From NCBI GenBank assembly GCA_019686135.1, contig JADGHL010000019.1, positions 1-55,071 on the forward strand: 55,071 nucleotides of DNA. The letters run 5' to 3'. The DNA is from Myxococcaceae bacterium (GTDB lineage: Bacteria; Myxococcota; Myxococcia; Myxococcales; Myxococcaceae). The stretch's first letter is position 1. Every line of letters starts with the position of its first letter. This document shows positions 1-55,071 of the stretch, piece after piece. The notes beneath the pieces are model-generated. The model had not been told where the DNA came from. It was given only the letters and a program-made list of their open reading frames with translations, and searched no databases. A program made the position numbers and the translations under genes.

Positions 1-3
1 CAT
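1..3 (-). CDS. Start codon of a minus-strand gene running off the left edge
   Basis: Bases 1-3 read ATG on the minus strand. A strong Shine-Dalgarno (GGGAGGTG) lies on the same strand at about 15-8, at ordinary spacing. Only the start codon is inside the window, so the product cannot be named. Its promoter would lie between here and the cNMP-binding gene that ends at 172. Confidence 0.4.
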
Positions 4-150
4 CCGCCACCTCCCGCCGCACTGCGCGGGGGCAAGGAGCAACGGGTATGCCGGGGTGTGCGCCGAGCGGAAACAGTGGCGCGATCCGTCCGGACCGCCG
101 CGGATCGACCGGGAGGGCGGACGGGCAGGGACGCTCCAGCCCGGTTCTCA

Positions 151-169
151 GCCGCCGAGAGCGGGCGGC
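151..169 (-). terminator. GC hairpin downstream of the cNMP-binding gene
   Basis: A 6-bp perfect stem (GCCGCC/GGCGGC, loop 157-163) starts 3 bases past the stop codon of the minus-strand gene at 172-654. No U-run follows on the minus strand, so it is at best a weak or Rho-assisted terminator, or an mRNA 3'-end stabiliser. Confidence 0.3.
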
Positions 170-171
170 GC

Positions 172-654
172 TCAGAACTTCGAGATCGCGAAGAAGCCTT
201 TGATCTTCTCGTTGGTCTCGCGGAGCCGCTCGCTCAGCGTTCGGACGAAGGTCCACAGGAGCACGTAGGAGAGCTCCTTGTCGGTGAACATCAGCTGCTC
301 GAGCCGGGTGCGTTCGATCATCCAGACCGTGCAGGGGACATGGGCGATCGCGTCCGCGCTGCGCGGGCTGTTCTCTTCGATCAGCGCCATCTCGCCGAAG
401 TACTGGCCCTTCTCGAGAATGGCCAACGCCTCCTCGCCGATGCCCGGGACCATCTTGGAGATCCGCACCTTCCCGTCGACGATGACGTACATCGCGTCGC
501 CCGGGTCGCCCTCCCTGAAGATGTGGGCGGACCCCTCGAACGACTTCGACACCGCCAGGCTGGCGATCTTCTGAAGCTGGCCGTTCGTCAGCCCCTCGAA
601 CAGCGGCACCTTCCTGAGCAGGGCGAGGTCCATCGCGTGATTGCTTCGTAGCAT
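172..654 (-). CDS. Stand-alone cyclic nucleotide-binding domain protein
   Basis: A 160-residue protein with one cNMP-binding (CAP effector) domain and no DNA-binding domain. The phosphate-binding cassette is clear (FGEMALIEENSPRSADAIA), with the conserved Gly-Glu and Arg that hold the ribose and phosphate of cAMP or cGMP. After the beta-roll there is only the C helix, ending about 10 residues later, so it is not a CRP-type transcription factor. Such single-domain sensors are common in myxobacteria; the partner is unknown. The start could also be the ATG at 633, which fits the usual family start (MDLALLRKVPLF). It is divergent from trxB, and both promoters must lie in 655-715. Confidence 0.8.
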   Translation of the reverse strand: MLRSNHAMDLALLRKVPLFEGLTNGQLQKIASLAVSKSFEGSAHIFREGDPGDAMYVIVDGKVRISKMVPGIGEEALAILEKGQYFGEMALIEENSPRSADAIAHVPCTVWMIERTRLEQLMFTDKELSYVLLWTFVRTLSERLRETNEKIKGFFAISKF

Positions 655-715
655 GGCCGCTTGCGGGTTGTTACCTTCGCCCGCCCGTTCCACCGCGCAT
701 CGAGGAGAGGCAACC

Positions 716-1687
716 GTGTCGGAGACGCACAAGCAGGTCCACAAGGTCGTGATCATCGGTTCGGGGCCCGCGGGCTACACCGCGGCGATCTACGCGGCGC
801 GCGCGAACCTCAAGCCGGTGATGTTCGCGGGCGGCCCCTCCGAAGAAGATCCGCAGCGCGTCCCCGGCGGGCAGCTGATGATCACCACCGAGGTGGAGAA
901 CTACCCGGGCTTTCCCCAGTCGGTCACCGGCCCGGTGCTGATGGAGCACTTCCAGAAGCAGGCGGAGCGCTTCGGCACGCACATCTTCCTGGAGAACGTG
1001 GTGAAGGTGGACTTCTCCAGCCGGCCGTTCCACCTGCAGGGCGAAACGCGGGAGGCCTGGGCGGAGACGGTGATCGTGGCCACCGGCGCGTCAGCGAAGT
1101 GGCTCAACGTCAAGGGCGAGGACAAGTACAAGAACCGCGGCGTCTCCGCCTGCGCCACCTGCGACGGCTACTTCTTCAAGAACCAGGACGTGCTGGTGGT
1201 GGGCGGTGGCGACACCGCGATGGAGGAGGCGACCTACCTCTCCAAAATCTGCAGCCACGTCACGGTGATCCACCGGCGCGACACGCTGCGTGCTTCGAAG
1301 ATCATGCAGGAGCGCGCGCTCAAGAACCCGAAGATCTCCATCATCTGGGACACCGTGGTGGAGGAGGTGCTGGGGGACGAGAAGGGCTTCAACGCGGTGA
1401 GGCTGCACAACCTCAAGACCGGCGATCGCTACGAGAAGAAGGCCAGCGGGCTGTTCGTGGCGATCGGGCACCAGCCCAACACCTCGCTGTTCCGCGGCAC
1501 CCTGGAGATGCACGACAACGGCTACATCAAGACCGTGCCGGGCTCGACGCGGACGAGCATCCCCGGCGTGTTCGCGTGCGGCGACGTCCAGGACCACTAC
1601 TACCGGCAGGCGGTCACGGCGGCGGGCAGCGGCTGCATGGCGGCAATCGACGCCGAGCGCTGGATGACCGAGAACGGGATCGTCTGA
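716..1687 (+). CDS. trxB: Thioredoxin reductase
   Basis: Flavoprotein of 323 residues that uses NADPH to reduce thioredoxin in the cytoplasm. It shows the N-terminal FAD-binding GSGPAG (about residues 15-20), the redox-active CATC pair (Cys146/Cys149), the NADPH-binding GGGDTA and the C-terminal GVFACGDV that contacts FAD. I chose the GTG at 716 because a good Shine-Dalgarno (GAGGAGAGG) sits just before it and the product then has normal family length; the upstream ATG at 641 would add 25 residues overlapping the neighbouring promoter. moaC follows after 3 bases, so the two are probably co-transcribed. Confidence 0.95.
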   Translation: MSETHKQVHKVVIIGSGPAGYTAAIYAARANLKPVMFAGGPSEEDPQRVPGGQLMITTEVENYPGFPQSVTGPVLMEHFQKQAERFGTHIFLENVVKVDFSSRPFHLQGETREAWAETVIVATGASAKWLNVKGEDKYKNRGVSACATCDGYFFKNQDVLVVGGGDTAMEEATYLSKICSHVTVIHRRDTLRASKIMQERALKNPKISIIWDTVVEEVLGDEKGFNAVRLHNLKTGDRYEKKASGLFVAIGHQPNTSLFRGTLEMHDNGYIKTVPGSTRTSIPGVFACGDVQDHYYRQAVTAAGSGCMAAIDAERWMTENGIV

Positions 1688-1690
1688 CCG

Positions 1691-2128
1691 ATGCGGATGG
1701 TGGAGGTGGGTGCGAAGGAGAAGACCGAGCGGGTGGCGGTGGCCACCGCGCGCGTGCGGATGGCGCCCGCCACGCTGGCGAAGCTGCGCAAGACGAAGGG
1801 GAAGGCGAAGAAGGGGAACGTGCTCGAGGCGGCGCGGCTGGCGGCGATCATGGCCACCAAGCGCACGCCGGACATCGTCCCCCTGTGTCATCCGATCGCC
1901 ATCACGGGCGTCGACGCCTCGGTGGAGCCGGTGACCGTGGGCGTGGAGATCCGGGTGGAGGTCCGCACCGTGGATCGGACCGGCGTGGAGATGGAGGCCT
2001 TGATGGGCGCCTCCGCGGCCGCGCTCACCGTGTACGACATGCTCAAGGGCGAGGACCGCGGAATGGTGATCGAGAAGGTCCAGCTCGAGCACAAGAGCGG
2101 CGGGCGTTCGGGGACCTGGAACCGCTGA
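1691..2128 (+). CDS. moaC: Cyclic pyranopterin monophosphate synthase MoaC
   Basis: A 145-residue MoaC. In molybdenum cofactor synthesis it converts the 3',8-cyclo-GTP made by MoaA into cyclic pyranopterin monophosphate. Family landmarks are present: the LCHPI motif with the catalytic His, GVEMEALMGAS with the catalytic Glu, and DMLKGEDRGM with the Asp and Lys of the active site; Leu replaces the Cys usual in DMCK, which is not catalytic. It starts 3 bases after trxB. No other moa gene is in the window, so the pathway is scattered in this genome. Confidence 0.93.
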   Translation: MRMVEVGAKEKTERVAVATARVRMAPATLAKLRKTKGKAKKGNVLEAARLAAIMATKRTPDIVPLCHPIAITGVDASVEPVTVGVEIRVEVRTVDRTGVEMEALMGASAAALTVYDMLKGEDRGMVIEKVQLEHKSGGRSGTWNR

Positions 2129-2190
2129 AACTCCCGCCCGCAACTTTTCCGCGGCGGCCGGGTTGAAGAGGGCATCACAGGAGGCAGCAC

Positions 2191-2508
2191 ATGAAACTCA
2201 AGATGCTCTCGATGGCGGTGATGTTGGTGTCCGGGCTGGCGTTCGCAGGGAATGCCGAGGCGGCGCGGGCCGACCGGCGGCAGGTCGTGCAGCAGGAGCG
2301 GATCGTGCAGGGCGTCCGCTCCGGGCAGCTCACCCGCCGCGAAGCCAAACGCCTCGAGGCGCAGCACGCGAAGATCCGCGCGGACATCCGGAAGGCGCGC
2401 CGCGACGACGGCCGGCTCGATGCTCAGGAGCGCGCGAAGATCGAACGGGAGCAGGACCAGCTCTCCCGGCGGATCGAGCACCAGAAGCACGACGCTCAGA
2501 CGCGCTGA
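2191..2508 (+). CDS. Small exported charged helical protein
   Basis: 105 residues. A Sec signal peptide is clear (MKLKMLSMAVMLVSGLAFA, with probable cleavage after NAEA near residue 24). The mature part is about 80 residues of Arg/Lys/Glu/Gln-rich sequence predicted to be helical or coiled-coil, with no cysteines. A near-consensus Shine-Dalgarno (AGGAGG) lies at the right distance from the ATG. Small periplasmic proteins of this kind recur in myxobacteria, but I do not recognise a functional family. It is convergent with the Nudix gene, 15 bases away. Confidence 0.75.
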   Translation: MKLKMLSMAVMLVSGLAFAGNAEAARADRRQVVQQERIVQGVRSGQLTRREAKRLEAQHAKIRADIRKARRDDGRLDAQERAKIEREQDQLSRRIEHQKHDAQTR

Positions 2509-2523
2509 GCGGCGCCAGAGGCC

Positions 2524-3099
2524 TCAGTCCGTGTAGGAGGTCTCCTTGTCCCAGTAGAGCCGCTCCTTCATGAAGGCGGCCAGCACCAGGGCATGGGTGA
2601 TCTCCCCGTTACGGAGCAGGTCCGGAATCCTCGCCCGCGGCGTGAGCACCACCTCGATGTCCTCGCCGGCATCGAGGTGGCGTTCGCCGGCGGCGTCGCA
2701 GCCGAGCGCCAGGAAGAGGTGGCAGCGGTTGGTCTGCAGCGCCGGGTTGGGGTGGATGAAACCGAGCGGTACCATCTTGCTCGGGACGAAGCCCGTCTCC
2801 TCCTCCAGCTCGCGCAGCGCCGCGTCCGCTGGATCCTCGCCCGGGTCCACCATCCCGCCCGGGATCTCCAGCGTGTTCTGCCAGATGCCGAAGCGGAACT
2901 GGCGGATCAGCACCACCTGTTCGTCCAGCGTGTAGGCGATGATGTTCACCCAGTCGCTGGATTCGATGATCACCCGCGGGTGTTCGGCGCCCTCGCGCGG
3001 ATCGGCGACCGTGTCCTCGCGGATCTTGAGGATGGTGTAGTCGGCCGTCAGGCCTGTCTTCACCCGCTTCCACTCGCGCGGCGGGGACATGATCGTCAC
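2524..3099 (-). CDS. Nudix hydrolase, ADP-ribose pyrophosphatase-like
   Basis: A 191-residue cytoplasmic Nudix enzyme that hydrolyses a nucleoside diphosphate linked to another group, most likely ADP-ribose. The complete Nudix box Gx5Ex7REUxEExGU is at residues 82-104 and includes the metal-binding RELEEE. The preceding strand (QVVLIRQFRFGIWQNTLEIP) matches ADP-ribose pyrophosphatases. Its ATG overlaps the stop of the upstream gene by 4 bases (ATGA), so the two are translationally coupled. Confidence 0.88.
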   Translation of the reverse strand: MTIMSPPREWKRVKTGLTADYTILKIREDTVADPREGAEHPRVIIESSDWVNIIAYTLDEQVVLIRQFRFGIWQNTLEIPGGMVDPGEDPADAALRELEEETGFVPSKMVPLGFIHPNPALQTNRCHLFLALGCDAAGERHLDAGEDIEVVLTPRARIPDLLRNGEITHALVLAAFMKERLYWDKETSYTD

Positions 3100-3386
3100 T
3101 CCCTGGGCAGGCGCGAGTTGATCTCCGCGCGCACCGCAATCTTCGCGGCGACCAGTCCGGAGAGCAGCCCGTCCTCGAACTCGAAGGTGGGGTGCTGTTT
3201 GAGCTCGGGGAAGTCGTGCGGGTTGAGCACGTCCTCGGGGCTGATGTTCGGCACGGCCTCGCGGGCGAGCCGCAGAACCTTGGCGCGCTGCTGCTCAATC
3301 ATCTTCTCGAACAGCGCCTCCGTGAGCCGGAGGAATCTGGCCGCCTCCTCGGGAGTAAGCGGCACTTCTTCTGGGCGTTGTCCCAC
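3096..3386 (-). CDS. Hypothetical protein, probably the C-terminal part of a frameshifted gene
   Basis: The open frame gives 96 residues starting at a GTG (PLTPEEAARFLRLTEALFEK and so on), acidic and helical, with no family I recognise. The preceding bases on the same strand (about 3365-3490) encode a good-looking peptide in another frame (GRLSDEEFARRAEVFYKAHA, then RRQKWDNAQKK) with high third-position GC. That frame stops looking coding exactly where this one starts. One missing G at 3364/3365 would join them as QKK-V-PLTPEE. The true gene therefore probably begins upstream of 3480; its start codon is not evident. It is coupled to the Nudix gene by a 4-base overlap. Confidence 0.6.
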   Translation of the reverse strand: MGQRPEEVPLTPEEAARFLRLTEALFEKMIEQQRAKVLRLAREAVPNISPEDVLNPHDFPELKQHPTFEFEDGLLSGLVAAKIAVRAEINSRLPRE

Positions 3387-3657
3387 TTCTGTCTCCGATG
3401 CGTCCTCGCGTGGGCCTTGTAGAACACCTCCGCCCGCCGGGCGAACTCCTCATCGGAGAGGCGCCCCGCAGCGCGCGCGGCGGCGAAGACGGGTCGGGTG
3501 GCGGGCAGGAGGGCGAGCCTTCCGGAGCCGCGGGAATTTGCGTGACGCGTGGGGTCTCCGGGGGCCGGTGCCACGCCGGGCGGCCGGGCCTGTGCGCCGG
3601 GCGCCCACCGTTCGCAGGTTTGAAGGGCCCTGACAGGCACCCCGAACCGGAGGACCC

Positions 3658-3972
3658 ATGGCGTTTGGAATCGCAGAAGACCCCGCGCTCTCGGTGACGC
3701 CGCACCTCGACGCCGCCGACTACCCCATCTCCCGCGAAGACCTGGTCGAGCTGGCCGAGGACGACGGCGCGCCCGCCGATGTCATTAACCTCTTCAAGTC
3801 GTTGCCGCGGCCGTCCTACGAGTCGAAGGAGATGGTGCTGCGCGATCTGGGCGAGGCGTCGCGCCGGATGTCGGTGGGCCCGGCGTTGCGCGACGACGAG
3901 AAGTACGACCGCCGCAACATCGCGCGCGATCGCGTGGAGGGGCACCCGGGCGGAGCGGGGAAGCACCCCTGA
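3658..3972 (+). CDS. DUF2795-like protein
   Basis: 104 residues. The middle (about residues 22-70: YPISREDLVELAEDDGAPAD, then VINLFKSLPRPSYESKEMVL) resembles DUF2795, a small alpha-helical domain seen in many actinobacterial and myxobacterial proteins. Its biochemical role is not established. The C-terminal tail is charged. The ATG has a GGAGG Shine-Dalgarno immediately upstream. A lipoprotein gene follows after 46 bases on the same strand. Confidence 0.7.
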   Translation: MAFGIAEDPALSVTPHLDAADYPISREDLVELAEDDGAPADVINLFKSLPRPSYESKEMVLRDLGEASRRMSVGPALRDDEKYDRRNIARDRVEGHPGGAGKHP

Positions 3973-4018
3973 ACAGGCTCGACAGGCACCGGCCAATCGC
4001 ACCAAGGTGCGCCCCCGC

Positions 4019-5020
4019 ATGCGCGCGTTCCTCTGGATTCTGACCGTCTGCTCGCTGGGCCTCGCCGGTTGCAAGGCGGCACCCCGGCCGTTTCCGGCGC
4101 CGGACGAGACCCGGGTCATCGCCGAGCCCATCCGCGCCGAGTTCCACCCGCCCGAGGGCCAGCCGATCCGCGAGCGCTCGACCCAGACGCGGGTGGAGGC
4201 GCCTTCAGGCGGCGCACCGGCCACCGAGGTGCTGGAGGCCGAGATGGAGAGCACCTTCACCCGGGATGGGGAGGACTGGCGGCTGGTGCAGCGCGTGCCG
4301 TCCGTTAAGCTGACCGAGAACGGAACCGAGGTGCAGAACGAGCTCGCGCAACTGGTGACGAAGTTTCCCATCACCGTGCGGATCGCCTCCGATGGGTCGT
4401 TCGTCGAGCTGCTGAACGCGGAGGAGATCGAAACGGCGCTGCGCGAGGCGTTCCCCGATCCGCGCATGCAGGAGATGGTGCTTTCGTCGTTCACGCCGCA
4501 GGCCGTGGAGCAGGAGGCGAAGTCCGAGTGGACCAGCAAGTACGGCGATCTGCTCGGGCGGGACCTTCGGGCCGGGATGGCCTTCTACACCGTCGAGTCC
4601 GTGGGCACCTCGCGCGGGGACGTCGCCTTCGTGCTCGAGCGGAAGGTGACCGGGACGCGCCTGGGGGACGAAGGGCGGGAGGTGGTCTTCGAGCTGTCCT
4701 GTCCGACCAAGGCCGAAAAGGCGGCGAACCCGGAGGCCGCGCAGCAGGCACTTACGGCAAAGGGCAATCCGGAGCTCGAGCCGTCGGTGAAGTGCAAAGG
4801 CAGCCAGGTGCTCGGGCTGGAGCCGTTCGTGCCGCGGTCGACCCAGCTGGAGGTGAACGCGCTTCTGGGTGCGGACACGAAGGAACCGCTGGAGATGATC
4901 TTCACGCGGAAGGTACAGACAGAGAAGGTGGGCGCGGCGGCGGCGCATGAGTTATCCGTCGACAGGACCCACGGAGCGAGCGGACATGGACTGGAAAGAG
5001 AACCTGATCTCGACCGATGA
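4019..5020 (+). CDS. Putative lipoprotein of unknown function
   Basis: About 333 residues. The N terminus is a lipoprotein signal peptide (MRAFLWILTVCSLGLAGC, lipobox LAGC, acylated Cys18), so it is probably attached to the inner or outer membrane. The mature protein is mixed alpha/beta with repeated beta-strand stretches and no motif I recognise. I chose the ATG at 4019 because the open frame upstream lacks a signal peptide and overlaps the previous gene. The last 35 bases overlap the start of the CoA-binding gene in a different frame. Confidence 0.75.
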   Translation: MRAFLWILTVCSLGLAGCKAAPRPFPAPDETRVIAEPIRAEFHPPEGQPIRERSTQTRVEAPSGGAPATEVLEAEMESTFTRDGEDWRLVQRVPSVKLTENGTEVQNELAQLVTKFPITVRIASDGSFVELLNAEEIETALREAFPDPRMQEMVLSSFTPQAVEQEAKSEWTSKYGDLLGRDLRAGMAFYTVESVGTSRGDVAFVLERKVTGTRLGDEGREVVFELSCPTKAEKAANPEAAQQALTAKGNPELEPSVKCKGSQVLGLEPFVPRSTQLEVNALLGADTKEPLEMIFTRKVQTEKVGAAAAHELSVDRTHGASGHGLEREPDLDR

Positions 5021-5429
5021 AGGCATCCGCGAGATCGTCCGGGCGTCGAAGCGGGTGGCGGTGCTGGGGATCAAGACCGAGGCCCAGTCCGGACAACCCG
5101 CCTTCTATGTGCCGCAGTACCTCGCCGCGGCCGGCGTGGACGTGGTGCCCGTGCCCGTCTACTACCCGGAGGTGACGCAGATCCTCGGGCGGAAGGTGTA
5201 CCGGAAGGTCGCGGACATCGAGGGCGAGGTCGATCTGGTCGACGTGTTCCGCCGTCCCGCGGACATCGACCAGCACGTCGAGGACATCCTCGCCAAGAAG
5301 CCGAAGGCCGTGTGGTTCCAGTCGGGGATCGTCAACGACCGCGCGGCGGAGGCGTTCGCGAAGGCGGGGATCAAGGTCGTCCAGGACCGGTGTCTGATGG
5401 TGGAGCACCGGCGGTATCGAGGCACCTGA
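4986..5429 (+). CDS. CoA-binding domain protein (YccU-like)
   Basis: A 147-residue single-domain protein with the Rossmann-type CoA-binding fold found in the succinyl-CoA synthetase alpha family. It has the N-terminal strand-loop (SKRVAVLGIKTEAQSGQPAF), the VYRKVADI segment, VDLVDVFRRPADI, and the C-terminal KAVWFQSGIVNDRAAEAF with VVQDRCLMVEHRR. The conserved Cys lies in QDRCLMVEH. Family members bind CoA, but the physiological role is unclear. The ATG at 4947 is an alternative start that would overlap the lipoprotein gene further; the chosen start matches family N termini. Confidence 0.85.
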   Translation: MDWKENLISTDEGIREIVRASKRVAVLGIKTEAQSGQPAFYVPQYLAAAGVDVVPVPVYYPEVTQILGRKVYRKVADIEGEVDLVDVFRRPADIDQHVEDILAKKPKAVWFQSGIVNDRAAEAFAKAGIKVVQDRCLMVEHRRYRGT

Positions 5430-5455
5430 GTCGACGGCGCGCATGGTCGGCGCGG

Positions 5456-6346
5456 TCAGACGAACGGAACCGGCGCAGAGGAGAGGGCGCGTGCCACCGA
5501 TGCCTCCGCCGCGTCCATCGCCAGCATCCCTTCGCGTTCCATCGTCTTCGGAGACACTGGCGGGAGGCGTGAGGTGATGACGTAGACCGGGACGCCGCGC
5601 GCCTGCATCACCTTGAGTTGCAGGACGAAGTGCTCGTGGCGTCCGGCGGTGAGCCCCGCGTCCAGCCCCTGCGCATAGGCGAGGGCACCGCTGAGCCGAT
5701 CGCGCGTGCGGCTGGGAAGGTAGTGGACCAGGAACGCATCGAGGTTCCCTCCCGGTTCGCTCTCCGCGAGCGCGACGAGCGGCGCCTTGTCGACGATGCC
5801 ACCGTCCCAGAAGAGATCGCCGCCGAGGCGAACGGCGCGGAACAGCCCGGGGTACGCGCAGGTGGCGTGCACCGCCGGGCTCAGCTCCCCCGAGGTGAAG
5901 ACCTGGCTGCGCGCGCGGGAGAGGTTGGTCGCGACGAGCAGAAGCGGCGTGCGGCAGTCTTCGAACCGGCGGACCGGCAGCGAGGACTCGATGAGCGCGC
6001 GGAAGCGATCGCCCTTGAGGAGGCCCGAGAACGCATGGCCGCCCTTCACGGCGTCGATCAGCGTGCCGACCGGATCCGGATCCCAGAAGTGCCGGCGCGT
6101 CTGCTTGCGCAAGAGCGCCTCGATCTCGCCGACGGATGATCCGGCCGCCGCGTGCGCTGCGATCAACCCGCCCGCGCTGGAGCCCGCCCAGGCGGAAGGC
6201 TCGAGCCCGGCCGCGTGGAGCGCCTTGAGGAACCCGGCGTGACCATAGAAGCCGAAGAAGCCGGCGGAGAGGACGACCCCGAAGCGTTTGCCGCGAAGCC
6301 GGTCGACGATGGGTGGGGAGGGTGAGGCGTCGGGTCGAGAGTCCAT
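5456..6346 (-). CDS. Patatin-like phospholipase
   Basis: A 296-residue patatin-family acyl hydrolase that uses a Ser-Asp dyad. The nucleophile elbow is GSSAG (Ser57), the catalytic Asp is in WDGGIVDKAPL (Asp181), and the oxyanion region is near GFFGFYGHAGFL; the usual G-G-G-x-R/K is modified to SAGFFGFYGH. It lacks a signal peptide, so it is probably cytoplasmic or peripheral. An in-frame start at 6394 is also possible. It is convergent with the CoA-binding gene, 26 bases away. Confidence 0.87.
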   Translation of the reverse strand: MDSRPDASPSPPIVDRLRGKRFGVVLSAGFFGFYGHAGFLKALHAAGLEPSAWAGSSAGGLIAAHAAAGSSVGEIEALLRKQTRRHFWDPDPVGTLIDAVKGGHAFSGLLKGDRFRALIESSLPVRRFEDCRTPLLLVATNLSRARSQVFTSGELSPAVHATCAYPGLFRAVRLGGDLFWDGGIVDKAPLVALAESEPGGNLDAFLVHYLPSRTRDRLSGALAYAQGLDAGLTAGRHEHFVLQLKVMQARGVPVYVITSRLPPVSPKTMEREGMLAMDAAEASVARALSSAPVPFV

Positions 6347-6796
6347 GAGGCGTTGCTGCTCATAGCGCAGCACGACGGTGTGCGCGCCAGGCACGCGAAG
6401 GGGGCAGCGCGGGATTCGCGCGGACAGACGCGTTCCGAGCCTGGGCGATCACCAGCCCAGTTCGTCCACCCGGCAGGTTCAGGTCCTCGGGCGCGGGAAG
6501 CAGTCGCGCGTCTGCGCCCACTCCACGATGTCGCGGTCCCGGTGCATCGGAAAACGTGCTCTTTCGACTCGGGTTCGTGAACCGCGTCCGTTCCTCCCCA
6601 ACTTGCGCGCCTGTCGTTCAGCTCGGGTGAGTACGGGATGGATGTGCGTACGGGTGTCTGTGCCGGCCGCGAGTCGTGGAAATCCGCCGGCCGACGGGGA
6701 TGGATTAAGAGGCGGCGGCCGCTCGTCCTCCCGGCCGATCCTCCTCGACGCCGCTTGTGAGCCGGTGCGTCAATCGATATATGCCTATGTGTCGAT
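6347..6796. other. Intergenic region between the patatin gene and the ArsR-methyltransferase gene
   Basis: About 450 bases separating two divergent genes. No open frame in either strand has coding character. The only clear signal is at the right end (6755-6798), a promoter with a direct repeat, described separately. The promoter of the patatin gene should be in the left part, but I see no good match. Confidence 0.6.
6755..6783 (+). promoter_or_regulatory. Sigma70-type promoter of the ArsR-methyltransferase/metH operon
   Basis: A -35 element TTGTGA (6755-6760), a 17-base spacer and a -10 element TATATG (6778-6783). Transcription would start near 6790, only about 7 bases before the ATG at 6797, and no Shine-Dalgarno is visible. 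The mRNA is therefore probably leaderless or nearly so. Confidence 0.5.
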
Positions 6797-6798
6797 AT
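6774..6798 (+). repeat. Direct repeat TCGATAT, candidate ArsR operator
   Basis: TCGATAT occurs at 6774-6780 and again at 6792-6798, 18 bases apart. One copy overlaps the -10 element and the other runs into the start codon of the ArsR gene. In this local AT-rich patch within a GC-rich genome the arrangement suggests an autoregulatory binding site, but no binding has been shown. Confidence 0.4.
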
Positions 6799-7690
6799 GG
6801 AGGGGCTCAGCCAATCCTTCCGCGCACTGGGTGACCCGACGCGGCTTCGCATCCTTCGTCTCCTCGCGGAGGCGCCGCTCAACGTGTCGGAGCTGGTGTC
6901 CCTCGTGGGGGTGGCACAGTCCTCCGTCTCGCATCACCTCGGGAAGCTCAAGGGACTCGACCTCATCCGCGAGGAGCGGCAGGCGGGCTTCACGTTTTAT
7001 TCGCTCGATGTCGACGAGAAGGACCCGCGCTGGCCGCTCGTGCAGCTCGCCCGGCAGGCGGACGATGAGGCGGGCGACCTGGCCCGCCTGAACGATCTTC
7101 TCCGCCAACGCGAGGACCGGCAGGCGCTCAATGAGAAGCTGCTGGAGCCGGGGCAGTCCTGGTTCCTCTGGGCCCGCGCGCTCGCGTCGCTGCTTCCTCC
7201 GCTCAACGTCGTCGACTTCGGCTGTGGCACCGGCGTGCTCACGGTGGAGATGGCGCGCTGGGCGAAACGTGTCACGGCGATCGACGCCAACAAGGATGTC
7301 CTCGAGCAGGCGCGTGATCGCGCGGACCGCGAAGAGGTTCGCAATGTGACTTTCCTCTGCGAGGACCTGCACAGGCTCTCGCTGCCCGACAGAAAGTACG
7401 ACCTGGTGGTGATCTCCCAATCGCTCCACCACGTCGAGGCGCCGCCCAGGGTCCTGCAGGAGGCGGCGCGGATCCTCGTGCCCGGCGGACGCATCGTGCT
7501 GATGGAGTTGATGCCGCACGAGGAGAAGTGGGTGCAGCAGCGGCTGGGGCACCGGCACCTGGGGTTCGAACCGGAGGCGCTCAAGAAGGTGCTCGAGGAG
7601 TCGGGCTTCCGCCAGGTGCAGTTGACAACGCATGCGCGCGACGGGGCCTCGCCCTTCCGCGTGTTCCTCCTGACCGGAGTGAGACGATGA
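6797..7690 (+). CDS. ArsR-family regulator fused to a SAM-dependent methyltransferase
   Basis: 297 residues in two domains. Residues 1-75 form an ArsR winged helix (DPTRLRILRLL, then VGVAQSSVSHHLGKLKGL as recognition helix); the thiol ligands of metal-sensing ArsR proteins are absent. Residues about 115-295 form a class I methyltransferase with motif I VDFGCGTG (139-146) and later VVISQSLHHVEAPPRVL. This architecture is recurrent and is thought to sense the methylation state or SAM/SAH. The stop overlaps the ATG of metH by 4 bases (ATGA), so it is coupled to methionine synthesis and probably controls it. Confidence 0.88.
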   Translation: MEGLSQSFRALGDPTRLRILRLLAEAPLNVSELVSLVGVAQSSVSHHLGKLKGLDLIREERQAGFTFYSLDVDEKDPRWPLVQLARQADDEAGDLARLNDLLRQREDRQALNEKLLEPGQSWFLWARALASLLPPLNVVDFGCGTGVLTVEMARWAKRVTAIDANKDVLEQARDRADREEVRNVTFLCEDLHRLSLPDRKYDLVVISQSLHHVEAPPRVLQEAARILVPGGRIVLMELMPHEEKWVQQRLGHRHLGFEPEALKKVLEESGFRQVQLTTHARDGASPFRVFLLTGVRR

Positions 7691-10600
7691 ATCGGCGCGA
7701 GCGGGTGGCGGCGCTCCTGGAGGCGCTGGACAGACGCATCGTGGTGCTCGACGGTGCGATGGGCACGCTGATCCAGAGCCGCGACCTGCGCGCGCAGGAC
7801 TTCGGCGGCGCGGCCTATGAGGGATGCAACGAGCACCTGGTCCTCACCCGCCCGGACATCATCGAAGGCATCCACGCGGCCTACTTCGACGCGGGCGCCG
7901 ACGTCACCGAGACGAACACCTTCGGGGGGACGCCGCTGGTGCTCGCGGAGTACGGGCTTGCGGACAGGGCATTCGACATCAACGCGCAGGCGGCACGGCT
8001 CGCGCGCAGAGTGGCCGACGCCTTCGAAAGGGACGGCTCCGTTCGCTGGGTGGCGGGCTCCATCGGCCCCACCACGAAGGCGATCTCGGTCACGGGCGGG
8101 GTCACCTTCGACGAGCTGGTTCAGCACTTCCAGACCCAGGCGGAGGGCCTCATCGAGGGCGGCGTGGACTTTCTCCTCGTCGAGACCTCGCAGGACACGC
8201 GCAACGTCAAGGCGGCGTTGATCGGCATCGAGAACGCGTTCGCGCGTGGCTACGAGCGGATCCCCGTCGCGGTCAGCGGCACCATCGAACCGATGGGCAC
8301 GATGCTCGCGGGCCAGTCGGTGGAGGCGCTCGCGGCGTCGCTCGAGCACGCGGACCTGCTGTACCTGGGCCTCAACTGCGCCACCGGGCCGGAGTTCATG
8401 ACGGACCACGTCCGCTCGCTGGCGGCGCACACGAGGTTCCGTGTGGCCTGTGTGCCGAACGCGGGCCTGCCCGACGAGAACGGCCGCTACCTCGAGACCC
8501 CGGAAATGATCAGCCGGACGCTCGCGCGCTTCTGTGACGAAGGCTGGCTGAACGTGGTCGGCGGCTGTTGCGGTACCACCCCGGCGCACGTCCGCGCGAT
8601 CGCCGAGGCGGTCAAGGGCAAGCGGCCCCGCGCTCAACGTCCACTCCAGCGATCCACGCTCTCCGGCGTCGACTACGTCGAGGTCAGCGACGACGTGCGC
8701 CCGGTCATCGTCGGCGAGCGCACGAATGTGATCGGCTCGAAGAAGTTCAAGGAGCTGATCGCCGCCGGGAAGTACGAGGACGCCGCGGAGATCGCCCGCG
8801 CCCAGGTCAAGCGCGCCGCGGCAGTGATCGACGTCTGCCTCGCCAACCCGGACCGCGACGAGCTGCACGACATGCAGCGGTTCCTCGAGGTGGTGATCAA
8901 GAAGGTCCGCGTGCCTTTGATGATCGACTCCACCGACGAGAAGGTCATCGCCTCCGCGCTCACGTATTCGCAGGGCAAGGCGATCATCAACTCCGTCAAC
9001 CTAGAGGACGGCGAGGAACGCTTCCGCAAGGTCGTCCCGCTGGCGAAGAAGTTCGGCGCGGCGCTGGTCGTCGGCTGCATCGACGAGCGCGGCATGGCGG
9101 TCACCCGGCAGCGCAAGCTGGAGGTCGCCACCCGCTCCTTCGAGCTGCTCACGCAGAAGTACGGCATCCCGCCGGAGGACCTCTATTTCGATCCGCTGGT
9201 GTTCCCGTGCGCGTCCGGCGACCAGCAGTACACGGGCTCGGCGGTCGAGACGATCCAAGGGGTGCGGCTCATCAAGCAGGCGTTCCCGCAGTGCAAGACG
9301 GTGCTGGGGATCTCCAACGTCTCCTTCGGCCTGCCCACCGCCGGGCGCGAGGTCCTCAACTCGGTCTTCCTCTACCACTGCGTCCAGGCCGGCCTCGACA
9401 TGGCGCTGGTCAACTCGGAGAAACTGGAGCGCTACCCGTCGCTTCCGGAGGAGGACCGCAGACTCGCCGAGGATCTGCTCTTCAACCGCGTGCCGGATCC
9501 GATCACTCCGTTCGCGGCGCACTTCCGCGAGCGCCGGCCGAAGTCGAACGTCGCGGCCTCCCACCTCACGCTCGAGGAGCGGCTGGCGCGCTACATCGTC
9601 GAGGGCTCGCGCGACGGGTTGATCGAAGACCTCGACCGGGCGCTGGAGAAGTACGCGCCGCTGGAGATCATCAACGGCCCGCTGATGAAGGGCATGGACG
9701 AGGTGGGCCGGCTCTTTGCCGCCAACGAGCTCATCGTCGCGGAGGTGCTGCAGAGCGCAGAGGCGATGAAGGCGGCGGTCAGCCACCTCGAGCCGAAGAT
9801 GGCGAAGGCGAAGGCGGCCTCGCGCGGGAAGATCCTCCTCGCCACGGTGAAGGGCGACGTCCACGACATCGGCAAGAACCTCGTGGAGATCATCCTCGCC
9901 AACAACGGGTTCGAGGTCGTGAACCTCGGCATCAAGGTGCCGCCGGAGCAGCTGGTCCAGGCGGTGAAGGAGCACCGGCCGGACGCGATCGGTCTGTCCG
10001 GCCTGTTGGTGAAGAGCGCGCACCAGATGGTGACCACCGCGCAGGATCTCTCGCGCGCCGGCGTGGACCTGCCGATGCTCGTGGGCGGTGCGGCGTTGTC
10101 GCGCAACTTCGTCGACCGGCAGATCGCGCCCGCCTACCGGGGCACGGTCGCCTACGCGCAGGACGCGATGGCGGGGCTCGAGCTCGCCAAGCGGATCGTC
10201 GCGCCGGACGGGCTGGAGCAGCTCAATGCGGAGCTCGCGGCGCGCCGGCTCAAGCTCCAACAGGAGGATCAGACGCGCCCGAAGCCGGTGGCGGCGCCTC
10301 CGGTTGCGGGCCGGTCGAAGGAGATCGCCATTCTCGACGAGCTGCCCACGCCGCCGGACTTCGAGCGGCACGTCATCACCAACACCCCGCTCGACCAGAT
10401 CTGGAAGTTCGTGAACCCGGTGATGCTGTATGGCCGTCACCTCGGGGTGAAGGGGAGCGCGGCGCGCGCGCTCGACACGCCGCAGGAGAAGGCGCTCGCC
10501 CAGACCGAGGACGGCCGCAAGGCGCTCCGGATCAAGGAACAGGTCGATGCGCTCAAGTCGGAGCTCCGCGCCGGCGTCATGAAGGCGAGGAGCGTCTTCC

Positions 10601-11172
10601 GCTTCTTCAAGGCGGGCAGCGACGGCGACTCGGTCCACGTGTTCGACGGACAGTCCGGCGCGCACGTGGTCACCTTCGATTTCCCGCGGCAGCAGCGCCC
10701 CGACGGCGTGTGCCTCGCGGACTTCGTGGCGCCGATGCAGAAGGACGGCACGCCGCGCGATTCGATCGCGATGTTCGTCACGACCGCGGGCGAGGGGATC
10801 CGGCAGCTCGCCGACGACTACAAGGCGAAGGGCGACTTCCTCCGGATGCACGCGCTCCAGGCGCTCGCGCTGGAGACCGCCGAAGCGTACGCGGAGCTGC
10901 TCCACGCCCAGCTGCGCAGCATGTGGGGCTTCCCGGACAGGCCGGAGATGACCATGCTCGAGCGCTTCCGCGCGGAGTACCACGGCAAGCGCTACTCCTT
11001 TGGCTATCCGGCGTGTCCGAGGATCGAGGATCAGGCGAAGCTCTTCCGCGCGCTGCAGCCGGAGGAGATCGGCGTCCACCTCACCGACGGGTTCATGATG
11101 GAGCCGGAGGCGTCGGTCTCCGCGATCGTCCTGCACCATCCCGCGGCGTTCTATTTCTCGGTCACCACCTGA
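7687..11172 (+). CDS. metH: Cobalamin-dependent methionine synthase
   Basis: An 1161-residue four-module enzyme that transfers a methyl group from 5-methyltetrahydrofolate via cobalamin to homocysteine. The homocysteine domain has the Zn ligands Cys231 (GLNC) and Cys294/Cys295 (GGCCG). The pterin-binding domain begins VIVGERTNVIGS near residue 340. The cobalamin cap and Rossmann domains carry DVHDIGKN, whose His726 is the lower axial ligand. The C-terminal activation domain binds SAM (RYSFGYPACP) for reductive reactivation. It is slightly shorter than E. coli MetH (1227) but has every module. I see no SAM or cobalamin riboswitch upstream; control probably comes from the coupled ArsR-methyltransferase gene. 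Confidence 0.96.
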   Translation: MNRRERVAALLEALDRRIVVLDGAMGTLIQSRDLRAQDFGGAAYEGCNEHLVLTRPDIIEGIHAAYFDAGADVTETNTFGGTPLVLAEYGLADRAFDINAQAARLARRVADAFERDGSVRWVAGSIGPTTKAISVTGGVTFDELVQHFQTQAEGLIEGGVDFLLVETSQDTRNVKAALIGIENAFARGYERIPVAVSGTIEPMGTMLAGQSVEALAASLEHADLLYLGLNCATGPEFMTDHVRSLAAHTRFRVACVPNAGLPDENGRYLETPEMISRTLARFCDEGWLNVVGGCCGTTPAHVRAIAEAVKGKRPRAQRPLQRSTLSGVDYVEVSDDVRPVIVGERTNVIGSKKFKELIAAGKYEDAAEIARAQVKRAAAVIDVCLANPDRDELHDMQRFLEVVIKKVRVPLMIDSTDEKVIASALTYSQGKAIINSVNLEDGEERFRKVVPLAKKFGAALVVGCIDERGMAVTRQRKLEVATRSFELLTQKYGIPPEDLYFDPLVFPCASGDQQYTGSAVETIQGVRLIKQAFPQCKTVLGISNVSFGLPTAGREVLNSVFLYHCVQAGLDMALVNSEKLERYPSLPEEDRRLAEDLLFNRVPDPITPFAAHFRERRPKSNVAASHLTLEERLARYIVEGSRDGLIEDLDRALEKYAPLEIINGPLMKGMDEVGRLFAANELIVAEVLQSAEAMKAAVSHLEPKMAKAKAASRGKILLATVKGDVHDIGKNLVEIILANNGFEVVNLGIKVPPEQLVQAVKEHRPDAIGLSGLLVKSAHQMVTTAQDLSRAGVDLPMLVGGAALSRNFVDRQIAPAYRGTVAYAQDAMAGLELAKRIVAPDGLEQLNAELAARRLKLQQEDQTRPKPVAAPPVAGRSKEIAILDELPTPPDFERHVITNTPLDQIWKFVNPVMLYGRHLGVKGSAARALDTPQEKALAQTEDGRKALRIKEQVDALKSELRAGVMKARSVFRFFKAGSDGDSVHVFDGQSGAHVVTFDFPRQQRPDGVCLADFVAPMQKDGTPRDSIAMFVTTAGEGIRQLADDYKAKGDFLRMHALQALALETAEAYAELLHAQLRSMWGFPDRPEMTMLERFRAEYHGKRYSFGYPACPRIEDQAKLFRALQPEEIGVHLTDGFMMEPEASVSAIVLHHPAAFYFSVTT

Positions 11173-11301
11173 CGCTGCGCCCCGTCGGCGCTCTCAGATT
11201 TTTGCGATCGGCCTCACGAAGTCGGCACGGGCGCGCGCGGATTCCTTCGAAAGGAGGCGGTCCTCCATCTGGCGCGGGGCTTGCTTCGGGGGCTTCCGCT
11301 C

Positions 11302-13397
11302 ATGCGCGCCACCGCCATCGTCCTTCTGCTGGGCCTTTCGACCGGGTGTGGCGCCGACCGACTCCGCTCTGCGAGCTCGGAGCTGCGCGTCACGCCCGAG
11401 TCCCTCGTCTGGAAGCGCGCGTGGGTCGGCTACGAGAGCTCGCAACAGGCGACGGTCGAAAACACCGGGCGTGTCGATCGGGTCGTGCAGCTTTCGATCG
11501 CCGGGCCTTTCTCGCTCGACGCCGAGTCGATCGACGTCGCCAGCGGCGAGACCGTCGTCGTTCCGGTCCGCTTCGCGCCCTCGTCCGCCGGGCACGTCGA
11601 GGGCACGCTCTCGATCCAGTCCGACACCTTCGAGCTCTCGATCCCGCTGCGCGCGGACGCGTTGTTGCCGCCCGAGTGCGAGGCGGTGGGACCGTGCCAT
11701 TCGGCGACGTTCGACCCTGAGCTCGGCACGTGCGTCGACGCTGTTTTGCCCGACGAAACCGCGTGCAGCACGCCCTGCCTGACGCAGGGCACATGCGATA
11801 ACGGCGAGTGCCTCGGCATCGCGTCCGACTGCGACGACGGGAACGCCTGCACCCGCGACGCGTGCGATCCGCAGAAGGGCTGCGTGCATCTGGACGAGGC
11901 CCTCTGTCCAGTGCCCGCGGTCGAGTGCAAGGTCTCGTTCTGCGATCCGGCCACCGGCTGCGGCGTCGCCGACGCGGTGGACGGCACGCCGTGTGGACCG
12001 GCGGATTGCGTGACCGCGAATGTGTGCATCTCCGGCCAATGCCGGCAGGTGCCGGTTCCGGACGGCGCCATCTGCAGGTCGCCGTCGCCGTGCCAGGCGC
12101 CGGGTACCTGTCACCAGCAGCAGTGCATCGCGCCCGCGCCGACGCCGCTCGTGCCGGTGTGGTCGTACCCGGTTCCGCCCCAGCGGCAGCTGACGTTCAC
12201 CGGCACCGTGGACGCGCAGCACAACCTCTATTGGCTGGAGTGCGAGAACACCGCCTGCGAGCTGGTCTCCTTCAGCTGGGACGGCGTGGAGCGCTTCCGG
12301 GTGCCGCTGCACTCACAGGTGCCCGTCCGCATGATGGGGAGGGGTGTGCTGGTAGTCTCCGGCTCCTCGGTGCTGGTTGCGTCGTACGACGTCGTCCAGT
12401 CCTTCCGCACGAGCGACGGCGTCGAAGAGTGGTCACGGATCTCCGGCCGGCGCTCATCCCGCTCGCGCCGTCGACGTCGCTCCTGGAGCTCGGGCCGATC
12501 GTGGACCTGGGGCAGGGGAGGTTCGCCGTGCGCGCGTACCACGTGGAGTCGGACACTTCCGTTCCCGCGACGTACGAAAGCTGGGTCGTGGCGATCGACA
12601 CCGCGCAGGGACAGCTCCGGTGGACCTGGAAGTTGAAGGGCGTGGGCGATGGGCTGGTCGCCCAGGCCGATGGCACCACCTGGTTCGTCGATGAGCCGAT
12701 GAACCCGCCAGGTGAACCCCAGCTCGTCTCGATTTCGCGCAACGGCGCTCTTCGCCTGATTCCGCCTTCGCGCGGAGGGCGGCCGCTCGCCACCTATGAC
12801 GATCGCCTGATGCTCTGGTCCGGCGAGCTCGTCTCCACGGTGGATGGGTCGATCGTCGACGAGATCGGGACCGCGGGAGGCGGTTACTCCTACACGATCG
12901 ATCCGATGACGCCGCTGTTCGGGGACGGCGTCCTGTATCTCGTTGGCAACAACTGGGGCCTCGACGTCGCGACGCCCGTGTACCCGGGCGCGTCCATCCG
13001 GCGGTTCGATCCGCTCACCGGAAACATGGACTGGACGGTCCGCCTCGACGTGCTCGGCACGCCCAGCCCGCCGTACGGGACCGAGACCTCCCAGCCGTTG
13101 CTCCTCGCGGATCAGAGCGTGCTCGTCGCGCGCGGAGACTCGGCCGCGCGCTGGCCGTGGCAGCTCCTCGAGATCTCGCCCGAGGGCGCAGCGGCGTGGG
13201 CGTGCGATCTCCCCGCGGGTTCACAGTACGGATACGCCACCGTCATCGCCAACGAGCGCCTGTTCACCGTGTCGTTGTTCAACGGCTTCGTCGCGTCGCA
13301 GTCGATCGAAGCCTTCGACGTGCCCGGCCTGGAGCTCGCCTCCCAGGGCTGGGTCGTGCTCGGCGGAACGCCGGAAGGGGGCGGCCGCCCGCGCTGA
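11302..13397 (+). CDS. ASH-like/Cys-rich-repeat lipoprotein with PQQ-like propeller (apparent frameshift)
   Basis: A secreted lipoprotein: signal peptide with lipobox STGC (Cys16), an ASH/Hydin-like immunoglobulin domain (about residues 30-120: VENTGRVDRVVQLSIAGPF, then VVVPVRFAPSSAGHVEG), and a Cys-rich segment of myxobacterial CDDGNACTRDACD type. The last part looks like a PQQ or WD-type beta-propeller (repeated LYLVGNN and WTVRLDV strands). The frame breaks near 12434: FRTSDGVEEW ends in one frame and DLRPALIPLAPS continues in another. Adding one base (TGG-TCx-ACG-GAT) restores a single frame of about 700 residues ending at 13397. Whether this is a real lesion or a sequence error cannot be told here. 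Confidence 0.72.
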
Positions 13398-13444
13398 TTC
13401 GGGGATGGAACCGGTGACCCGGCGCGATACCCTCGTCCGCGCCG

Positions 13445-14946
13445 ATGCGCGCCGTCACCGTTCCCTGCAGCCTCCTGTTCGTCTTCGTTCTCTCCGCCAC
13501 CGGCTGCGGGAATTCGGCCGACACCGGGTCTCCCGATTCGGGCTTCGTCGTCGCCGGCGACGCGGGTGCTCCTTCCGATGACGGCGGGCCCGACGCGGAC
13601 GTCGACGCCGGCAGCGACGGCGGCCAGGAAGATGCCGGCTCTCCCTTCCCGGAGACCACGCTGACTGCCGCACCCCCAGGGGCCTCGCCCTTCACCAGCG
13701 CGGAGCTCGCCTTCGTCTCCGACGATCCGCTCGCCACCTTCGAGTGCAGCCTCGACTTCCTGCCGTACGCGGCCTGCACCTCGCCGGTCCATCTCACCGG
13801 GCTACAGGATGGAACCCACACCTTCGCGGTGCGCGCGCGTAACGCCGAAGGCGACGTCGATCCCACGCCCGCCCGGGCGATGTGGACCGTGGACACCGTC
13901 CCTCCCGAGACGGACATCGACAGCGGCCCCACGCCGACCACGCCGGGCAGCACCGCCACCTTCACCTTCTCCGCCAACGAGGCCGGCGCCATCTTCGAGT
14001 GCGCGTTCGACGCCAACGGGTTTGCGCCCTGCACCTCGCCGTTCGAGATCGCCGCGCCGCTGGGAACCGGGACGCACACCTTCTGGGTCCGCGCGGTCGA
14101 CGCGGCGGGCAACATCGATCCTCGCCCGCGGAGGCGACCTGGGGCGGCGGGGGCGTGCTGCTCCGCGTGATGGCCGCCAACCTCACGAGCGGCAACAACC
14201 AGTCGTGGGATCCGGGGCACGGAATCCGGATCCTCCAGGGGCTCGATCCGGACGTCGTGCTGATCCAGGAGTTCAACTACGGCACGAACGACGAGGCGGA
14301 CCTGCGCGCCTTCGTCGACACGGCGTTCGGGCCCGGCTTCTACTTCGTGCGTGAGTCGGGTGCGCAGATCCCCAACGGTGTGATCAGCCGGTACCCGATC
14401 CTCGCTTCCGGCGTGTGGGACGATCCCGAGGTCTCCAACCGCGAGTTCGTCTGGACGCAGATCGACCTGCCCGGACCAAAGGACCTCTGGGCGGTGAGCC
14501 TGCACCTGCTGACCGCGAACGCGTCGGTCCGCAACGCCGAGGCGCATGCGCTGGTCGGCTTCATCACTGCGTCGGTCCCCGAGGGCGACTACCTGGTGAT
14601 CGGCGGCGACTTCAACACCGACACCCGCGGCGAGGCCTGCATTGCCACGCTCGATCAGGTGGTGGTGACCGATCCGGCGCTGGCACCGTATCCGGTCGAT
14701 CAGAACGGCCTCGACGGCACCAACGCCAAGCGGACGAAGCCGTACGACTGGGTGCTGGCGGATCCCGATCTCAACCCGCTCCAGCAGCCGGTGGAGATCG
14801 GCTCCAGCACCTACCCGTCCGGGCTGGTGTTCGACAGCCGCGTGTACACGCCGCTCTCCGAGGTGCCGCCCGTCCTGGCGACCGACAGCGGGGCCTCCAA
14901 CATGCAGCACATGGCGGTGGTGAAGGATTTCCTGATTCCGCTCTGA
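13445..14946 (+). CDS. Lipoprotein with endonuclease/exonuclease/phosphatase domain (apparent frameshift)
   Basis: N-terminal lipobox ATGC (Cys21), then an Asp/Gly/Ala/Ser-rich linker typical of myxobacterial surface lipoproteins, then two repeats of about 90 residues with FECSLD...Y..C.SP and TFAVRARNAEGDVDPTPA (Ig-like). The C-terminal 260 residues are an endonuclease/exonuclease/phosphatase domain (VMAANLTSGN, LIQEFNYG, GGDFNTDTR, RTKPYDWVLAD), suggesting extracellular DNA or phosphoester cleavage. The frame breaks at about 14120: NIDP runs into PRRRPGAAG and stops, while SPAEATWGGGG continues in the other frame. One added base after GATCC restores NIDPSPAEATW and an open frame of about 500 residues. 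Confidence 0.75.
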
Positions 14947-14961
14947 CACACTCTGCGCGCC

Positions 14962-16038
14962 ATGAGCGCCACCACCGTTCGTCACGCCACGCAGTTGCTG
15001 CCCCGCTGTGGCACCACCGGGATCGGGAGTCTCCCGCACACCCAGCTCGAGCTCGGGCTGCAGGCCGCGCTGCAGGTCGACATCCCGTACCTGCCGCAGT
15101 TGCCCAACGGCAACCCGCACGAGTTCATGATCGCCTCGGCGATCGAACGGCTGCCCGGGCTGCGCGTCGACGCGGACGGGGGCGTGGTGATCGACGCCGA
15201 CGAGTGGAAGGCCCAGCGCGACGCATTCGAGCAGGAGCTCGAGTCCGCGCTCGCCTCCCGCGAGCTTGGCGCGTTCGAGCCGACGCCGCAGGGCTGCCGC
15301 GCCTGGAACCCGTTCCTCTTCGAGGTCGAAGCGCGTCGGCTGGCGCTCGCCAAGGTGCAGATTGCCGGACCCGCCACGGTGCGCTGGGTGGCGAAGACGT
15401 CGACGGGAGAGGTCGCCAGCGATGTCCCCGAGCTGGACCGGCAGATCTACCGGCTGATCCTCGCGCGCGCCGTGGCCATGGTCCGCCGGGTCCGGCGCGC
15501 CGGGGCGACGCCGCTGTGCTACCTGGACGAACCCGGGCTCTACGCGCTCGACCGGCGCGATCCCCGCCACCTGATGGTGCTGCAGGAGCTGCGCCTCCTG
15601 ATCGTCGCGCTTCAGAACGAGGGCGCCCTGGTGGGGCTCCACTGCTGCGGCAACACGGATTGGGCCGCGCTGCTCGATCTCGGGCTGAACCTCATTTCCG
15701 TGGACGCGCGGCTGTCGCTGGATGCGTTCCTCGACACGGGCGAGGCGCTCTTCCGCTACTTCGACGGGGGCGGCGCGCTGAGCCTGGGGATCATCCCCAC
15801 CGACCTCTCCTCCACCTGGTCCGTCGAGGAGCTGGTCGACGCGGTGGAGACCTCGCTGCGCGCCACCTTCAAGGACCCGCGCACGTTCGCGGAGGTCGCC
15901 GGACGCAGCCTGCTCACGCCCGCCTGCGGCTTGGCGATGCGGTCGGTCCCGGACGCGGAGGCGATCTTCGACCAGCTGCGCGACGCGCAGCGCCGCTTCA
16001 AGGCGCTGATCGCCCCGGCGCCCACCGGCGAAGCGTGA
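14962..16038 (+). CDS. MetE-like (cobalamin-independent methionine synthase family) methyltransferase
   Basis: A 358-residue TIM-barrel protein of the UROD/MetE superfamily, corresponding to the C-terminal catalytic half of MetE. It begins TTGIGSLPH like other short MetE homologues. It has the conserved DEPGLYAL loop and the Zn-binding GLHCCGNTDW (H-x-C), then SVDARLSLDAF. Stand-alone core MetE proteins of this length take the methyl group from a corrinoid rather than from triglutamyl folate, but whether this one makes methionine is unknown. It starts 15 bases after the nuclease lipoprotein gene. A full B12-dependent metH lies 3.8 kb upstream, so a different methyl acceptor is possible. Confidence 0.78.
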   Translation: MSATTVRHATQLLPRCGTTGIGSLPHTQLELGLQAALQVDIPYLPQLPNGNPHEFMIASAIERLPGLRVDADGGVVIDADEWKAQRDAFEQELESALASRELGAFEPTPQGCRAWNPFLFEVEARRLALAKVQIAGPATVRWVAKTSTGEVASDVPELDRQIYRLILARAVAMVRRVRRAGATPLCYLDEPGLYALDRRDPRHLMVLQELRLLIVALQNEGALVGLHCCGNTDWAALLDLGLNLISVDARLSLDAFLDTGEALFRYFDGGGALSLGIIPTDLSSTWSVEELVDAVETSLRATFKDPRTFAEVAGRSLLTPACGLAMRSVPDAEAIFDQLRDAQRRFKALIAPAPTGEA

Positions 16039-16056
16039 GCCGAAGGGCAGGGCAGC

Positions 16057-16290
16057 TCAGTAGCGCCCGAGCTTGAGGTCGCGCTCCGCCTGGAACCAAT
16101 CCTCTTCGGCGCGGCCGTGCTGCTGTCCGTGCTGGAGCCACAGCTCGTACGCGCGGCGGGCGATCTGCTCGTGCGTGGGGCCCTGCGGTTCGGCGGGCTC
16201 CGGCTGCGAGGGCGTGGCCGCGTTCTCTTCGCGCCGCTGCCTGGGCGTAGTCTTCCGTTCGGGCGTGTTCGGCTGCGTCTGGTTCGACAT
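16057..16290 (-). CDS. DUF2934 domain protein
   Basis: 77 residues. The first half is polar and Pro/Gln/Arg-rich, probably disordered. The second half is a DUF2934 domain (IARRAYELWLQHGQQHGRAE, then DWFQAERDL), a small helical module often found in proteobacteria, of unknown function. The ATG has an AGAGGAG Shine-Dalgarno. It is the last gene of the minus-strand tatD-tcdA-mutY run, 12 bases after mutY. Confidence 0.75.
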   Translation of the reverse strand: MSNQTQPNTPERKTTPRQRREENAATPSQPEPAEPQGPTHEQIARRAYELWLQHGQQHGRAEEDWFQAERDLKLGRY

Positions 16291-16302
16291 ACGCGCTCCT
16301 CT

Positions 16303-17505
16303 TCAAGGGTCCGCGCGTCGCTCCTTAAGCATCGGCCCTGTGGCCGCTCCACGGGGGCGGCGTCGCGGAGGTCGCGCGACCGACACCTTCGAACCGCGCC
16401 GTCGCGAACCGGACACTCGAACGGTCCGCTGGCCTGCGTCCCGCGCGAGGGCGAACGCTTTGGCCATCGCCGTGCTCATGCCCAGCCGGTCGGCCTCGGC
16501 CGCGGTGGCCCAGCGCCACTCCTGCACGGAAGGCATGGCGCGTAGACGGGCGAGCTCCACTTCGAACAGCTCCAGCGTGAGCGCCCGGTGGGTCAACACG
16601 CGCTTCACCGCGCCGAGCGACGCCCCGACCCGCGCGGAGCTGCCCAGCGCCCGGACGAGCGCATCTGCCATCTGTGCGTGCGACGCGCCCGGCGTCACCT
16701 CCACCGACGGGAGCTCCCACAGCCCGCCGAAGAGCCCGCCCTCGGCGCGGCGCGCGAAGAGGAAGGTCTCGCCCCGCCGGCACACCGCCACCGCGACCTG
16801 CATCGCCTGCCTCGCCGCGCGCACCCGGGCCAGCGGCAGCTCGTCGACACGCCCATGGGCGAACGCGCCGCAACGCGAACGCACCGGGCACAACAGGCAC
16901 GACGGATGCTCGGCGCGGCACACCGTGGCGCCCAGCTCCATCAGGGCCTGGTTCCAGTCGCCGGGGCGTTTGCCCAGCGCGACGGCCTCCTCCGCGAGCG
17001 CCCACAGCTTCTTCTCCCGCGCGCGATCGCCCGGCGCGCCCTCCACGAGGAAGAGGCGGGAGAAGACGCGCGCCACGTTGCCGTCGACGAGCGGCGCGGC
17101 TTCGCCGAACGCGATGGAGGCCACCGCGCCTGCGGTGTACCGGCCGAAGCCGGGCAGCTTCAGCAGCGCCGCCGCATCCGACGGGAGCTTTCCCCCGTGC
17201 GTGGAGACGATCGCCTGCGCCGCCCGGTGGAGGTTGCGCGCGCGCGAGTAGTAGCCGAGCCCCCGCCACAGCGCGAACACCTCCGGCAGCTCTGCCTGCG
17301 CGAGCGCGGTCACGTCCGGGAACCGTTCCAGGAAGCGCTTCCAGTACGGGATGACCGTGGCGACCTGTGTCTGTTGCAGCATCACCTCGCTCACCCAGAT
17401 CGCGTACGGATCGCGGGTGCGGCGCCACGGGAGATCGCGCTTGTGGCGATCGAACCACGCGAGCAGGTCGTTCCGGAGCGCCGCGGTCGGTCGGAAGTCG
17501 GCCAT
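16303..17505 (-). CDS. mutY: A/G-specific adenine DNA glycosylase
   Basis: A 400-residue base-excision repair enzyme that removes adenine mispaired with 8-oxoguanine. Catalytic Glu40 is in SEVMLQQTQV, the helix-hairpin-helix is LPGFGRYTAGAV (with the Tyr used for catalysis in Bacillus MutY), and catalytic Asp141 is in LVDGNVARVFSR. The 4Fe-4S ligands are Cys196, Cys203, Cys206 and Cys212 (Cx6Cx2Cx5C). A C-terminal Nudix-like 8-oxoG recognition domain follows (VAVAVCRRGETFLFARR). The start at 17505 gives MADFRPTAALRND, normal for the family; tcdA ends 8 bases upstream. Confidence 0.93.
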   Translation of the reverse strand: MADFRPTAALRNDLLAWFDRHKRDLPWRRTRDPYAIWVSEVMLQQTQVATVIPYWKRFLERFPDVTALAQAELPEVFALWRGLGYYSRARNLHRAAQAIVSTHGGKLPSDAAALLKLPGFGRYTAGAVASIAFGEAAPLVDGNVARVFSRLFLVEGAPGDRAREKKLWALAEEAVALGKRPGDWNQALMELGATVCRAEHPSCLLCPVRSRCGAFAHGRVDELPLARVRAARQAMQVAVAVCRRGETFLFARRAEGGLFGGLWELPSVEVTPGASHAQMADALVRALGSSARVGASLGAVKRVLTHRALTLELFEVELARLRAMPSVQEWRWATAAEADRLGMSTAMAKAFALARDAGQRTVRVSGSRRRGSKVSVARPPRRRPRGAATGPMLKERRADP

Positions 17506-17513
17506 GGCGTGTT

Positions 17514-18356
17514 CTATCGCCCGCCGGCGATGCGCCGGACCACCACGCCGGCGGCGGCCATCCCGAACACGCTGGTGACGAACGCGAGCGACCCGTTGAT
17601 CTGCGTGCGGTGATCGCACGTGTGGAACTCGTTCTCGCGCACGCAGACGCAGAGGAAGCCGTCGTGGGCCGCGTCGTAGTTGAGGGGCACCGGGTCGCGG
17701 CACGGTTCGATCGAATACACCGCGGTGATCCCCGTGGGACGGTCGGTCTCGATCCCGTACTTCCGCTTGAGCAGCTTGCGGATGTCCTTGGCGAACGGAT
17801 CCATGTGCGTCTCGCACAAGTCCTCTACCCGGATGCGTGTGGGATCCAGCCGGCCGGCGGCGCCCATCGAGGAGACGACCGGAATGCCGAGGCTCACGCA
17901 GCGGTAGAGCAGGTGCAGCTTCGCCTTCACGTTGTCGATCGCGTCGACCACGTAGTCGAAGCCGCCTTCCGCGGGCAAAAGCTGTTCGGCGAGCTCGGCG
18001 CGGTAGAACTCCTTCACCGCGGTGACCTTCACGTCCGGGTTGATCTGCCGGCAGCGCTGCGCCATCAGCTCGGCCTTCGGCTTACCGACGGTGGAGACCA
18101 TCGCGTGGAGCTGGCGGTTGCAGTTGGTGACGCAGACGTCGTCGTGGTCCACCAGCACCAGCTCGCCCACGCCGCTGCGCACCAGGCCTTCGACCGCGTA
18201 GCTGCCGACCCCGCCGAGGCCGAAGACGATCACCTTCGCCCGCGCGAGTCGCTGCATGCCTTCGTCGCCCAGCAGCCGCCCGGCGCGATCGAACCGGCGG
18301 TGCAGCTTGAACGGTTTGGCAATGGGGGCGTCCATGTCGAAGAACTCCGAACGCAT
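17514..18356 (-). CDS. tcdA: tRNA threonylcarbamoyladenosine dehydratase (TcdA/CsdL-like)
   Basis: A 280-residue E1-like (ThiF/HesA family) enzyme. It uses ATP to cyclise t6A37 of tRNA to the hydantoin form ct6A. The nucleotide-binding motif is GLGGVGSYAVEGLVRSG, followed by VDHDDVCVTNCNRQ with the Arg finger, then DYVVDAIDNVKAK. The C terminus has FLCVCVREN and QINGSLAFVTSVFGMAAAG as in other TcdA proteins. It lies between tatD and mutY with very short gaps, so these form one operon of DNA and tRNA maintenance functions. Confidence 0.88.
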   Translation of the reverse strand: MRSEFFDMDAPIAKPFKLHRRFDRAGRLLGDEGMQRLARAKVIVFGLGGVGSYAVEGLVRSGVGELVLVDHDDVCVTNCNRQLHAMVSTVGKPKAELMAQRCRQINPDVKVTAVKEFYRAELAEQLLPAEGGFDYVVDAIDNVKAKLHLLYRCVSLGIPVVSSMGAAGRLDPTRIRVEDLCETHMDPFAKDIRKLLKRKYGIETDRPTGITAVYSIEPCRDPVPLNYDAAHDGFLCVCVRENEFHTCDHRTQINGSLAFVTSVFGMAAAGVVVRRIAGGR

Positions 18357-18359
18357 CTT

Positions 18360-19181
18360 CTACAGCGAATCCGTCCCGAACGGCCGCTGGAAGAGCGACC
18401 GGGCCGTCTCGGTCGTCCGCCGGGCGAGCGTCTCGAGATCGATGCCGAGCGCCGCCGCCATCCCTGCCGCCACGTGCGCGACGTACGCGGGTTCGGAGCG
18501 CGCACCGCGGAACGGATGAGGCGCCTGATCCGGCGCGTCGGTCTCCACCAGTAGCCGGTCGAGGGGAATCGCACGGAGCGCGGCGATCGGCTTGCGCGCC
18601 TCCTGGAACGTCACGGGCCCGGCGAAGGAGAAGTAGCAGCCGCGCTGCACGTAGAACTTCGCGAAGTCCACGCCGCCGCTGTAGCTGTGCATCAGCACGC
18701 CGCGCCGGGGCAGGGGAACGGTGGGGTCGCAAAAGAGCGCCACCAGCGCGGGGTGCGCGCGGAGGCAGTGCATCAGCACCGGGAGATCGTGCTTCACCGC
18801 GAGCTCGAGGTGGCGCCGGAGCACGCGCAGCTGCCGCTCGAGCGGGGCGCCGGGGATCGACGGCCCGTCCAGGCCGCACTCGCCCACGGCGCACGCCACG
18901 TTGCGCGCCAACAGCGCATCGAGCCGCTCGAGGTGCAGGTCGTCTTCGCGTTCGTCGATCTCGGGGAGCAGCTGAGGGTGGATGCCGAGGCCGATCTGCA
19001 GCCGCGGATCCTTCGCAGGCCACTCGAGCAAAGCGTTCCAGTCGCGCGGGCCCACGGCGGGGATGACGATTCCGCACACGCCTGCATCCCACGCGCGAGC
19101 CAATACCTCGTCGCGGTCCGGGTCGAACCGCGCGGCATCGAGGTGGCAGTGCGTGTCGACGAACAGGGCCCGGGACGTCAT
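18360..19181 (-). CDS. tatD: TatD-family metal-dependent hydrolase
   Basis: A 273-residue TIM-barrel metallohydrolase of the amidohydrolase superfamily, related to TatD and YcfH 3'-5' exonucleases. N-terminal DTHCHLD binds the first metal pair. AVGECGLDG carries the bridging Glu, LPVLMHCLRA the third-strand His, and VETDAPDQAPHPFRG the catalytic Asp. It is the promoter-proximal gene of the minus-strand operon tatD-tcdA-mutY-DUF2934. TatD proteins act on DNA and have been linked to oxidative DNA repair, which fits the presence of mutY. Confidence 0.88.
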   Translation of the reverse strand: MTSRALFVDTHCHLDAARFDPDRDEVLARAWDAGVCGIVIPAVGPRDWNALLEWPAKDPRLQIGLGIHPQLLPEIDEREDDLHLERLDALLARNVACAVGECGLDGPSIPGAPLERQLRVLRRHLELAVKHDLPVLMHCLRAHPALVALFCDPTVPLPRRGVLMHSYSGGVDFAKFYVQRGCYFSFAGPVTFQEARKPIAALRAIPLDRLLVETDAPDQAPHPFRGARSEPAYVAHVAAGMAAALGIDLETLARRTTETARSLFQRPFGTDSL

Positions 19182-19433
19182 CCGGCCGCGGAGTGTTACC
19201 CGGCTTCCCGCAAGTGCGCGCGCCTTTCAGCACTCAACCAATCCGTGGTGCGCACACGCAACCTGTCCGCGGAGATCACCCCGTTCAGGAGGTTGCCCCG
19301 ATAGACCAGCCGCGCGTCGCTCGAGAGCCGTCCAGACAGCCGCGGCACCGCGGAGAGAGGGGAGAGGGCGGAGAGGGCGGGCCACGCAGACCGGCCGGAC
19401 TGCGCCGGGAGGTAGCGCGCGATCCCTGGTTGA

Positions 19434-19634
19434 TCAACGCACAACGATGCGCCGGCCGAGCGCGCGCGCCATCTCACGCGAGCCGAGGATCCTCGCGGCG
19501 CTCTTCGCGTCGCCACCGGAGACCTCCATCGCCGCGGCGATGAGATCGCCCAGGGTCAGTGTCCGCGCCCGCACGCTCCGGCGAACCGCCGGCATCACGC
19601 GCCGCCCCTGCACCTGATTCGTCGACTTCGCCAT
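19434..19634 (-). CDS. Small basic protein, function unknown
   Basis: A 66-residue protein rich in Arg and Ala. Its C-terminal half (LTLGDLIAAAMEVSGGDAKS, then ARILGSREMARALGRRI) looks like a helix-turn-helix-sized helical segment, but no family is recognised. The start is supported by a perfect GGAGGT Shine-Dalgarno seven bases upstream of the ATG. The gene stands alone between tatD and the TonB-dependent receptor gene, with which it is divergent. Confidence 0.6.
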   Translation of the reverse strand: MAKSTNQVQGRRVMPAVRRSVRARTLTLGDLIAAAMEVSGGDAKSAARILGSREMARALGRRIVVR

Positions 19635-19872
19635 GGGCTCGACCTCCGTGTGGCTCCCGGGAGGACGGCCAAGCATCCAGCGTGCCGGGGCTGATGCGCG
19701 CGGTGCGCCAGAGGAGAGCGGCGGGCGACCAACTTCGCTCGGACGGCCCGGGGCGGCGTTCGTTTTTTCAGGCTGGCTGGTGAGCACTGCAGGCAGGCGG
19801 ATCCCCTCGCCTTTGTTGCGGGATCGTGTCTGTATTTTTTCGTGGTCCGGCCGTGGGCTAAAAGCGCTGGTC
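19635..19872. other. Divergent upstream region between the small basic protein and the receptor operon
   Basis: Contains the Shine-Dalgarno of the minus-strand small gene at its left end. At 19827-19851 there is a T-rich patch (CTGTATTTTTTCGTGG) unlike the surrounding GC-rich sequence, plausibly part of the receptor operon's promoter. No confident -10/-35 pair is visible. The open frame upstream of 19873 in the receptor frame lacks signal-peptide character. Confidence 0.4.
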
Positions 19873-22563
19873 GTGGCGCGTGGGCCTCTGTCGCTGTCGC
19901 TTCTGCCGTGGGTTTTCGTCCTGTGCGCCGCGCCGCTCCCCACGTGGGCCTATGAAGGCGCCGTCCGGCACGACGAGCCCGCCGACGCGGGCATCCACGT
20001 CCCGGTGCTGACGCGCGCTCCCGAGCTCCTGCACTTCGTCGACGCCGTCTACCCCGAGGAGGCGAAGGCGCTGCAGCTCGACGCGTCGGTGAAGATGGCG
20101 ATCACCATCGGCGCGGACGGCAGCGTCACCGACGTCCAGGTGCTCGAGCCCGCCGGGCACGGCTTCGACGAGGCGGCGGTCGCGGCGGTCAAGCAGTTCC
20201 AGTTCTCGCCGGCCGAGGTGGATGGCGTCCCTGCGCCGGTGCAGATTGAGTACGTCTACAACTTCCGGTTCACGCTGCCGCCGGACGCCGGCACTCCGGA
20301 GACCGACGGCGGCGTGGCCGTCGACGCGGGCGTCCCCACCTCCACGCTGACCGGCCAGCTCATCGCCCGCGGCAGCCGCCACCGCGTGCAGGCGGCCCTC
20401 GTGCGCTGCGGGGACGATCCGGACGCTGCCGAAGCGCTCAGCGACGAGGACGGCCGGTTCACGCTGGTCACGTCCGCCGGCGGCTGCGACGTCAAGGTGG
20501 CGGCCAATGGCTTTCAGCTCTTCCAGACGCACGAGGAGCTGCCGCCGAACGGGACGCTGGAGGTGCGCTACTTCCTCATGCCCGAGGTGGTCGGCTACCA
20601 GACGGTGGTGCGCGGCCAGCGCGAGAAGAAGGAGGTCGTCCGCCGCACGCTCGAGCGCCAGGAGCTGCAGAAGGTCCCCGGCACGTTCGGCGACCCGGTG
20701 CGGGTGATACAGAACTTCCCCGGCGTGGCGCGGATGCCGTTCGGCCTGGGGCAGCTCATCGTCCGCGGCGCCGCGCCGGACGACACCAAGACGATGTTCG
20801 ACGGCGTGGAGATCCCGCTTCTGTTCCACCTGGGCGGCGGTCCCTCGGTGGTCAACGCCGAGTTCCTCGACCGGGTGGACTTTTATCCGGGCGGTTTCGG
20901 CTCCCGCTACGGACGGGCGATCGGCGGCATCGTGGATGTGGCCACGCGCAAGGGCGCCTCCGACACCTGGCACGGCTCGGTGAAGGTGGACCTGCTCGAC
21001 ACCAGCGTCTTCCTCGAGGCCCCGGTGGTGGACGGCGTGTCCGCTGCGGTGGCCGCGCGACGCTCGTACGTCGACGCGCTGCTGCCGTTCGTGCTCCCCG
21101 AGGATCCGGAGGGCGGCACGCTTCTGGTGCTGCCCCGCTACTGGGACTACCAGGTGCGCGTCGACTTCGGCGCGAAGCGTGGCGAGGATCTCGTCCCCGG
21201 GCGGCCGCAGAACCGCTTCTACGTGATGGCCTTCGGGTCCGACGACACGCTCCAGGTGGTCGCCACCGGCGGCGGACGCAACCGCGACGTGTCGCTCGAC
21301 GTGGAGACGCTGTTCCACCGGATGAAGGGGGATTGGACCTGGCGCTTCGGAAAGATGACCTCGGTGTTCGCGCCGTATGCCGGGTACGACAAGGCGGGGC
21401 TGGCGTTCGGAGAGGCCGATCTCGATCTGGACCGCTACAACCTCGGCGCGCGCGAGGACTTCGAGCTCGACCTCGACGAGCACTTGGTGATGCGCGCCGG
21501 GTTCGACCTCCAATTCCAGCACCTCGTGGCCCACGGCGAGGTGCCGGTGGTCTCCGGCTTTCAGGTCCGGGGCTGGCCGGGCGCGGAGCCGAAGACCGAG
21601 ATGGAGGACTTCGAACGGACCTTCAACGCGTTCGACGGCGCGGGCTACCTCGAGGCGGATCTGAAGTTCGGGCCGTTCTCCATCACGCCGGGGATCCGCG
21701 CCAGCCAGTCGCGGATCCACGGCCAGTACCGCCACATGGAGGAGCCGCGGCTCTTCGTGCGCTTCCAGCCGACCGACCGCTTCGCGCTCAAGGCGTCCGC
21801 AGGGCTCTACACCCAGCCGCCGGATGCGGCCACGCTCGAGCCGGCCCCGCTGGGCTCACCCTTTCTGGTGCACGAGAAGGCGTTCCAGACCTCGCTCGGC
21901 TTCGAGCAGCGCTTCACCGACGCGATCCACCTCGACGTCACCGGGTACTACAACCGCCGGTACGACCTCATCGTCTCGCCTGGTCCCATCGAGGTCCACC
22001 CCGACGGCAGCCGCGAGGAGTTCCAGTACGCCAACGAAGGGCTGGGGCGCGCCTACGGGCTCGAGGTGCTGCTGCGTCACGACATCACCGAGCGCTTCTT
22101 CGGGTGGATCGCCTACACGCTCAACCGCAGCGAGGCTCGGCGTGCCGGCAGTCCGCGCGACTACGTGCTCACCAGCTTCGACCAGACGCACATCCTCACC
22201 GCGGTGGGGAGCTACCGGCTGCCGTGGGGCTTCGAAGTGGGCGCGCGCTTCCGCTACGTCACCGGTTCGCCGACCACGCCGCTCGTGCACGAGTACGACC
22301 AGTACAGCGCGGAGACCAACCGTTTCCGCGTGGCGCGGGGCGAACCGAACTCCGTCCGCCAGCCGCCGTTCCACCAGCTCGATCTGAGGATCGACAAGAA
22401 CTGGCTGTTCGAGAGCTGGACGCTGGACACCTATGTCGACGTGCAGAACGTCTACAACGCGCAGAACGTCGAGGCGACGTACACGGACTACCGCGGCCGG
22501 GTCGAATACGAGGTCCCGGGGATTCCCATCCTCCCGGTGATCGGCGTGAAGGGGACGTTCTGA
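19873..22563 (+). CDS. TonB-dependent receptor with N-terminal TonB C-terminal-like domain
   Basis: About 896 residues from the GTG at 19873, which places a signal peptide at the start (GPLSLSLLPWVFVLCAAPLP). Then a TonB_C domain (about 55-132: VYPEEAKALQLDASVKMAIT, then VTDVQVLEPAGHGFDEAAV), a carboxypeptidase-regulatory-like domain (about 157-236), a plug (about 256-360: VRVIQNFPGVARMPFGLGQL) and a long beta-barrel ending in Phe (VKGTF). It is an outer-membrane transporter for an unknown ligand; receptors fused to a TonB domain occur in myxobacteria. The start is uncertain because the frame is open further upstream. Its stop overlaps the next ATG by one base (TGATG). Confidence 0.88.
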   Translation: MARGPLSLSLLPWVFVLCAAPLPTWAYEGAVRHDEPADAGIHVPVLTRAPELLHFVDAVYPEEAKALQLDASVKMAITIGADGSVTDVQVLEPAGHGFDEAAVAAVKQFQFSPAEVDGVPAPVQIEYVYNFRFTLPPDAGTPETDGGVAVDAGVPTSTLTGQLIARGSRHRVQAALVRCGDDPDAAEALSDEDGRFTLVTSAGGCDVKVAANGFQLFQTHEELPPNGTLEVRYFLMPEVVGYQTVVRGQREKKEVVRRTLERQELQKVPGTFGDPVRVIQNFPGVARMPFGLGQLIVRGAAPDDTKTMFDGVEIPLLFHLGGGPSVVNAEFLDRVDFYPGGFGSRYGRAIGGIVDVATRKGASDTWHGSVKVDLLDTSVFLEAPVVDGVSAAVAARRSYVDALLPFVLPEDPEGGTLLVLPRYWDYQVRVDFGAKRGEDLVPGRPQNRFYVMAFGSDDTLQVVATGGGRNRDVSLDVETLFHRMKGDWTWRFGKMTSVFAPYAGYDKAGLAFGEADLDLDRYNLGAREDFELDLDEHLVMRAGFDLQFQHLVAHGEVPVVSGFQVRGWPGAEPKTEMEDFERTFNAFDGAGYLEADLKFGPFSITPGIRASQSRIHGQYRHMEEPRLFVRFQPTDRFALKASAGLYTQPPDAATLEPAPLGSPFLVHEKAFQTSLGFEQRFTDAIHLDVTGYYNRRYDLIVSPGPIEVHPDGSREEFQYANEGLGRAYGLEVLLRHDITERFFGWIAYTLNRSEARRAGSPRDYVLTSFDQTHILTAVGSYRLPWGFEVGARFRYVTGSPTTPLVHEYDQYSAETNRFRVARGEPNSVRQPPFHQLDLRIDKNWLFESWTLDTYVDVQNVYNAQNVEATYTDYRGRVEYEVPGIPILPVIGVKGTF

Positions 22564-23564
22564 TGACGCGCCTTCGACTCATCGTCGTCGCGGTCGGTGC
22601 GCTCACGCTGGTGGCCTGCGTGGGGCCGGAGGACCGGCCGTCGAAGGTCCACGACCTCCGCGTGCTCGGCGTCCGGACCGATCCGCCCGAGCTGATGGCC
22701 CCCGCCTGCATCTTCGACGTCTCCGCGGCCCAGGGGCCCCTCGTTCAGCAGGCGTTCACGATCTGGTCCACGCCGATCCGGTACACCGCCCTCATCGCCG
22801 ATCCCGCCGGAAACGGCCGGGAGATCTCCTGGGAGCTGTGGACCTGCGCGGATCCGGGCGATCGCACCTGTTCGAACGAGGGCGATCCGCGCTTCCGGCT
22901 GGGCGGTGGCGTCACCGTCGGCGGCGAGCTCGTGGTGGAGCAGCTGCCGCTCGGATTGACCGGCGTGGACATCGACCGGCTCGCCAACGGCGATCCCTCC
23001 GGTGCGCTGCTCTTCGAAGTGCTGCAGCGCGATCCGTACAAGGGCTTCGATTCCATCCGCGTCCCGCTCAACCTCCACGTGAAGGCCGGGGACGAGGAGA
23101 TCTGGGCGCAGAAGCTCGTCCCGTACTCCTGCAACTACTTCCCGAAGGCCGAGGGAGCGCCCGGCCCGACGATGCGTCCGAACGTCCAGCCCGAGCTGCC
23201 GGGCGTCACCATCGACGGGAAGCCGTGGCGAGAGGACGAAGTCGTCGCGCTCACCGGGCCGGGGCCGTTCGTCGCCGAGCCCCTCCCGTACGAGGACCTC
23301 GAGGAGAACTTCGTGCGGCCCAGCTTCCAGCTCGAACCCGTGGAGACGAAAGAGAGCTGGAAGGTTGCCTGGTACGCCGATCTCGGCTTCTTCTCGCCGG
23401 AGGAGTCGGGCGGAGCGAACCTCGGCGGCGTGGAGGAACGGGTGCGATCGGAGTGGTCGCCGGGGAGCACCGCCACCGAGAAGGACGTGACGTTCTGGTT
23501 CGTGGTGCGGGATGGGCGTGGCGGACAATCGTGGCTGACGCGCCACGCACACTGGAGGCCCTGA
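22563..23564 (+). CDS. Putative lipoprotein encoded with the TonB-dependent receptor
   Basis: 333 residues with a lipobox LVAC (Cys19) and a beta-rich mature part. I recognise no family. The gene overlaps the receptor gene by one base at its start and the next gene by one base at its end, so translation of all three is coupled. By analogy with SusC/SusD-type pairs it could be a surface partner of the receptor, but the sequence does not resemble SusD; this is a context inference only. It is rich in Pro/Gly turns, with several Cys (DRTCSNEG, YSCNYF) that might form disulfides. Confidence 0.75.
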   Translation: MTRLRLIVVAVGALTLVACVGPEDRPSKVHDLRVLGVRTDPPELMAPACIFDVSAAQGPLVQQAFTIWSTPIRYTALIADPAGNGREISWELWTCADPGDRTCSNEGDPRFRLGGGVTVGGELVVEQLPLGLTGVDIDRLANGDPSGALLFEVLQRDPYKGFDSIRVPLNLHVKAGDEEIWAQKLVPYSCNYFPKAEGAPGPTMRPNVQPELPGVTIDGKPWREDEVVALTGPGPFVAEPLPYEDLEENFVRPSFQLEPVETKESWKVAWYADLGFFSPEESGGANLGGVEERVRSEWSPGSTATEKDVTFWFVVRDGRGGQSWLTRHAHWRP

Positions 23565-24625
23565 TGGCGCAGACCCTCTGCCCGGCCTGCGGACACAGTC
23601 CCATCCCCGAAGGAGCCGAGGAGTGCCCGGTCTGCCAGGAGCCCTTCGCCTTTCTGCCCACGCACAAGAAGGCGAAGAACCGCTTCATCGATCGCCACGC
23701 CAGCGAGGAGAGCGAGGCCACGATCTTCGGCGGCGCGGTGACCGGCGAGGTGTCCGCGCACCCGTACCCGGCGGCGGTGGTCCTGTTCGCCGGCGCGGCG
23801 ATCTGGTTCCTCCGTGCATCGGGCATCGTCGGCAGCTTCCAGTCGCCCGGCTGGCTCTATGGCGTGGTCGCCGCGGATCTGCTCGTCGCGCTCGTGCTCA
23901 TCCTCAACCTCGGCCCGGCGCGGGCGATCGCCCAGTTGGCGATGATCGGCCAGCTCGGGTTGACGCTGTGGCTGGCGCGCGGCGCGCTTTGGGCGCCCAT
24001 GCACCTCGCGTTCGCGGGGCACGCGGCGTTCGCGTTGTTGATGGTCGTCGGCGAACCGGGACGGGCACGGCGGACGATGGGCCTGGTGCTCGGGCTGGTG
24101 TGCGCCGGCGCGGCTTCGGCGTGGATGGCGCTGGGTGCACCACCGCAGGCGGCAGCGATGGGCCCGCGCGAAAAGCTCGCCGCCCCCGGCGCCGGTTTCA
24201 CGCTGCTTCTGCCGCCGGAGTGGACCAGCGCAAAGCCGGCCCAGCTCACCGCGCACCTCAAGCTGCCCCCGCCCACGCTCTCGGCCACCACCGCCGGGTT
24301 CGCCAGCAACGCAGCGCGCGCGGTCGGCCTCGTGGTGGTGCGCAACGATCCGAAGGCCCAGCTGATCGGCACCTGCCAGACACTTCATCAGGATCTCGGC
24401 GGCACCAACACGCCGAGGCCGATCAGCCACCGGGCGCCGGACGCGTTCGGCGGCGCCGCCGCGGTCTACGAGCTGCGCACCTTCTCCGGCGCCACCGGGC
24501 TTCTGGCGTGCAGCAAGCTGGAGGACGGACGCTTCGTCGCGCTCGCGGTGCTCTCGGTCAACCCCGATGCAGAGGCGGGAGCGCGGGCGTTCGACGACGT
24601 GGGCGCGGGGCTGTCGTTGCAGTAA
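23564..24625 (+). CDS. Zinc-ribbon integral membrane protein
   Basis: 353 residues. The N terminus is a zinc ribbon with two CxxC knuckles (CPACGHSPIPEGAEECPVC). After a charged linker there are about four to five hydrophobic segments (residues about 68-205, including AAVVLFAGAAIWFLRASGIV and VVAADLLVALVLILNLGPA). A C-terminal soluble domain of about 150 residues follows (FTLLLPPEWTSAKPAQLTAH, later AVYELRTFSGATGLLACSKL) and is likely on the outer face. No known family. Its ATG overlaps the stop of the lipoprotein by one base, so it belongs to the receptor operon. Confidence 0.75.
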   Translation: MAQTLCPACGHSPIPEGAEECPVCQEPFAFLPTHKKAKNRFIDRHASEESEATIFGGAVTGEVSAHPYPAAVVLFAGAAIWFLRASGIVGSFQSPGWLYGVVAADLLVALVLILNLGPARAIAQLAMIGQLGLTLWLARGALWAPMHLAFAGHAAFALLMVVGEPGRARRTMGLVLGLVCAGAASAWMALGAPPQAAAMGPREKLAAPGAGFTLLLPPEWTSAKPAQLTAHLKLPPPTLSATTAGFASNAARAVGLVVVRNDPKAQLIGTCQTLHQDLGGTNTPRPISHRAPDAFGGAAAVYELRTFSGATGLLACSKLEDGRFVALAVLSVNPDAEAGARAFDDVGAGLSLQ

Positions 24626-24634
24626 GAGGCGCCC

Positions 24635-25591
24635 ATGCGCCTCAAGATCCTGTTCCACGACAACTGCTTCGACGGTGCCGCCAGCGCGGCGGTCTTCACC
24701 CGCTTTTACCTGGAGCGCATCAACAAGGACGCCACCGTCGAGTACCAGGGCCTGGCCCACAAGGCCGGTGGCGCTGCGATCGACGAGGGCGTCTTCACCG
24801 GCGACGAGAACGCGATCGTCGACTTCCGCTACTCGCAGAGCCCGAAGCTGACCTGGTGGTTCGACCACCACGTGAGTGCCTTCCAGCAGCCGGGCGACGA
24901 AGCGCACTTCAGGGCCGATCGGAGCGGCCGCAAGTTCCACGACCCCACGCGCAAGAGCAACACCTGCTTCCTCGCCGACACGGTGCGGGAGAAGTTCGGC
25001 TTCGATCCGTCGCCGATGGCCGAGCTCCTCGAGTGGGCGGAGCTGATCGACGGCGCGCAGTTCGAGTCGCCGCGTCAGGCGGTGGAGCTCAAGGAGCCCG
25101 CGCTGCAGGTCATGACGGTGCTGGAGGCCACGCGAGATCCGGAGGTGGTCAAGCGGATCATCCGCGAGATGCAGACGCGGCCCCTGGAGGAGATCGCCCG
25201 GCAGCCGTACGTGGCCGACTTGTTCCGGCAGATCTACGCGAAGCACCAGCAGAACATCGAGGTCGTCCGCGCGAAGGCGAAGCTGGAGCAGGGGGTCGTG
25301 TTCTTCGACGTCGCCGACGAAGGGCTCGACTCCATCAACAAGTTCATCTCCTACTACCTGTACCCGGACGCGGCGTACACGGTGTGGGTGGGCAAAAGCG
25401 CCGCGCGGTCCAAGGTGTCGATCGGCTCCAACCCGTGGCACCCCGAGCTCCGCCGGCACGATCTCTCGAAGCTGGCGGAACGGTACGGCGGCGGCGGGCA
25501 TCCAGTGGTGGCGGCGATCAGCTTCTCTGCGGCCGATTTGCCGAAGGCGCGCGCAGCGGCGGCGGACATCCTCGCCCAGCTGCGCGGCTGA
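24635..25591 (+). CDS. DHH-family phosphoesterase
   Basis: 318 residues. DHH and DHHA1 domains are present: N-terminal ILFHDNCFDGAASAAVF with metal ligands, TWWFDHHVSAF (the DHH motif), and the substrate-binding RYGGGGHPVVAA of DHHA1 near the C terminus. The family includes RecJ-like exonucleases, nano-RNases and cyclic dinucleotide phosphodiesterases; the substrate cannot be told from sequence alone. The gene starts 9 bases after the zinc-ribbon membrane protein gene and may be transcribed with it. It is convergent with maf. Confidence 0.85.
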   Translation: MRLKILFHDNCFDGAASAAVFTRFYLERINKDATVEYQGLAHKAGGAAIDEGVFTGDENAIVDFRYSQSPKLTWWFDHHVSAFQQPGDEAHFRADRSGRKFHDPTRKSNTCFLADTVREKFGFDPSPMAELLEWAELIDGAQFESPRQAVELKEPALQVMTVLEATRDPEVVKRIIREMQTRPLEEIARQPYVADLFRQIYAKHQQNIEVVRAKAKLEQGVVFFDVADEGLDSINKFISYYLYPDAAYTVWVGKSAARSKVSIGSNPWHPELRRHDLSKLAERYGGGGHPVVAAISFSAADLPKARAAAADILAQLRG

Positions 25592-25596
25592 GCGGA

Positions 25597-26196
25597 TCAG
25601 AAGAAGACGACGCCCGCGCCGCGCAGCATCCGGATGAGCCGCACCATCGGCAGCCCCATCACGCCGGTGCGGTCGCCCTCGATGTTCCGGAACAGCGCCT
25701 GACCGCGCCCTTCGACGCGGTAGCCGCCCGCGCAGCCCTGCCACTCGCCGGTGTCGAGGTAGCGCTCCAGTTCGTCCTCGGTGAGCGCGTAGAGCTCGAG
25801 CGTCGCCACGTCGACCTCCACGTCGGCGCCGTGCGGCACGGTGGGGCCGATGAGGCACAGGCCGGTGACGATCTCATGCCGGCGTCCGCTCAGCCGCCGA
25901 AGCTGGGCGCGCGCCTGGTCGCGATTCTGCGGTTTGCCGAGCGCCTCTCCGTCCAGGCACACCAGCTGATCGCTGCCGATCACCAACGCCCCCGGTGCCC
26001 GCCGGGCCACCGCCTCCGCCTTGCGCCGCGCCAGGAGCTGCACTGCTTCGCGCACCCCGGTGCCGGGCGGGACGTGTTCGTCCACTCCGGGAGCTTCCGC
26101 GCGCCAGGGGATCCCCAGCGACTGCATCAACGCGCGGCGCGCCGGCGAGGTGGACGCGAGCACCAACTCCGGCTGGTTCGGGGTCGTCGTGGTCAT
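25597..26196 (-). CDS. Maf-like nucleoside triphosphate pyrophosphatase
   Basis: A 199-residue Maf/Ham1-fold enzyme that hydrolyses NTPs such as dTTP or UTP, or modified nucleotides, to NMP plus pyrophosphate. Landmarks: N-terminal LVLASTSPARRALMQSLGI, the metal-binding Glu of VDEHVPPG, VIGSDQLVCLDGEALGKPQN, HEIVTGLCLIG, and GYRVEGRGQALFRNIEGD. The ATG has a CAGGA Shine-Dalgarno. It is convergent with the DHH gene 5 bases away. Confidence 0.88.
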   Translation of the reverse strand: MTTTTPNQPELVLASTSPARRALMQSLGIPWRAEAPGVDEHVPPGTGVREAVQLLARRKAEAVARRAPGALVIGSDQLVCLDGEALGKPQNRDQARAQLRRLSGRRHEIVTGLCLIGPTVPHGADVEVDVATLELYALTEDELERYLDTGEWQGCAGGYRVEGRGQALFRNIEGDRTGVMGLPMVRLIRMLRGAGVVFF

Positions 26197-26367
26197 GGCG
26201 CGATCCTGTTTTCAAACACGTGAGAGACGCGGAAACAGGCGGTTTTCCGCCTCCGGAGCCGCCTCCGTCCACAGTCGTATCAACGCGATTTGCGCGTTGT
26301 CGGGGCAGGTGACGATGCTCACCTTGTCACGGCTCGTCAGGTCACGCACAGCGCAACGGAGGCGCCC

Positions 26368-27339
26368 ATGAGCGGCTCCGGCTCCAATGCAGCGCCCACG
26401 ACGTCCCACGGCGAGGTGATCCAGCGGTTGGCGGGTGATGGCCGGACGGTCAGTACGTCGGCGTCAGGGTCCGCACGCTGCTCCGGCAGGCGGAGGCGCA
26501 CGGCGTCTGGCACTGGGTGGTGAACCCCTATGACGGCTGCGAGTTCGCCTGCACGCACTGCCCCGCTCGGATGGATTTCAAGGAGACGGTGGACTGGCGC
26601 GCGTTCGAGACGCAAATCCGGGTCCGCACCAATGCAGCCGAGGCCCTTCTGCGCGACCTCCACGCGTCCGACTTCGAGCGCCGTCAGGTGGTGCTGGGCG
26701 GTAGTGGCGATCCCTGGCAGCAGGCGGAGGAACACTTCCGGGTGACTCGCGCGCTCCTCGAGGCGATGGCTCGGGTCGAAGGCGTGGACCTGCGGATCAA
26801 CACGCGCTCGTCGTTGATCGCCCGCGACACGGACGTGCTCCGGCGGATCGGCCTTCTCCATCCCGTCGATGGACGAGCGGATCAACCGCCTGATGGAGCC
26901 GCGTGCGCCGTCTGCCTTCCGCCGGCTCGCCGCGATGGAGGCACTCGCGAAAGCGGGCATCTCGGTCGGTCTGATGGTGGCCCCGGTGATGATGGGGCTG
27001 GACGAAGAGGAGATGGGCCTCGAGACGATGATCGCCCGCGCCGCCAACGCGGGCGCCCGCTTCGCCGGGATGAAGCTCTTCGAGCTGTTGCCGGGCCAGC
27101 GCGAGCAGTGGCTTGCGCACGTGACGGCGGCATACCCGGAATCGGCGAGCCGCTTCCGGCGGGTGTCTGGCCGCCGGGCGCCCAACGAGGACGAGCGCGC
27201 CACCCTGTTCGCTCACTTCGAGCTGCTCTGCCAGAAGCACGGCCTGTTGCCGATCCACGACGCGGTCTCCATCCGCGCCGAACCGCGGCGCGACACTGCC
27301 GAACAGCTCAAGCTCTTCGACTCCGCCAAACTCGGCTGA
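26368..27339 (+). CDS. Radical SAM protein of the spore-photolyase-like family (two apparent frameshifts)
   Basis: Three frames together give one protein. The ATG at 26368 gives MSGSGSNAAPTTSHGEVIQR, then LAGDGRT. After a break at 26447 the next frame gives GQYVGVRVRTLLRQAE and HGVWHWVVNPYDGCEFACTH with the 4Fe-4S motif CEFACTHC (Cx3Cx2C). After a break at 26850 the third frame gives FSIPSMDERINRLMEP to the stop. Family members (Rv2578c-like) have exactly this order, including HW-NPY-GC--AC-YC and SIP-LDE-----EP-APS. The first break needs one added base, the second one removed base. If both are real the gene is inactive; otherwise it is an intact roughly 324-residue enzyme. Confidence 0.7.
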
Positions 27340-27418
27340 TGCGCGCCCAGCGTCCGGGCAGCCACCCGGGTCATTCGGGGCAGTGGCAGGACGCGGCTTT
27401 GAAGTAGCATCGCCCGCC

Positions 27419-28714
27419 ATGTCGAGGTGGTGGACGATCGTGGGTGTCGTGGCGCTCCTGTCGGCGTGCAGGCGGGAACAGCCGCCGGCGAATGCTCCGG
27501 CGGCGCTCACGCCGGTCCCGCATGAGGCGCCCGCCCCCTCGGCGCCGGGCAGGACGTCCGGACCCGTCGCGCTCCCGTCGGCGCCTCCGCCCAGGCAGCA
27601 GGCCCAGCCGGTCGCGCTGGAGGTGAAACCGGCCAACGTCAAGACGACGCCGCACAATGAGCCGCTGCCCCCGTGCAAGAGCAAGGGCGATCCGCTGGAG
27701 GCGGCGCGCCGCTACTACGACGCCGAACAGTTCGAGGAGGCGCTCTCCTGCGCCGCGCAGGCCACCGCCTTCTATCCGGACCTGCCCCAGTCCCACTCCG
27801 AGCGCGGCGCCGCGCTCTCCGCGCTCGGGAGGTTCGAAGAGGCGGAGCTGGCGTACGCGCGCGCGCTCGCGCTCGATCCCGACTACCCGGACGCGCTCCT
27901 CGGCGCAGCGCACCTGTTCGCGGTGAGCCTGCCCTCGTCGCGGGAGAACGACGAGCTGGCTTCCGTGTACGCGGAGAAGGGCTTGGCCCACGCGCGCGCC
28001 GAGCACGACCCGAAGCTGGCGATGCAGTTCGCGCTCGTGTCGGCGATGGCCTTCAACGACCTCGGCCGTTCCAACGACGCGCTGGCACGCGCCGACGAAG
28101 TGCTCGAGCACGATCGCCGCAACCGCGAGGCGCAGTACGAGCGCGCGGTCGCGCTGTTCGAGCTGTGCCGCTTCGCCGAGGCCCGGGCGGCCTTCACCCC
28201 GCTGCTCAACGACCCGGAGCGCGGGGCGCATGCGCACCATCACCTCGGGTTGATCCTCGAGCGCGAAGGGAAGTTCGAGGAGGCGGAGCGGCACTTCGCC
28301 ATCGCCCGGAAGGAGGCGCCGGAGGACTTCCCCCCACCGGTGCTCTTGTCGCCCGCGGAGTTCAAGGCGGAGGTGGACAAGGCGGTGACGGCGCTCCCCG
28401 AGGACATGAAGCGCGATCTGGTGGGTGTGCCGGTGACGGCGGAGGACCTCCCGGACGAAGCGGATCTGCTCGGCGGCGATCCGCCCCTGTCGCCCACCAT
28501 CCTCGGCCTGTTCCGCGGGCCGCCTCTGGGCGAACGGTGCGATCCTGAACCCGGTCAGCCCTGCCGGAGCGTGGCGCTGTACCGGCTCAACCTCGCCCGC
28601 GCGGTGGAGACACGGGACGAGCTGATCGAACAGATCCGGGTCACCCTGCTGCACGAAGTAGGGCACCTCCGCGGCGAGGACGACTTCGAGCTCGCCGCCC
28701 GCGGGCTCGAATAG
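27419..28714 (+). CDS. TPR lipoprotein with C-terminal HExxH metallopeptidase-like domain
   Basis: 431 residues. The lipobox is LSAC (Cys17); a Pro/Ala linker follows. About four to five TPR-like helical repeats follow (for example SHSERGAALSALGRFEEAEL, then ARALALDPDYPDALL). The last 100 residues are a minimal metalloprotease-like domain with HEVGHLRGEDD, the HExxH Zn site with the downstream acidic cluster of the zincin-like MMP family. It probably acts in the periplasm or at the membrane; the substrate is unknown. The stop overlaps the GTG of the next gene by one base (TAGTG). Confidence 0.82.
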   Translation: MSRWWTIVGVVALLSACRREQPPANAPAALTPVPHEAPAPSAPGRTSGPVALPSAPPPRQQAQPVALEVKPANVKTTPHNEPLPPCKSKGDPLEAARRYYDAEQFEEALSCAAQATAFYPDLPQSHSERGAALSALGRFEEAELAYARALALDPDYPDALLGAAHLFAVSLPSSRENDELASVYAEKGLAHARAEHDPKLAMQFALVSAMAFNDLGRSNDALARADEVLEHDRRNREAQYERAVALFELCRFAEARAAFTPLLNDPERGAHAHHHLGLILEREGKFEEAERHFAIARKEAPEDFPPPVLLSPAEFKAEVDKAVTALPEDMKRDLVGVPVTAEDLPDEADLLGGDPPLSPTILGLFRGPPLGERCDPEPGQPCRSVALYRLNLARAVETRDELIEQIRVTLLHEVGHLRGEDDFELAARGLE

Positions 28715-29916
28715 TGGCGCGGTCCCAGAAGCTCCGCCGCGACGGACTCTGCGTCGCCCGTGTCAACGCCCGCGGCGCTTCGCGGCTGCGCCGGCTCAAC
28801 CCGTGGTGCTACCGAACGGATCTCGAGGTTGCGCCGGACACCCGCGAGCGAGGGGCGATCGTCGTGGTGGAGGATGCGCAGGGCAATCCCATCGGCCAGG
28901 CGTTCTACGCCCAGACCTCGCCGCTGGCTTTGCGCCTCATCACGCGCCGGCTCCCCGGCGAGGAGCCGATCGACGAGGACTTCTGGCGCGCCCGGCTGCG
29001 CGCGGCGATCGCCCGGCGGGCTGTATTGGGCAATCGGGACGCCGTCCGGCTCGTCCACGGCGAGTGCGATCTCATTCCCGGGCTGTTCGTCGATCGCTAC
29101 GGCCACGGGCTGACAATCCAGACGCTCGCAGAGGGCGCGGACGCGCGGAAGGAGCTGTTCGCCAGGATCCTCGTGGAGCTCACCGGGGCGACGCACGTGG
29201 TCTGCCGCGACGATGCCTCGGGCCGGGACTGGGAAGGGCTGCCGCGGGAGACGAAGGTGCTCTTCGGCGAAGGGCCGCCGCGCTTCGTCTTCCACGAGGG
29301 GAGGAACCGCTTCGAGGTCGACCTGCTCGGGGACTTGAAGACCGGCTCGTTCCTCGATCAAGTCGACAACCACCTGCGCGCGGGCGAGCTCGGGCGCGGC
29401 GAGGCGCTGGACTGCTTCAGCTACCACGGCGGGTTCGCGCTCGCTCTGGCGGCGAACTGCACCTCGGTGCTTGCCGTCGAACAGGACGAACGCGCCGCGG
29501 CCCGCGCAGCGCACAACGCGAAGGTGAACGGCCACGACAACGTCAGCGTCCGTCACGGGAACGCCTTCGACGTCCTCCACGAGTTCGACCGCGCCGGCCG
29601 AAGGTTCGACACCATCGTGGTCGACCCGCCGGGGCTGGCCAAGCGGCGGGAGGGACTCTCCAGCGCGCTGCGCGCCTACCATGAGCTCAACCTGAGGGCG
29701 CTGCGCTGCCTGCGTCCGGAGGGCCTGTTGGTGACCTGTTCGTGTTCCGGAAAGCTGGACCGCAGCGGCTTCGAGGCGATGGTGTTGAACGCCGCCGCGG
29801 ACGCGAAGCGGAGCGTGCAGATCCTCGAACGCCGCGGCGCCGGGCTCGATCACCCGGTGCTGGCGACGCTGCCGGAGAGCGAATACCTCAAGGCCTGGTT
29901 TTTGCGCGTGCTGTGA
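28714..29916 (+). CDS. Class I SAM-dependent rRNA methyltransferase, RlmI/RlmK-like
   Basis: A 400-residue protein with an N-terminal PUA-like domain (RLRRLNPWCYRTDL) and a C-terminal class I methyltransferase: DLKTGSFLDQVDNHLR, CFSYHGGFALALAANC, the SAM-binding VLAVEQDERAA, and VVDPPGLAKRREGLS. This is the order of RlmI and the K domain of RlmKL, which methylate cytosine or guanine of 23S rRNA. The C-terminal TCSCSGKLDRSGFEAMV motif is conserved in the family. The start is a GTG overlapping the previous stop codon by one base, so it is translationally coupled to the TPR lipoprotein. Confidence 0.88.
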   Translation: MARSQKLRRDGLCVARVNARGASRLRRLNPWCYRTDLEVAPDTRERGAIVVVEDAQGNPIGQAFYAQTSPLALRLITRRLPGEEPIDEDFWRARLRAAIARRAVLGNRDAVRLVHGECDLIPGLFVDRYGHGLTIQTLAEGADARKELFARILVELTGATHVVCRDDASGRDWEGLPRETKVLFGEGPPRFVFHEGRNRFEVDLLGDLKTGSFLDQVDNHLRAGELGRGEALDCFSYHGGFALALAANCTSVLAVEQDERAAARAAHNAKVNGHDNVSVRHGNAFDVLHEFDRAGRRFDTIVVDPPGLAKRREGLSSALRAYHELNLRALRCLRPEGLLVTCSCSGKLDRSGFEAMVLNAAADAKRSVQILERRGAGLDHPVLATLPESEYLKAWFLRVL

Positions 29917-29928
29917 GCCGCCCGCCGC

Positions 29929-30420
29929 TCAGGAGAGGCCCAGCTCCTTCTTCAGCCGGCCGACGATCTTGAAGTACTCGGTTCGGGTGAAGGGGACGTT
30001 GAGGATGTAGAAGTCCTTGCGCTGCAGCCCCACGCACCCGAAGCAGTAATTGCAGTCGGAGAGATTGCGGCACATCACCAGGTAGGCGCTCTGCGTGCAG
30101 TGCTCGGACTGGACGCAGTACGCGCAGCCCTGGCAGTTCTTCGAATCCACGCAGTGGGAGCAGTTGGTGCACAGCTCGCAGCGCACGCAGTAGTTGCACG
30201 CGTAGCAGCTGTCGCAGTCGCGGCAGAACATGCAGCTCGAGCAGCGCGTGCAGCCCACGCAGTTGTAGGAGCCCGGGTTCCCCGGTTCCGTGGAGTAGCC
30301 CTTGGTGAGCCTGGCCAGCGCGTCGAGGAAGTCGCGCTTATTGAGGCCGGCGATCTCCTGCTGCCGCCCCTCGAGGCGTTCTTCCCTTGCTGGCGCGCGT
30401 TCGACGGCGGAGGTCTTCAT
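29929..30420 (-). CDS. Cysteine-periodic protein (CxxC repeats)
   Basis: 163 residues. The middle 80 residues hold 21 cysteines, most at exact three-residue spacing (NCVGCTRCSSCMFCRDCDSC, then NYCVRCELCTNCSHC). Such strict periodicity suggests a narrow beta-solenoid or metal- or thiol-rich structure. The flanks are ordinary helical sequence (KRDFLDALARLTKGYS and FTRTEYFKIVGRLKKEL), and there is no signal peptide, so it is cytoplasmic. Similar proteins occur in myxobacteria (sometimes mislabelled caib/baif family); the function is unknown. It is convergent with the methyltransferase gene. Confidence 0.85.
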   Translation of the reverse strand: MKTSAVERAPAREERLEGRQQEIAGLNKRDFLDALARLTKGYSTEPGNPGSYNCVGCTRCSSCMFCRDCDSCYACNYCVRCELCTNCSHCVDSKNCQGCAYCVQSEHCTQSAYLVMCRNLSDCNYCFGCVGLQRKDFYILNVPFTRTEYFKIVGRLKKELGLS

Positions 30421-30432
30421 GCGGACGGGAGC

Positions 30433-31005
30433 CTAACGGAGAAGGGCGAGCGCGTTGAGATCCATCTGGTTCGCCACGCTGCGGACCTCGGCGGTGCCCT
30501 CGACGTTGCGGGAGGTGACCGCCACCACGAAGCGCCCCGCCACGAGGAGGTTGGCCTCCGCGCGCTGGTTCACCCGGTCGTAGCGGACGAACCCGATGGC
30601 GTCGTGGTGGATGATCGGCCGGGTGGGATCCGTCTCGTCGCGGTTCGCCGCGTCGCGTGCGGCGGCGCGGATCGCCCGGCCCAGCTCCTCGGCCAGGGTG
30701 GTGTCGACGATCCGCACGGAGATCTCCTTGCCGTCCGCGCCGGTGTAGACCTGTTCCGCCTCGCTGATCGACACCTCGCGGTAGCGGCCGCTCGAGCCCT
30801 CGATGCCGGCCGGCTCGTAGCCCGGGAGCGACTTCGGCAGGTGCCGCGCCAGATCCTCGAAGCGGACGCACGGGAACTTCGCCACGGGCGCGGTGAGCGC
30901 GTCGCCCTGCGGATCGGCGGCGGGCGGTGGCGCCTCCTCCTTCGCGCACCCGGCGCCGGTTACCACCAGCACCAACGCAAGCACCGCACGACGGACGACA
31001 CGCAC
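30433..31005 (-). CDS. Putative lipoprotein
   Basis: 190 residues with a lipoprotein signal (lipobox GAGC, Cys20). The mature part begins with a Pro/Ala linker and continues as an alpha/beta domain (VRFEDLARHLPKSLPGYEPA, then EVSISEAEQVYTGADGKEIS and VRIVDTTLAEELGRAIR). No recognised family, though DUF-type periplasmic lipoproteins with this look are frequent in myxobacteria. It is upstream of and in the same direction as the cysteine-periodic gene, 12 bases apart, so they may share a transcript. Confidence 0.72.
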   Translation of the reverse strand: MRVVRRAVLALVLVVTGAGCAKEEAPPPAADPQGDALTAPVAKFPCVRFEDLARHLPKSLPGYEPAGIEGSSGRYREVSISEAEQVYTGADGKEISVRIVDTTLAEELGRAIRAAARDAANRDETDPTRPIIHHDAIGFVRYDRVNQRAEANLLVAGRFVVAVTSRNVEGTAEVRSVANQMDLNALALLR

Positions 31006-31081
31006 GACGCCATGAGAAGCGATGGCCGGCGGGAGAGCAATGGGCCACTCGGCGCACAGAGGCGCACAGCGCCGGGCGGGT

Positions 31082-32032
31082 TCACGCGCGCTGCCTGAGC
31101 GCGAGCTCCGCCGGGTCGGGGTGGAGGTAGGTCTGCTGGGCGATCCAGTCCACCGGGTGACGGCGGATGTGGTGCCGCAGGAGCGTCAGCGGGACCAGCA
31201 GCGGGACCTGTTCGTTCCGGTAGGCGTCGATCGCCTCCATCAGCTCGGTGCGATCGCCGGCGTCCAGCACGTGCTTGAGGTGGCCCTGCAGGTGCTGGAG
31301 CACGTCGACGTGTTGCCGCCGCGTGGGCATCCGCCCGAGCGCCGTCATGAACATCGCAGCGTAGGTGTCGAGCACCGCCCGCGACGGCGCGCGGTGCAGC
31401 TTCGCCACCAGCCGCCCGAGCTCGCGCGCTTTGGCGGGGTGGTGCGCGAACAGCGTCATCTTGTGCGCGGTGTGGAAGGCGACCAGGTCCTTCGCCGTAG
31501 GGGTGGACGCGCACAGCCGGCGGAGCCGGTGGAAGGCGAAGATGCGTTCGATGAAGTGCTCGCGCGCCGCCCGGTCCTGAAGGTGGCTTTCGTCGACGAT
31601 CGGAAGGAGCGGATAGCGCGCGGCGAGCGCCTCCGCGAAGAGCCCGCGGCCCATGGGCCTGGGCGAACCGCCGGCGGACTTGAACACCGGGACGCCTACC
31701 GGCCCGCAGGAGGGCGAGTTGCGCTTGAGGATGTAGCCGTCGAGGTCCTCCAGCCCGCGCACCCGCCGGGACGAAAAGCGCCGCATCCGGTCCGACAGGT
31801 CCTCGCCCGTGGCGGTCACCACCATCCGGGGCGACGACGGCGTCCCCGCAAGGTGCAGCGTGGGCCGCGGCACGCCCAGCCCCAGCTCCACCTCCGGGCA
31901 GACCTCCACGAAGTCGACCCACCCGCCGAGCGTGTCGGCGATGAAGTCGTTCCGTCTGTGTCCACCGTCGTAGCGAACCGCCCGCCCGAGCAGGCACGCG
32001 CTCACGCCCAGCCGCAACCGTGTCTGCGCCAC
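31082..32032 (-). CDS. DUF523 and DUF1722 domain protein (YbgA-like)
   Basis: 316 residues. The N-terminal DUF523 domain has LGVSACLLGRAVRYDGGHRR and ILKRNSPSCGPVGV with conserved cysteines, as in 2-thiouracil desulfurase (TudS) relatives. The C-terminal DUF1722 domain (YbgA) starts near FIERIFAFHRLRRL and includes VAFHTAHKMTLFAHHP. The two-domain architecture is common in proteobacteria, often near photolyase or MerR genes. No such neighbour is present here; the next minus-strand gene upstream (32034-32714) ends one base before this one's start. A role in thiolated-base removal is inference from the domain. Confidence 0.85.
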   Translation of the reverse strand: MAQTRLRLGVSACLLGRAVRYDGGHRRNDFIADTLGGWVDFVEVCPEVELGLGVPRPTLHLAGTPSSPRMVVTATGEDLSDRMRRFSSRRVRGLEDLDGYILKRNSPSCGPVGVPVFKSAGGSPRPMGRGLFAEALAARYPLLPIVDESHLQDRAAREHFIERIFAFHRLRRLCASTPTAKDLVAFHTAHKMTLFAHHPAKARELGRLVAKLHRAPSRAVLDTYAAMFMTALGRMPTRRQHVDVLQHLQGHLKHVLDAGDRTELMEAIDAYRNEQVPLLVPLTLLRHHIRRHPVDWIAQQTYLHPDPAELALRQRA

Positions 32033-32033
32033 G

Positions 32034-32714
32034 CTAGAACACCGCCTCCAGCCGCCCGCGCAATTCTTCCCGCTCCGGCCAGTGGAGCGAGGAGCGTGGG
32101 ATGGTGGCGCGCAGTGTCTCGCCGTCGAGCCGGATGTCCAGAAGGTCTCCGGTGGCCAGCTCGATGCGGCGGACGCCGCCGAGCGCCTGACGCCCCAGCG
32201 GCTCGCCGCACAGATCCACCAGCACCGTGCCCAAAGCTTCCAGGAGACGGTCCAGCGCGCGCAGCTGCATCCGCGCGGCGGAAGGCGAAAGGGGCTCGAG
32301 CGCGATCGTCACCTCGGAGCCGAGCGCCAAGGAGATCTCCGCGGAGAGCTCGGCCGCGCGCTGTTCCAACGCCTCGCGCGACGGGGGCACCGGGACCTGG
32401 AGCTCTGCGAGCAAGAGCTCCGGATCGTGGAGGGTGACCGCGTCGATGGAGCGCACGCGGACCCAGGTGAGCGACGGCGCGGTGCTGCCCGAAGGCAGCG
32501 CGCGGATGACCAGCGCGCTCTCGCTGATGTCATCCGTCCGGTCCACGAGGAGCCCTTCGATGGCCCGGCCGCTCGTCAGGTGCAAGGTCAGCCGCGGCGG
32601 CGAGACGGCCGCGCCCGCGCCTACGTGCCGGGCGATCTCCGCGGCCAGATCCAGAAGCCGCTCCACCCCGCCACCGACGCGCTCGAGCACCTCCTTCTGG
32701 ATGGCCAGGTCCAT
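32034..32714 (-). CDS. Hypothetical protein, coiled-coil and beta-rich
   Basis: 226 residues starting MDLAIQKEVLERVGGGVERL. I chose the ATG at 32714 because the open frame upstream is not coding-like. The first 40 residues are helical, then a beta-rich segment (RLTLHLTSGRAIEGLLVDRT) reminiscent of an Sm-like or PilZ-size barrel, then a helical middle (LEQRAAELSAEISLALGSE). No signal peptide and no recognised family. It ends one base before the start of the DUF523 gene and is divergent from the helicase gene. Confidence 0.65.
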   Translation of the reverse strand: MDLAIQKEVLERVGGGVERLLDLAAEIARHVGAGAAVSPPRLTLHLTSGRAIEGLLVDRTDDISESALVIRALPSGSTAPSLTWVRVRSIDAVTLHDPELLLAELQVPVPPSREALEQRAAELSAEISLALGSEVTIALEPLSPSAARMQLRALDRLLEALGTVLVDLCGEPLGRQALGGVRRIELATGDLLDIRLDGETLRATIPRSSLHWPEREELRGRLEAVF

Positions 32715-32796
32715 GCCGTCGCTCCGCTTCGGCGAAGGTACGCACGGGTGGAAGTCAAGTCTTGCGGCGCCGGTCGCACTCGTCGCAAAAGGCCGC

Positions 32797-34866
32797 GTGG
32801 ATCTTTCCCGACTCAACCCGCCGCAGCGAAAGGCCGTGGAGACCACCGAGGGCCCGCTGCTCGTGCTGGCGGGCGCGGGCAGCGGGAAGACGCGCGTCAT
32901 CACCCACCGGATCGCCCACCTCCTGGAGCTGGGCGTGCCGGCGAAGGCGATCCTCGCGGTCACCTTCACCAACAAGGCCGCCGCGGAGATGAAGGAGCGC
33001 GTCGTCCACCTCGCTGGCAAGAAGGCCTCCGGCGTCCTGGTCTGCACCTTCCACGCCTTCGGGGCCGAGGTGCTCAAGGAGGACATCCACCGGCTCGGCT
33101 ACCCGAAGAAGTTCGCCATCGCCGACACGGGCGATCAGCTCGCGCTGGTGCGCCGCGGGATGCGCGAGCGCCGGATCGACGATCGCGCCTTCGACGCGCG
33201 CAAGGTCCTCACGGCGATCTCCAGGGCGAAGAACGCCAACGAGATCCCTCAGCCGAAGCCGGAGGGGCAGGGCGACGACTATGACCTCATCACCGCCGAA
33301 ATCTTCCCGCTCTACCAGCTCGGGCTGCGGGCGATGGGCGCGGTGGACTTCGACGATCTGATCGTCCTGCCCGCGAAGCTGTTCCGCGAGCACCCGGAGA
33401 CGCGCCAGAAGTACACCCGGCGCTTCCGCTACCTGCTCGTGGACGAGTTCCAGGACACCAACGTCTCCCAGCTCGAGCTGCTTCGGCTGCTGGCCGGCGA
33501 GAAGATGAACGTCTGCGCGGTGGGGGACGACGACCAGTGCATCTACAGCTGGCGCGGCGCGGAGGTGCGGAACATCCTGCACTTCGACACCTTCTTCCCC
33601 GGCGGATCGGAGGTCCGGCTCGAACAGAACTACCGTTCGCGCCAGGTGATCCTCGACGCGGCGAACGCCGTCATCGCCCAGAACCCGGAGCGCAAGCCGA
33701 AGCGGATGTGGACCGACCTCGCTGGGGGCGACCGGATCGTCCACGTGGTCGCGCCCAACGAGGAGGAGGAGGCGCGCTTCGTCGCCCACGAGATTGGCCG
33801 GCTGATCCACGTGGAGGGCATCCCGCCCGACGAGATCGCCGTGCTGTACCGCACCAACGGCCAGGCGCATCCGGTGGAGGAGGCGCTCCGGGAGAAGCAG
33901 ATCGCCTTCGAGGTCGTCGGCGGGTCGGAGTTCTTCGACCGGCGCGAGGTGAAGGACGTCATCGCCTACTTCAAGGTGATCGCCAATCCGCGTGACGAGG
34001 TCTCGCTGCTGCGGATCGTCAACGCCCCCGCCCGCGGGATCGGCGACGTCACCATGGAGCGGCTCACCGCCCACGCCCGGGCGCTGGACATCCCGCTGTG
34101 GGAGGCGATGTGCCGTGCCGCCGAGTTCGACGATCTCCCGCGCGGCGCGGCGGACGCGGTGGCGGCGTTCATCGAGCTGATCGATCGGTACCGCCGGCTG
34201 TTCGCCAAGGGGAACCTCGCGGAGATCACCCGCCGCATGCTGGACGAGATCGGCTTTCGGGAGGCCACCCGCGCGCTGGCGCCCTCCGCGACCGCGGCCG
34301 ACCGGAAGCTCAAGAGCGTCGACCAGGTCCTCGCCTCGCTCGACCGGTACGAAAAGCGGGAGGGGCCGAAGGCGGGGCTTCTGACCTACCTGAATCGGTT
34401 GTCCCTCGATTCACGCGAGGAGGAGGAGGCGCCGTCCGGTGGCCGCCGGGTCACCCTGATGACGCTGCACGGCGCCAAGGGGCTGGAGTGGCGGGTGGTC
34501 TTTCTGATCGGGATGGAGGAGGACCTTCTGCCGCACTCGGGCATGCAGGGCGAGCCTCAGAACCTGCCGGAGGAGCGCCGGCTCTGCTACGTGGGGATCA
34601 CCCGCGCGCGGGAGAAGCTCTACCTCACCCGCGCAGCCACCCGGATCAAGCGCGGCAAGGAGGTCCCACGGACGCCGAGCCGTTTTCTGGCCGATCTGCC
34701 CCCGGAGCTGATCGAGCTGCGCGACCTCTCCGCGCCCCCGCCCCAGCCGACGAACATCTACGCCGCCCTGAGGGAGAAGTTCAGGGCCCGGGCCGAAGCC
34801 GCCCCGCCTGCTGCCCAGTCGCCAACGTCCGGACCCGCGAAGGCCGACTCACCGCACGGCGCTTGA
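32797..34866 (+). CDS. UvrD/Rep-family superfamily 1 DNA helicase
   Basis: A 689-residue 3'-5' helicase that unwinds DNA with ATP in replication restart or repair. Motifs in order: Q motif LNPPQRKAV, Walker A AGAGSGKT, Ia TFTNKAAAEMKER, Walker B LLVDEFQDTN, III GDDDQCIYSWRGA, IV RLEQNYRS, V TLHGAKGLEW, and VI YVGITRAREKLYL. Length and sequence are close to Rep (673) and shorter than UvrD and PcrA with full tails. The start is set at GTG 32797 (VDLSRLNPPQRKAV) just before the Q motif; the frame is open upstream but not coding-like. The stop codon overlaps the -35 box of the rplM promoter. Confidence 0.92.
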   Translation: MDLSRLNPPQRKAVETTEGPLLVLAGAGSGKTRVITHRIAHLLELGVPAKAILAVTFTNKAAAEMKERVVHLAGKKASGVLVCTFHAFGAEVLKEDIHRLGYPKKFAIADTGDQLALVRRGMRERRIDDRAFDARKVLTAISRAKNANEIPQPKPEGQGDDYDLITAEIFPLYQLGLRAMGAVDFDDLIVLPAKLFREHPETRQKYTRRFRYLLVDEFQDTNVSQLELLRLLAGEKMNVCAVGDDDQCIYSWRGAEVRNILHFDTFFPGGSEVRLEQNYRSRQVILDAANAVIAQNPERKPKRMWTDLAGGDRIVHVVAPNEEEEARFVAHEIGRLIHVEGIPPDEIAVLYRTNGQAHPVEEALREKQIAFEVVGGSEFFDRREVKDVIAYFKVIANPRDEVSLLRIVNAPARGIGDVTMERLTAHARALDIPLWEAMCRAAEFDDLPRGAADAVAAFIELIDRYRRLFAKGNLAEITRRMLDEIGFREATRALAPSATAADRKLKSVDQVLASLDRYEKREGPKAGLLTYLNRLSLDSREEEEAPSGGRRVTLMTLHGAKGLEWRVVFLIGMEEDLLPHSGMQGEPQNLPEERRLCYVGITRAREKLYLTRAATRIKRGKEVPRTPSRFLADLPPELIELRDLSAPPPQPTNIYAALREKFRARAEAAPPAAQSPTSGPAKADSPHGA

Positions 34867-34891
34867 CATACATCCCCCGGACCCCTAGAAA
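34863..34891 (+). promoter_or_regulatory. Sigma70-type promoter of rplM-rpsI
   Basis: A consensus -35 TTGACA (34863-34868), 17-base spacer and -10 TAGAAA (34886-34891). The -35 overlaps the TGA stop of the upstream helicase gene (34864-34866). Transcription would start near 34898, leaving an 84-base leader before rplM. This is the clearest housekeeping promoter in the window. Confidence 0.8.
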
Positions 34892-34981
34892 GCCGCGCTC
34901 CCGGATGGCCCCCGGACTTTTTCGGGTGGGCTGGCGGGTTGGTTCTGCGGTCCAAAGCCCGCACAGTTTCGGAGTCTTTCG

Positions 34982-35428
34982 ATGCCTCACAAGACGTACA
35001 GCGCGCGCCCGGCGGACATCAAGCGCGAGTGGCACATCATCGACGTGTCCGACAAGGTGCTCGGCCGCGCCGCCAGCCAGATCGCCACCCTGCTCAAGGG
35101 CAAGCACAAGCCCATCTACACCCCGTCCATGGACACCGGCGATCACGTGATCGTGATCAACGCCGCGAAGGTGAAGGTCACGGGCAAGAAGGAGTCGGAC
35201 AAGCTCTACTACCGGCACCCGAACGCGGGTTTCCCCGGCGGCCTCAAGGTCACCAACCTGGCGAAGCTCCGCGAGCGGCACCCCGAGGACATCGTGATCA
35301 ACGCCGTGCGCCGGATGCTCCCGCGCAACGCGCTCGGCCGCCAGATGATGACCAAGCTCCGGGTCTATGCCGGCCCTGAGCACCCGCACATGGCCCAGAA
35401 GCCGAAGGCCCGCGAAGTCGAGGCGTAA
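34982..35428 (+). CDS. rplM: 50S ribosomal protein L13
   Basis: 148 residues, the normal length. It has the L13 fold with [20 protein letters not shown], the conserved [34 protein letters not shown], and [13 protein letters not shown] in the C-terminal rRNA-binding part. It is followed by rpsI after 5 bases, the usual pair. The strong promoter at 34863-34891 drives both. The leader between promoter and ATG contains short inverted segments, but I cannot identify a known L13 leader motif. Confidence 0.97.
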
Positions 35429-35433
35429 CGAAC

Positions 35434-35832
35434 ATGTCAAACACCGCGAACACCTTCTACGCAACCGGCCGCCGCAAGGAGGCCACCGCCCGGGTGTGGC
35501 TCAGCGCCGGCGAGGGAAAGATCGTCATCAACGGCCGCACCCTGGATGAGTACTTCGGGCGCGAGACCTCGAAGATGATCATCAACCAGCCGCTTTTGCT
35601 CCTCGAGCAGCAGGGGAAGGTCGACATCAAGGTCAACGTCACCGGCGGCGGCCTCTCCGGCCAGGCCGGAGCAATCCGCCACGGCATCTCCCGCGCGCTG
35701 GTCGCCTACAACCCCGAGTTCCGGCCGACGCTGAAGAAGGCCGGCTTCCTCACCCGCGACCCCCGCGCCGTCGAGCGCAAGAAGTACGGTCAGCCGGGCG
35801 CGCGTCGCCGGTTCCAGTTCTCCAAGCGCTAG
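35434..35832 (+). CDS. rpsI: 30S ribosomal protein S9
   Basis: 132 residues. N-terminal [54 protein letters not shown] and the positively charged C-terminal tail RRFQFSKR, whose terminal Lys-Arg reaches the P site of the ribosome. Together with rplM it forms the conserved L13-S9 operon; a Rho-independent terminator lies just downstream. Confidence 0.97.
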
Positions 35833-35859
35833 TCCTTCGCGTTCTCTGGATGCACTCCG

Positions 35860-35898
35860 GACGGGAGGAGCCTTCGCGGCCCCTCCCGTTCGTCTTTT
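35860..35898 (+). terminator. Rho-independent terminator of rplM-rpsI
   Basis: A perfect 8-bp GC-rich stem ACGGGAGG (35861-35868) / CCTCCCGT (35882-35889), followed by TCGTCTTTT at 35890-35898. It is 28 bases past the rpsI stop codon, the expected place for the operon's terminator. Confidence 0.85.
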
Positions 35899-36026
35899 GG
35901 CGCCCACATCACCGCTGCACAGGTCCGCACGTTCGCTGTCGCCCCCACACCGGCACACGCGAACGAGGGATTCGTTGCGCGCTTCGCTGCGCGTCCGCGC
36001 ATCGCTTTGCTAGCATCCGGGAGCTC

Positions 36027-37313
36027 ATGGAACTCAACGAGATCCTCCAGATCGCACTCCGCGGCGGTGCATCAGACATCCACCTCAAGGCCGGCCTCCC
36101 GCCGATGTTCCGCGTGGATGGGGCGCTGGTCCCGTTGAAGGACGGCCGCCGCCTCCCACCGGAGGAGGTGGCGCGGATGGCCTTCGGAATCATGAACGAG
36201 TTCCAGAAGGAGAAGTTCAAGGCCTCCAACGAGGTGGACCTCGCCTACGGTGTGCCCGGCCTGGGACGCTTCCGCGTCAACGTCTTTCAGCAGCGCGGGA
36301 CCATCGGCGCCGTGCTCCGCGTCATCCCGTTCAAGGTGATGACCATCGCCGAGCTCATGCTGCCCAAGGTGCTCGAGGAGATCGCCAGCTCGGAGCGCGG
36401 CCTCATCCTCGTCACCGGCACCACCGGGTCCGGCAAGTCGACCACGCTGGCGGCGATGATCGACCACATCAACTCCACCGAGACCAACCACATCATGACG
36501 GTGGAGGACCCGATCGAGTTCCTCATCCGCGACAAGCGGTCGATCATCAATCAGCGCGAGGTCGGGGTGGACACCCTGAGCTTCAGCCAGGCGCTCAAGA
36601 GCGCGCTGCGCCAGGACCCGGACGTGATCCTCGTCGGCGAGATGCGCGACCTCGAGACGATCGAGACGGCGCTGACGGCGGCGGAGACCGGTCACCTCGT
36701 GCTCTCCACGCTGCACACGCTGGACGCCACCGAGACCATCAACCGCATCATCTCGGTGTTCCCGCCGTATCAGCAGAAGCAGGTCCGCCTGCAGCTCGCG
36801 TCGGTCCTCAAGGCGGTCATCTCGCAGCGGCTCGTGCCGCGCGCGGACGGCAAGGGCCGCGTGGCCGCCGTCGAGGTGCTGCGGACCACCGCCCGCGTCC
36901 GCGAGCTGATCGAAGACAAGGATCGCACCAAGGAGATCCACGACGCGATCGCCCAGGGACACCAGACCTACGGGATGCAGACCTTCGACCAGTCCCTGAT
37001 GTGGCTCGTGAAGCAGGGGCTGGTGACCTTCGAGGAGGCGCGGCGTCAGGCCACCAACCCGGACGACTTCGCGCTCGCGTTCTCCGGCGTCAGCGGCACC
37101 TCGGACTCCAAGTGGGACGACTTCAACAAGCGCCCCGGAGAGGAGACGGCGATCCCCGGGACCGCGGCCTTCGCCCAGAAGGGCGCGCCGACCGCCGCGG
37201 TGGCCCCGCCGATCGCCGGACGGCCCACGGGCCCGCGTCCCGCCATGCCGGTGCCCGCGCCGAAGCCGGCCGCGCCGAAGCAGGACGACGACTTCCAGAT
37301 CGAACGGTTCTGA
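36027..37313 (+). CDS. pilT: Type IV pilus retraction ATPase PilT
   Basis: 428 residues. N-terminal LNEILQIALRGGASDIHLKA, typical of PilT; Walker A GTTGSGKSTT (131-140); the Asp box and Walker B region (DPDVILVGEMRDLET); the His box (TGHLVLSTLHTLDA). It powers pilus retraction for twitching or social motility at the inner membrane. Unlike shorter PilT proteins it has a Pro/Ala-rich C-terminal extension of about 60 residues ending in DDDFQIERF. Myxobacteria carry several PilT paralogues, so this may not be the main one. The nearby T4P genes are not in the window. Confidence 0.93.
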   Translation: MELNEILQIALRGGASDIHLKAGLPPMFRVDGALVPLKDGRRLPPEEVARMAFGIMNEFQKEKFKASNEVDLAYGVPGLGRFRVNVFQQRGTIGAVLRVIPFKVMTIAELMLPKVLEEIASSERGLILVTGTTGSGKSTTLAAMIDHINSTETNHIMTVEDPIEFLIRDKRSIINQREVGVDTLSFSQALKSALRQDPDVILVGEMRDLETIETALTAAETGHLVLSTLHTLDATETINRIISVFPPYQQKQVRLQLASVLKAVISQRLVPRADGKGRVAAVEVLRTTARVRELIEDKDRTKEIHDAIAQGHQTYGMQTFDQSLMWLVKQGLVTFEEARRQATNPDDFALAFSGVSGTSDSKWDDFNKRPGEETAIPGTAAFAQKGAPTAAVAPPIAGRPTGPRPAMPVPAPKPAAPKQDDDFQIERF

Positions 37314-37334
37314 GACGTTCGGCGGCGGCGGGCG

Positions 37335-38129
37335 TCAGGGCGCCTCGTCCTCCTCGTCGCTCTCCTCGTCGTCCGCCTCGTCCTCGTCTTCGATCCCCGC
37401 GGCCGCTGCGGCGCGTGCGATCGCCGTCAGCCGCTCGGCCCGCATGGGGCCGATCAGCTTCTGCTCCTGCATCGTCTCGATGAACTTCGCCAGCGCGAGC
37501 GCCGCGCGTTCGAAGTCCTCGCCGTCGTACTGCTCCGAGAGCGCGTCGAGCGCGTCCTCCATGTTTTCGGCGGTGATGGGCGAGGCGCCGTCGCTCCAGG
37601 CGGCCTTGAGCAGCTGACGCGCGGCGTTCTCGTACAGCATCGCGTCTCCCTGCGGCGCCGTCTTCACGAAGGAGCGGATCAGCGCCAGCACCTCGTCCTC
37701 CTGGAGCGCCGCCAGCTTCGGCAGATCGCCCAGCGTCTCCTCGAACCAGCGCGTGTCGAAATGGCCGGGATCCTGATCCGTCCCGAAGGCCTCGTCGGCG
37801 ACCGCCTGCGCCAGCATCGCGTCGATTTCCTCGGGGGATGCGCCCAGCTCCGCCAGCTTTGCGCGGGCACGCTCCAGCGTGGGCCGGGTGCCCGCCTCCT
37901 CCTGGAGCGCATGGAGCGCCGCGAAGGTGGCGAGGAACAGCACCGCCTGCTGCGCCTTCGTGTCGAGCGTCCTGCCGGCCTTCGTCACCAGCCGCCGCTC
38001 CTTCGGGTTGGCCTGCGCAGCGGCGACCATGTGCCGGTGCTCTTCGGGCACGGGATCGCCGCTCTCGGCGAGCAGCAGCGCGGCGCGGGCGGTCTCGGGA
38101 TCGAGATAGCGGGCGAGGGTGGGGTGCAT
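37335..38129 (-). CDS. Hypothetical protein with acidic C terminus
   Basis: 264 residues. The sequence is mostly helical and rich in Ala, Glu and Asp, with no signal peptide. The last 22 residues are almost entirely Glu/Asp with few other residues (EDEDEADDEESDEEDEAP). No family recognised. It is convergent with pilT and divergent from recX (starts 11 bases apart), so its promoter must overlap that of recX or lie in the coding sequence. Confidence 0.7.
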   Translation of the reverse strand: MHPTLARYLDPETARAALLLAESGDPVPEEHRHMVAAAQANPKERRLVTKAGRTLDTKAQQAVLFLATFAALHALQEEAGTRPTLERARAKLAELGASPEEIDAMLAQAVADEAFGTDQDPGHFDTRWFEETLGDLPKLAALQEDEVLALIRSFVKTAPQGDAMLYENAARQLLKAAWSDGASPITAENMEDALDALSEQYDGEDFERAALALAKFIETMQEQKLIGPMRAERLTAIARAAAAAGIEDEDEADDEESDEEDEAP

Positions 38130-38140
38130 GGTTGTGCTAG

Positions 38141-38731
38141 ATGCCCCGCGTGGACGACGGCCGCAACTCCTCCGGGGAACGACGATGGGCCCAGCGTCGA
38201 AGGGCGCCGGTGGCCCCGGGCATTCGCGAGGACGGCAGCGCGGAGGATCCGGCGCGCGTGCGCCAGTACGCGATGAACGCGGCCCTGCGGCTTCTGTCCA
38301 TCCGCGCGCGCAGCCGCCACGAGCTGGAGGTGGCGCTGCGCCGCCGCGAGGTCCCCGCGGACATCGCCGGGGAGGTTCTCCGCCGGCTCGCGGAGCTGGG
38401 CTACCTCGACGACGGCCGGTTCGCCGTCGACCGGGCGATGGCGCTCCTTCGCCGCGGGCGCCTCGGCGCGCGCGCCGTGCTGCAGCGGCTCCGGGCCCAC
38501 GGACTGTCCGAAACCGAAGCCCGGCGCGCTCTTTCCGCCGCGGAAGCCGAGCTGGGGGGCGACCCGCTCGCCACCGCGCGGGCGGTGCTCGAGCGCCGGG
38601 GCCTGGCCGGCCGGCCGCTCACGCTGAAGGAGAAGGGGAAGGCCGCGCGCCTTCTGCAAAGCCGCGGGTTTCCCGCATCCGTGGTCGCCGCGCTGGTGGG
38701 CGACGCGCCGTTCGCGCCCGAAGACGACTGA
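38141..38731 (+). CDS. recX: Regulatory protein RecX
   Basis: 196 residues with three tandem three-helix RecX repeats after a basic, probably disordered N terminus of about 40 residues. Recognisable segments are ALRLLSIRARSRHELEVALR, LRRLAELGYLDDGRFAVDRA and LQSRGFPASVVAALVG. RecX binds RecA filaments and modulates recombination. recA is not next to it here, unlike many bacteria. The start is uncertain by up to 40 residues: the ATG at 38141 is the longest, and one at about 38273 (MNAALRLLS) would give a typical core-length protein. Confidence 0.85.
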   Translation: MPRVDDGRNSSGERRWAQRRRAPVAPGIREDGSAEDPARVRQYAMNAALRLLSIRARSRHELEVALRRREVPADIAGEVLRRLAELGYLDDGRFAVDRAMALLRRGRLGARAVLQRLRAHGLSETEARRALSAAEAELGGDPLATARAVLERRGLAGRPLTLKEKGKAARLLQSRGFPASVVAALVGDAPFAPEDD

Positions 38732-38792
38732 CCGTTCCGGCCGCGGTCCGTGCTGGAAAGGGCGCCACCCCGCGGATACGTTCCGCGCACCC

Positions 38793-39575
38793 ATGCGGTC
38801 CTACCTCGTCCTTCCGGCGGTGGCTCTGGGCGTGGCCCTCTGCGCGGCCTGCGCCACGCTCAATGGCGAACAGGCGCCGCCGGACTACGCCGCCGACGCC
38901 AACACCAACCTGCAGCGCGGCAACGCCGCCTTCGACGCGAAGAACTTCGAGGAGGCGCAGCGGTATTACGAGTACGTCCGCACGCGCTACCCGTTCCTCG
39001 ACGCGGCCAAGGAGGCGGAGCTCAGGATCGCCGACTCGTACTTCGAGCGCGAACAGTTCATCGAGGCCCGCGACGCCTACGACAACTTCGTCAAGCTGCA
39101 CCCCACCTATCCGCGCGCGGACTACGCCGCGTTCCGGTCCGCGCTCACCCACTACAAGGACATCCCCTCCGACTTCTTTCTCCTCCCGCCCCCGGAGGAG
39201 AAGGATCAGGTGGAGGTCCGGGCCGCGGTGAGCGCGATGAACGACTTCGTCCGGCAGTATCCGAAGTCGAAGTTCGTCCCCGAGGCGCAACAGGTCATCG
39301 CCGAGGCGCGCAAGCGGCTGGCGAAGCACGAGCTCTACGTCGCGGACTTCTATGCCCGGCGGGAGAAGTGGCGCGCGGTGGTCAACCGGCTGCAGACGGT
39401 GGTGAAGGACTACCCGGGGCTCGGCTTCGACGAACAGGCGCTGTTCGGGCTGTACGACGCCTACAACCGGCTCAAGGAACCGGACCACGCGCGGCAGGCG
39501 CTGGAGCAGCTCATCCAGCGGCTGCCCGGGACTGCCGCCGCGGAGAAGGCGAAGGCGCTGTTGGGGAGGTCGTGA
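38793..39575 (+). CDS. bamD: Outer-membrane assembly lipoprotein BamD
   Basis: 260 residues. A lipoprotein signal with the acylated Cys near residue 20 (ALCAAC), followed by five TPR-like repeats (ANTNLQRGNAAFDAKNFEEA, YYEYVRTRYPFLDAAKEAEL, and RIADSYFEREQFIEARDAYD, then NFVKLHPTYPRADYA) characteristic of BamD/ComL. It is an essential part of the BAM complex that inserts beta-barrel proteins. It is followed by an inner-membrane-anchored protein with a GTGA overlap. Confidence 0.9.
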   Translation: MRSYLVLPAVALGVALCAACATLNGEQAPPDYAADANTNLQRGNAAFDAKNFEEAQRYYEYVRTRYPFLDAAKEAELRIADSYFEREQFIEARDAYDNFVKLHPTYPRADYAAFRSALTHYKDIPSDFFLLPPPEEKDQVEVRAAVSAMNDFVRQYPKSKFVPEAQQVIAEARKRLAKHELYVADFYARREKWRAVVNRLQTVVKDYPGLGFDEQALFGLYDAYNRLKEPDHARQALEQLIQRLPGTAAAEKAKALLGRS

Positions 39576-40294
39576 CCGCGTCCGCCCCGCGCGAACCGGA
39601 CGCTGCGCGCAGGGCGCTGGGGTTCTTCGCCGCGCTGGCCGGTCTCGTCATCGTCGGCGGCGTGTTCGCCGAGCGCGTGCTGGGCCTCGCGGCGGGACCC
39701 GAGGCGGAGATCGTCTCCACGATCAAGCGCAGCGAGGGCGGTGAGCTCCGGGTGGACGTGCCCGGCGCCGCTGCGCCGCTCATCGGATCGGAGCACCACT
39801 ACGACCGGCTCATCGTCGACTGGGAGAAGGGCAGCGATCAGGCTCTTGCGACCGCCACGCTGGATTTCGTGGGGACGCTGGGGAAGATCCAGGTCAGCTC
39901 CTTGGGGCTGGAGAAGGTGCCGTTCGTACGGCGCGACGGGGACTGGAGGCCTTCGCACGGCCCTGCGCCCCGGCTCGCCGCCATCGTCACCGCGTTGGAG
40001 GCGCGCCGCCGGGCGCTGGAGTCGGGCGACGTGGCCGAGCTGCGCCGGTTGAGCCGGCTCACTCCCGGCAGGCCACTCGAGGATGCCGACCTCGTTCGGC
40101 TCCTGTCGCTCGCCCGGCGAAGCTACCGGGTGGAGTCGTGGTGGATCCGCTCGGAGCGCGACGAGGTCATCGTGACCGAGGAGTCCCGCCTTTCGGGAGA
40201 AACGCCCGATCGGCCGGTGGACGAGCGGCGGACGCGGCGGCTCCTTTTGCGCGAAGACGGCGGGGAATTCTTGTTCGCGGCCGGGCTCATGTAG
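39572..40294 (+). CDS. Single-pass membrane protein of unknown function
   Basis: 240 residues from the GTG at 39572, which overlaps the stop of bamD by 4 bases (GTGA), so it is translationally coupled. One transmembrane helix (about residues 15-35: LGFFAALAGLVIVGGVFAER) precedes a soluble domain of about 200 residues, probably periplasmic (VSTIKRSEGGELRVDVPGAA, later VRRDGDWRPSHGPAPRLAAI). No family recognised. Its linkage with bamD suggests an envelope role, which is inference only. Confidence 0.7.
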   Translation: MTASAPREPDAARRALGFFAALAGLVIVGGVFAERVLGLAAGPEAEIVSTIKRSEGGELRVDVPGAAAPLIGSEHHYDRLIVDWEKGSDQALATATLDFVGTLGKIQVSSLGLEKVPFVRRDGDWRPSHGPAPRLAAIVTALEARRRALESGDVAELRRLSRLTPGRPLEDADLVRLLSLARRSYRVESWWIRSERDEVIVTEESRLSGETPDRPVDERRTRRLLLREDGGEFLFAAGLM

Positions 40295-40319
40295 GCTAGG
40301 CGGGTACCCACCTCACGGA

Positions 40320-41051
40320 ATGGGCATGGACGAGGCGCTGAAGCAGCTGCTGACGCTGGGCCGCGGATACTTCGAGAAGAAGCAGTATGCGCAGGCCGAG
40401 AAGTACCTGGCGCAGGTGGTCGAACGGAACCAGTCGTTCGCTGACGTCTACAACATGCTCGGCGTCGTCTACCACGACCAGGGGCAGTTCGCCCGGGCCC
40501 AGCGCGCCTTCGAGGCGGCGCTGCGGATCAACCCCGCCTACACCGAGGCCGCTCTCAACCTCGCCATCATCTACAACGATATGGGGAAGTACCGGGAGGC
40601 GCGGGAGGTCTACCAGGCCGCCCTCAACCGGCAGCGCGCCTCGCCTCAGCAGCTCGATCCCTTCGTGGTGGGGAAGATCGCCAACATGTACGCCGATATC
40701 GGTGACGTGTGGGCCTCGAGCGGCCGGCCCAGAGAGGCGGTGGAGGAGTACCGCCGCGCGCTCGCGTTGCGCCCCGAGTTCGTGGACATCCGGATGAAGC
40801 TGGGTGACGCCTTGCGCGACCTTGGGGACCTCGAGGCGGCGATCCGGGAGTTCGAGGAGGCGATGCGCCTGAACCCGAACTTCCTCCAGGCGCGCGTGCA
40901 CTATGGCATCGCGCTGCACTCGGCCGGCCGGACGGCCGAGGCGGTGAAGGCATGGGAAGAGGTGCTCGCGGCGAGCCCCGGCCACAAGGGCGCCGAGATG
41001 TACCTCAAGCTGGTGAAGGAAAAGGACGTCAACAGAGGCACCGCGGTATAA
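40320..41051 (+). CDS. Tetratricopeptide repeat protein
   Basis: 243 residues made of about six TPR repeats (for example YNMLGVVYHDQGQFARAQRA, LNLAIIYNDMGKYREAREVY, then KLGDALRDLGDLEAAIREFE). No signal peptide, so it is cytoplasmic. The first ATG at 40320 is used; the ATG at 40326 is an equally good start. It follows the bamD pair by 25 bases and precedes the FHA gene by 34 bases, so it is probably in the same transcription unit. TPR proteins are protein-interaction scaffolds, and the partner may be the neighbouring FHA protein. Confidence 0.85.
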   Translation: MGMDEALKQLLTLGRGYFEKKQYAQAEKYLAQVVERNQSFADVYNMLGVVYHDQGQFARAQRAFEAALRINPAYTEAALNLAIIYNDMGKYREAREVYQAALNRQRASPQQLDPFVVGKIANMYADIGDVWASSGRPREAVEEYRRALALRPEFVDIRMKLGDALRDLGDLEAAIREFEEAMRLNPNFLQARVHYGIALHSAGRTAEAVKAWEEVLAASPGHKGAEMYLKLVKEKDVNRGTAV

Positions 41052-41085
41052 CCGCGATGGTCTTTCGACGAAGAAGAGGACATCC

Positions 41086-42021
41086 GTGTCGCCGAGCGGG
41101 TCGGGCCCGAATTACGCCCTCAAATTCATCTCCGGGAAGTACCAGGGCGGAGAGTTCCCCTTGAAGCCCGATAAGCAGATCGTCATCGGGCGCTCGAGCG
41201 AGCTCGACATGGTCCTGGTCGAGGACATGGTCTCGCGCAAGCACGCCAAGATCACCGTCGGCGGGGACGCGCGGATCACGATCGAGGACCTCGGCTCCAC
41301 CAACGGGACCTTCGTCAACGGCGAGAAGATCAAGCAGGCGCGCCTGAAGGAAGGCGACCGCATCCTGATCGGCACGTCGATCCTCAAGCTCGTCCAGCAG
41401 GGCTCGTCCACGGCGGACCTGGACGACCAGCTGGTCAAGCAGAAGCTGGAGGAGGCGGCGGCGGTCCAGGCGCGGCGCGGCTCGTCGATGACGGGGAAGA
41501 TCGAGGAGATCCCGCTGCCGGATCTGCTGCAGCTCTTCCACACCTCGAAGAAGAACGGGGTGCTGGTGATCCGCGGCGAACAGGAGGGGCGGATCTACCT
41601 GCGCCAGGGCCGGGTCTACTACGCGGTCATCGACGACAACCACGACCTCGGCCCGCAGAAGAGCTTCAACCGGATCATCACCTGGGAGCGGGGCGACTTC
41701 GAGCTCTCCCCCGAGGAGCCGAGGGAGTTCATGGTCGAGCTGGACACCTCGACCGAGGCCCTGCTGATGGAGGGGCTGAGGCTTCTGGACGAGATGAAGC
41801 GGCTGGAGAAGGACCTGCCCAGCCCCGGCGCCAACCTGATCATCGCCGTGCCACTGGCCCCCGCGCTCCGGGACCTCACGCCCGACCAGCTGGACGTGCT
41901 GCAGCTGGTGCACAACTACGGCTCTTTGCGCGGCGTGCTCGACCACTCCGACAAGGACGACGTGGTCACCGCGGAGACGCTGATCCATCTATTGAAGAAG
42001 GACTACGTTCGGGCGGGGTAG
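41086..42021 (+). CDS. FHA domain protein with DUF4388
   Basis: 311 residues from a GTG. An N-terminal FHA domain (about 30-105) has the phosphothreonine-binding IVIGRSSELDM, VSRKHAKI and LGSTNGTFVNGE. After a short linker comes a DUF4388/PatA-like domain (about 135-240: MTGKIEEIPLPDLLQLFHTS, then RGEQEGRIYLRQGRVYYAVI) found in myxobacterial signalling proteins. The C-terminal part is helical. FHA domains read Ser/Thr kinase signals, which are abundant in myxobacteria; no kinase gene is in the window. selD begins 17 bases after its stop codon. Confidence 0.88.
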   Translation: MSPSGSGPNYALKFISGKYQGGEFPLKPDKQIVIGRSSELDMVLVEDMVSRKHAKITVGGDARITIEDLGSTNGTFVNGEKIKQARLKEGDRILIGTSILKLVQQGSSTADLDDQLVKQKLEEAAAVQARRGSSMTGKIEEIPLPDLLQLFHTSKKNGVLVIRGEQEGRIYLRQGRVYYAVIDDNHDLGPQKSFNRIITWERGDFELSPEEPREFMVELDTSTEALLMEGLRLLDEMKRLEKDLPSPGANLIIAVPLAPALRDLTPDQLDVLQLVHNYGSLRGVLDHSDKDDVVTAETLIHLLKKDYVRAG

Positions 42022-42038
42022 GCGGTTAAAAAGCCCGC

Positions 42039-43100
42039 ATGAACCGTTCCAACCGTCCGTCCCAGCCGAAGCGCCTCACCGAGTTCGCGCACTGCGCGGG
42101 TTGAGCCGCCAAGCTCCGCCCGGCGGATCTGGCGCAGGTCCTGCGCCGCCTGAAGACTGCTCGCAGTCCGCTGGCGCTGGTGGGCTTCTCCACCAGCGAC
42201 GACGCGGCCGTGTATCGACTGAGCGCCGACACCGCGATCGTCGAGACGGTCGACTTCTTCCCGCCGGTGGTCGACGACCCGGTTGTGTTCGGGGAGATCG
42301 CCGCCGCGAACGCGATCTCCGACGTGTACGCGATGGGCGGCAGGCCCCTGTTCGCGCTCAACCTGGTGGCGTTTCCGAAGGAGCTGCCGCTCGAGGTGCT
42401 GGAGAAGATCCTCGAAGGCGGACAGCGCAAGGCGGACGAGGCCGGGATCCCCATCCTCGGCGGTCACAGCATCAGCGATCCCGAACCGAAGTACGGGATG
42501 GCCGTGACCGGTGTGGTCCACCCGAAGCGGGTGCTCACCAATGCGGGCGCGAAGCCGGGAGACGCGCTCATCCTCACCAAGCCGATCGGGTCCGGCATCG
42601 CCACCACCGCCATCAAGCGCGGGCTCGCTGACGCAACGTTGGCGAAGAACGTGGTCGAGGTGATGGCCCGGCTGAACAAGGCGGCGGGCGAGGTGTTCGC
42701 GTCGCCGAAGCACAAGGTGCACGCGCTGACCGACATTACCGGGTACGGGCTGCTCGGGCACCTCTGGGAGATGATGCGGGGCGCCAGGGCGCGGGCGCGG
42801 CTGTTCCTTCCGTTCGTGCCCATCCTCGAGGGCGTCCCCGCGCTGGCTGGAGACGGCGTGGTGCCTGGTGGCACGCGCGCCAACCTGGAGTGGGTGGCGC
42901 GGCGGGTGAAGTTTCCGAAGGACCTCCCCGAGCCCGTCCGTCTGGTGCTCGCCGACGCGCAGACCAACGGCGGATTGCTCGCGGCGGTGCCCGCACGGGC
43001 GGCGCATCGGGTCATCGACGCGCTCGCGCGCGCGGGCGTGGACGGGGCGTTGATCGGCGAGGTGCACGAGGGACGGCCCGGCATCGACGTCATCATCTGA
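42039..43100 (+). CDS. selD: Selenide, water dikinase containing selenocysteine
   Basis: 353 residues if the in-frame TGA at 42102-42104 is read as selenocysteine. SelD makes selenophosphate from selenide and ATP for selenocysteine and selenouridine synthesis. The start MNRSNRPSQPKRLTEFAHC leads to AGUAAK, with Sec22 and Lys25 corresponding to the catalytic Cys17 and Lys20 of E. coli SelD (C-x-x-K). The rest is continuous and conserved (DDAAVYRL, ETVDFFPPVVDDP, GGHSISDPEPKYG, LTDITGYGLLGHL, LADAQTNGGLL). A SECIS-like hairpin follows the UGA. Without readthrough the longest standard ORF starts at 42180 and lacks the catalytic residue. Confidence 0.92.
42105..42147 (+). promoter_or_regulatory. 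Candidate bacterial SECIS element in selD
   Basis: Downstream of the UGA (42102-42104), the mRNA can form a perfect 7-bp stem GGCGCAG (42131-42137) / CTGCGCC (42141-42147) with the loop GUC. The loop lies 34-36 bases after the UGA, within the spacing reported for bacterial SECIS elements, and contains the G-U bases that SelB contacts. The coding sequence (LAQVLRR) is compatible with it. Confidence 0.6.
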
Positions 43101-43804
43101 GGCGACGCAGGAGGTGCGCTGCGCGTGGCACTCCGGCGCATGCTGCCCCGTCGCGCCGGTTCACGCACGGCTCCGGTGCGCTTGCGGCCGCGGCTGCGCC
43201 GATGCGCGTCGCGCTTGGGGCGCACACGCTCCGGAGCCCAGCTTCAGCGCGTGTAGCTCGTGCGTTTGTGGCCGCTTCGCGAATCGTCCTGAGCGTCGGG
43301 CTTCGGCGGATGCGGCTTGGGTGCGCGGGCTTCAGGGTGCGTGGGTCCGGCGTTTGTGGCCGCTTCGCGAATCGTCCTGACCGTCGGCGCTTCGGCGGAT
43401 GCGGCTTGGGTGCGCGGGCTTCAGCGTGCGTGGGTCCGGCGTTTGTGGCCGCTTCGCGAATCGTCCTGAGCGTCGGAGCTTTGGCGGATGCGGCTTGGGT
43501 GCGCGGGCTTCAGCGTGCGTGGGTCCTGCGTTTGTGGCCGCTTCGTGAATCGTCCTGCGCGCAGGCGCTTTGGCGGATGCGGCTTTGGTGCGCGGCTTCA
43601 CCGCCGGACCTTGCGGGGATCGCTCCTGCGAGCGTCGCGACTGTTCCACCGGACCCCATTCCGGTGCTCCAACCCTACGCGGATCGTTCCGCCGGTTGCC
43701 GCTTCGGCTGATACCACTTCGGCGTGTGCTCCGCAGTCGCCGAGAGCCCGGACCGCGTCGCTGAATTGGGACCGGCGCCGGGCGCAGGTACGATGCTGGC
43801 GCCT
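43101..43804. other. Non-coding region between selD and the amidase gene
   Basis: A 704-base gap. Most of it is the tandem repeat array at 43206-43605, described separately. The left part (43101-43205) and right part (43606-43804) have no convincing ORF, promoter or terminator. The open frames through the repeats change frame between copies (89 is not a multiple of 3), so they are not coding. Confidence 0.6.
43206..43605. repeat. Imperfect 88/89-bp tandem repeat, about four copies
   Basis: Copies at 43262-43349 (88), 43350-43438 (89), 43439-43527 (89) and a partial, more diverged copy at 43528 to about 43605. A degenerate fragment of the unit precedes them (43206-43261). The first three copies are nearly identical, differing by a few substitutions and one indel. 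Each contains the palindrome TTCGCGAA inside GGCCGCTTCGCGAATCGTCC. A non-coding minisatellite is the simplest reading. Confidence 0.85.
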
Positions 43805-44596
43805 ATGGCGCGCTCCCTCCTCGTGATCGCGGCGGTGATGCTGGCCGGAGTGCCGGCTGTCGCGCGGGCGGCGCCGCCTCCGGTGATCGTGATCGACCCC
43901 GGGCACGGCGGAGCGGCGGATGGTGCGGTCGGCGCGGATGGCTCGAAGGAGAAGAACGTCTGCCTGCAGATCGCCCGGCGGTTGCGCACGCACCTCGAGG
44001 CGCTCGGGGCCCGGGTGTTCCTCACCCGCGAGAAGGACGTCGACGTGCACCTCTCCGACCGGGTGGCGTGGGCGAACCGCAGGTCGCCCTCGCTGTTCAT
44101 CTCGGTCCACGCCAACTCCATGCCCACCCGGAAGCTCCGCGAGCGGATCATGGGCATCGAGACCTACTTCCTCTCCGCCAGCGCCTCGGGGACGGAGGCG
44201 GCCTTTACCGCGGATCGCGAGAACGCCGAGGGACCGTCGACGTCCGACGGCCCGCATGACGACACGCTCGCGTTCATCCTCGCGGACCTGCAGCGCGCGG
44301 AATCCCACGCCGACTCGTCGCGGCTCGCCTATGCCGTGCACGCGCGGTTGATCGAGGCGACGCAGGCCACCGACCGCGGGGTGCAGCAGGCGCCGTTCTA
44401 CGTGCTGAACGGGCTGGAGGCGCCGGCGATCCTCGTGGAGGTGGGCTACATCTCGCACCCCGTCGAGGGGAAGCGGCTGTCCGACAAGGCGTATCAGGAG
44501 AAGCTGGCCCAGGCGATCGCCGCCGGGGTGAAGGACTTCCTCGCGCAGGTCGGCGGGCGCGACGCGGAGAAGACGGCGACCGCGCCGGCGCCGTGA
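43805..44596 (+). CDS. N-acetylmuramoyl-L-alanine amidase (AmiC-type)
   Basis: 263 residues. A signal peptide (MARSLLVIAAVMLAGVPAVA) directs it to the periplasm. The catalytic Amidase_3 domain has IDPGHGGAADGA, LFISVHANSMPT and APAILVEVGYISHP, carrying the Zn ligands and the catalytic Glu. It cleaves the amide bond between MurNAc and the stem peptide during daughter-cell separation. There is no AMIN or SPOR targeting domain. The start at 43805 gives a clean signal peptide; ATG 43793 is the alternative (MLAPMARS). It is upstream of rph. Confidence 0.9.
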   Translation: MARSLLVIAAVMLAGVPAVARAAPPPVIVIDPGHGGAADGAVGADGSKEKNVCLQIARRLRTHLEALGARVFLTREKDVDVHLSDRVAWANRRSPSLFISVHANSMPTRKLRERIMGIETYFLSASASGTEAAFTADRENAEGPSTSDGPHDDTLAFILADLQRAESHADSSRLAYAVHARLIEATQATDRGVQQAPFYVLNGLEAPAILVEVGYISHPVEGKRLSDKAYQEKLAQAIAAGVKDFLAQVGGRDAEKTATAPAP

Positions 44597-44648
44597 CGCC
44601 GCCCGCGGCGCTTCGGAACGAGTACCCTTCCGGCATCACCTCGGATAG

Positions 44649-45389
44649 ATGGACGCGCTCATGCGCTCCTTCAACCGCGGCCCGCTGGACCTTCGACCCG
44701 TCACCCTCACCCCCGGCGTCTCTCTGCACGCCGAAGGATCCGTCCAGGTCGAGTACGGCAACACGCGCGTCTTCGTCACCTGCTCCACCGAGGAGAAGGT
44801 CCCCCCGCACGTGTTCGGCACCGGCGCGGGCTGGGTGACCGCGGAGTACGGGATGCTGCCGCGGGCCACCCACACCCGTTCCACGCGCGAGGCGACGAAG
44901 GGCAAGCAGGGCGGCCGCACCATGGAGATCCAGCGGCTGATCGGCCGGTCGCTGCGCGCCTCGGTGGACATGAAGGAGGTGGGCCCGCGCACCTACACCC
45001 TCGACTGCGACGTACTCCAGGCGGACGGCGGCACCCGCACCGCGTCCATCACCGGCGGCTTCGTCGCCTTCGCGCTCGCGCTGCGCAAGCTGCAGGAGAA
45101 GAAGATGCTGCCGAAGCTGCCCCGCCTGATGAACGTGGCGGCGGTGTCGGTGGGCATCGTCCATGGCGAGGTGGTGGTGGACCTGGACTACGACGAGGAC
45201 TCCACTGCGCAGGTGGACCTGAACCTCATCGGCACCGGGGACGGGCGGATCGTGGAGGTGCAGGGCACCGCCGAGCACGGCACCTTCGAACGCAAGCAGC
45301 TGGACGCGATGCTGGATGCGGGCATGGGAGCGATCCGCAAGCTGGTGGAGATGCAGAACGCGGTGCTCGCCGCGGCCGACGCCCGATGA
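44649..45389 (+). CDS. rph: Ribonuclease PH
   Basis: 246 residues. A phosphorolytic 3'-5' exoribonuclease that trims the 3' ends of tRNA precursors. The sequence is conserved throughout: [62 protein letters not shown], and [20 protein letters not shown]. It is suitably placed just upstream of rdgB and a five-tRNA cluster. Its stop overlaps the ATG of rdgB by 4 bases (ATGA). The ATG at 44661 (MRSFNRG) is an alternative start closer to the family N terminus. Confidence 0.95.
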
Positions 45390-45994
45390 AGCTGCTCTTT
45401 GCCACCCGCAACCGCGGGAAGATCGCCGAGCTCCAGCAGATGGTGGGCGAGCGCTTCGAGATCGTCTCGCTCGACGCGTTCCCCGGCGTAGGCGAGGTCG
45501 AAGAGACCGGCGACACCTTCGAGGCGAACGCGATCCTCAAGGCGCGCGCCTACGCCCGGGCCACCGGGCTCGTCGCGCTGGCGGACGACTCCGGGCTTTC
45601 GGTGGACGCGCTCGGAGGACGGCCGGGCGTGCACAGCGCGCGGTACGTCGAAGGCAGCGACGAGGACCGGGTGTGCGCGGTGCTGCGGGAGCTCGAAGGG
45701 GTGCCCGACGGCCAGCGCGGTGGCGAGTTCGTGTGCGTGCTCGCGCTGGCGACCCCGGAGGGCGAGGTGGTCACCACCCGGGGCGTCATGCGCGGGGTGC
45801 TCACCCGGGCGCCTCGGGGGACCGGCGGCTTCGGCTACGACCCGATCTTCGAGATCGAAGGCACCGGGAAGACCACCGCGGAGATGAGCCGGGAGGAGAA
45901 GGCGCGCATCTCGCACCGGGGGCAGGCGTTCCGGGCGATGGTGCCCCGTCTAAAAGCCCTGGCGCAGGGCGTCTGGCCGCCGAAGATGGGTTGA
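45386..45994 (+). CDS. rdgB: XTP/dITP diphosphatase
   Basis: A 202-residue Ham1-like enzyme that removes non-canonical purine nucleotides (ITP, XTP, dITP) from the pool. N-terminal [14 protein letters not shown], then [38 protein letters not shown] and [12 protein letters not shown], all conserved. Coupled to rph by ATGA. The adjacent tRNA-Pro starts 37 bases past the stop, so the tRNAs may be co-transcribed with rph-rdgB. Confidence 0.95.
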
Positions 45995-46031
45995 AGCCGC
46001 GGCCTGTTCCAAGCAGGATGCGCGGCCTTCG

Positions 46032-46105
46032 CGGGGCGTAGCGCAGCCTGGTAGCGCGCCTGCCTTGGGCGCAGGAAGTCGGAGGTTCGAATCCTCTCGC
46101 CCCGA
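46032..46105 (+). tRNA. tRNA-Pro (anticodon TGG)
   Basis: 74 bases. The acceptor stem CGGGGCG/CGCCCCG pairs perfectly; the anticodon loop is CTTGGGC, giving TGG in the middle; the T loop is TTCGAAT. The CCA tail is not encoded. The C1-G72 pair is typical of bacterial tRNA-Pro. Confidence 0.95.
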
Positions 46106-46149
46106 TATGCAGCGGCTCCGGGTCGCAGTTCTCAGGACCCGGAGCATTC

Positions 46150-46223
46150 GCGCCCGTAGCTCAGCTGGATAGAGCACCGACCTTCTAAGTCGGGGGTCAC
46201 AGGTTCGATTCCTGTCGGGCGTG
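46150..46223 (+). tRNA. tRNA-Arg (anticodon TCT)
   Basis: 74 bases with a 7-bp acceptor stem (GCGCCCG/CGGGCGT, with one G-U pair at the end), TAGCTCAGCTGGATAGAGC D arm, anticodon loop CTTCTAA and T loop TTCGATT. The CCA tail is not encoded. Confidence 0.94.
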
Positions 46224-46275
46224 CTCGAGGCGGTGGGGAATGGCGCTTGAACGGGCGGGGGTTTTCGACTACTCA

Positions 46276-46302
46276 CGCCCGCCGCGGTTCGGGAGGCGGG
46301 CG
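46276..46302 (+). other. Stem-loop between tRNA-Arg and tRNA-His
   Basis: A perfect 8-bp stem CGCCCGCC (46276-46283) / GGCGGGCG (46295-46302) with an 11-base loop, followed by TTGCCTGC but no real U tract. It is probably a processing or partial termination structure in the tRNA transcript. Confidence 0.5.
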
Positions 46303-46329
46303 TTGCCTGCGTCCGTGACCGTGCAGTAC

Positions 46330-46403
46330 GGCGATCATAGCTCAATCGGTAGAGCACCGGACTGTGGCTCCGGGGGTTAGCGGTTCAAGCCCGCTTGATC
46401 GCC
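46330..46403 (+). tRNA. tRNA-His (anticodon GTG)
   Basis: Acceptor stem GCGATCA (46331-46337) pairs with TGATCGC (46396-46402). G at 46330 is the extra 5' base (G-1) of tRNA-His, opposite C73 at 46403. The anticodon loop is CTGTGGC. Confidence 0.95.
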
Positions 46404-46426
46404 CTCTTGGTGGTTGTCGTTGATCG

Positions 46427-46500
46427 GCGCCTGTAGCTCACTTGGATAGAGCGCCGGGCTTCGAACCCGGAGGCACCAGGTTCGATCCCTGGCGGGCGCG
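46427..46500 (+). tRNA. tRNA-Arg (anticodon TCG)
   Basis: 74 bases. Acceptor GCGCCTG/CGGGCGC (one T-G pair), D arm TAGCTCACTTGGATAGAGC, anticodon loop CTTCGAA, T loop TTCGATC. Together with the tRNA-Arg(TCT) 200 bases upstream it covers different Arg codon families. Confidence 0.95.
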
Positions 46501-46531
46501 ATGAAGTGGAAGTTGGAGTGGGAAGTCGTCG

Positions 46532-46560
46532 TTGACACACCGGAGGCGGTTCGTTACAAG
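46532..46560 (+). promoter_or_regulatory. Promoter of tRNA-Lys
   Basis: -35 TTGACA (46532-46537), 17-base spacer, -10 TACAAG (46555-46560). Transcription would start near 46567, about 14 bases before the mature tRNA 5' end. The gene may therefore have its own promoter besides read-through from the cluster. Confidence 0.6.
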
Positions 46561-46570
46561 CCGCCGCCTC
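46543..46570 (+). other. Inverted repeat upstream of tRNA-Lys
   Basis: GAGGCGG (46543-46549) pairs with CCGCCTC (46564-46570), with a 14-base loop. It overlaps the spacer and -10 of the tRNA-Lys promoter, and could be a terminator-like hairpin of the upstream tRNA transcript or an operator. No U run follows. Confidence 0.35.
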
Positions 46571-46580
46571 GCAATGCCAC

Positions 46581-46653
46581 GGGAGCGTAGCTCAATTGGC
46601 AGAGCAATGGACTCTTAATCCATAGGTTGAAGGTTCGATTCCTTCCGCTCTCA
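46581..46653 (+). tRNA. tRNA-Lys (anticodon CTT)
   Basis: 73 bases. The acceptor GGGAGCG/CGCTCTC has one G-U pair. The anticodon loop is CTCTTAA with CTT in the middle, and the T loop is TTCGATT. The last three bases (46651-46653, TCA) coincide with the stop codon of the convergent CLC gene on the minus strand. Confidence 0.95.
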
Positions 46654-47988
46654 TCGGGCCGACCGTCGACAGATGGCCGGCCCTTCTTCTTTCTTTGGGT
46701 CCCGCTTCGGCGCTTCGAGCGCGTGCAGGGAGACCAGCCGCTTCATAAGCGGGCCGCCGTGCTTGAGCCGGGCGATCCGCTGCGACGGGTAGATGCCCCG
46801 GTGGCCCGAGAAGAGCCAGGCGACGACCGAGACGATCACCACGTGCGGGAAGAGGTGCGCGCCCATCAGCTCCACCGCCATGATCGACAGCGCCAGCGGC
46901 GTGTTCGACGCGGCGGCGAACATCGCGGCCAGACCGACGCCGGCGGCCAGGTCCAGAGGCAGGCCCAATAACCGCCCGAGCGCGTTCCCCAGCGCCGCGC
47001 CGACGAAGAACAGCGGCGTCACCTCGCCGCCCAGAAAGCCGGCGCTCAGCGTCACCGCGGTGAACACCAGCTTGAGCGCGAACGCGGTGGCGGGCAGCGA
47101 GGGATCGCTGAAGGCCCGGAGGATCGTCGGGATGCCGAGGCCGAGGTAGTCGTCGGTACCGACACCCAGCCACATCCCCACCACCAGCGCTCCGCCCACC
47201 GCCATGCGCAGCGGGAGCGACGGGATCCACCGTGCCGCCCGTACCTTCAGGAAGTGGGTGAGCTCGACGAAGGCGACCGCGGTGAGCGCCACGGCCACGC
47301 CGAACACGATCCACCTGGTCAGCAGCCCCGGCGTGAGCGGCAGCGCCCCCGGTGACGGGTAGACGGTGTGGACGATCCCCACGCCGCGCGTGACCAGATC
47401 GCCGACGACGGACGCCACCAGCGCCGGGACCAGCGCCTCGTAGCCCATGCGCCCCACCACCACGACCTCCAGCCCGAAGACCGCGCCCGCGATCGGCGTG
47501 CCGAACACCGAGCCGAAGCCGCCGGCGATGCCCGCAGTGAGCAGCTCGCGGCGCATCTCCGCGTCGAGCCTCAGCCGATGCGAGAGGAAGTCCGCGAGGC
47601 TGGCCCCCATCTGCACCGCGGTGCCTTCGCGGCCGGCGCTGCCGCCGAACAGGTGGGTGAGCACCGTGCCCAGCAACACCATGGGCGCCATCCGGAAGGG
47701 GATCTCCGGGCTGTCCTCGTGGACGGTGTCGAGGACCAGGTTGTTGCCGCCGAGGATTTGCGTCCCGAAGCGCGCGTAGAGAGCACCGATGACCGCGCCG
47801 GCGAGCGGCAGCGTGTAGACGATGACCGGATGCGACTCCCGGAATGCGGTGGCGCGCCCGAGCAGGTAGAGGAACGCCGCGGACGCGAGCCCCGCGAGGA
47901 CCCCGACCGCCGCGCCCAGCACCACCCACTGCGCGAACGCTTGCAGCACCGATGCGGAACGGGAACGGTGGTCGAGCTCGTTGTCCAT
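46651..47988 (-). CDS. CLC-type fluoride/proton antiporter (EriC-F-like)
   Basis: A 445-residue CLC-fold membrane transporter with about 10 or more transmembrane helices. The anion-pathway motifs are those described for fluoride-specific CLC proteins: GNNLV (81-85) replaces the chloride motif GSGIP, and GREGT (119-123, gating Glu121) replaces GREGP. It probably exports fluoride in exchange for protons across the inner membrane. The leader carries a crcB fluoride riboswitch (48058-48113), which strongly supports this. A GGGAGGAG Shine-Dalgarno precedes the ATG. Its TGA stop overlaps the 3' end of tRNA-Lys on the other strand. Confidence 0.88.
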   Translation of the reverse strand: MDNELDHRSRSASVLQAFAQWVVLGAAVGVLAGLASAAFLYLLGRATAFRESHPVIVYTLPLAGAVIGALYARFGTQILGGNNLVLDTVHEDSPEIPFRMAPMVLLGTVLTHLFGGSAGREGTAVQMGASLADFLSHRLRLDAEMRRELLTAGIAGGFGSVFGTPIAGAVFGLEVVVVGRMGYEALVPALVASVVGDLVTRGVGIVHTVYPSPGALPLTPGLLTRWIVFGVAVALTAVAFVELTHFLKVRAARWIPSLPLRMAVGGALVVGMWLGVGTDDYLGLGIPTILRAFSDPSLPATAFALKLVFTAVTLSAGFLGGEVTPLFFVGAALGNALGRLLGLPLDLAAGVGLAAMFAAASNTPLALSIMAVELMGAHLFPHVVIVSVVAWLFSGHRGIYPSQRIARLKHGGPLMKRLVSLHALEAPKRDPKKEEGPAICRRSAR

Positions 47989-48034
47989 GAACAGCGCTCC
48001 TCCCTATGTTCTGGAAGGGGCCGTTCGTCGCATG

Positions 48035-48066
48035 CTCCTACGGCGCCGGTTCCCCGTCCGTAAGAG
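48035..48066 (-). other. Hairpin overlapping the 3' end of the fluoride aptamer
   Basis: On the minus strand CTCTTACGG (48066-48058) pairs with CCGTAGGAG (48043-48035) in a 9-bp stem with one U-G pair and a 14-base loop. The 5' arm is also the 3' pseudoknot strand of the aptamer (ACTCTTAC), so the two structures exclude each other. No U run follows, so an expression switch at translation or Rho level is more likely than an intrinsic terminator. Confidence 0.5.
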
Positions 48067-48113
48067 TCATTGGTCGCGTCCTCGCGCGGCGGTTCTCGGC
48101 GGACTCCACCGCC
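48058..48113 (-). promoter_or_regulatory. Fluoride riboswitch (crcB motif)
   Basis: The minus-strand leader of the CLC gene reads GGCGGUGGAGUCCGCC, then GAGAACCGCC, a short hairpin (CGCG..CGCG), then CCAAUGACUCUUAC. This is the order of the crcB consensus: GGCGAUGGNGUUCGCC, AACCGCC, hairpin, CUGAUGACUCCUAC. The loop GGAGU can pair with ACUCU as the pseudoknot. The AUGG is GUGG here and CUGAUG is CCAAUG, so the match is good but not perfect. Binding of fluoride should turn on the downstream exporter. Confidence 0.8.
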
Positions 48114-48199
48114 ATCCGATGTGGCCGCGACGCTAGGGTCGGTCCACAGGTCGGTCAAGCTGAAGCACCGCGGCGGCCGGATGGGCTATCTCGTCGCGC

Positions 48200-49381
48200 G
48201 TGGACGAGGGAGCGCGGGAACAGAGCCGGGCCGCGGTGCTGCGCGAGCTGGCGGTGCTGTTCCTCCGGTTGGGGACGACGGCGTTCGGCGGTCCCGCGGC
48301 GCACATCGCGATGATGGAGCACGAGGTGGTGCGGCGCCGGTACTGGCTGAGCCGCGAGGAGTTCCTCGACCTCCTCGGAGCCACCAACCTCATCCCCGGA
48401 CCGAACTCCACCGAGCTGGCGATCCACATCGGCCATCGGCGCGCCGGGTTCCCGGGGCTCGTGGTGGCGGGCAGCTGCTTCATCCTCCCGGCGTTCCTGA
48501 TCGTCGCCGCGGTCGCCTGGGCGTACGTGCGATTCGGTCAGCTCCCCAAGGTGGAGGGGGTCCTGTACGGCATCAAGCCGGTGATCATCGCCGTCGTCCT
48601 GCAGGCCCTGTGGGGCCTCGCGAAGGCGGCAGTGAAGACTCGCTTCCTTGCGGGGATCGCCATCGTCTCGGTGATCGCCGCCGCGGTCGGCGTGAATGAG
48701 CTTCTTGTGCTCCTCGCCGCGGGCGTGCTGTCCGCCCTCGCGCGCTGGGCGAACCGCGATGAGCGGACGGGTGACCAGCCGGGCGGCGGAGAGTCCGGCG
48801 CGTGGGTGCTTCCGTCCGGCGCTGCCATGGCAGGACCCGTGGCGGCGGGCGCCACCGCCGTCGCCTTCAGCCTGCCGCGGCTGTTCCTGTTCTTCCTCAA
48901 GGTCGGCAGCGTCCTGTTCGGGAGCGGCTACGTGCTACTGGCCTTCCTCCGGTCCGACCTTGTCGAACGCTGGGGCTGGTTGAGCGAGGCGCAGCTCTTG
49001 GACGCGATCGCGGTGGGACAGGTGACGCCCGGGCCCGTGTTCACCACGGCGACCTTCATCGGGTACGTGCTCGGCGGGCCGGTGGCGGCCGTGGTGGCGA
49101 CCGCAGGAATCTTCCTGCCCGCGTTCTGCTTCGTCGCGCTGAGCGGCCCGCTGGTGCCCCGGATGCGGCGGTCGAAATGGCTTGGCGCCGCGTTGGACGG
49201 AGTCAACGTGGGCTCGCTCGCGCTGATGGCGGTGGTGACGTATCAGCTCGGGCGGTCGGCGCTGGTGGACGGTTGGACCGTGGCGCTGGCGGTGGCAAGC
49301 GCGACGCTCTTGATCCGGTTCCGGCTCAACTCGGCCTGGCTGGTGCTGGGCGGGGCGCTGGCGGGGTGGATCCTGCGCTGA
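48200..49381 (+). CDS. chrA: Chromate transporter family protein (ChrA)
   Basis: 393 residues from a GTG. It has two homologous six-helix CHR halves. The first contains FLRLGTTAFGGPAAHIAMME, LIPGPNSTELAIHIGHRRAG and PVIIAVVLQALWGL. The second contains FFLKVGSVLFGSGYVLLAFL, AIAVGQVTPGPVFTTATFIG and SGPLVPRMRRSKWLG. It is in the inner membrane and is expected to export chromate or another oxyanion; sulfate analogues are possible. It is divergent from the CLC fluoride gene, and the intervening 211 bases hold that gene's riboswitch. Confidence 0.9.
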   Translation: MDEGAREQSRAAVLRELAVLFLRLGTTAFGGPAAHIAMMEHEVVRRRYWLSREEFLDLLGATNLIPGPNSTELAIHIGHRRAGFPGLVVAGSCFILPAFLIVAAVAWAYVRFGQLPKVEGVLYGIKPVIIAVVLQALWGLAKAAVKTRFLAGIAIVSVIAAAVGVNELLVLLAAGVLSALARWANRDERTGDQPGGGESGAWVLPSGAAMAGPVAAGATAVAFSLPRLFLFFLKVGSVLFGSGYVLLAFLRSDLVERWGWLSEAQLLDAIAVGQVTPGPVFTTATFIGYVLGGPVAAVVATAGIFLPAFCFVALSGPLVPRMRRSKWLGAALDGVNVGSLALMAVVTYQLGRSALVDGWTVALAVASATLLIRFRLNSAWLVLGGALAGWILR

Positions 49382-49714
49382 GCATCCCGAGATCCGGACG
49401 AAGTGACACCTCCAGAATTCGTCATGGTCGCCCCGTTGCGGGTGCGTTAGACGCGATCCGTCCCATGCCTTCGTGCGCCCACCCCCGCGCGGCGTTCTGC
49501 CGCGCCACGCCGACACCCCGCCGCGCCCGCGGACGGGCGGAGTCTGTGCGGGTGTGTCGCGCGGGCGGCCTCCCGCCGGTGCTCGTCGCCGACGGGACAG
49601 CGCTGTCGGACTTCCTCTAACCCGGCAGCGCGTTCAAACCCGCATCACCGGACCACGCCCGCGCCGATTCGCGCGCGCCCTGACGTTCACCGCTCACGAA
49701 CAGAGAGGACGACG
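49382..49714. other. Intergenic region between chrA and the Rnk-like gene
   Basis: A 333-base gap. The open frame through it (from 49473) is Arg/Pro-rich with no coding character. I see no RNA gene or terminator. An AGAGAGGA Shine-Dalgarno for the Rnk-like gene is at its right end. Confidence 0.5.
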
Positions 49715-50143
49715 ATGACCACCCCGAACCGCATCCTGGTCACCACCGAGAACCTGGAGCGCCTGAGTCACCTGGTGGAGAAGCTCGGTAACGGCCGCTA
49801 TGCCGACCAAGTGGCACAGCTCGAGGTCGAGCTGGCGCGGGCGGAGGTCGTGCCCTCCTCGGAGCTCCCGCCGGACGTCGTGACGATGAACAGCCGGGTG
49901 CTCTTCGAGGTGGAGGGCACGGGGGAGCGCCGCATCGTGACGCTGTCGTGGCCGAACGAAGCGAACCTCGACCCGTCGCGCGTGTCCGTGCTGGCGCCGG
50001 TGGGGATCGCGTTGCTCGGGCTGCGCCCCGGCGACGTCTTCGAGTACGCCGTCCCGGGCGATCATCGCAGGCGCCTGAAGGTGTTGCAGGTCATCTACCA
50101 GCCCGAGTCCGAATCCAGGCCGACCCCGCCCCAGGCGGCGTGA
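49715..50143 (+). CDS. Rnk/GreA-like nucleoside diphosphate kinase regulator
   Basis: 142 residues. The N-terminal 45 residues form a coiled-coil-like helical part (NLERLSHLVEKLGNGRYADQ). The C-terminal 80 residues match the GreA/GreB C-terminal FKBP-like domain (VVTMNSRVLFEVEGTGERRI, LSVLAP-type ISVLAPVGIALLGLRPGD, FEYAVPGDHRRRLKVLQVIY). Rnk binds RNA polymerase near the secondary channel but lacks the long GreA coiled coil, and competes with GreA and DksA. The promoter region lies in the preceding 333 bases. Confidence 0.87.
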   Translation: MTTPNRILVTTENLERLSHLVEKLGNGRYADQVAQLEVELARAEVVPSSELPPDVVTMNSRVLFEVEGTGERRIVTLSWPNEANLDPSRVSVLAPVGIALLGLRPGDVFEYAVPGDHRRRLKVLQVIYQPESESRPTPPQAA

Positions 50144-50308
50144 AGGGAAGCCGCAGGGCGAACAGGCACCGCGCGCAAACGCAGCGATCCGCAGCGCCGC
50201 GCCAACGAACGTCGACCGCCTAGCGACATCCCCGGATGCAGCTTGCGGACCTGCTCAGTGATTCTCCGTGTGGACAAGGGTCGCGGCAGACGGCAGACGG
50301 AGGACCGT

Positions 50309-51736
50309 TCACTCCGCCGCGCTGAGCTCGCGCACGTCGATCTCCTCGCCCGGCGGCGTGGCCGGCGACAGCGCCATCACCGCGACGCCGCCGACGATGG
50401 CCAAGGGAGCGATCCAGACCAGCGCGTGGCTGGCGGTTCGGCCCAGAAGGTCGAGCAGGGCGATCGCCACCGCGCCGCCCACCATGCGGGTGGAGTAGAC
50501 GGCGCTGGTGACGATGGAGCGCGTGTGGTGCGGCACGACCGACTGTGGGCCCAGCACCGAGGTGCTGATCGCGGGGCCGATGCCGACGCCTAGAAGCGCG
50601 AGGCTGAGCAGCGTCCACACCATCGACGCGTCGAACGCGGCGCAACACGCGAGCGCGATCGCGCCCAGCGCGGCGACGAGGAACCCGGCGCCGCAGCTGT
50701 AGCGCATGCCTCCGCGGATGAGGATCTTCACGCCGAAGGTGGAGCCGACCGCCCACGCCGCGAGCATCGGCACGAGCGCGAAGCCCGCGGCGAGCGGGCC
50801 GTGGCCCCGGCCGGAGATCCACAGCGGGACGTAGGTGGCGGTGGCGTAGAGCAACGCGCCGCCCACCGCGCCCCCCAAAAGCCCGGTTTGCACGGTCCGA
50901 TCCCCGAGGTACTCGAAGGGCACCACGGGCTGCTGGGTCCGCTTCTGGGTGAGGACGAACAGGCCGCCCGTCACCGCGCCAAGGGCGGCGGAGAGCAGGC
51001 GCAAGGAGCGGGGCGCGTGCGGCTCCAGCGCGAAGAGCACCAGCGCCGCGGCCACGCCCGCCAGCACGGGGCCGGCGATCTCCAGCTTCTGATGCGGACG
51101 TTCGCCGTCGCGGTAACTGTAGACGAGCAGCGCCGCCGAGACGATGCCGACCGGCAGGTTCACGAGGAACACCCACCGCCACGACGCGTGCGAGACGATC
51201 CATCCGCCTATCACCGGCCCGAGGACGTTGGCCAGCCCCCACACGCCGGTGATGAGCGACTGCACGTGGGCGCGCTGTTCGAGCGTGAACAGGTCCGCCG
51301 TGATGGTCATGGTGGTGGGCTGGAGCGCGCCCGCGCCCAGGCCCTGGACCGCGCGGAAGGTGATGAGCCACGGCATCGACGGCGCCACGCCGCACAGCGC
51401 GGAGCCGCCGAGGAACAGCGCCATCCCGCCAAGGAAGGTGGGCCGCCGGCCGAAGTGGTCGCCGAACTTGCCCGCCAGAAGGACGCCGATCATCGACGCG
51501 AGCAGAAACGCGGTGAACACCCACGCGAAGAGCTCGCGGCCGTGCAGCGCGCCGGTGATGGTGGGCATGGCGGTGGTGACCACCGTGCCTTCGAACGCGC
51601 TGATCACCATCCCGAGAAGCACCGCCGCGAGGGCCACCTTCTTCCGTTGTCCGGATCCGGTCCGGACGGGGTGGACGGTGGCGGTGACGGCGGAGGCTGC
51701 ACTCATGACGGCGGAGGTAACAATCGGACCCGCCAT
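50309..51736 (-). CDS. MFS drug exporter, DHA2 (EmrB/QacA) family
   Basis: 475 residues with about 14 predicted transmembrane helices. The motif A loop AGKFGDHFGRRP, the motif C-like GWIVSHASWRWVFLVNLPVG and the TAFLLASMIGVLLAGK region identify it as an EmrB/QacA-type proton antiporter for drugs or other small organic molecules. The substrate is unknown. The ATG at 51736 is the first of two candidates (51706 is the other). It is divergent from a LysR regulator gene over a 70-base region with an inverted repeat, so the pair is probably a regulator-exporter unit. Confidence 0.9.
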   Translation of the reverse strand: MAGPIVTSAVMSAASAVTATVHPVRTGSGQRKKVALAAVLLGMVISAFEGTVVTTAMPTITGALHGRELFAWVFTAFLLASMIGVLLAGKFGDHFGRRPTFLGGMALFLGGSALCGVAPSMPWLITFRAVQGLGAGALQPTTMTITADLFTLEQRAHVQSLITGVWGLANVLGPVIGGWIVSHASWRWVFLVNLPVGIVSAALLVYSYRDGERPHQKLEIAGPVLAGVAAALVLFALEPHAPRSLRLLSAALGAVTGGLFVLTQKRTQQPVVPFEYLGDRTVQTGLLGGAVGGALLYATATYVPLWISGRGHGPLAAGFALVPMLAAWAVGSTFGVKILIRGGMRYSCGAGFLVAALGAIALACCAAFDASMVWTLLSLALLGVGIGPAISTSVLGPQSVVPHHTRSIVTSAVYSTRMVGGAVAIALLDLLGRTASHALVWIAPLAIVGGVAVMALSPATPPGEEIDVRELSAAE

Positions 51737-51750
51737 GCCGAAACGGGTAG

Positions 51751-51773
51751 TTCTGCATGACCATCATGCGGAA
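51751..51773. promoter_or_regulatory. Inverted repeat in the LysR/MFS divergent region
   Basis: TTCTGCATG (51751-51759) and CATGCGGAA (51765-51773) are an inverted repeat with one mismatch and a 5-base centre. A further TCTGCAT half-site follows at 51774-51780. LysR regulators typically bind such sites between themselves and a divergent target gene, so it is the likely binding site for the regulator at 51807. Confidence 0.65.
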
Positions 51774-51806
51774 TCTGCATAACGTGCCGCGCGTGGAGGA
51801 CGGCGG

Positions 51807-52694
51807 ATGACCACCGAACAGCTCACGGCGTTCGTCATGGTCGCCGAGCGCAGGCAGCTCACCGACGCCGCGCGGCGCCTGGGCACGTCTCAGCCGGGGA
51901 TCTCCCGCCAGCTCAGCGCCCTGGAGCGGGAGCTGGGCGTGCGCCTGCTCGTCCGCACGCCCCGCGGGGTGGCGCTCACCGAAGCCGGCGAGAAGTTCCT
52001 CGCCCACGCGCGGGAGGCGCTGTCGACCTTGCGCGCTGCCTCGAGCGAGCTGCACGAGATCGCCGAGTCGCCCCGCGGCGCGGTGTCGCTCGGCGTGCTC
52101 CCCACGGTGGGGGCGTACGTGCTCCCGGGGCTGCTGGCGGCCTTCCTCAAAGCGCACCCCCACATCCGGTTGAAGCTCCGCGAGAGCCTGCACGAGGAGC
52201 TGAAGGATCAGGTCGCGGACGGGACGCTGGACCTAGCCATCCTGGAGCTCCCGGTGCGGCGGCAGGACCTCGTCGCGCAGAAGCTGTGGGAGGAGCCGTA
52301 CCTGTTGGTGGTGCCGAAGTCGCACCCGCTCGCTTCGGGGAAACCGCCGGTGCGGCTCGAGGAGACGGTGGGCGAGCCGCTGGTGGTCGTGGTGGGCGGC
52401 AAGGGCGCGGCGACGTTCCGTCAGGTGGCGGAGTCGCGGGGCGAGGAGCCGCGGATCGTCCTGGAGGTGAACCACCCGGAGAGCCTGCGCCGGATGGTGG
52501 AGAAGGGCGTGGGGATTGCGCTGTTGCCGGAGCTGATGACGCGGGCGCACCGTGGCGTGGGCTTCGTCGCGCTGGCGGTGGAGGGCGCGCCGCGCCGGAC
52601 GGTGGCGGTGGTGCACCGCGGCGAGCGCTCGCTCACCTTCGGGGCGCGTGCGCTCAAGCGCTTCCTCATCGACCGGCTCCGCGGCGGGCGCTGA
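51807..52694 (+). CDS. LysR-family transcriptional regulator
   Basis: 295 residues. The N-terminal helix-turn-helix is TDAARRLGTSQPGISRQLSA (about 18-37), with the wing LLVRTPRGVALTEAGEKFL. The substrate-binding domain has VSLGVLPTVGAYVLPGLLAA, the LDLAILELPV loop and LRRMVEKGVGIALLPELM. It probably controls the divergent MFS exporter; the inverted repeat between them is the likely binding site. The effector is not evident from sequence. It may also repress itself, as LysR proteins often do. Confidence 0.93.
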   Translation: MTTEQLTAFVMVAERRQLTDAARRLGTSQPGISRQLSALERELGVRLLVRTPRGVALTEAGEKFLAHAREALSTLRAASSELHEIAESPRGAVSLGVLPTVGAYVLPGLLAAFLKAHPHIRLKLRESLHEELKDQVADGTLDLAILELPVRRQDLVAQKLWEEPYLLVVPKSHPLASGKPPVRLEETVGEPLVVVVGGKGAATFRQVAESRGEEPRIVLEVNHPESLRRMVEKGVGIALLPELMTRAHRGVGFVALAVEGAPRRTVAVVHRGERSLTFGARALKRFLIDRLRGGR

Positions 52695-52756
52695 GGGCGG
52701 CGAAAGGACGGTGGCAAAGCCGGGCGCGCCGTTGCTATGGGAGCGCACGGCTGCAT

Positions 52757-52838
52757 GGGCGGATGGCGAAACCGGTAGACGCGCCAGACTTAGGATCTGG
52801 TCCCGAAAGGGGTGAGGGTTCGAGTCCCTCTTCGCCCA
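52757..52838 (+). tRNA. tRNA-Leu (anticodon TAG)
   Basis: 82 bases with the long variable arm of class II tRNAs (TCCCGAAAGGGGTG). The acceptor GGGCGGA pairs with TTCGCCC (one G-T); the anticodon loop is CTTAGGA; the T loop is TTCGAGT. It is followed by the structured leader of tig. Confidence 0.95.
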
Positions 52839-52851
52839 ACCCTTCCGTCCC

Positions 52852-52932
52852 GCTGCGAAGACGAATCCTGCGGTCCGGCGTTGATCTCGCAGGGGCCATC
52901 GCCTACACGCGGCATCCTTTCGTCTTCGCAGC
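52852..52932 (+). other. Structured leader of tig with a 14-bp inverted repeat
   Basis: GCTGCGAAGACGAA (52852-52865) is the exact reverse complement of TTCGTCTTCGCAGC (52919-52932). Between them is a further hairpin CCTGCG (52867-52872) / CGCAGG (52888-52893). The outer stem starts 13 bases after tRNA-Leu and ends 18 bases before the tig ATG. It could be a processing site for separating tRNA and mRNA, an attenuator, or a translational control element. Confidence 0.7.
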
Positions 52933-52950
52933 ATTTCTCAGGAGCAATCG

Positions 52951-54231
52951 ATGAAGGTCCAGGTGGAGGAGCTCTCTCCGATCGAGAAGAAGCTGTCGAT
53001 CGAGGTGGAGCCGACGCGGGTGCGTGAACAGCTCGACCGCGCGTACAGCGTGCTCGGGCGCAGCGTGAAGATCCCCGGGTTCCGTCCCGGCAAGGTCCCG
53101 CGGCGGATCCTCGAGCAGCGCTTCCGCGAGCAGGTGGAGGATGACGTGGTGCAGGCGCTCGTGCAGAGCGCGTACCTGGACGCGATCCGCGAGCACAAGG
53201 TCGACGTCGTCGCCCAGCCGCAGATCACCAACCCCTCGCCGATCAAGCCCGACGCGCCGTTCTCGTTCGAGGCCCGCGTCGACGTGCGCCCGAAGGTGGA
53301 GGCGAAGGTGTACGAGGGCCTGGAGCTGACCAGGCAGGACATCTCGGTCCCCGACGAGAAGGTCAACGAACAGCTCGAGCGGATGCGCCAGTCCATGGGG
53401 CGGCTCGAGCCGGTGACGGACCGCGACGTCGCGCAGAAGGGCGACTGGGCGCAGATCGACTTTACCGCCGAAGCGGAGGGCAAGGCGTTCCCCGGGTCGA
53501 AGGCGGAGGACATCAGCGTCGAGATCGCCGACGGCGAGCTCATCAAGGGCAACATCGCCGAGCTGGCCGGGGTGAAGGTGGGGGAGACGAAGGACGTGTC
53601 CTTCACCTTCCCGGCGGACTACCAGGTGGAGGAGGTGCGCAACAAGACGGCCACCTTCCACATCACCCTCAAGTCGCTCAAGCGGCAGGTCACGCCCGAG
53701 CTCAATGACGACTTCGCCAAAGAGGTGCAGGGCGGGGAGACGCTCGAGGAGCTGAAGAAGAAGGTGCGCGAACAGATCGAGCGGTCGCTCAAGAACAGCG
53801 CCGCCCAGAAGGAGCGCGACGAGATCCTCCAGAAGCTTGTGGAGAAGAACCCGTTCGAGGTGCCGAAGTCGATGATCGACCGCGCGGTGGACGTGATGCT
53901 GCGCGGGGCGCTGCGCACGATGACGCAGCAGGGCATCGATCCGCGCTACCTGCAGTTCGACTTCGACAAGCTCCGCGAGGAGATGCGCCCGCGCGCGGAG
54001 GCCGAGGTGAAGGGCACGCTTCTGCTCGAGGCGATCGCCGAGCAGCAGCAGATCACCGTCACCGAGGAGGAGCAGGAGAAGAAGCTGGAGGCGCTGGCCG
54101 CGGAGGCGAACGTGCCGCTCTCGCAGCTTCGCAAACAGTTCAAGGACGAGGAGAGCCGGGAGGCGCTCGCCATGCGACTGCGCGAGGAAAAGACGATTGA
54201 ATTCCTCAAGTCGCGCGCGAAGTATTCCTAG
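52951..54231 (+). CDS. tig: Trigger factor
   Basis: 426 residues. The N-terminal ribosome-binding domain carries the signature GFRPGKVP (in IPGFRPGKVPRRIL). The PPIase domain (about 150-245: AQKGDWAQIDFTAEAEGKAF, then VKVGETKDVSFTFP) and a long helical C-terminal chaperone domain follow. It binds nascent chains at the ribosome exit tunnel. The CAGGAG Shine-Dalgarno is at normal distance from the ATG. It precedes clpP by 36 bases, the standard tig-clpP(-clpX) order. Confidence 0.97.
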   Translation: MKVQVEELSPIEKKLSIEVEPTRVREQLDRAYSVLGRSVKIPGFRPGKVPRRILEQRFREQVEDDVVQALVQSAYLDAIREHKVDVVAQPQITNPSPIKPDAPFSFEARVDVRPKVEAKVYEGLELTRQDISVPDEKVNEQLERMRQSMGRLEPVTDRDVAQKGDWAQIDFTAEAEGKAFPGSKAEDISVEIADGELIKGNIAELAGVKVGETKDVSFTFPADYQVEEVRNKTATFHITLKSLKRQVTPELNDDFAKEVQGGETLEELKKKVREQIERSLKNSAAQKERDEILQKLVEKNPFEVPKSMIDRAVDVMLRGALRTMTQQGIDPRYLQFDFDKLREEMRPRAEAEVKGTLLLEAIAEQQQITVTEEEQEKKLEALAAEANVPLSQLRKQFKDEESREALAMRLREEKTIEFLKSRAKYS

Positions 54232-54267
54232 CAGCGCGCAACCTTCGCCCACGTTAGAGAGATCGCC

Positions 54268-54885
54268 ATGCCCTACATGCCTGTTCCCTATGTCATCGAG
54301 CAGACCCACCGCGGCGAGCGCTCGTACGACATCTACAGCCGGCTCCTGAAGGACCGGATCATCATGCTCGGCACGGAGATCGACGACGACGTGGCCAACG
54401 TCATCGTCGCCCAGATGCTGTTCCTGGAGTCCGAGGACCCGGACAAGGACATCAGCATCTACATCAACTCGCCGGGCGGCTCGGTGACCGCCGGGCTGGC
54501 GATCTACGACACCATGCAGTACGTGAAGCCGGCGGTGTCGACGATCTGCATCGGCCAGGCGGCGTCGATGGGCGCGGTGCTGTTGCTGGCCGGCGCGAAG
54601 GGCAAGCGGTACTCGCTGCCGAACTCGCGGATCATGATCCACCAGCCGATGGGCGGCGCGCGCGGTCAGGCCACCGACATCGACATCCAGGCCCGTGAGA
54701 TCCTCCGCCTCAAGGCGCGGCTCAACGAGATCATCCAGAAGCACACCGGGCAGCCGATCGAACGGATCGAGAAGGACACCGACCGCGACTACTTCATGGG
54801 CGCGGCCGAGGCGAAGAGCTACGGGATCATCGACGAGGTCGTCGCGCACAAGAAGGGGACGACCCCGGACGCCCGTTCGAAGTGA
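54268..54885 (+). CDS. clpP: ATP-dependent Clp protease proteolytic subunit
   Basis: 205 residues, the usual length. The catalytic triad is visible: Ser100 in [11 protein letters not shown], His125 in [10 protein letters not shown] and Asp174 near [11 protein letters not shown]. The oxyanion and handle region ([20 protein letters not shown]) is conserved. It forms the 14-mer protease that works with ClpX or ClpA; clpX is expected just beyond the right edge. A strong terminator follows the gene. Confidence 0.97.
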
Positions 54886-54914
54886 CGTTCGTCCGCCGCC
54901 TCGCGGCTCGCCGT

Positions 54915-54950
54915 GCGGCCGGGTGTGGCTCGCCCGGCCGCTTGCGTTTG
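54915..54950 (+). terminator. Rho-independent terminator after clpP
   Basis: A perfect 9-bp GC stem GCGGCCGGG (54915-54923) / CCCGGCCGC (54933-54941) with loop TGTGGCTCG, followed by TTGCGTTTG. It is 30 bases beyond the clpP stop codon. Its presence separates clpP from whatever follows, which must have its own promoter. Confidence 0.8.
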
Positions 54951-55071
54951 TCCCCCAAACGGCCGGAGTTCTGCGGGAGCGGACGAGCGCTGTTAAGAAC
55001 CCGATGCGCGGATGGACGGTGCGCGCGCCTGCTGACTACATTGGTCGGGCGGGCGGGCGCCGGGTGATGCT

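Follow-up and report, generated by a model that had tools for sequence, protein, structure and literature searches.

An 88/89-bp tandem array between selD and an amidase gene of a Myxococcaceae bacterium: very probably a lineage-specific intergenic minisatellite

What kind of sequence are the four 88/89-bp copies that stand head to tail between a selenophosphate synthetase gene and an N-acetylmuramoyl-L-alanine amidase gene, and do they serve the genes on either side? The window in which they lie, by which we mean the whole stretch of DNA that was analysed, comprises 55,071 nucleotides of a Myxococcaceae genome (contig JADGHL010000019.1). An initial sequence-only reading of this window had described the copies as a non-coding repeat and had offered three explanations for them, namely a minisatellite, a structured RNA with repeated units, or a multi-site protein-binding region. 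We found no paper on this locus in the literature, judged by titles and the starts of abstracts.

The array, its flanks and its neighbours

TRF reports one array at 43241-43600 (period 89, 4.1 copies, 92% matches) with a score of 587, and the remaining four arrays that it lists in the window score only 52 to 67. The description of a real tandem array with four copies, three of them near-identical, is therefore borne out: copies 1-3 share 95.5-96.6% identity in pairwise comparison, and their identity to copy 4 is 76-78%. The array had been said to begin at 43206, but its recognisable start lies nearer 43241, and the end given by TRF (43600) falls inside copy 4 (Table 1). Of the 23 variable columns in the alignment of the four copies, 15 are found at the right end of the unit (columns 69-89). 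The palindrome that had been ascribed to every unit is present in copies 1-3 (TTCGCGAA) but not in copy 4, which reads TTCGTGAA. This gradient of identity, with an alike centre and a diverged edge, is consistent with the recent expansion or homogenisation that had been proposed from the letters.

Table 1. Features of the array and its surroundings (window coordinates)
Feature	Position	Strand	Basis or remark
selD (selenophosphate synthetase), upstream neighbour	42039..43100	+	Pfam AIRS, AIRS_C on 42183-43097; start 42039 by eye
Probable decayed unit copies, selD to array	43119..43219	+	Gapped local alignment score 59
Partial diverged copy, left edge of array	43241..43261	+	TRF start; direct repeat family D2
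Repeat copy 1	43262..43349	+	88 nt
Repeat copy 2	43350..43438	+	89 nt
Repeat copy 3	43439..43527	+	89 nt
Repeat copy 4	43528..43615	+	88 nt; diverged to the right, with TTCGTGAA in place of the palindrome
Possible decayed copy, amidase side	43675..43727	+	nhmmer with unit profile, E 0.26, 9.8 bits
TACGAT box, probable -10 element of amidase promoter	43789..43794	+	Ten bases 5' of ATG 43805
N-acetylmuramoyl-L-alanine amidase, downstream neighbour	43805..44596	+	Pfam Amidase_3, E 3.1e-52

Unit-like sequence may extend beyond the array on both sides. Gapped local alignments to the flanks were made with the doubled consensus unit as query and with dinucleotide shuffles as the null. The upstream flank (43101-43240) scored 59, a value that was reached by 1 of 3000 shuffles and, among 8230 tile-strand scores from other places in 416 kb, by 0.02%, with controls of 43 for the reversed query and 32 for the reverse complement; when 43173-43261 was taken alone, 4 of 300 shuffles reached its alignment score. 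The downstream flank scored 46 (controls, 32 and 31), which was reached by 17 of 3000 shuffles of 43616-43804, by 9 of 3000 shuffles of 43660-43804, and by 1.4% of the tile-strand scores in 416 kb. On this side, 43675-43727 is where the unit profile, the array itself apart, matches best within 796,419 sampled bases of the own genome, a sample made up of 39 stretches of up to 20 kb, chosen non-randomly, together with the window. Two places in other genomes, picked by the whole-genome searches, nevertheless beat this match (12.5 and 10.1 vs 9.8 bits), and in an ungapped lag test neither 43101-43261 nor 43527-43700 showed a clear peak at 88/89. Because of these shuffle counts, the rival profile matches and the flat lag test, we regard the decayed copies upstream as probable and the one downstream as possible only. 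Decayed similarity in the flanks is what would be expected if the centre of the array is homogenised and its edges decay. Four of the best-scoring unit-like tiles were inspected (L073, L080, L079 and L083); those in L073 and L080 each contain an open frame whose third-position G+C is high, and the tile in L079 is non-coding in appearance.

The location between selD and the amidase gene is confirmed by Pfam matches for both neighbours. An in-frame TGA at 42102-42104 of selD lies within the motif HCAG-U-AAK, and the product is for this reason probably a selenocysteine-containing SelD which the ORF lister had shortened; across 30 loci, the own one included, this codon is TGA in 15 and a cysteine codon in 15. 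Between the selD stop (43100) and the amidase start at 43805 the spacer measures 704 nt, and an alternative in-frame start of the amidase gene, the ATG at 43793, would overlap the TACGAT box. This promoter-like box, which was aligned between the window and nine chosen relatives, sits 3' of the array in the window. A TAGCAT/TACGAT box is found in the short gaps of 13 of 21 relatives, which are not mutually independent, against 0.8% of base-shuffled gaps, and the box in the window is the probable -10 element of the amidase gene. Since the array sits between selD and this probable promoter, neither neighbour need be affected by it.

Occurrence of the unit in the genome and among relatives

Searches for the unit in the own genome and in relatives had been put forward as checks by the sequence-only reading. 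In the own genome (5.5 Mb in 245 contigs, 97% complete) the unit is found at a single locus at E<=0.001, and the next match has E 0.06. Among relatives, weak matches do exist in 4 of 144 other genomes of the order (E 2.4e-4 to 6.6e-4, 41.9 to 43.7 bits), and none of them is surrounded by an array. A longer query, run against 60 genomes among which the own genome is the sole member of its genus, gave four other matches of 42.8 to 43.7 bits; the match in genome G047 is common to both searches, which leaves seven distinct weak places (L003, L004, L005, L006, L063, L064 and L065). TRF finds no array of period >27 at any of the seven, and four of them have, in their middle 300 nt, a frame uninterrupted by stop codons in which third-position G+C is at least 0.86. 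The exact 28-nt core is absent from genome_contigs and viral_contigs, the exact 30-nt core is absent from genome_contigs, and a distant blastn search of plasmids and phages returned no match; in all three cases, the collections may lack records closely related to the genome of the window.

The gap itself was compared in 29 relatives, taken as the best-matching of 57 other genomes in which a selD-like match was present. The amidase was found by tblastn in the fetched stretch of 26 of them. From the selD stop to the aligned amidase start the distance is below 200 nt in 21 of these 26 and 480 to 1142 nt in the remaining five, compared with 704 nt in the window. No array of period >18 was reported by TRF in the gap, or in its fetched part, of any of the 29 relatives. 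In two of the five long-gap relatives (L056 and L060) a further gene is apparent by eye between selD and the amidase gene, and this we take, from its motif, to be a putative thioredoxin-like gene. We also considered whether the unit derives from an ancestral short spacer and rejected the idea, as the gaps of the 21 relatives have no similarity to it beyond that of shuffles (the scores were attained by between 26 and 197 of 200 shuffles).

A TRF survey of the 796,419 sampled bases returned 33 rows of period 30 or more, with several rows per array, and in 31 of the 33 the period is divisible by three. One of the two exceptions is the selD-amidase array; the other is a 178-bp duplication in two copies, close to the end of contig C138. 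Arrays of the 88/89 type consequently look uncommon in the sampled part of the genome, and the same 31 rows suggest that tandem-repeat coding sequences are probably common in it. Large arrays of the own genome lie at L095 11938-13635, L099 14821-15512, L100 10773-11593 and L111 8972-9767, with periods of 42, 96, 108, 111 and 165 bp, all multiples of three; in several of them third-position G+C is ambiguous as to coding. The 178-bp tandem duplication at L079 11026-11373 (2.0 copies, near a contig end) includes an apparent gene end together with sequence downstream of it.

The array is also conspicuous in composition. Its + strand has an A/T skew of -0.62, the strongest among 250-nt windows in 416 kb, where the next value is 0.60. 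We counted this poverty in A against the minisatellite reading; a four-fold repetition of an A-poor unit would in itself lengthen an A-poor stretch. A genome-wide class of A-poor spacers, to which the array might have belonged, was rejected on the same extent of sequence (416 kb), in which 59 co-directional spacers, delimited by crude gene calling, have a mean skew of -0.015. A similar-looking spacer, A-poor on the - strand, lies at about 1200-1550 of L079, a stretch for which TRF lists no array with a period of at least 30.

Weighing the alternatives

Could the array be part of a gene? A repeat-containing coding sequence would correspond to the ORF at 42890-43711 on the + strand (273 aa) or to that at 43332-43649 on the - strand, and the preponderance of periods divisible by three in the 796-kb sample speaks in its favour. 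The + frame, moreover, stays open through the entire array, so that of the two grounds on which the repeat had been called non-coding the period, which is not a multiple of three, stands, but the supposed change of open frames from copy to copy does not. We attribute the open + frame, however, to the scarcity of A on that strand (each copy has 5 or 6), and A-poverty alone makes stop codons rare; the same frame also overlaps the end of selD. The copies, with their period of 88/89, differ by one base in length, codon-position G+C is flat over the array (0.67-0.71 per position in all six frames, as against 0.91-0.96 at third positions of four neighbouring genes), and a Pfam search to E 1 gave no match for either long frame. 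We therefore rejected a coding repeat, on the period, the codon-position G+C and Pfam, as extremely improbable. A structured or repeated non-coding RNA, such as an extended 3' UTR of selD or a small RNA of repeated modules, would accord with the position of the array 3' of selD on the same strand, with its asymmetric strand composition, and with the result that no terminator-like site was found in 42900-43900, where shuffles average 1.0. This option of the sequence-only reading is nonetheless quite unlikely, and it was discarded on the folding scores and the Rfam search: folding does not surpass that of shuffles for the four units on the + strand (z 0.29 to 1.19), for copy 2 read on the - strand (z 1.05) or for the whole 704-nt spacer (z -0.08, 20 shuffles), and an Rfam search to E 5 left the spacer unmatched, the sole match (E 0.33, under the gathering score of the family) being inside the amidase gene. 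Nor was a sigma-70-like promoter, the one promoter type covered by the scan, found in 42900-43900.

The remaining option of that reading, a multi-site binding region, supposes a protein that recognises the 20-nt palindrome GGCCGCTTCGCGAATCGTCC at sites 88-89 bp apart and either regulates the amidase gene or organises the DNA. The copies are indeed regularly spaced, and about 3% of shuffled units contain a 20-nt imperfect palindrome of equal quality, with 8 of its 10 pairs formed and the central 8 bp perfect; four other genomic places match the 20-mer core at up to three mismatches (three mismatches each), against none for the reversed control. On the other hand, 51% of dinucleotide-shuffled units carry a perfect palindrome of at least 8 bp, and TTCGCGAA shows no enrichment over the 796 kb sampled of the own genome (29 observed, counting the three of the array, vs 25.8 expected). 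Variable columns are not significantly scarcer in the 20-nt palindrome region than elsewhere in the unit, either among copies 1-3 (0 of 20 vs 5 of 69, Fisher P 0.58) or in columns 1-68 of copies 1-4 (1 of 20 vs 7 of 48, Fisher P 0.42), both comparisons being of low power. With the palindrome broken in copy 4, and with no array of this period in the gap of the 29 relatives, binding at many sites gained no positive support and appears unlikely. A more specific version, in which a genus-specific set of three to four candidate sites centred on GGCCGCTTCGCGAATCGTCC was recently amplified upstream of the amidase promoter and lets a regulator tune the expression of the cell-wall amidase, seems to us very unlikely. 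A mobile-element minisatellite, for example a MITE with internal tandem repeats, has a published precedent in BrickBuilt (PMC4596501), but the array occupies one place in the own genome and the best ungapped inverted repeat between its flanks is reached by 60 of 100 shuffles; the single occurrence and the want of significant inverted repeats make this origin scarcely credible, and we set it aside.

The minisatellite, which was among the explanations first offered, is the one that agrees with the TRF array, its single locus and the lack of a coding or RNA-structure signal. Taken together, the near-identical centre, the diverged edge copy, the confinement to one locus, the lack of such signals and the absence of any such array in the relatives examined argue strongly for a lineage-specific, non-coding intergenic minisatellite, and we hold this reading with high confidence. 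The array would have arisen by tandem duplication of a stretch of about 89 bp that lay downstream of selD and upstream of the amidase promoter. The copy number may then have been altered by slippage or unequal recombination, which would also have kept the central copies similar, and the outer copies would have gathered substitutions and small deletions. It is the pattern of identity along the array that suggests this course of duplication and homogenisation. The array is presumably neutral and looks like an ordinary bacterial minisatellite, for which we found no function. A cautionary point follows for the reading of such loci, in that neutral tandem duplication can yield a striking, palindrome-bearing array in a G+C-rich genome.

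Comparison with known repeat systems

Minisatellites are tandem repeats with a unit of about 10-100 bp, and they may also be coding. The array studied here consists of head-to-tail copies far above chance, at a non-coding intergenic site, and shows no dispersal in the genome. Regular spacing and a partial palindrome within the repeat recall CRISPR arrays, which are composed of regularly spaced repeats, with a partial palindrome, and unique spacers. The array is not a CRISPR, however, because the sequence between the palindromes is itself repeated as part of the whole 88/89-nt unit and there are thus no unique spacers.

A further likeness is to BrickBuilt, a minisatellite-MITE of Porphyromonas gingivalis, which is intergenic and consists of 23-nt tandem repeats with small inverted-repeat ends, with 19 occurrences in one genome (PMC4596501). 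Both are intergenic tandem repeats in a bacterial genome, but they part in the length of the unit (88/89 nt here), in the number of places (one locus here) and in the ends, since the array has no significant inverted repeats.

The array is in several respects like bacterial VNTR loci: non-coding copies of tens of bp stand head to tail at a single intergenic locus, and near-identical central copies are accompanied by a diverged edge copy. Bacterial intergenic minisatellites and VNTR loci serve MLVA typing, and their defining practical feature is a copy number that varies among strains, whereas the array described here is known from one genome. Given strains of the genus, it could become a typing locus of this kind, with copies of graded age.
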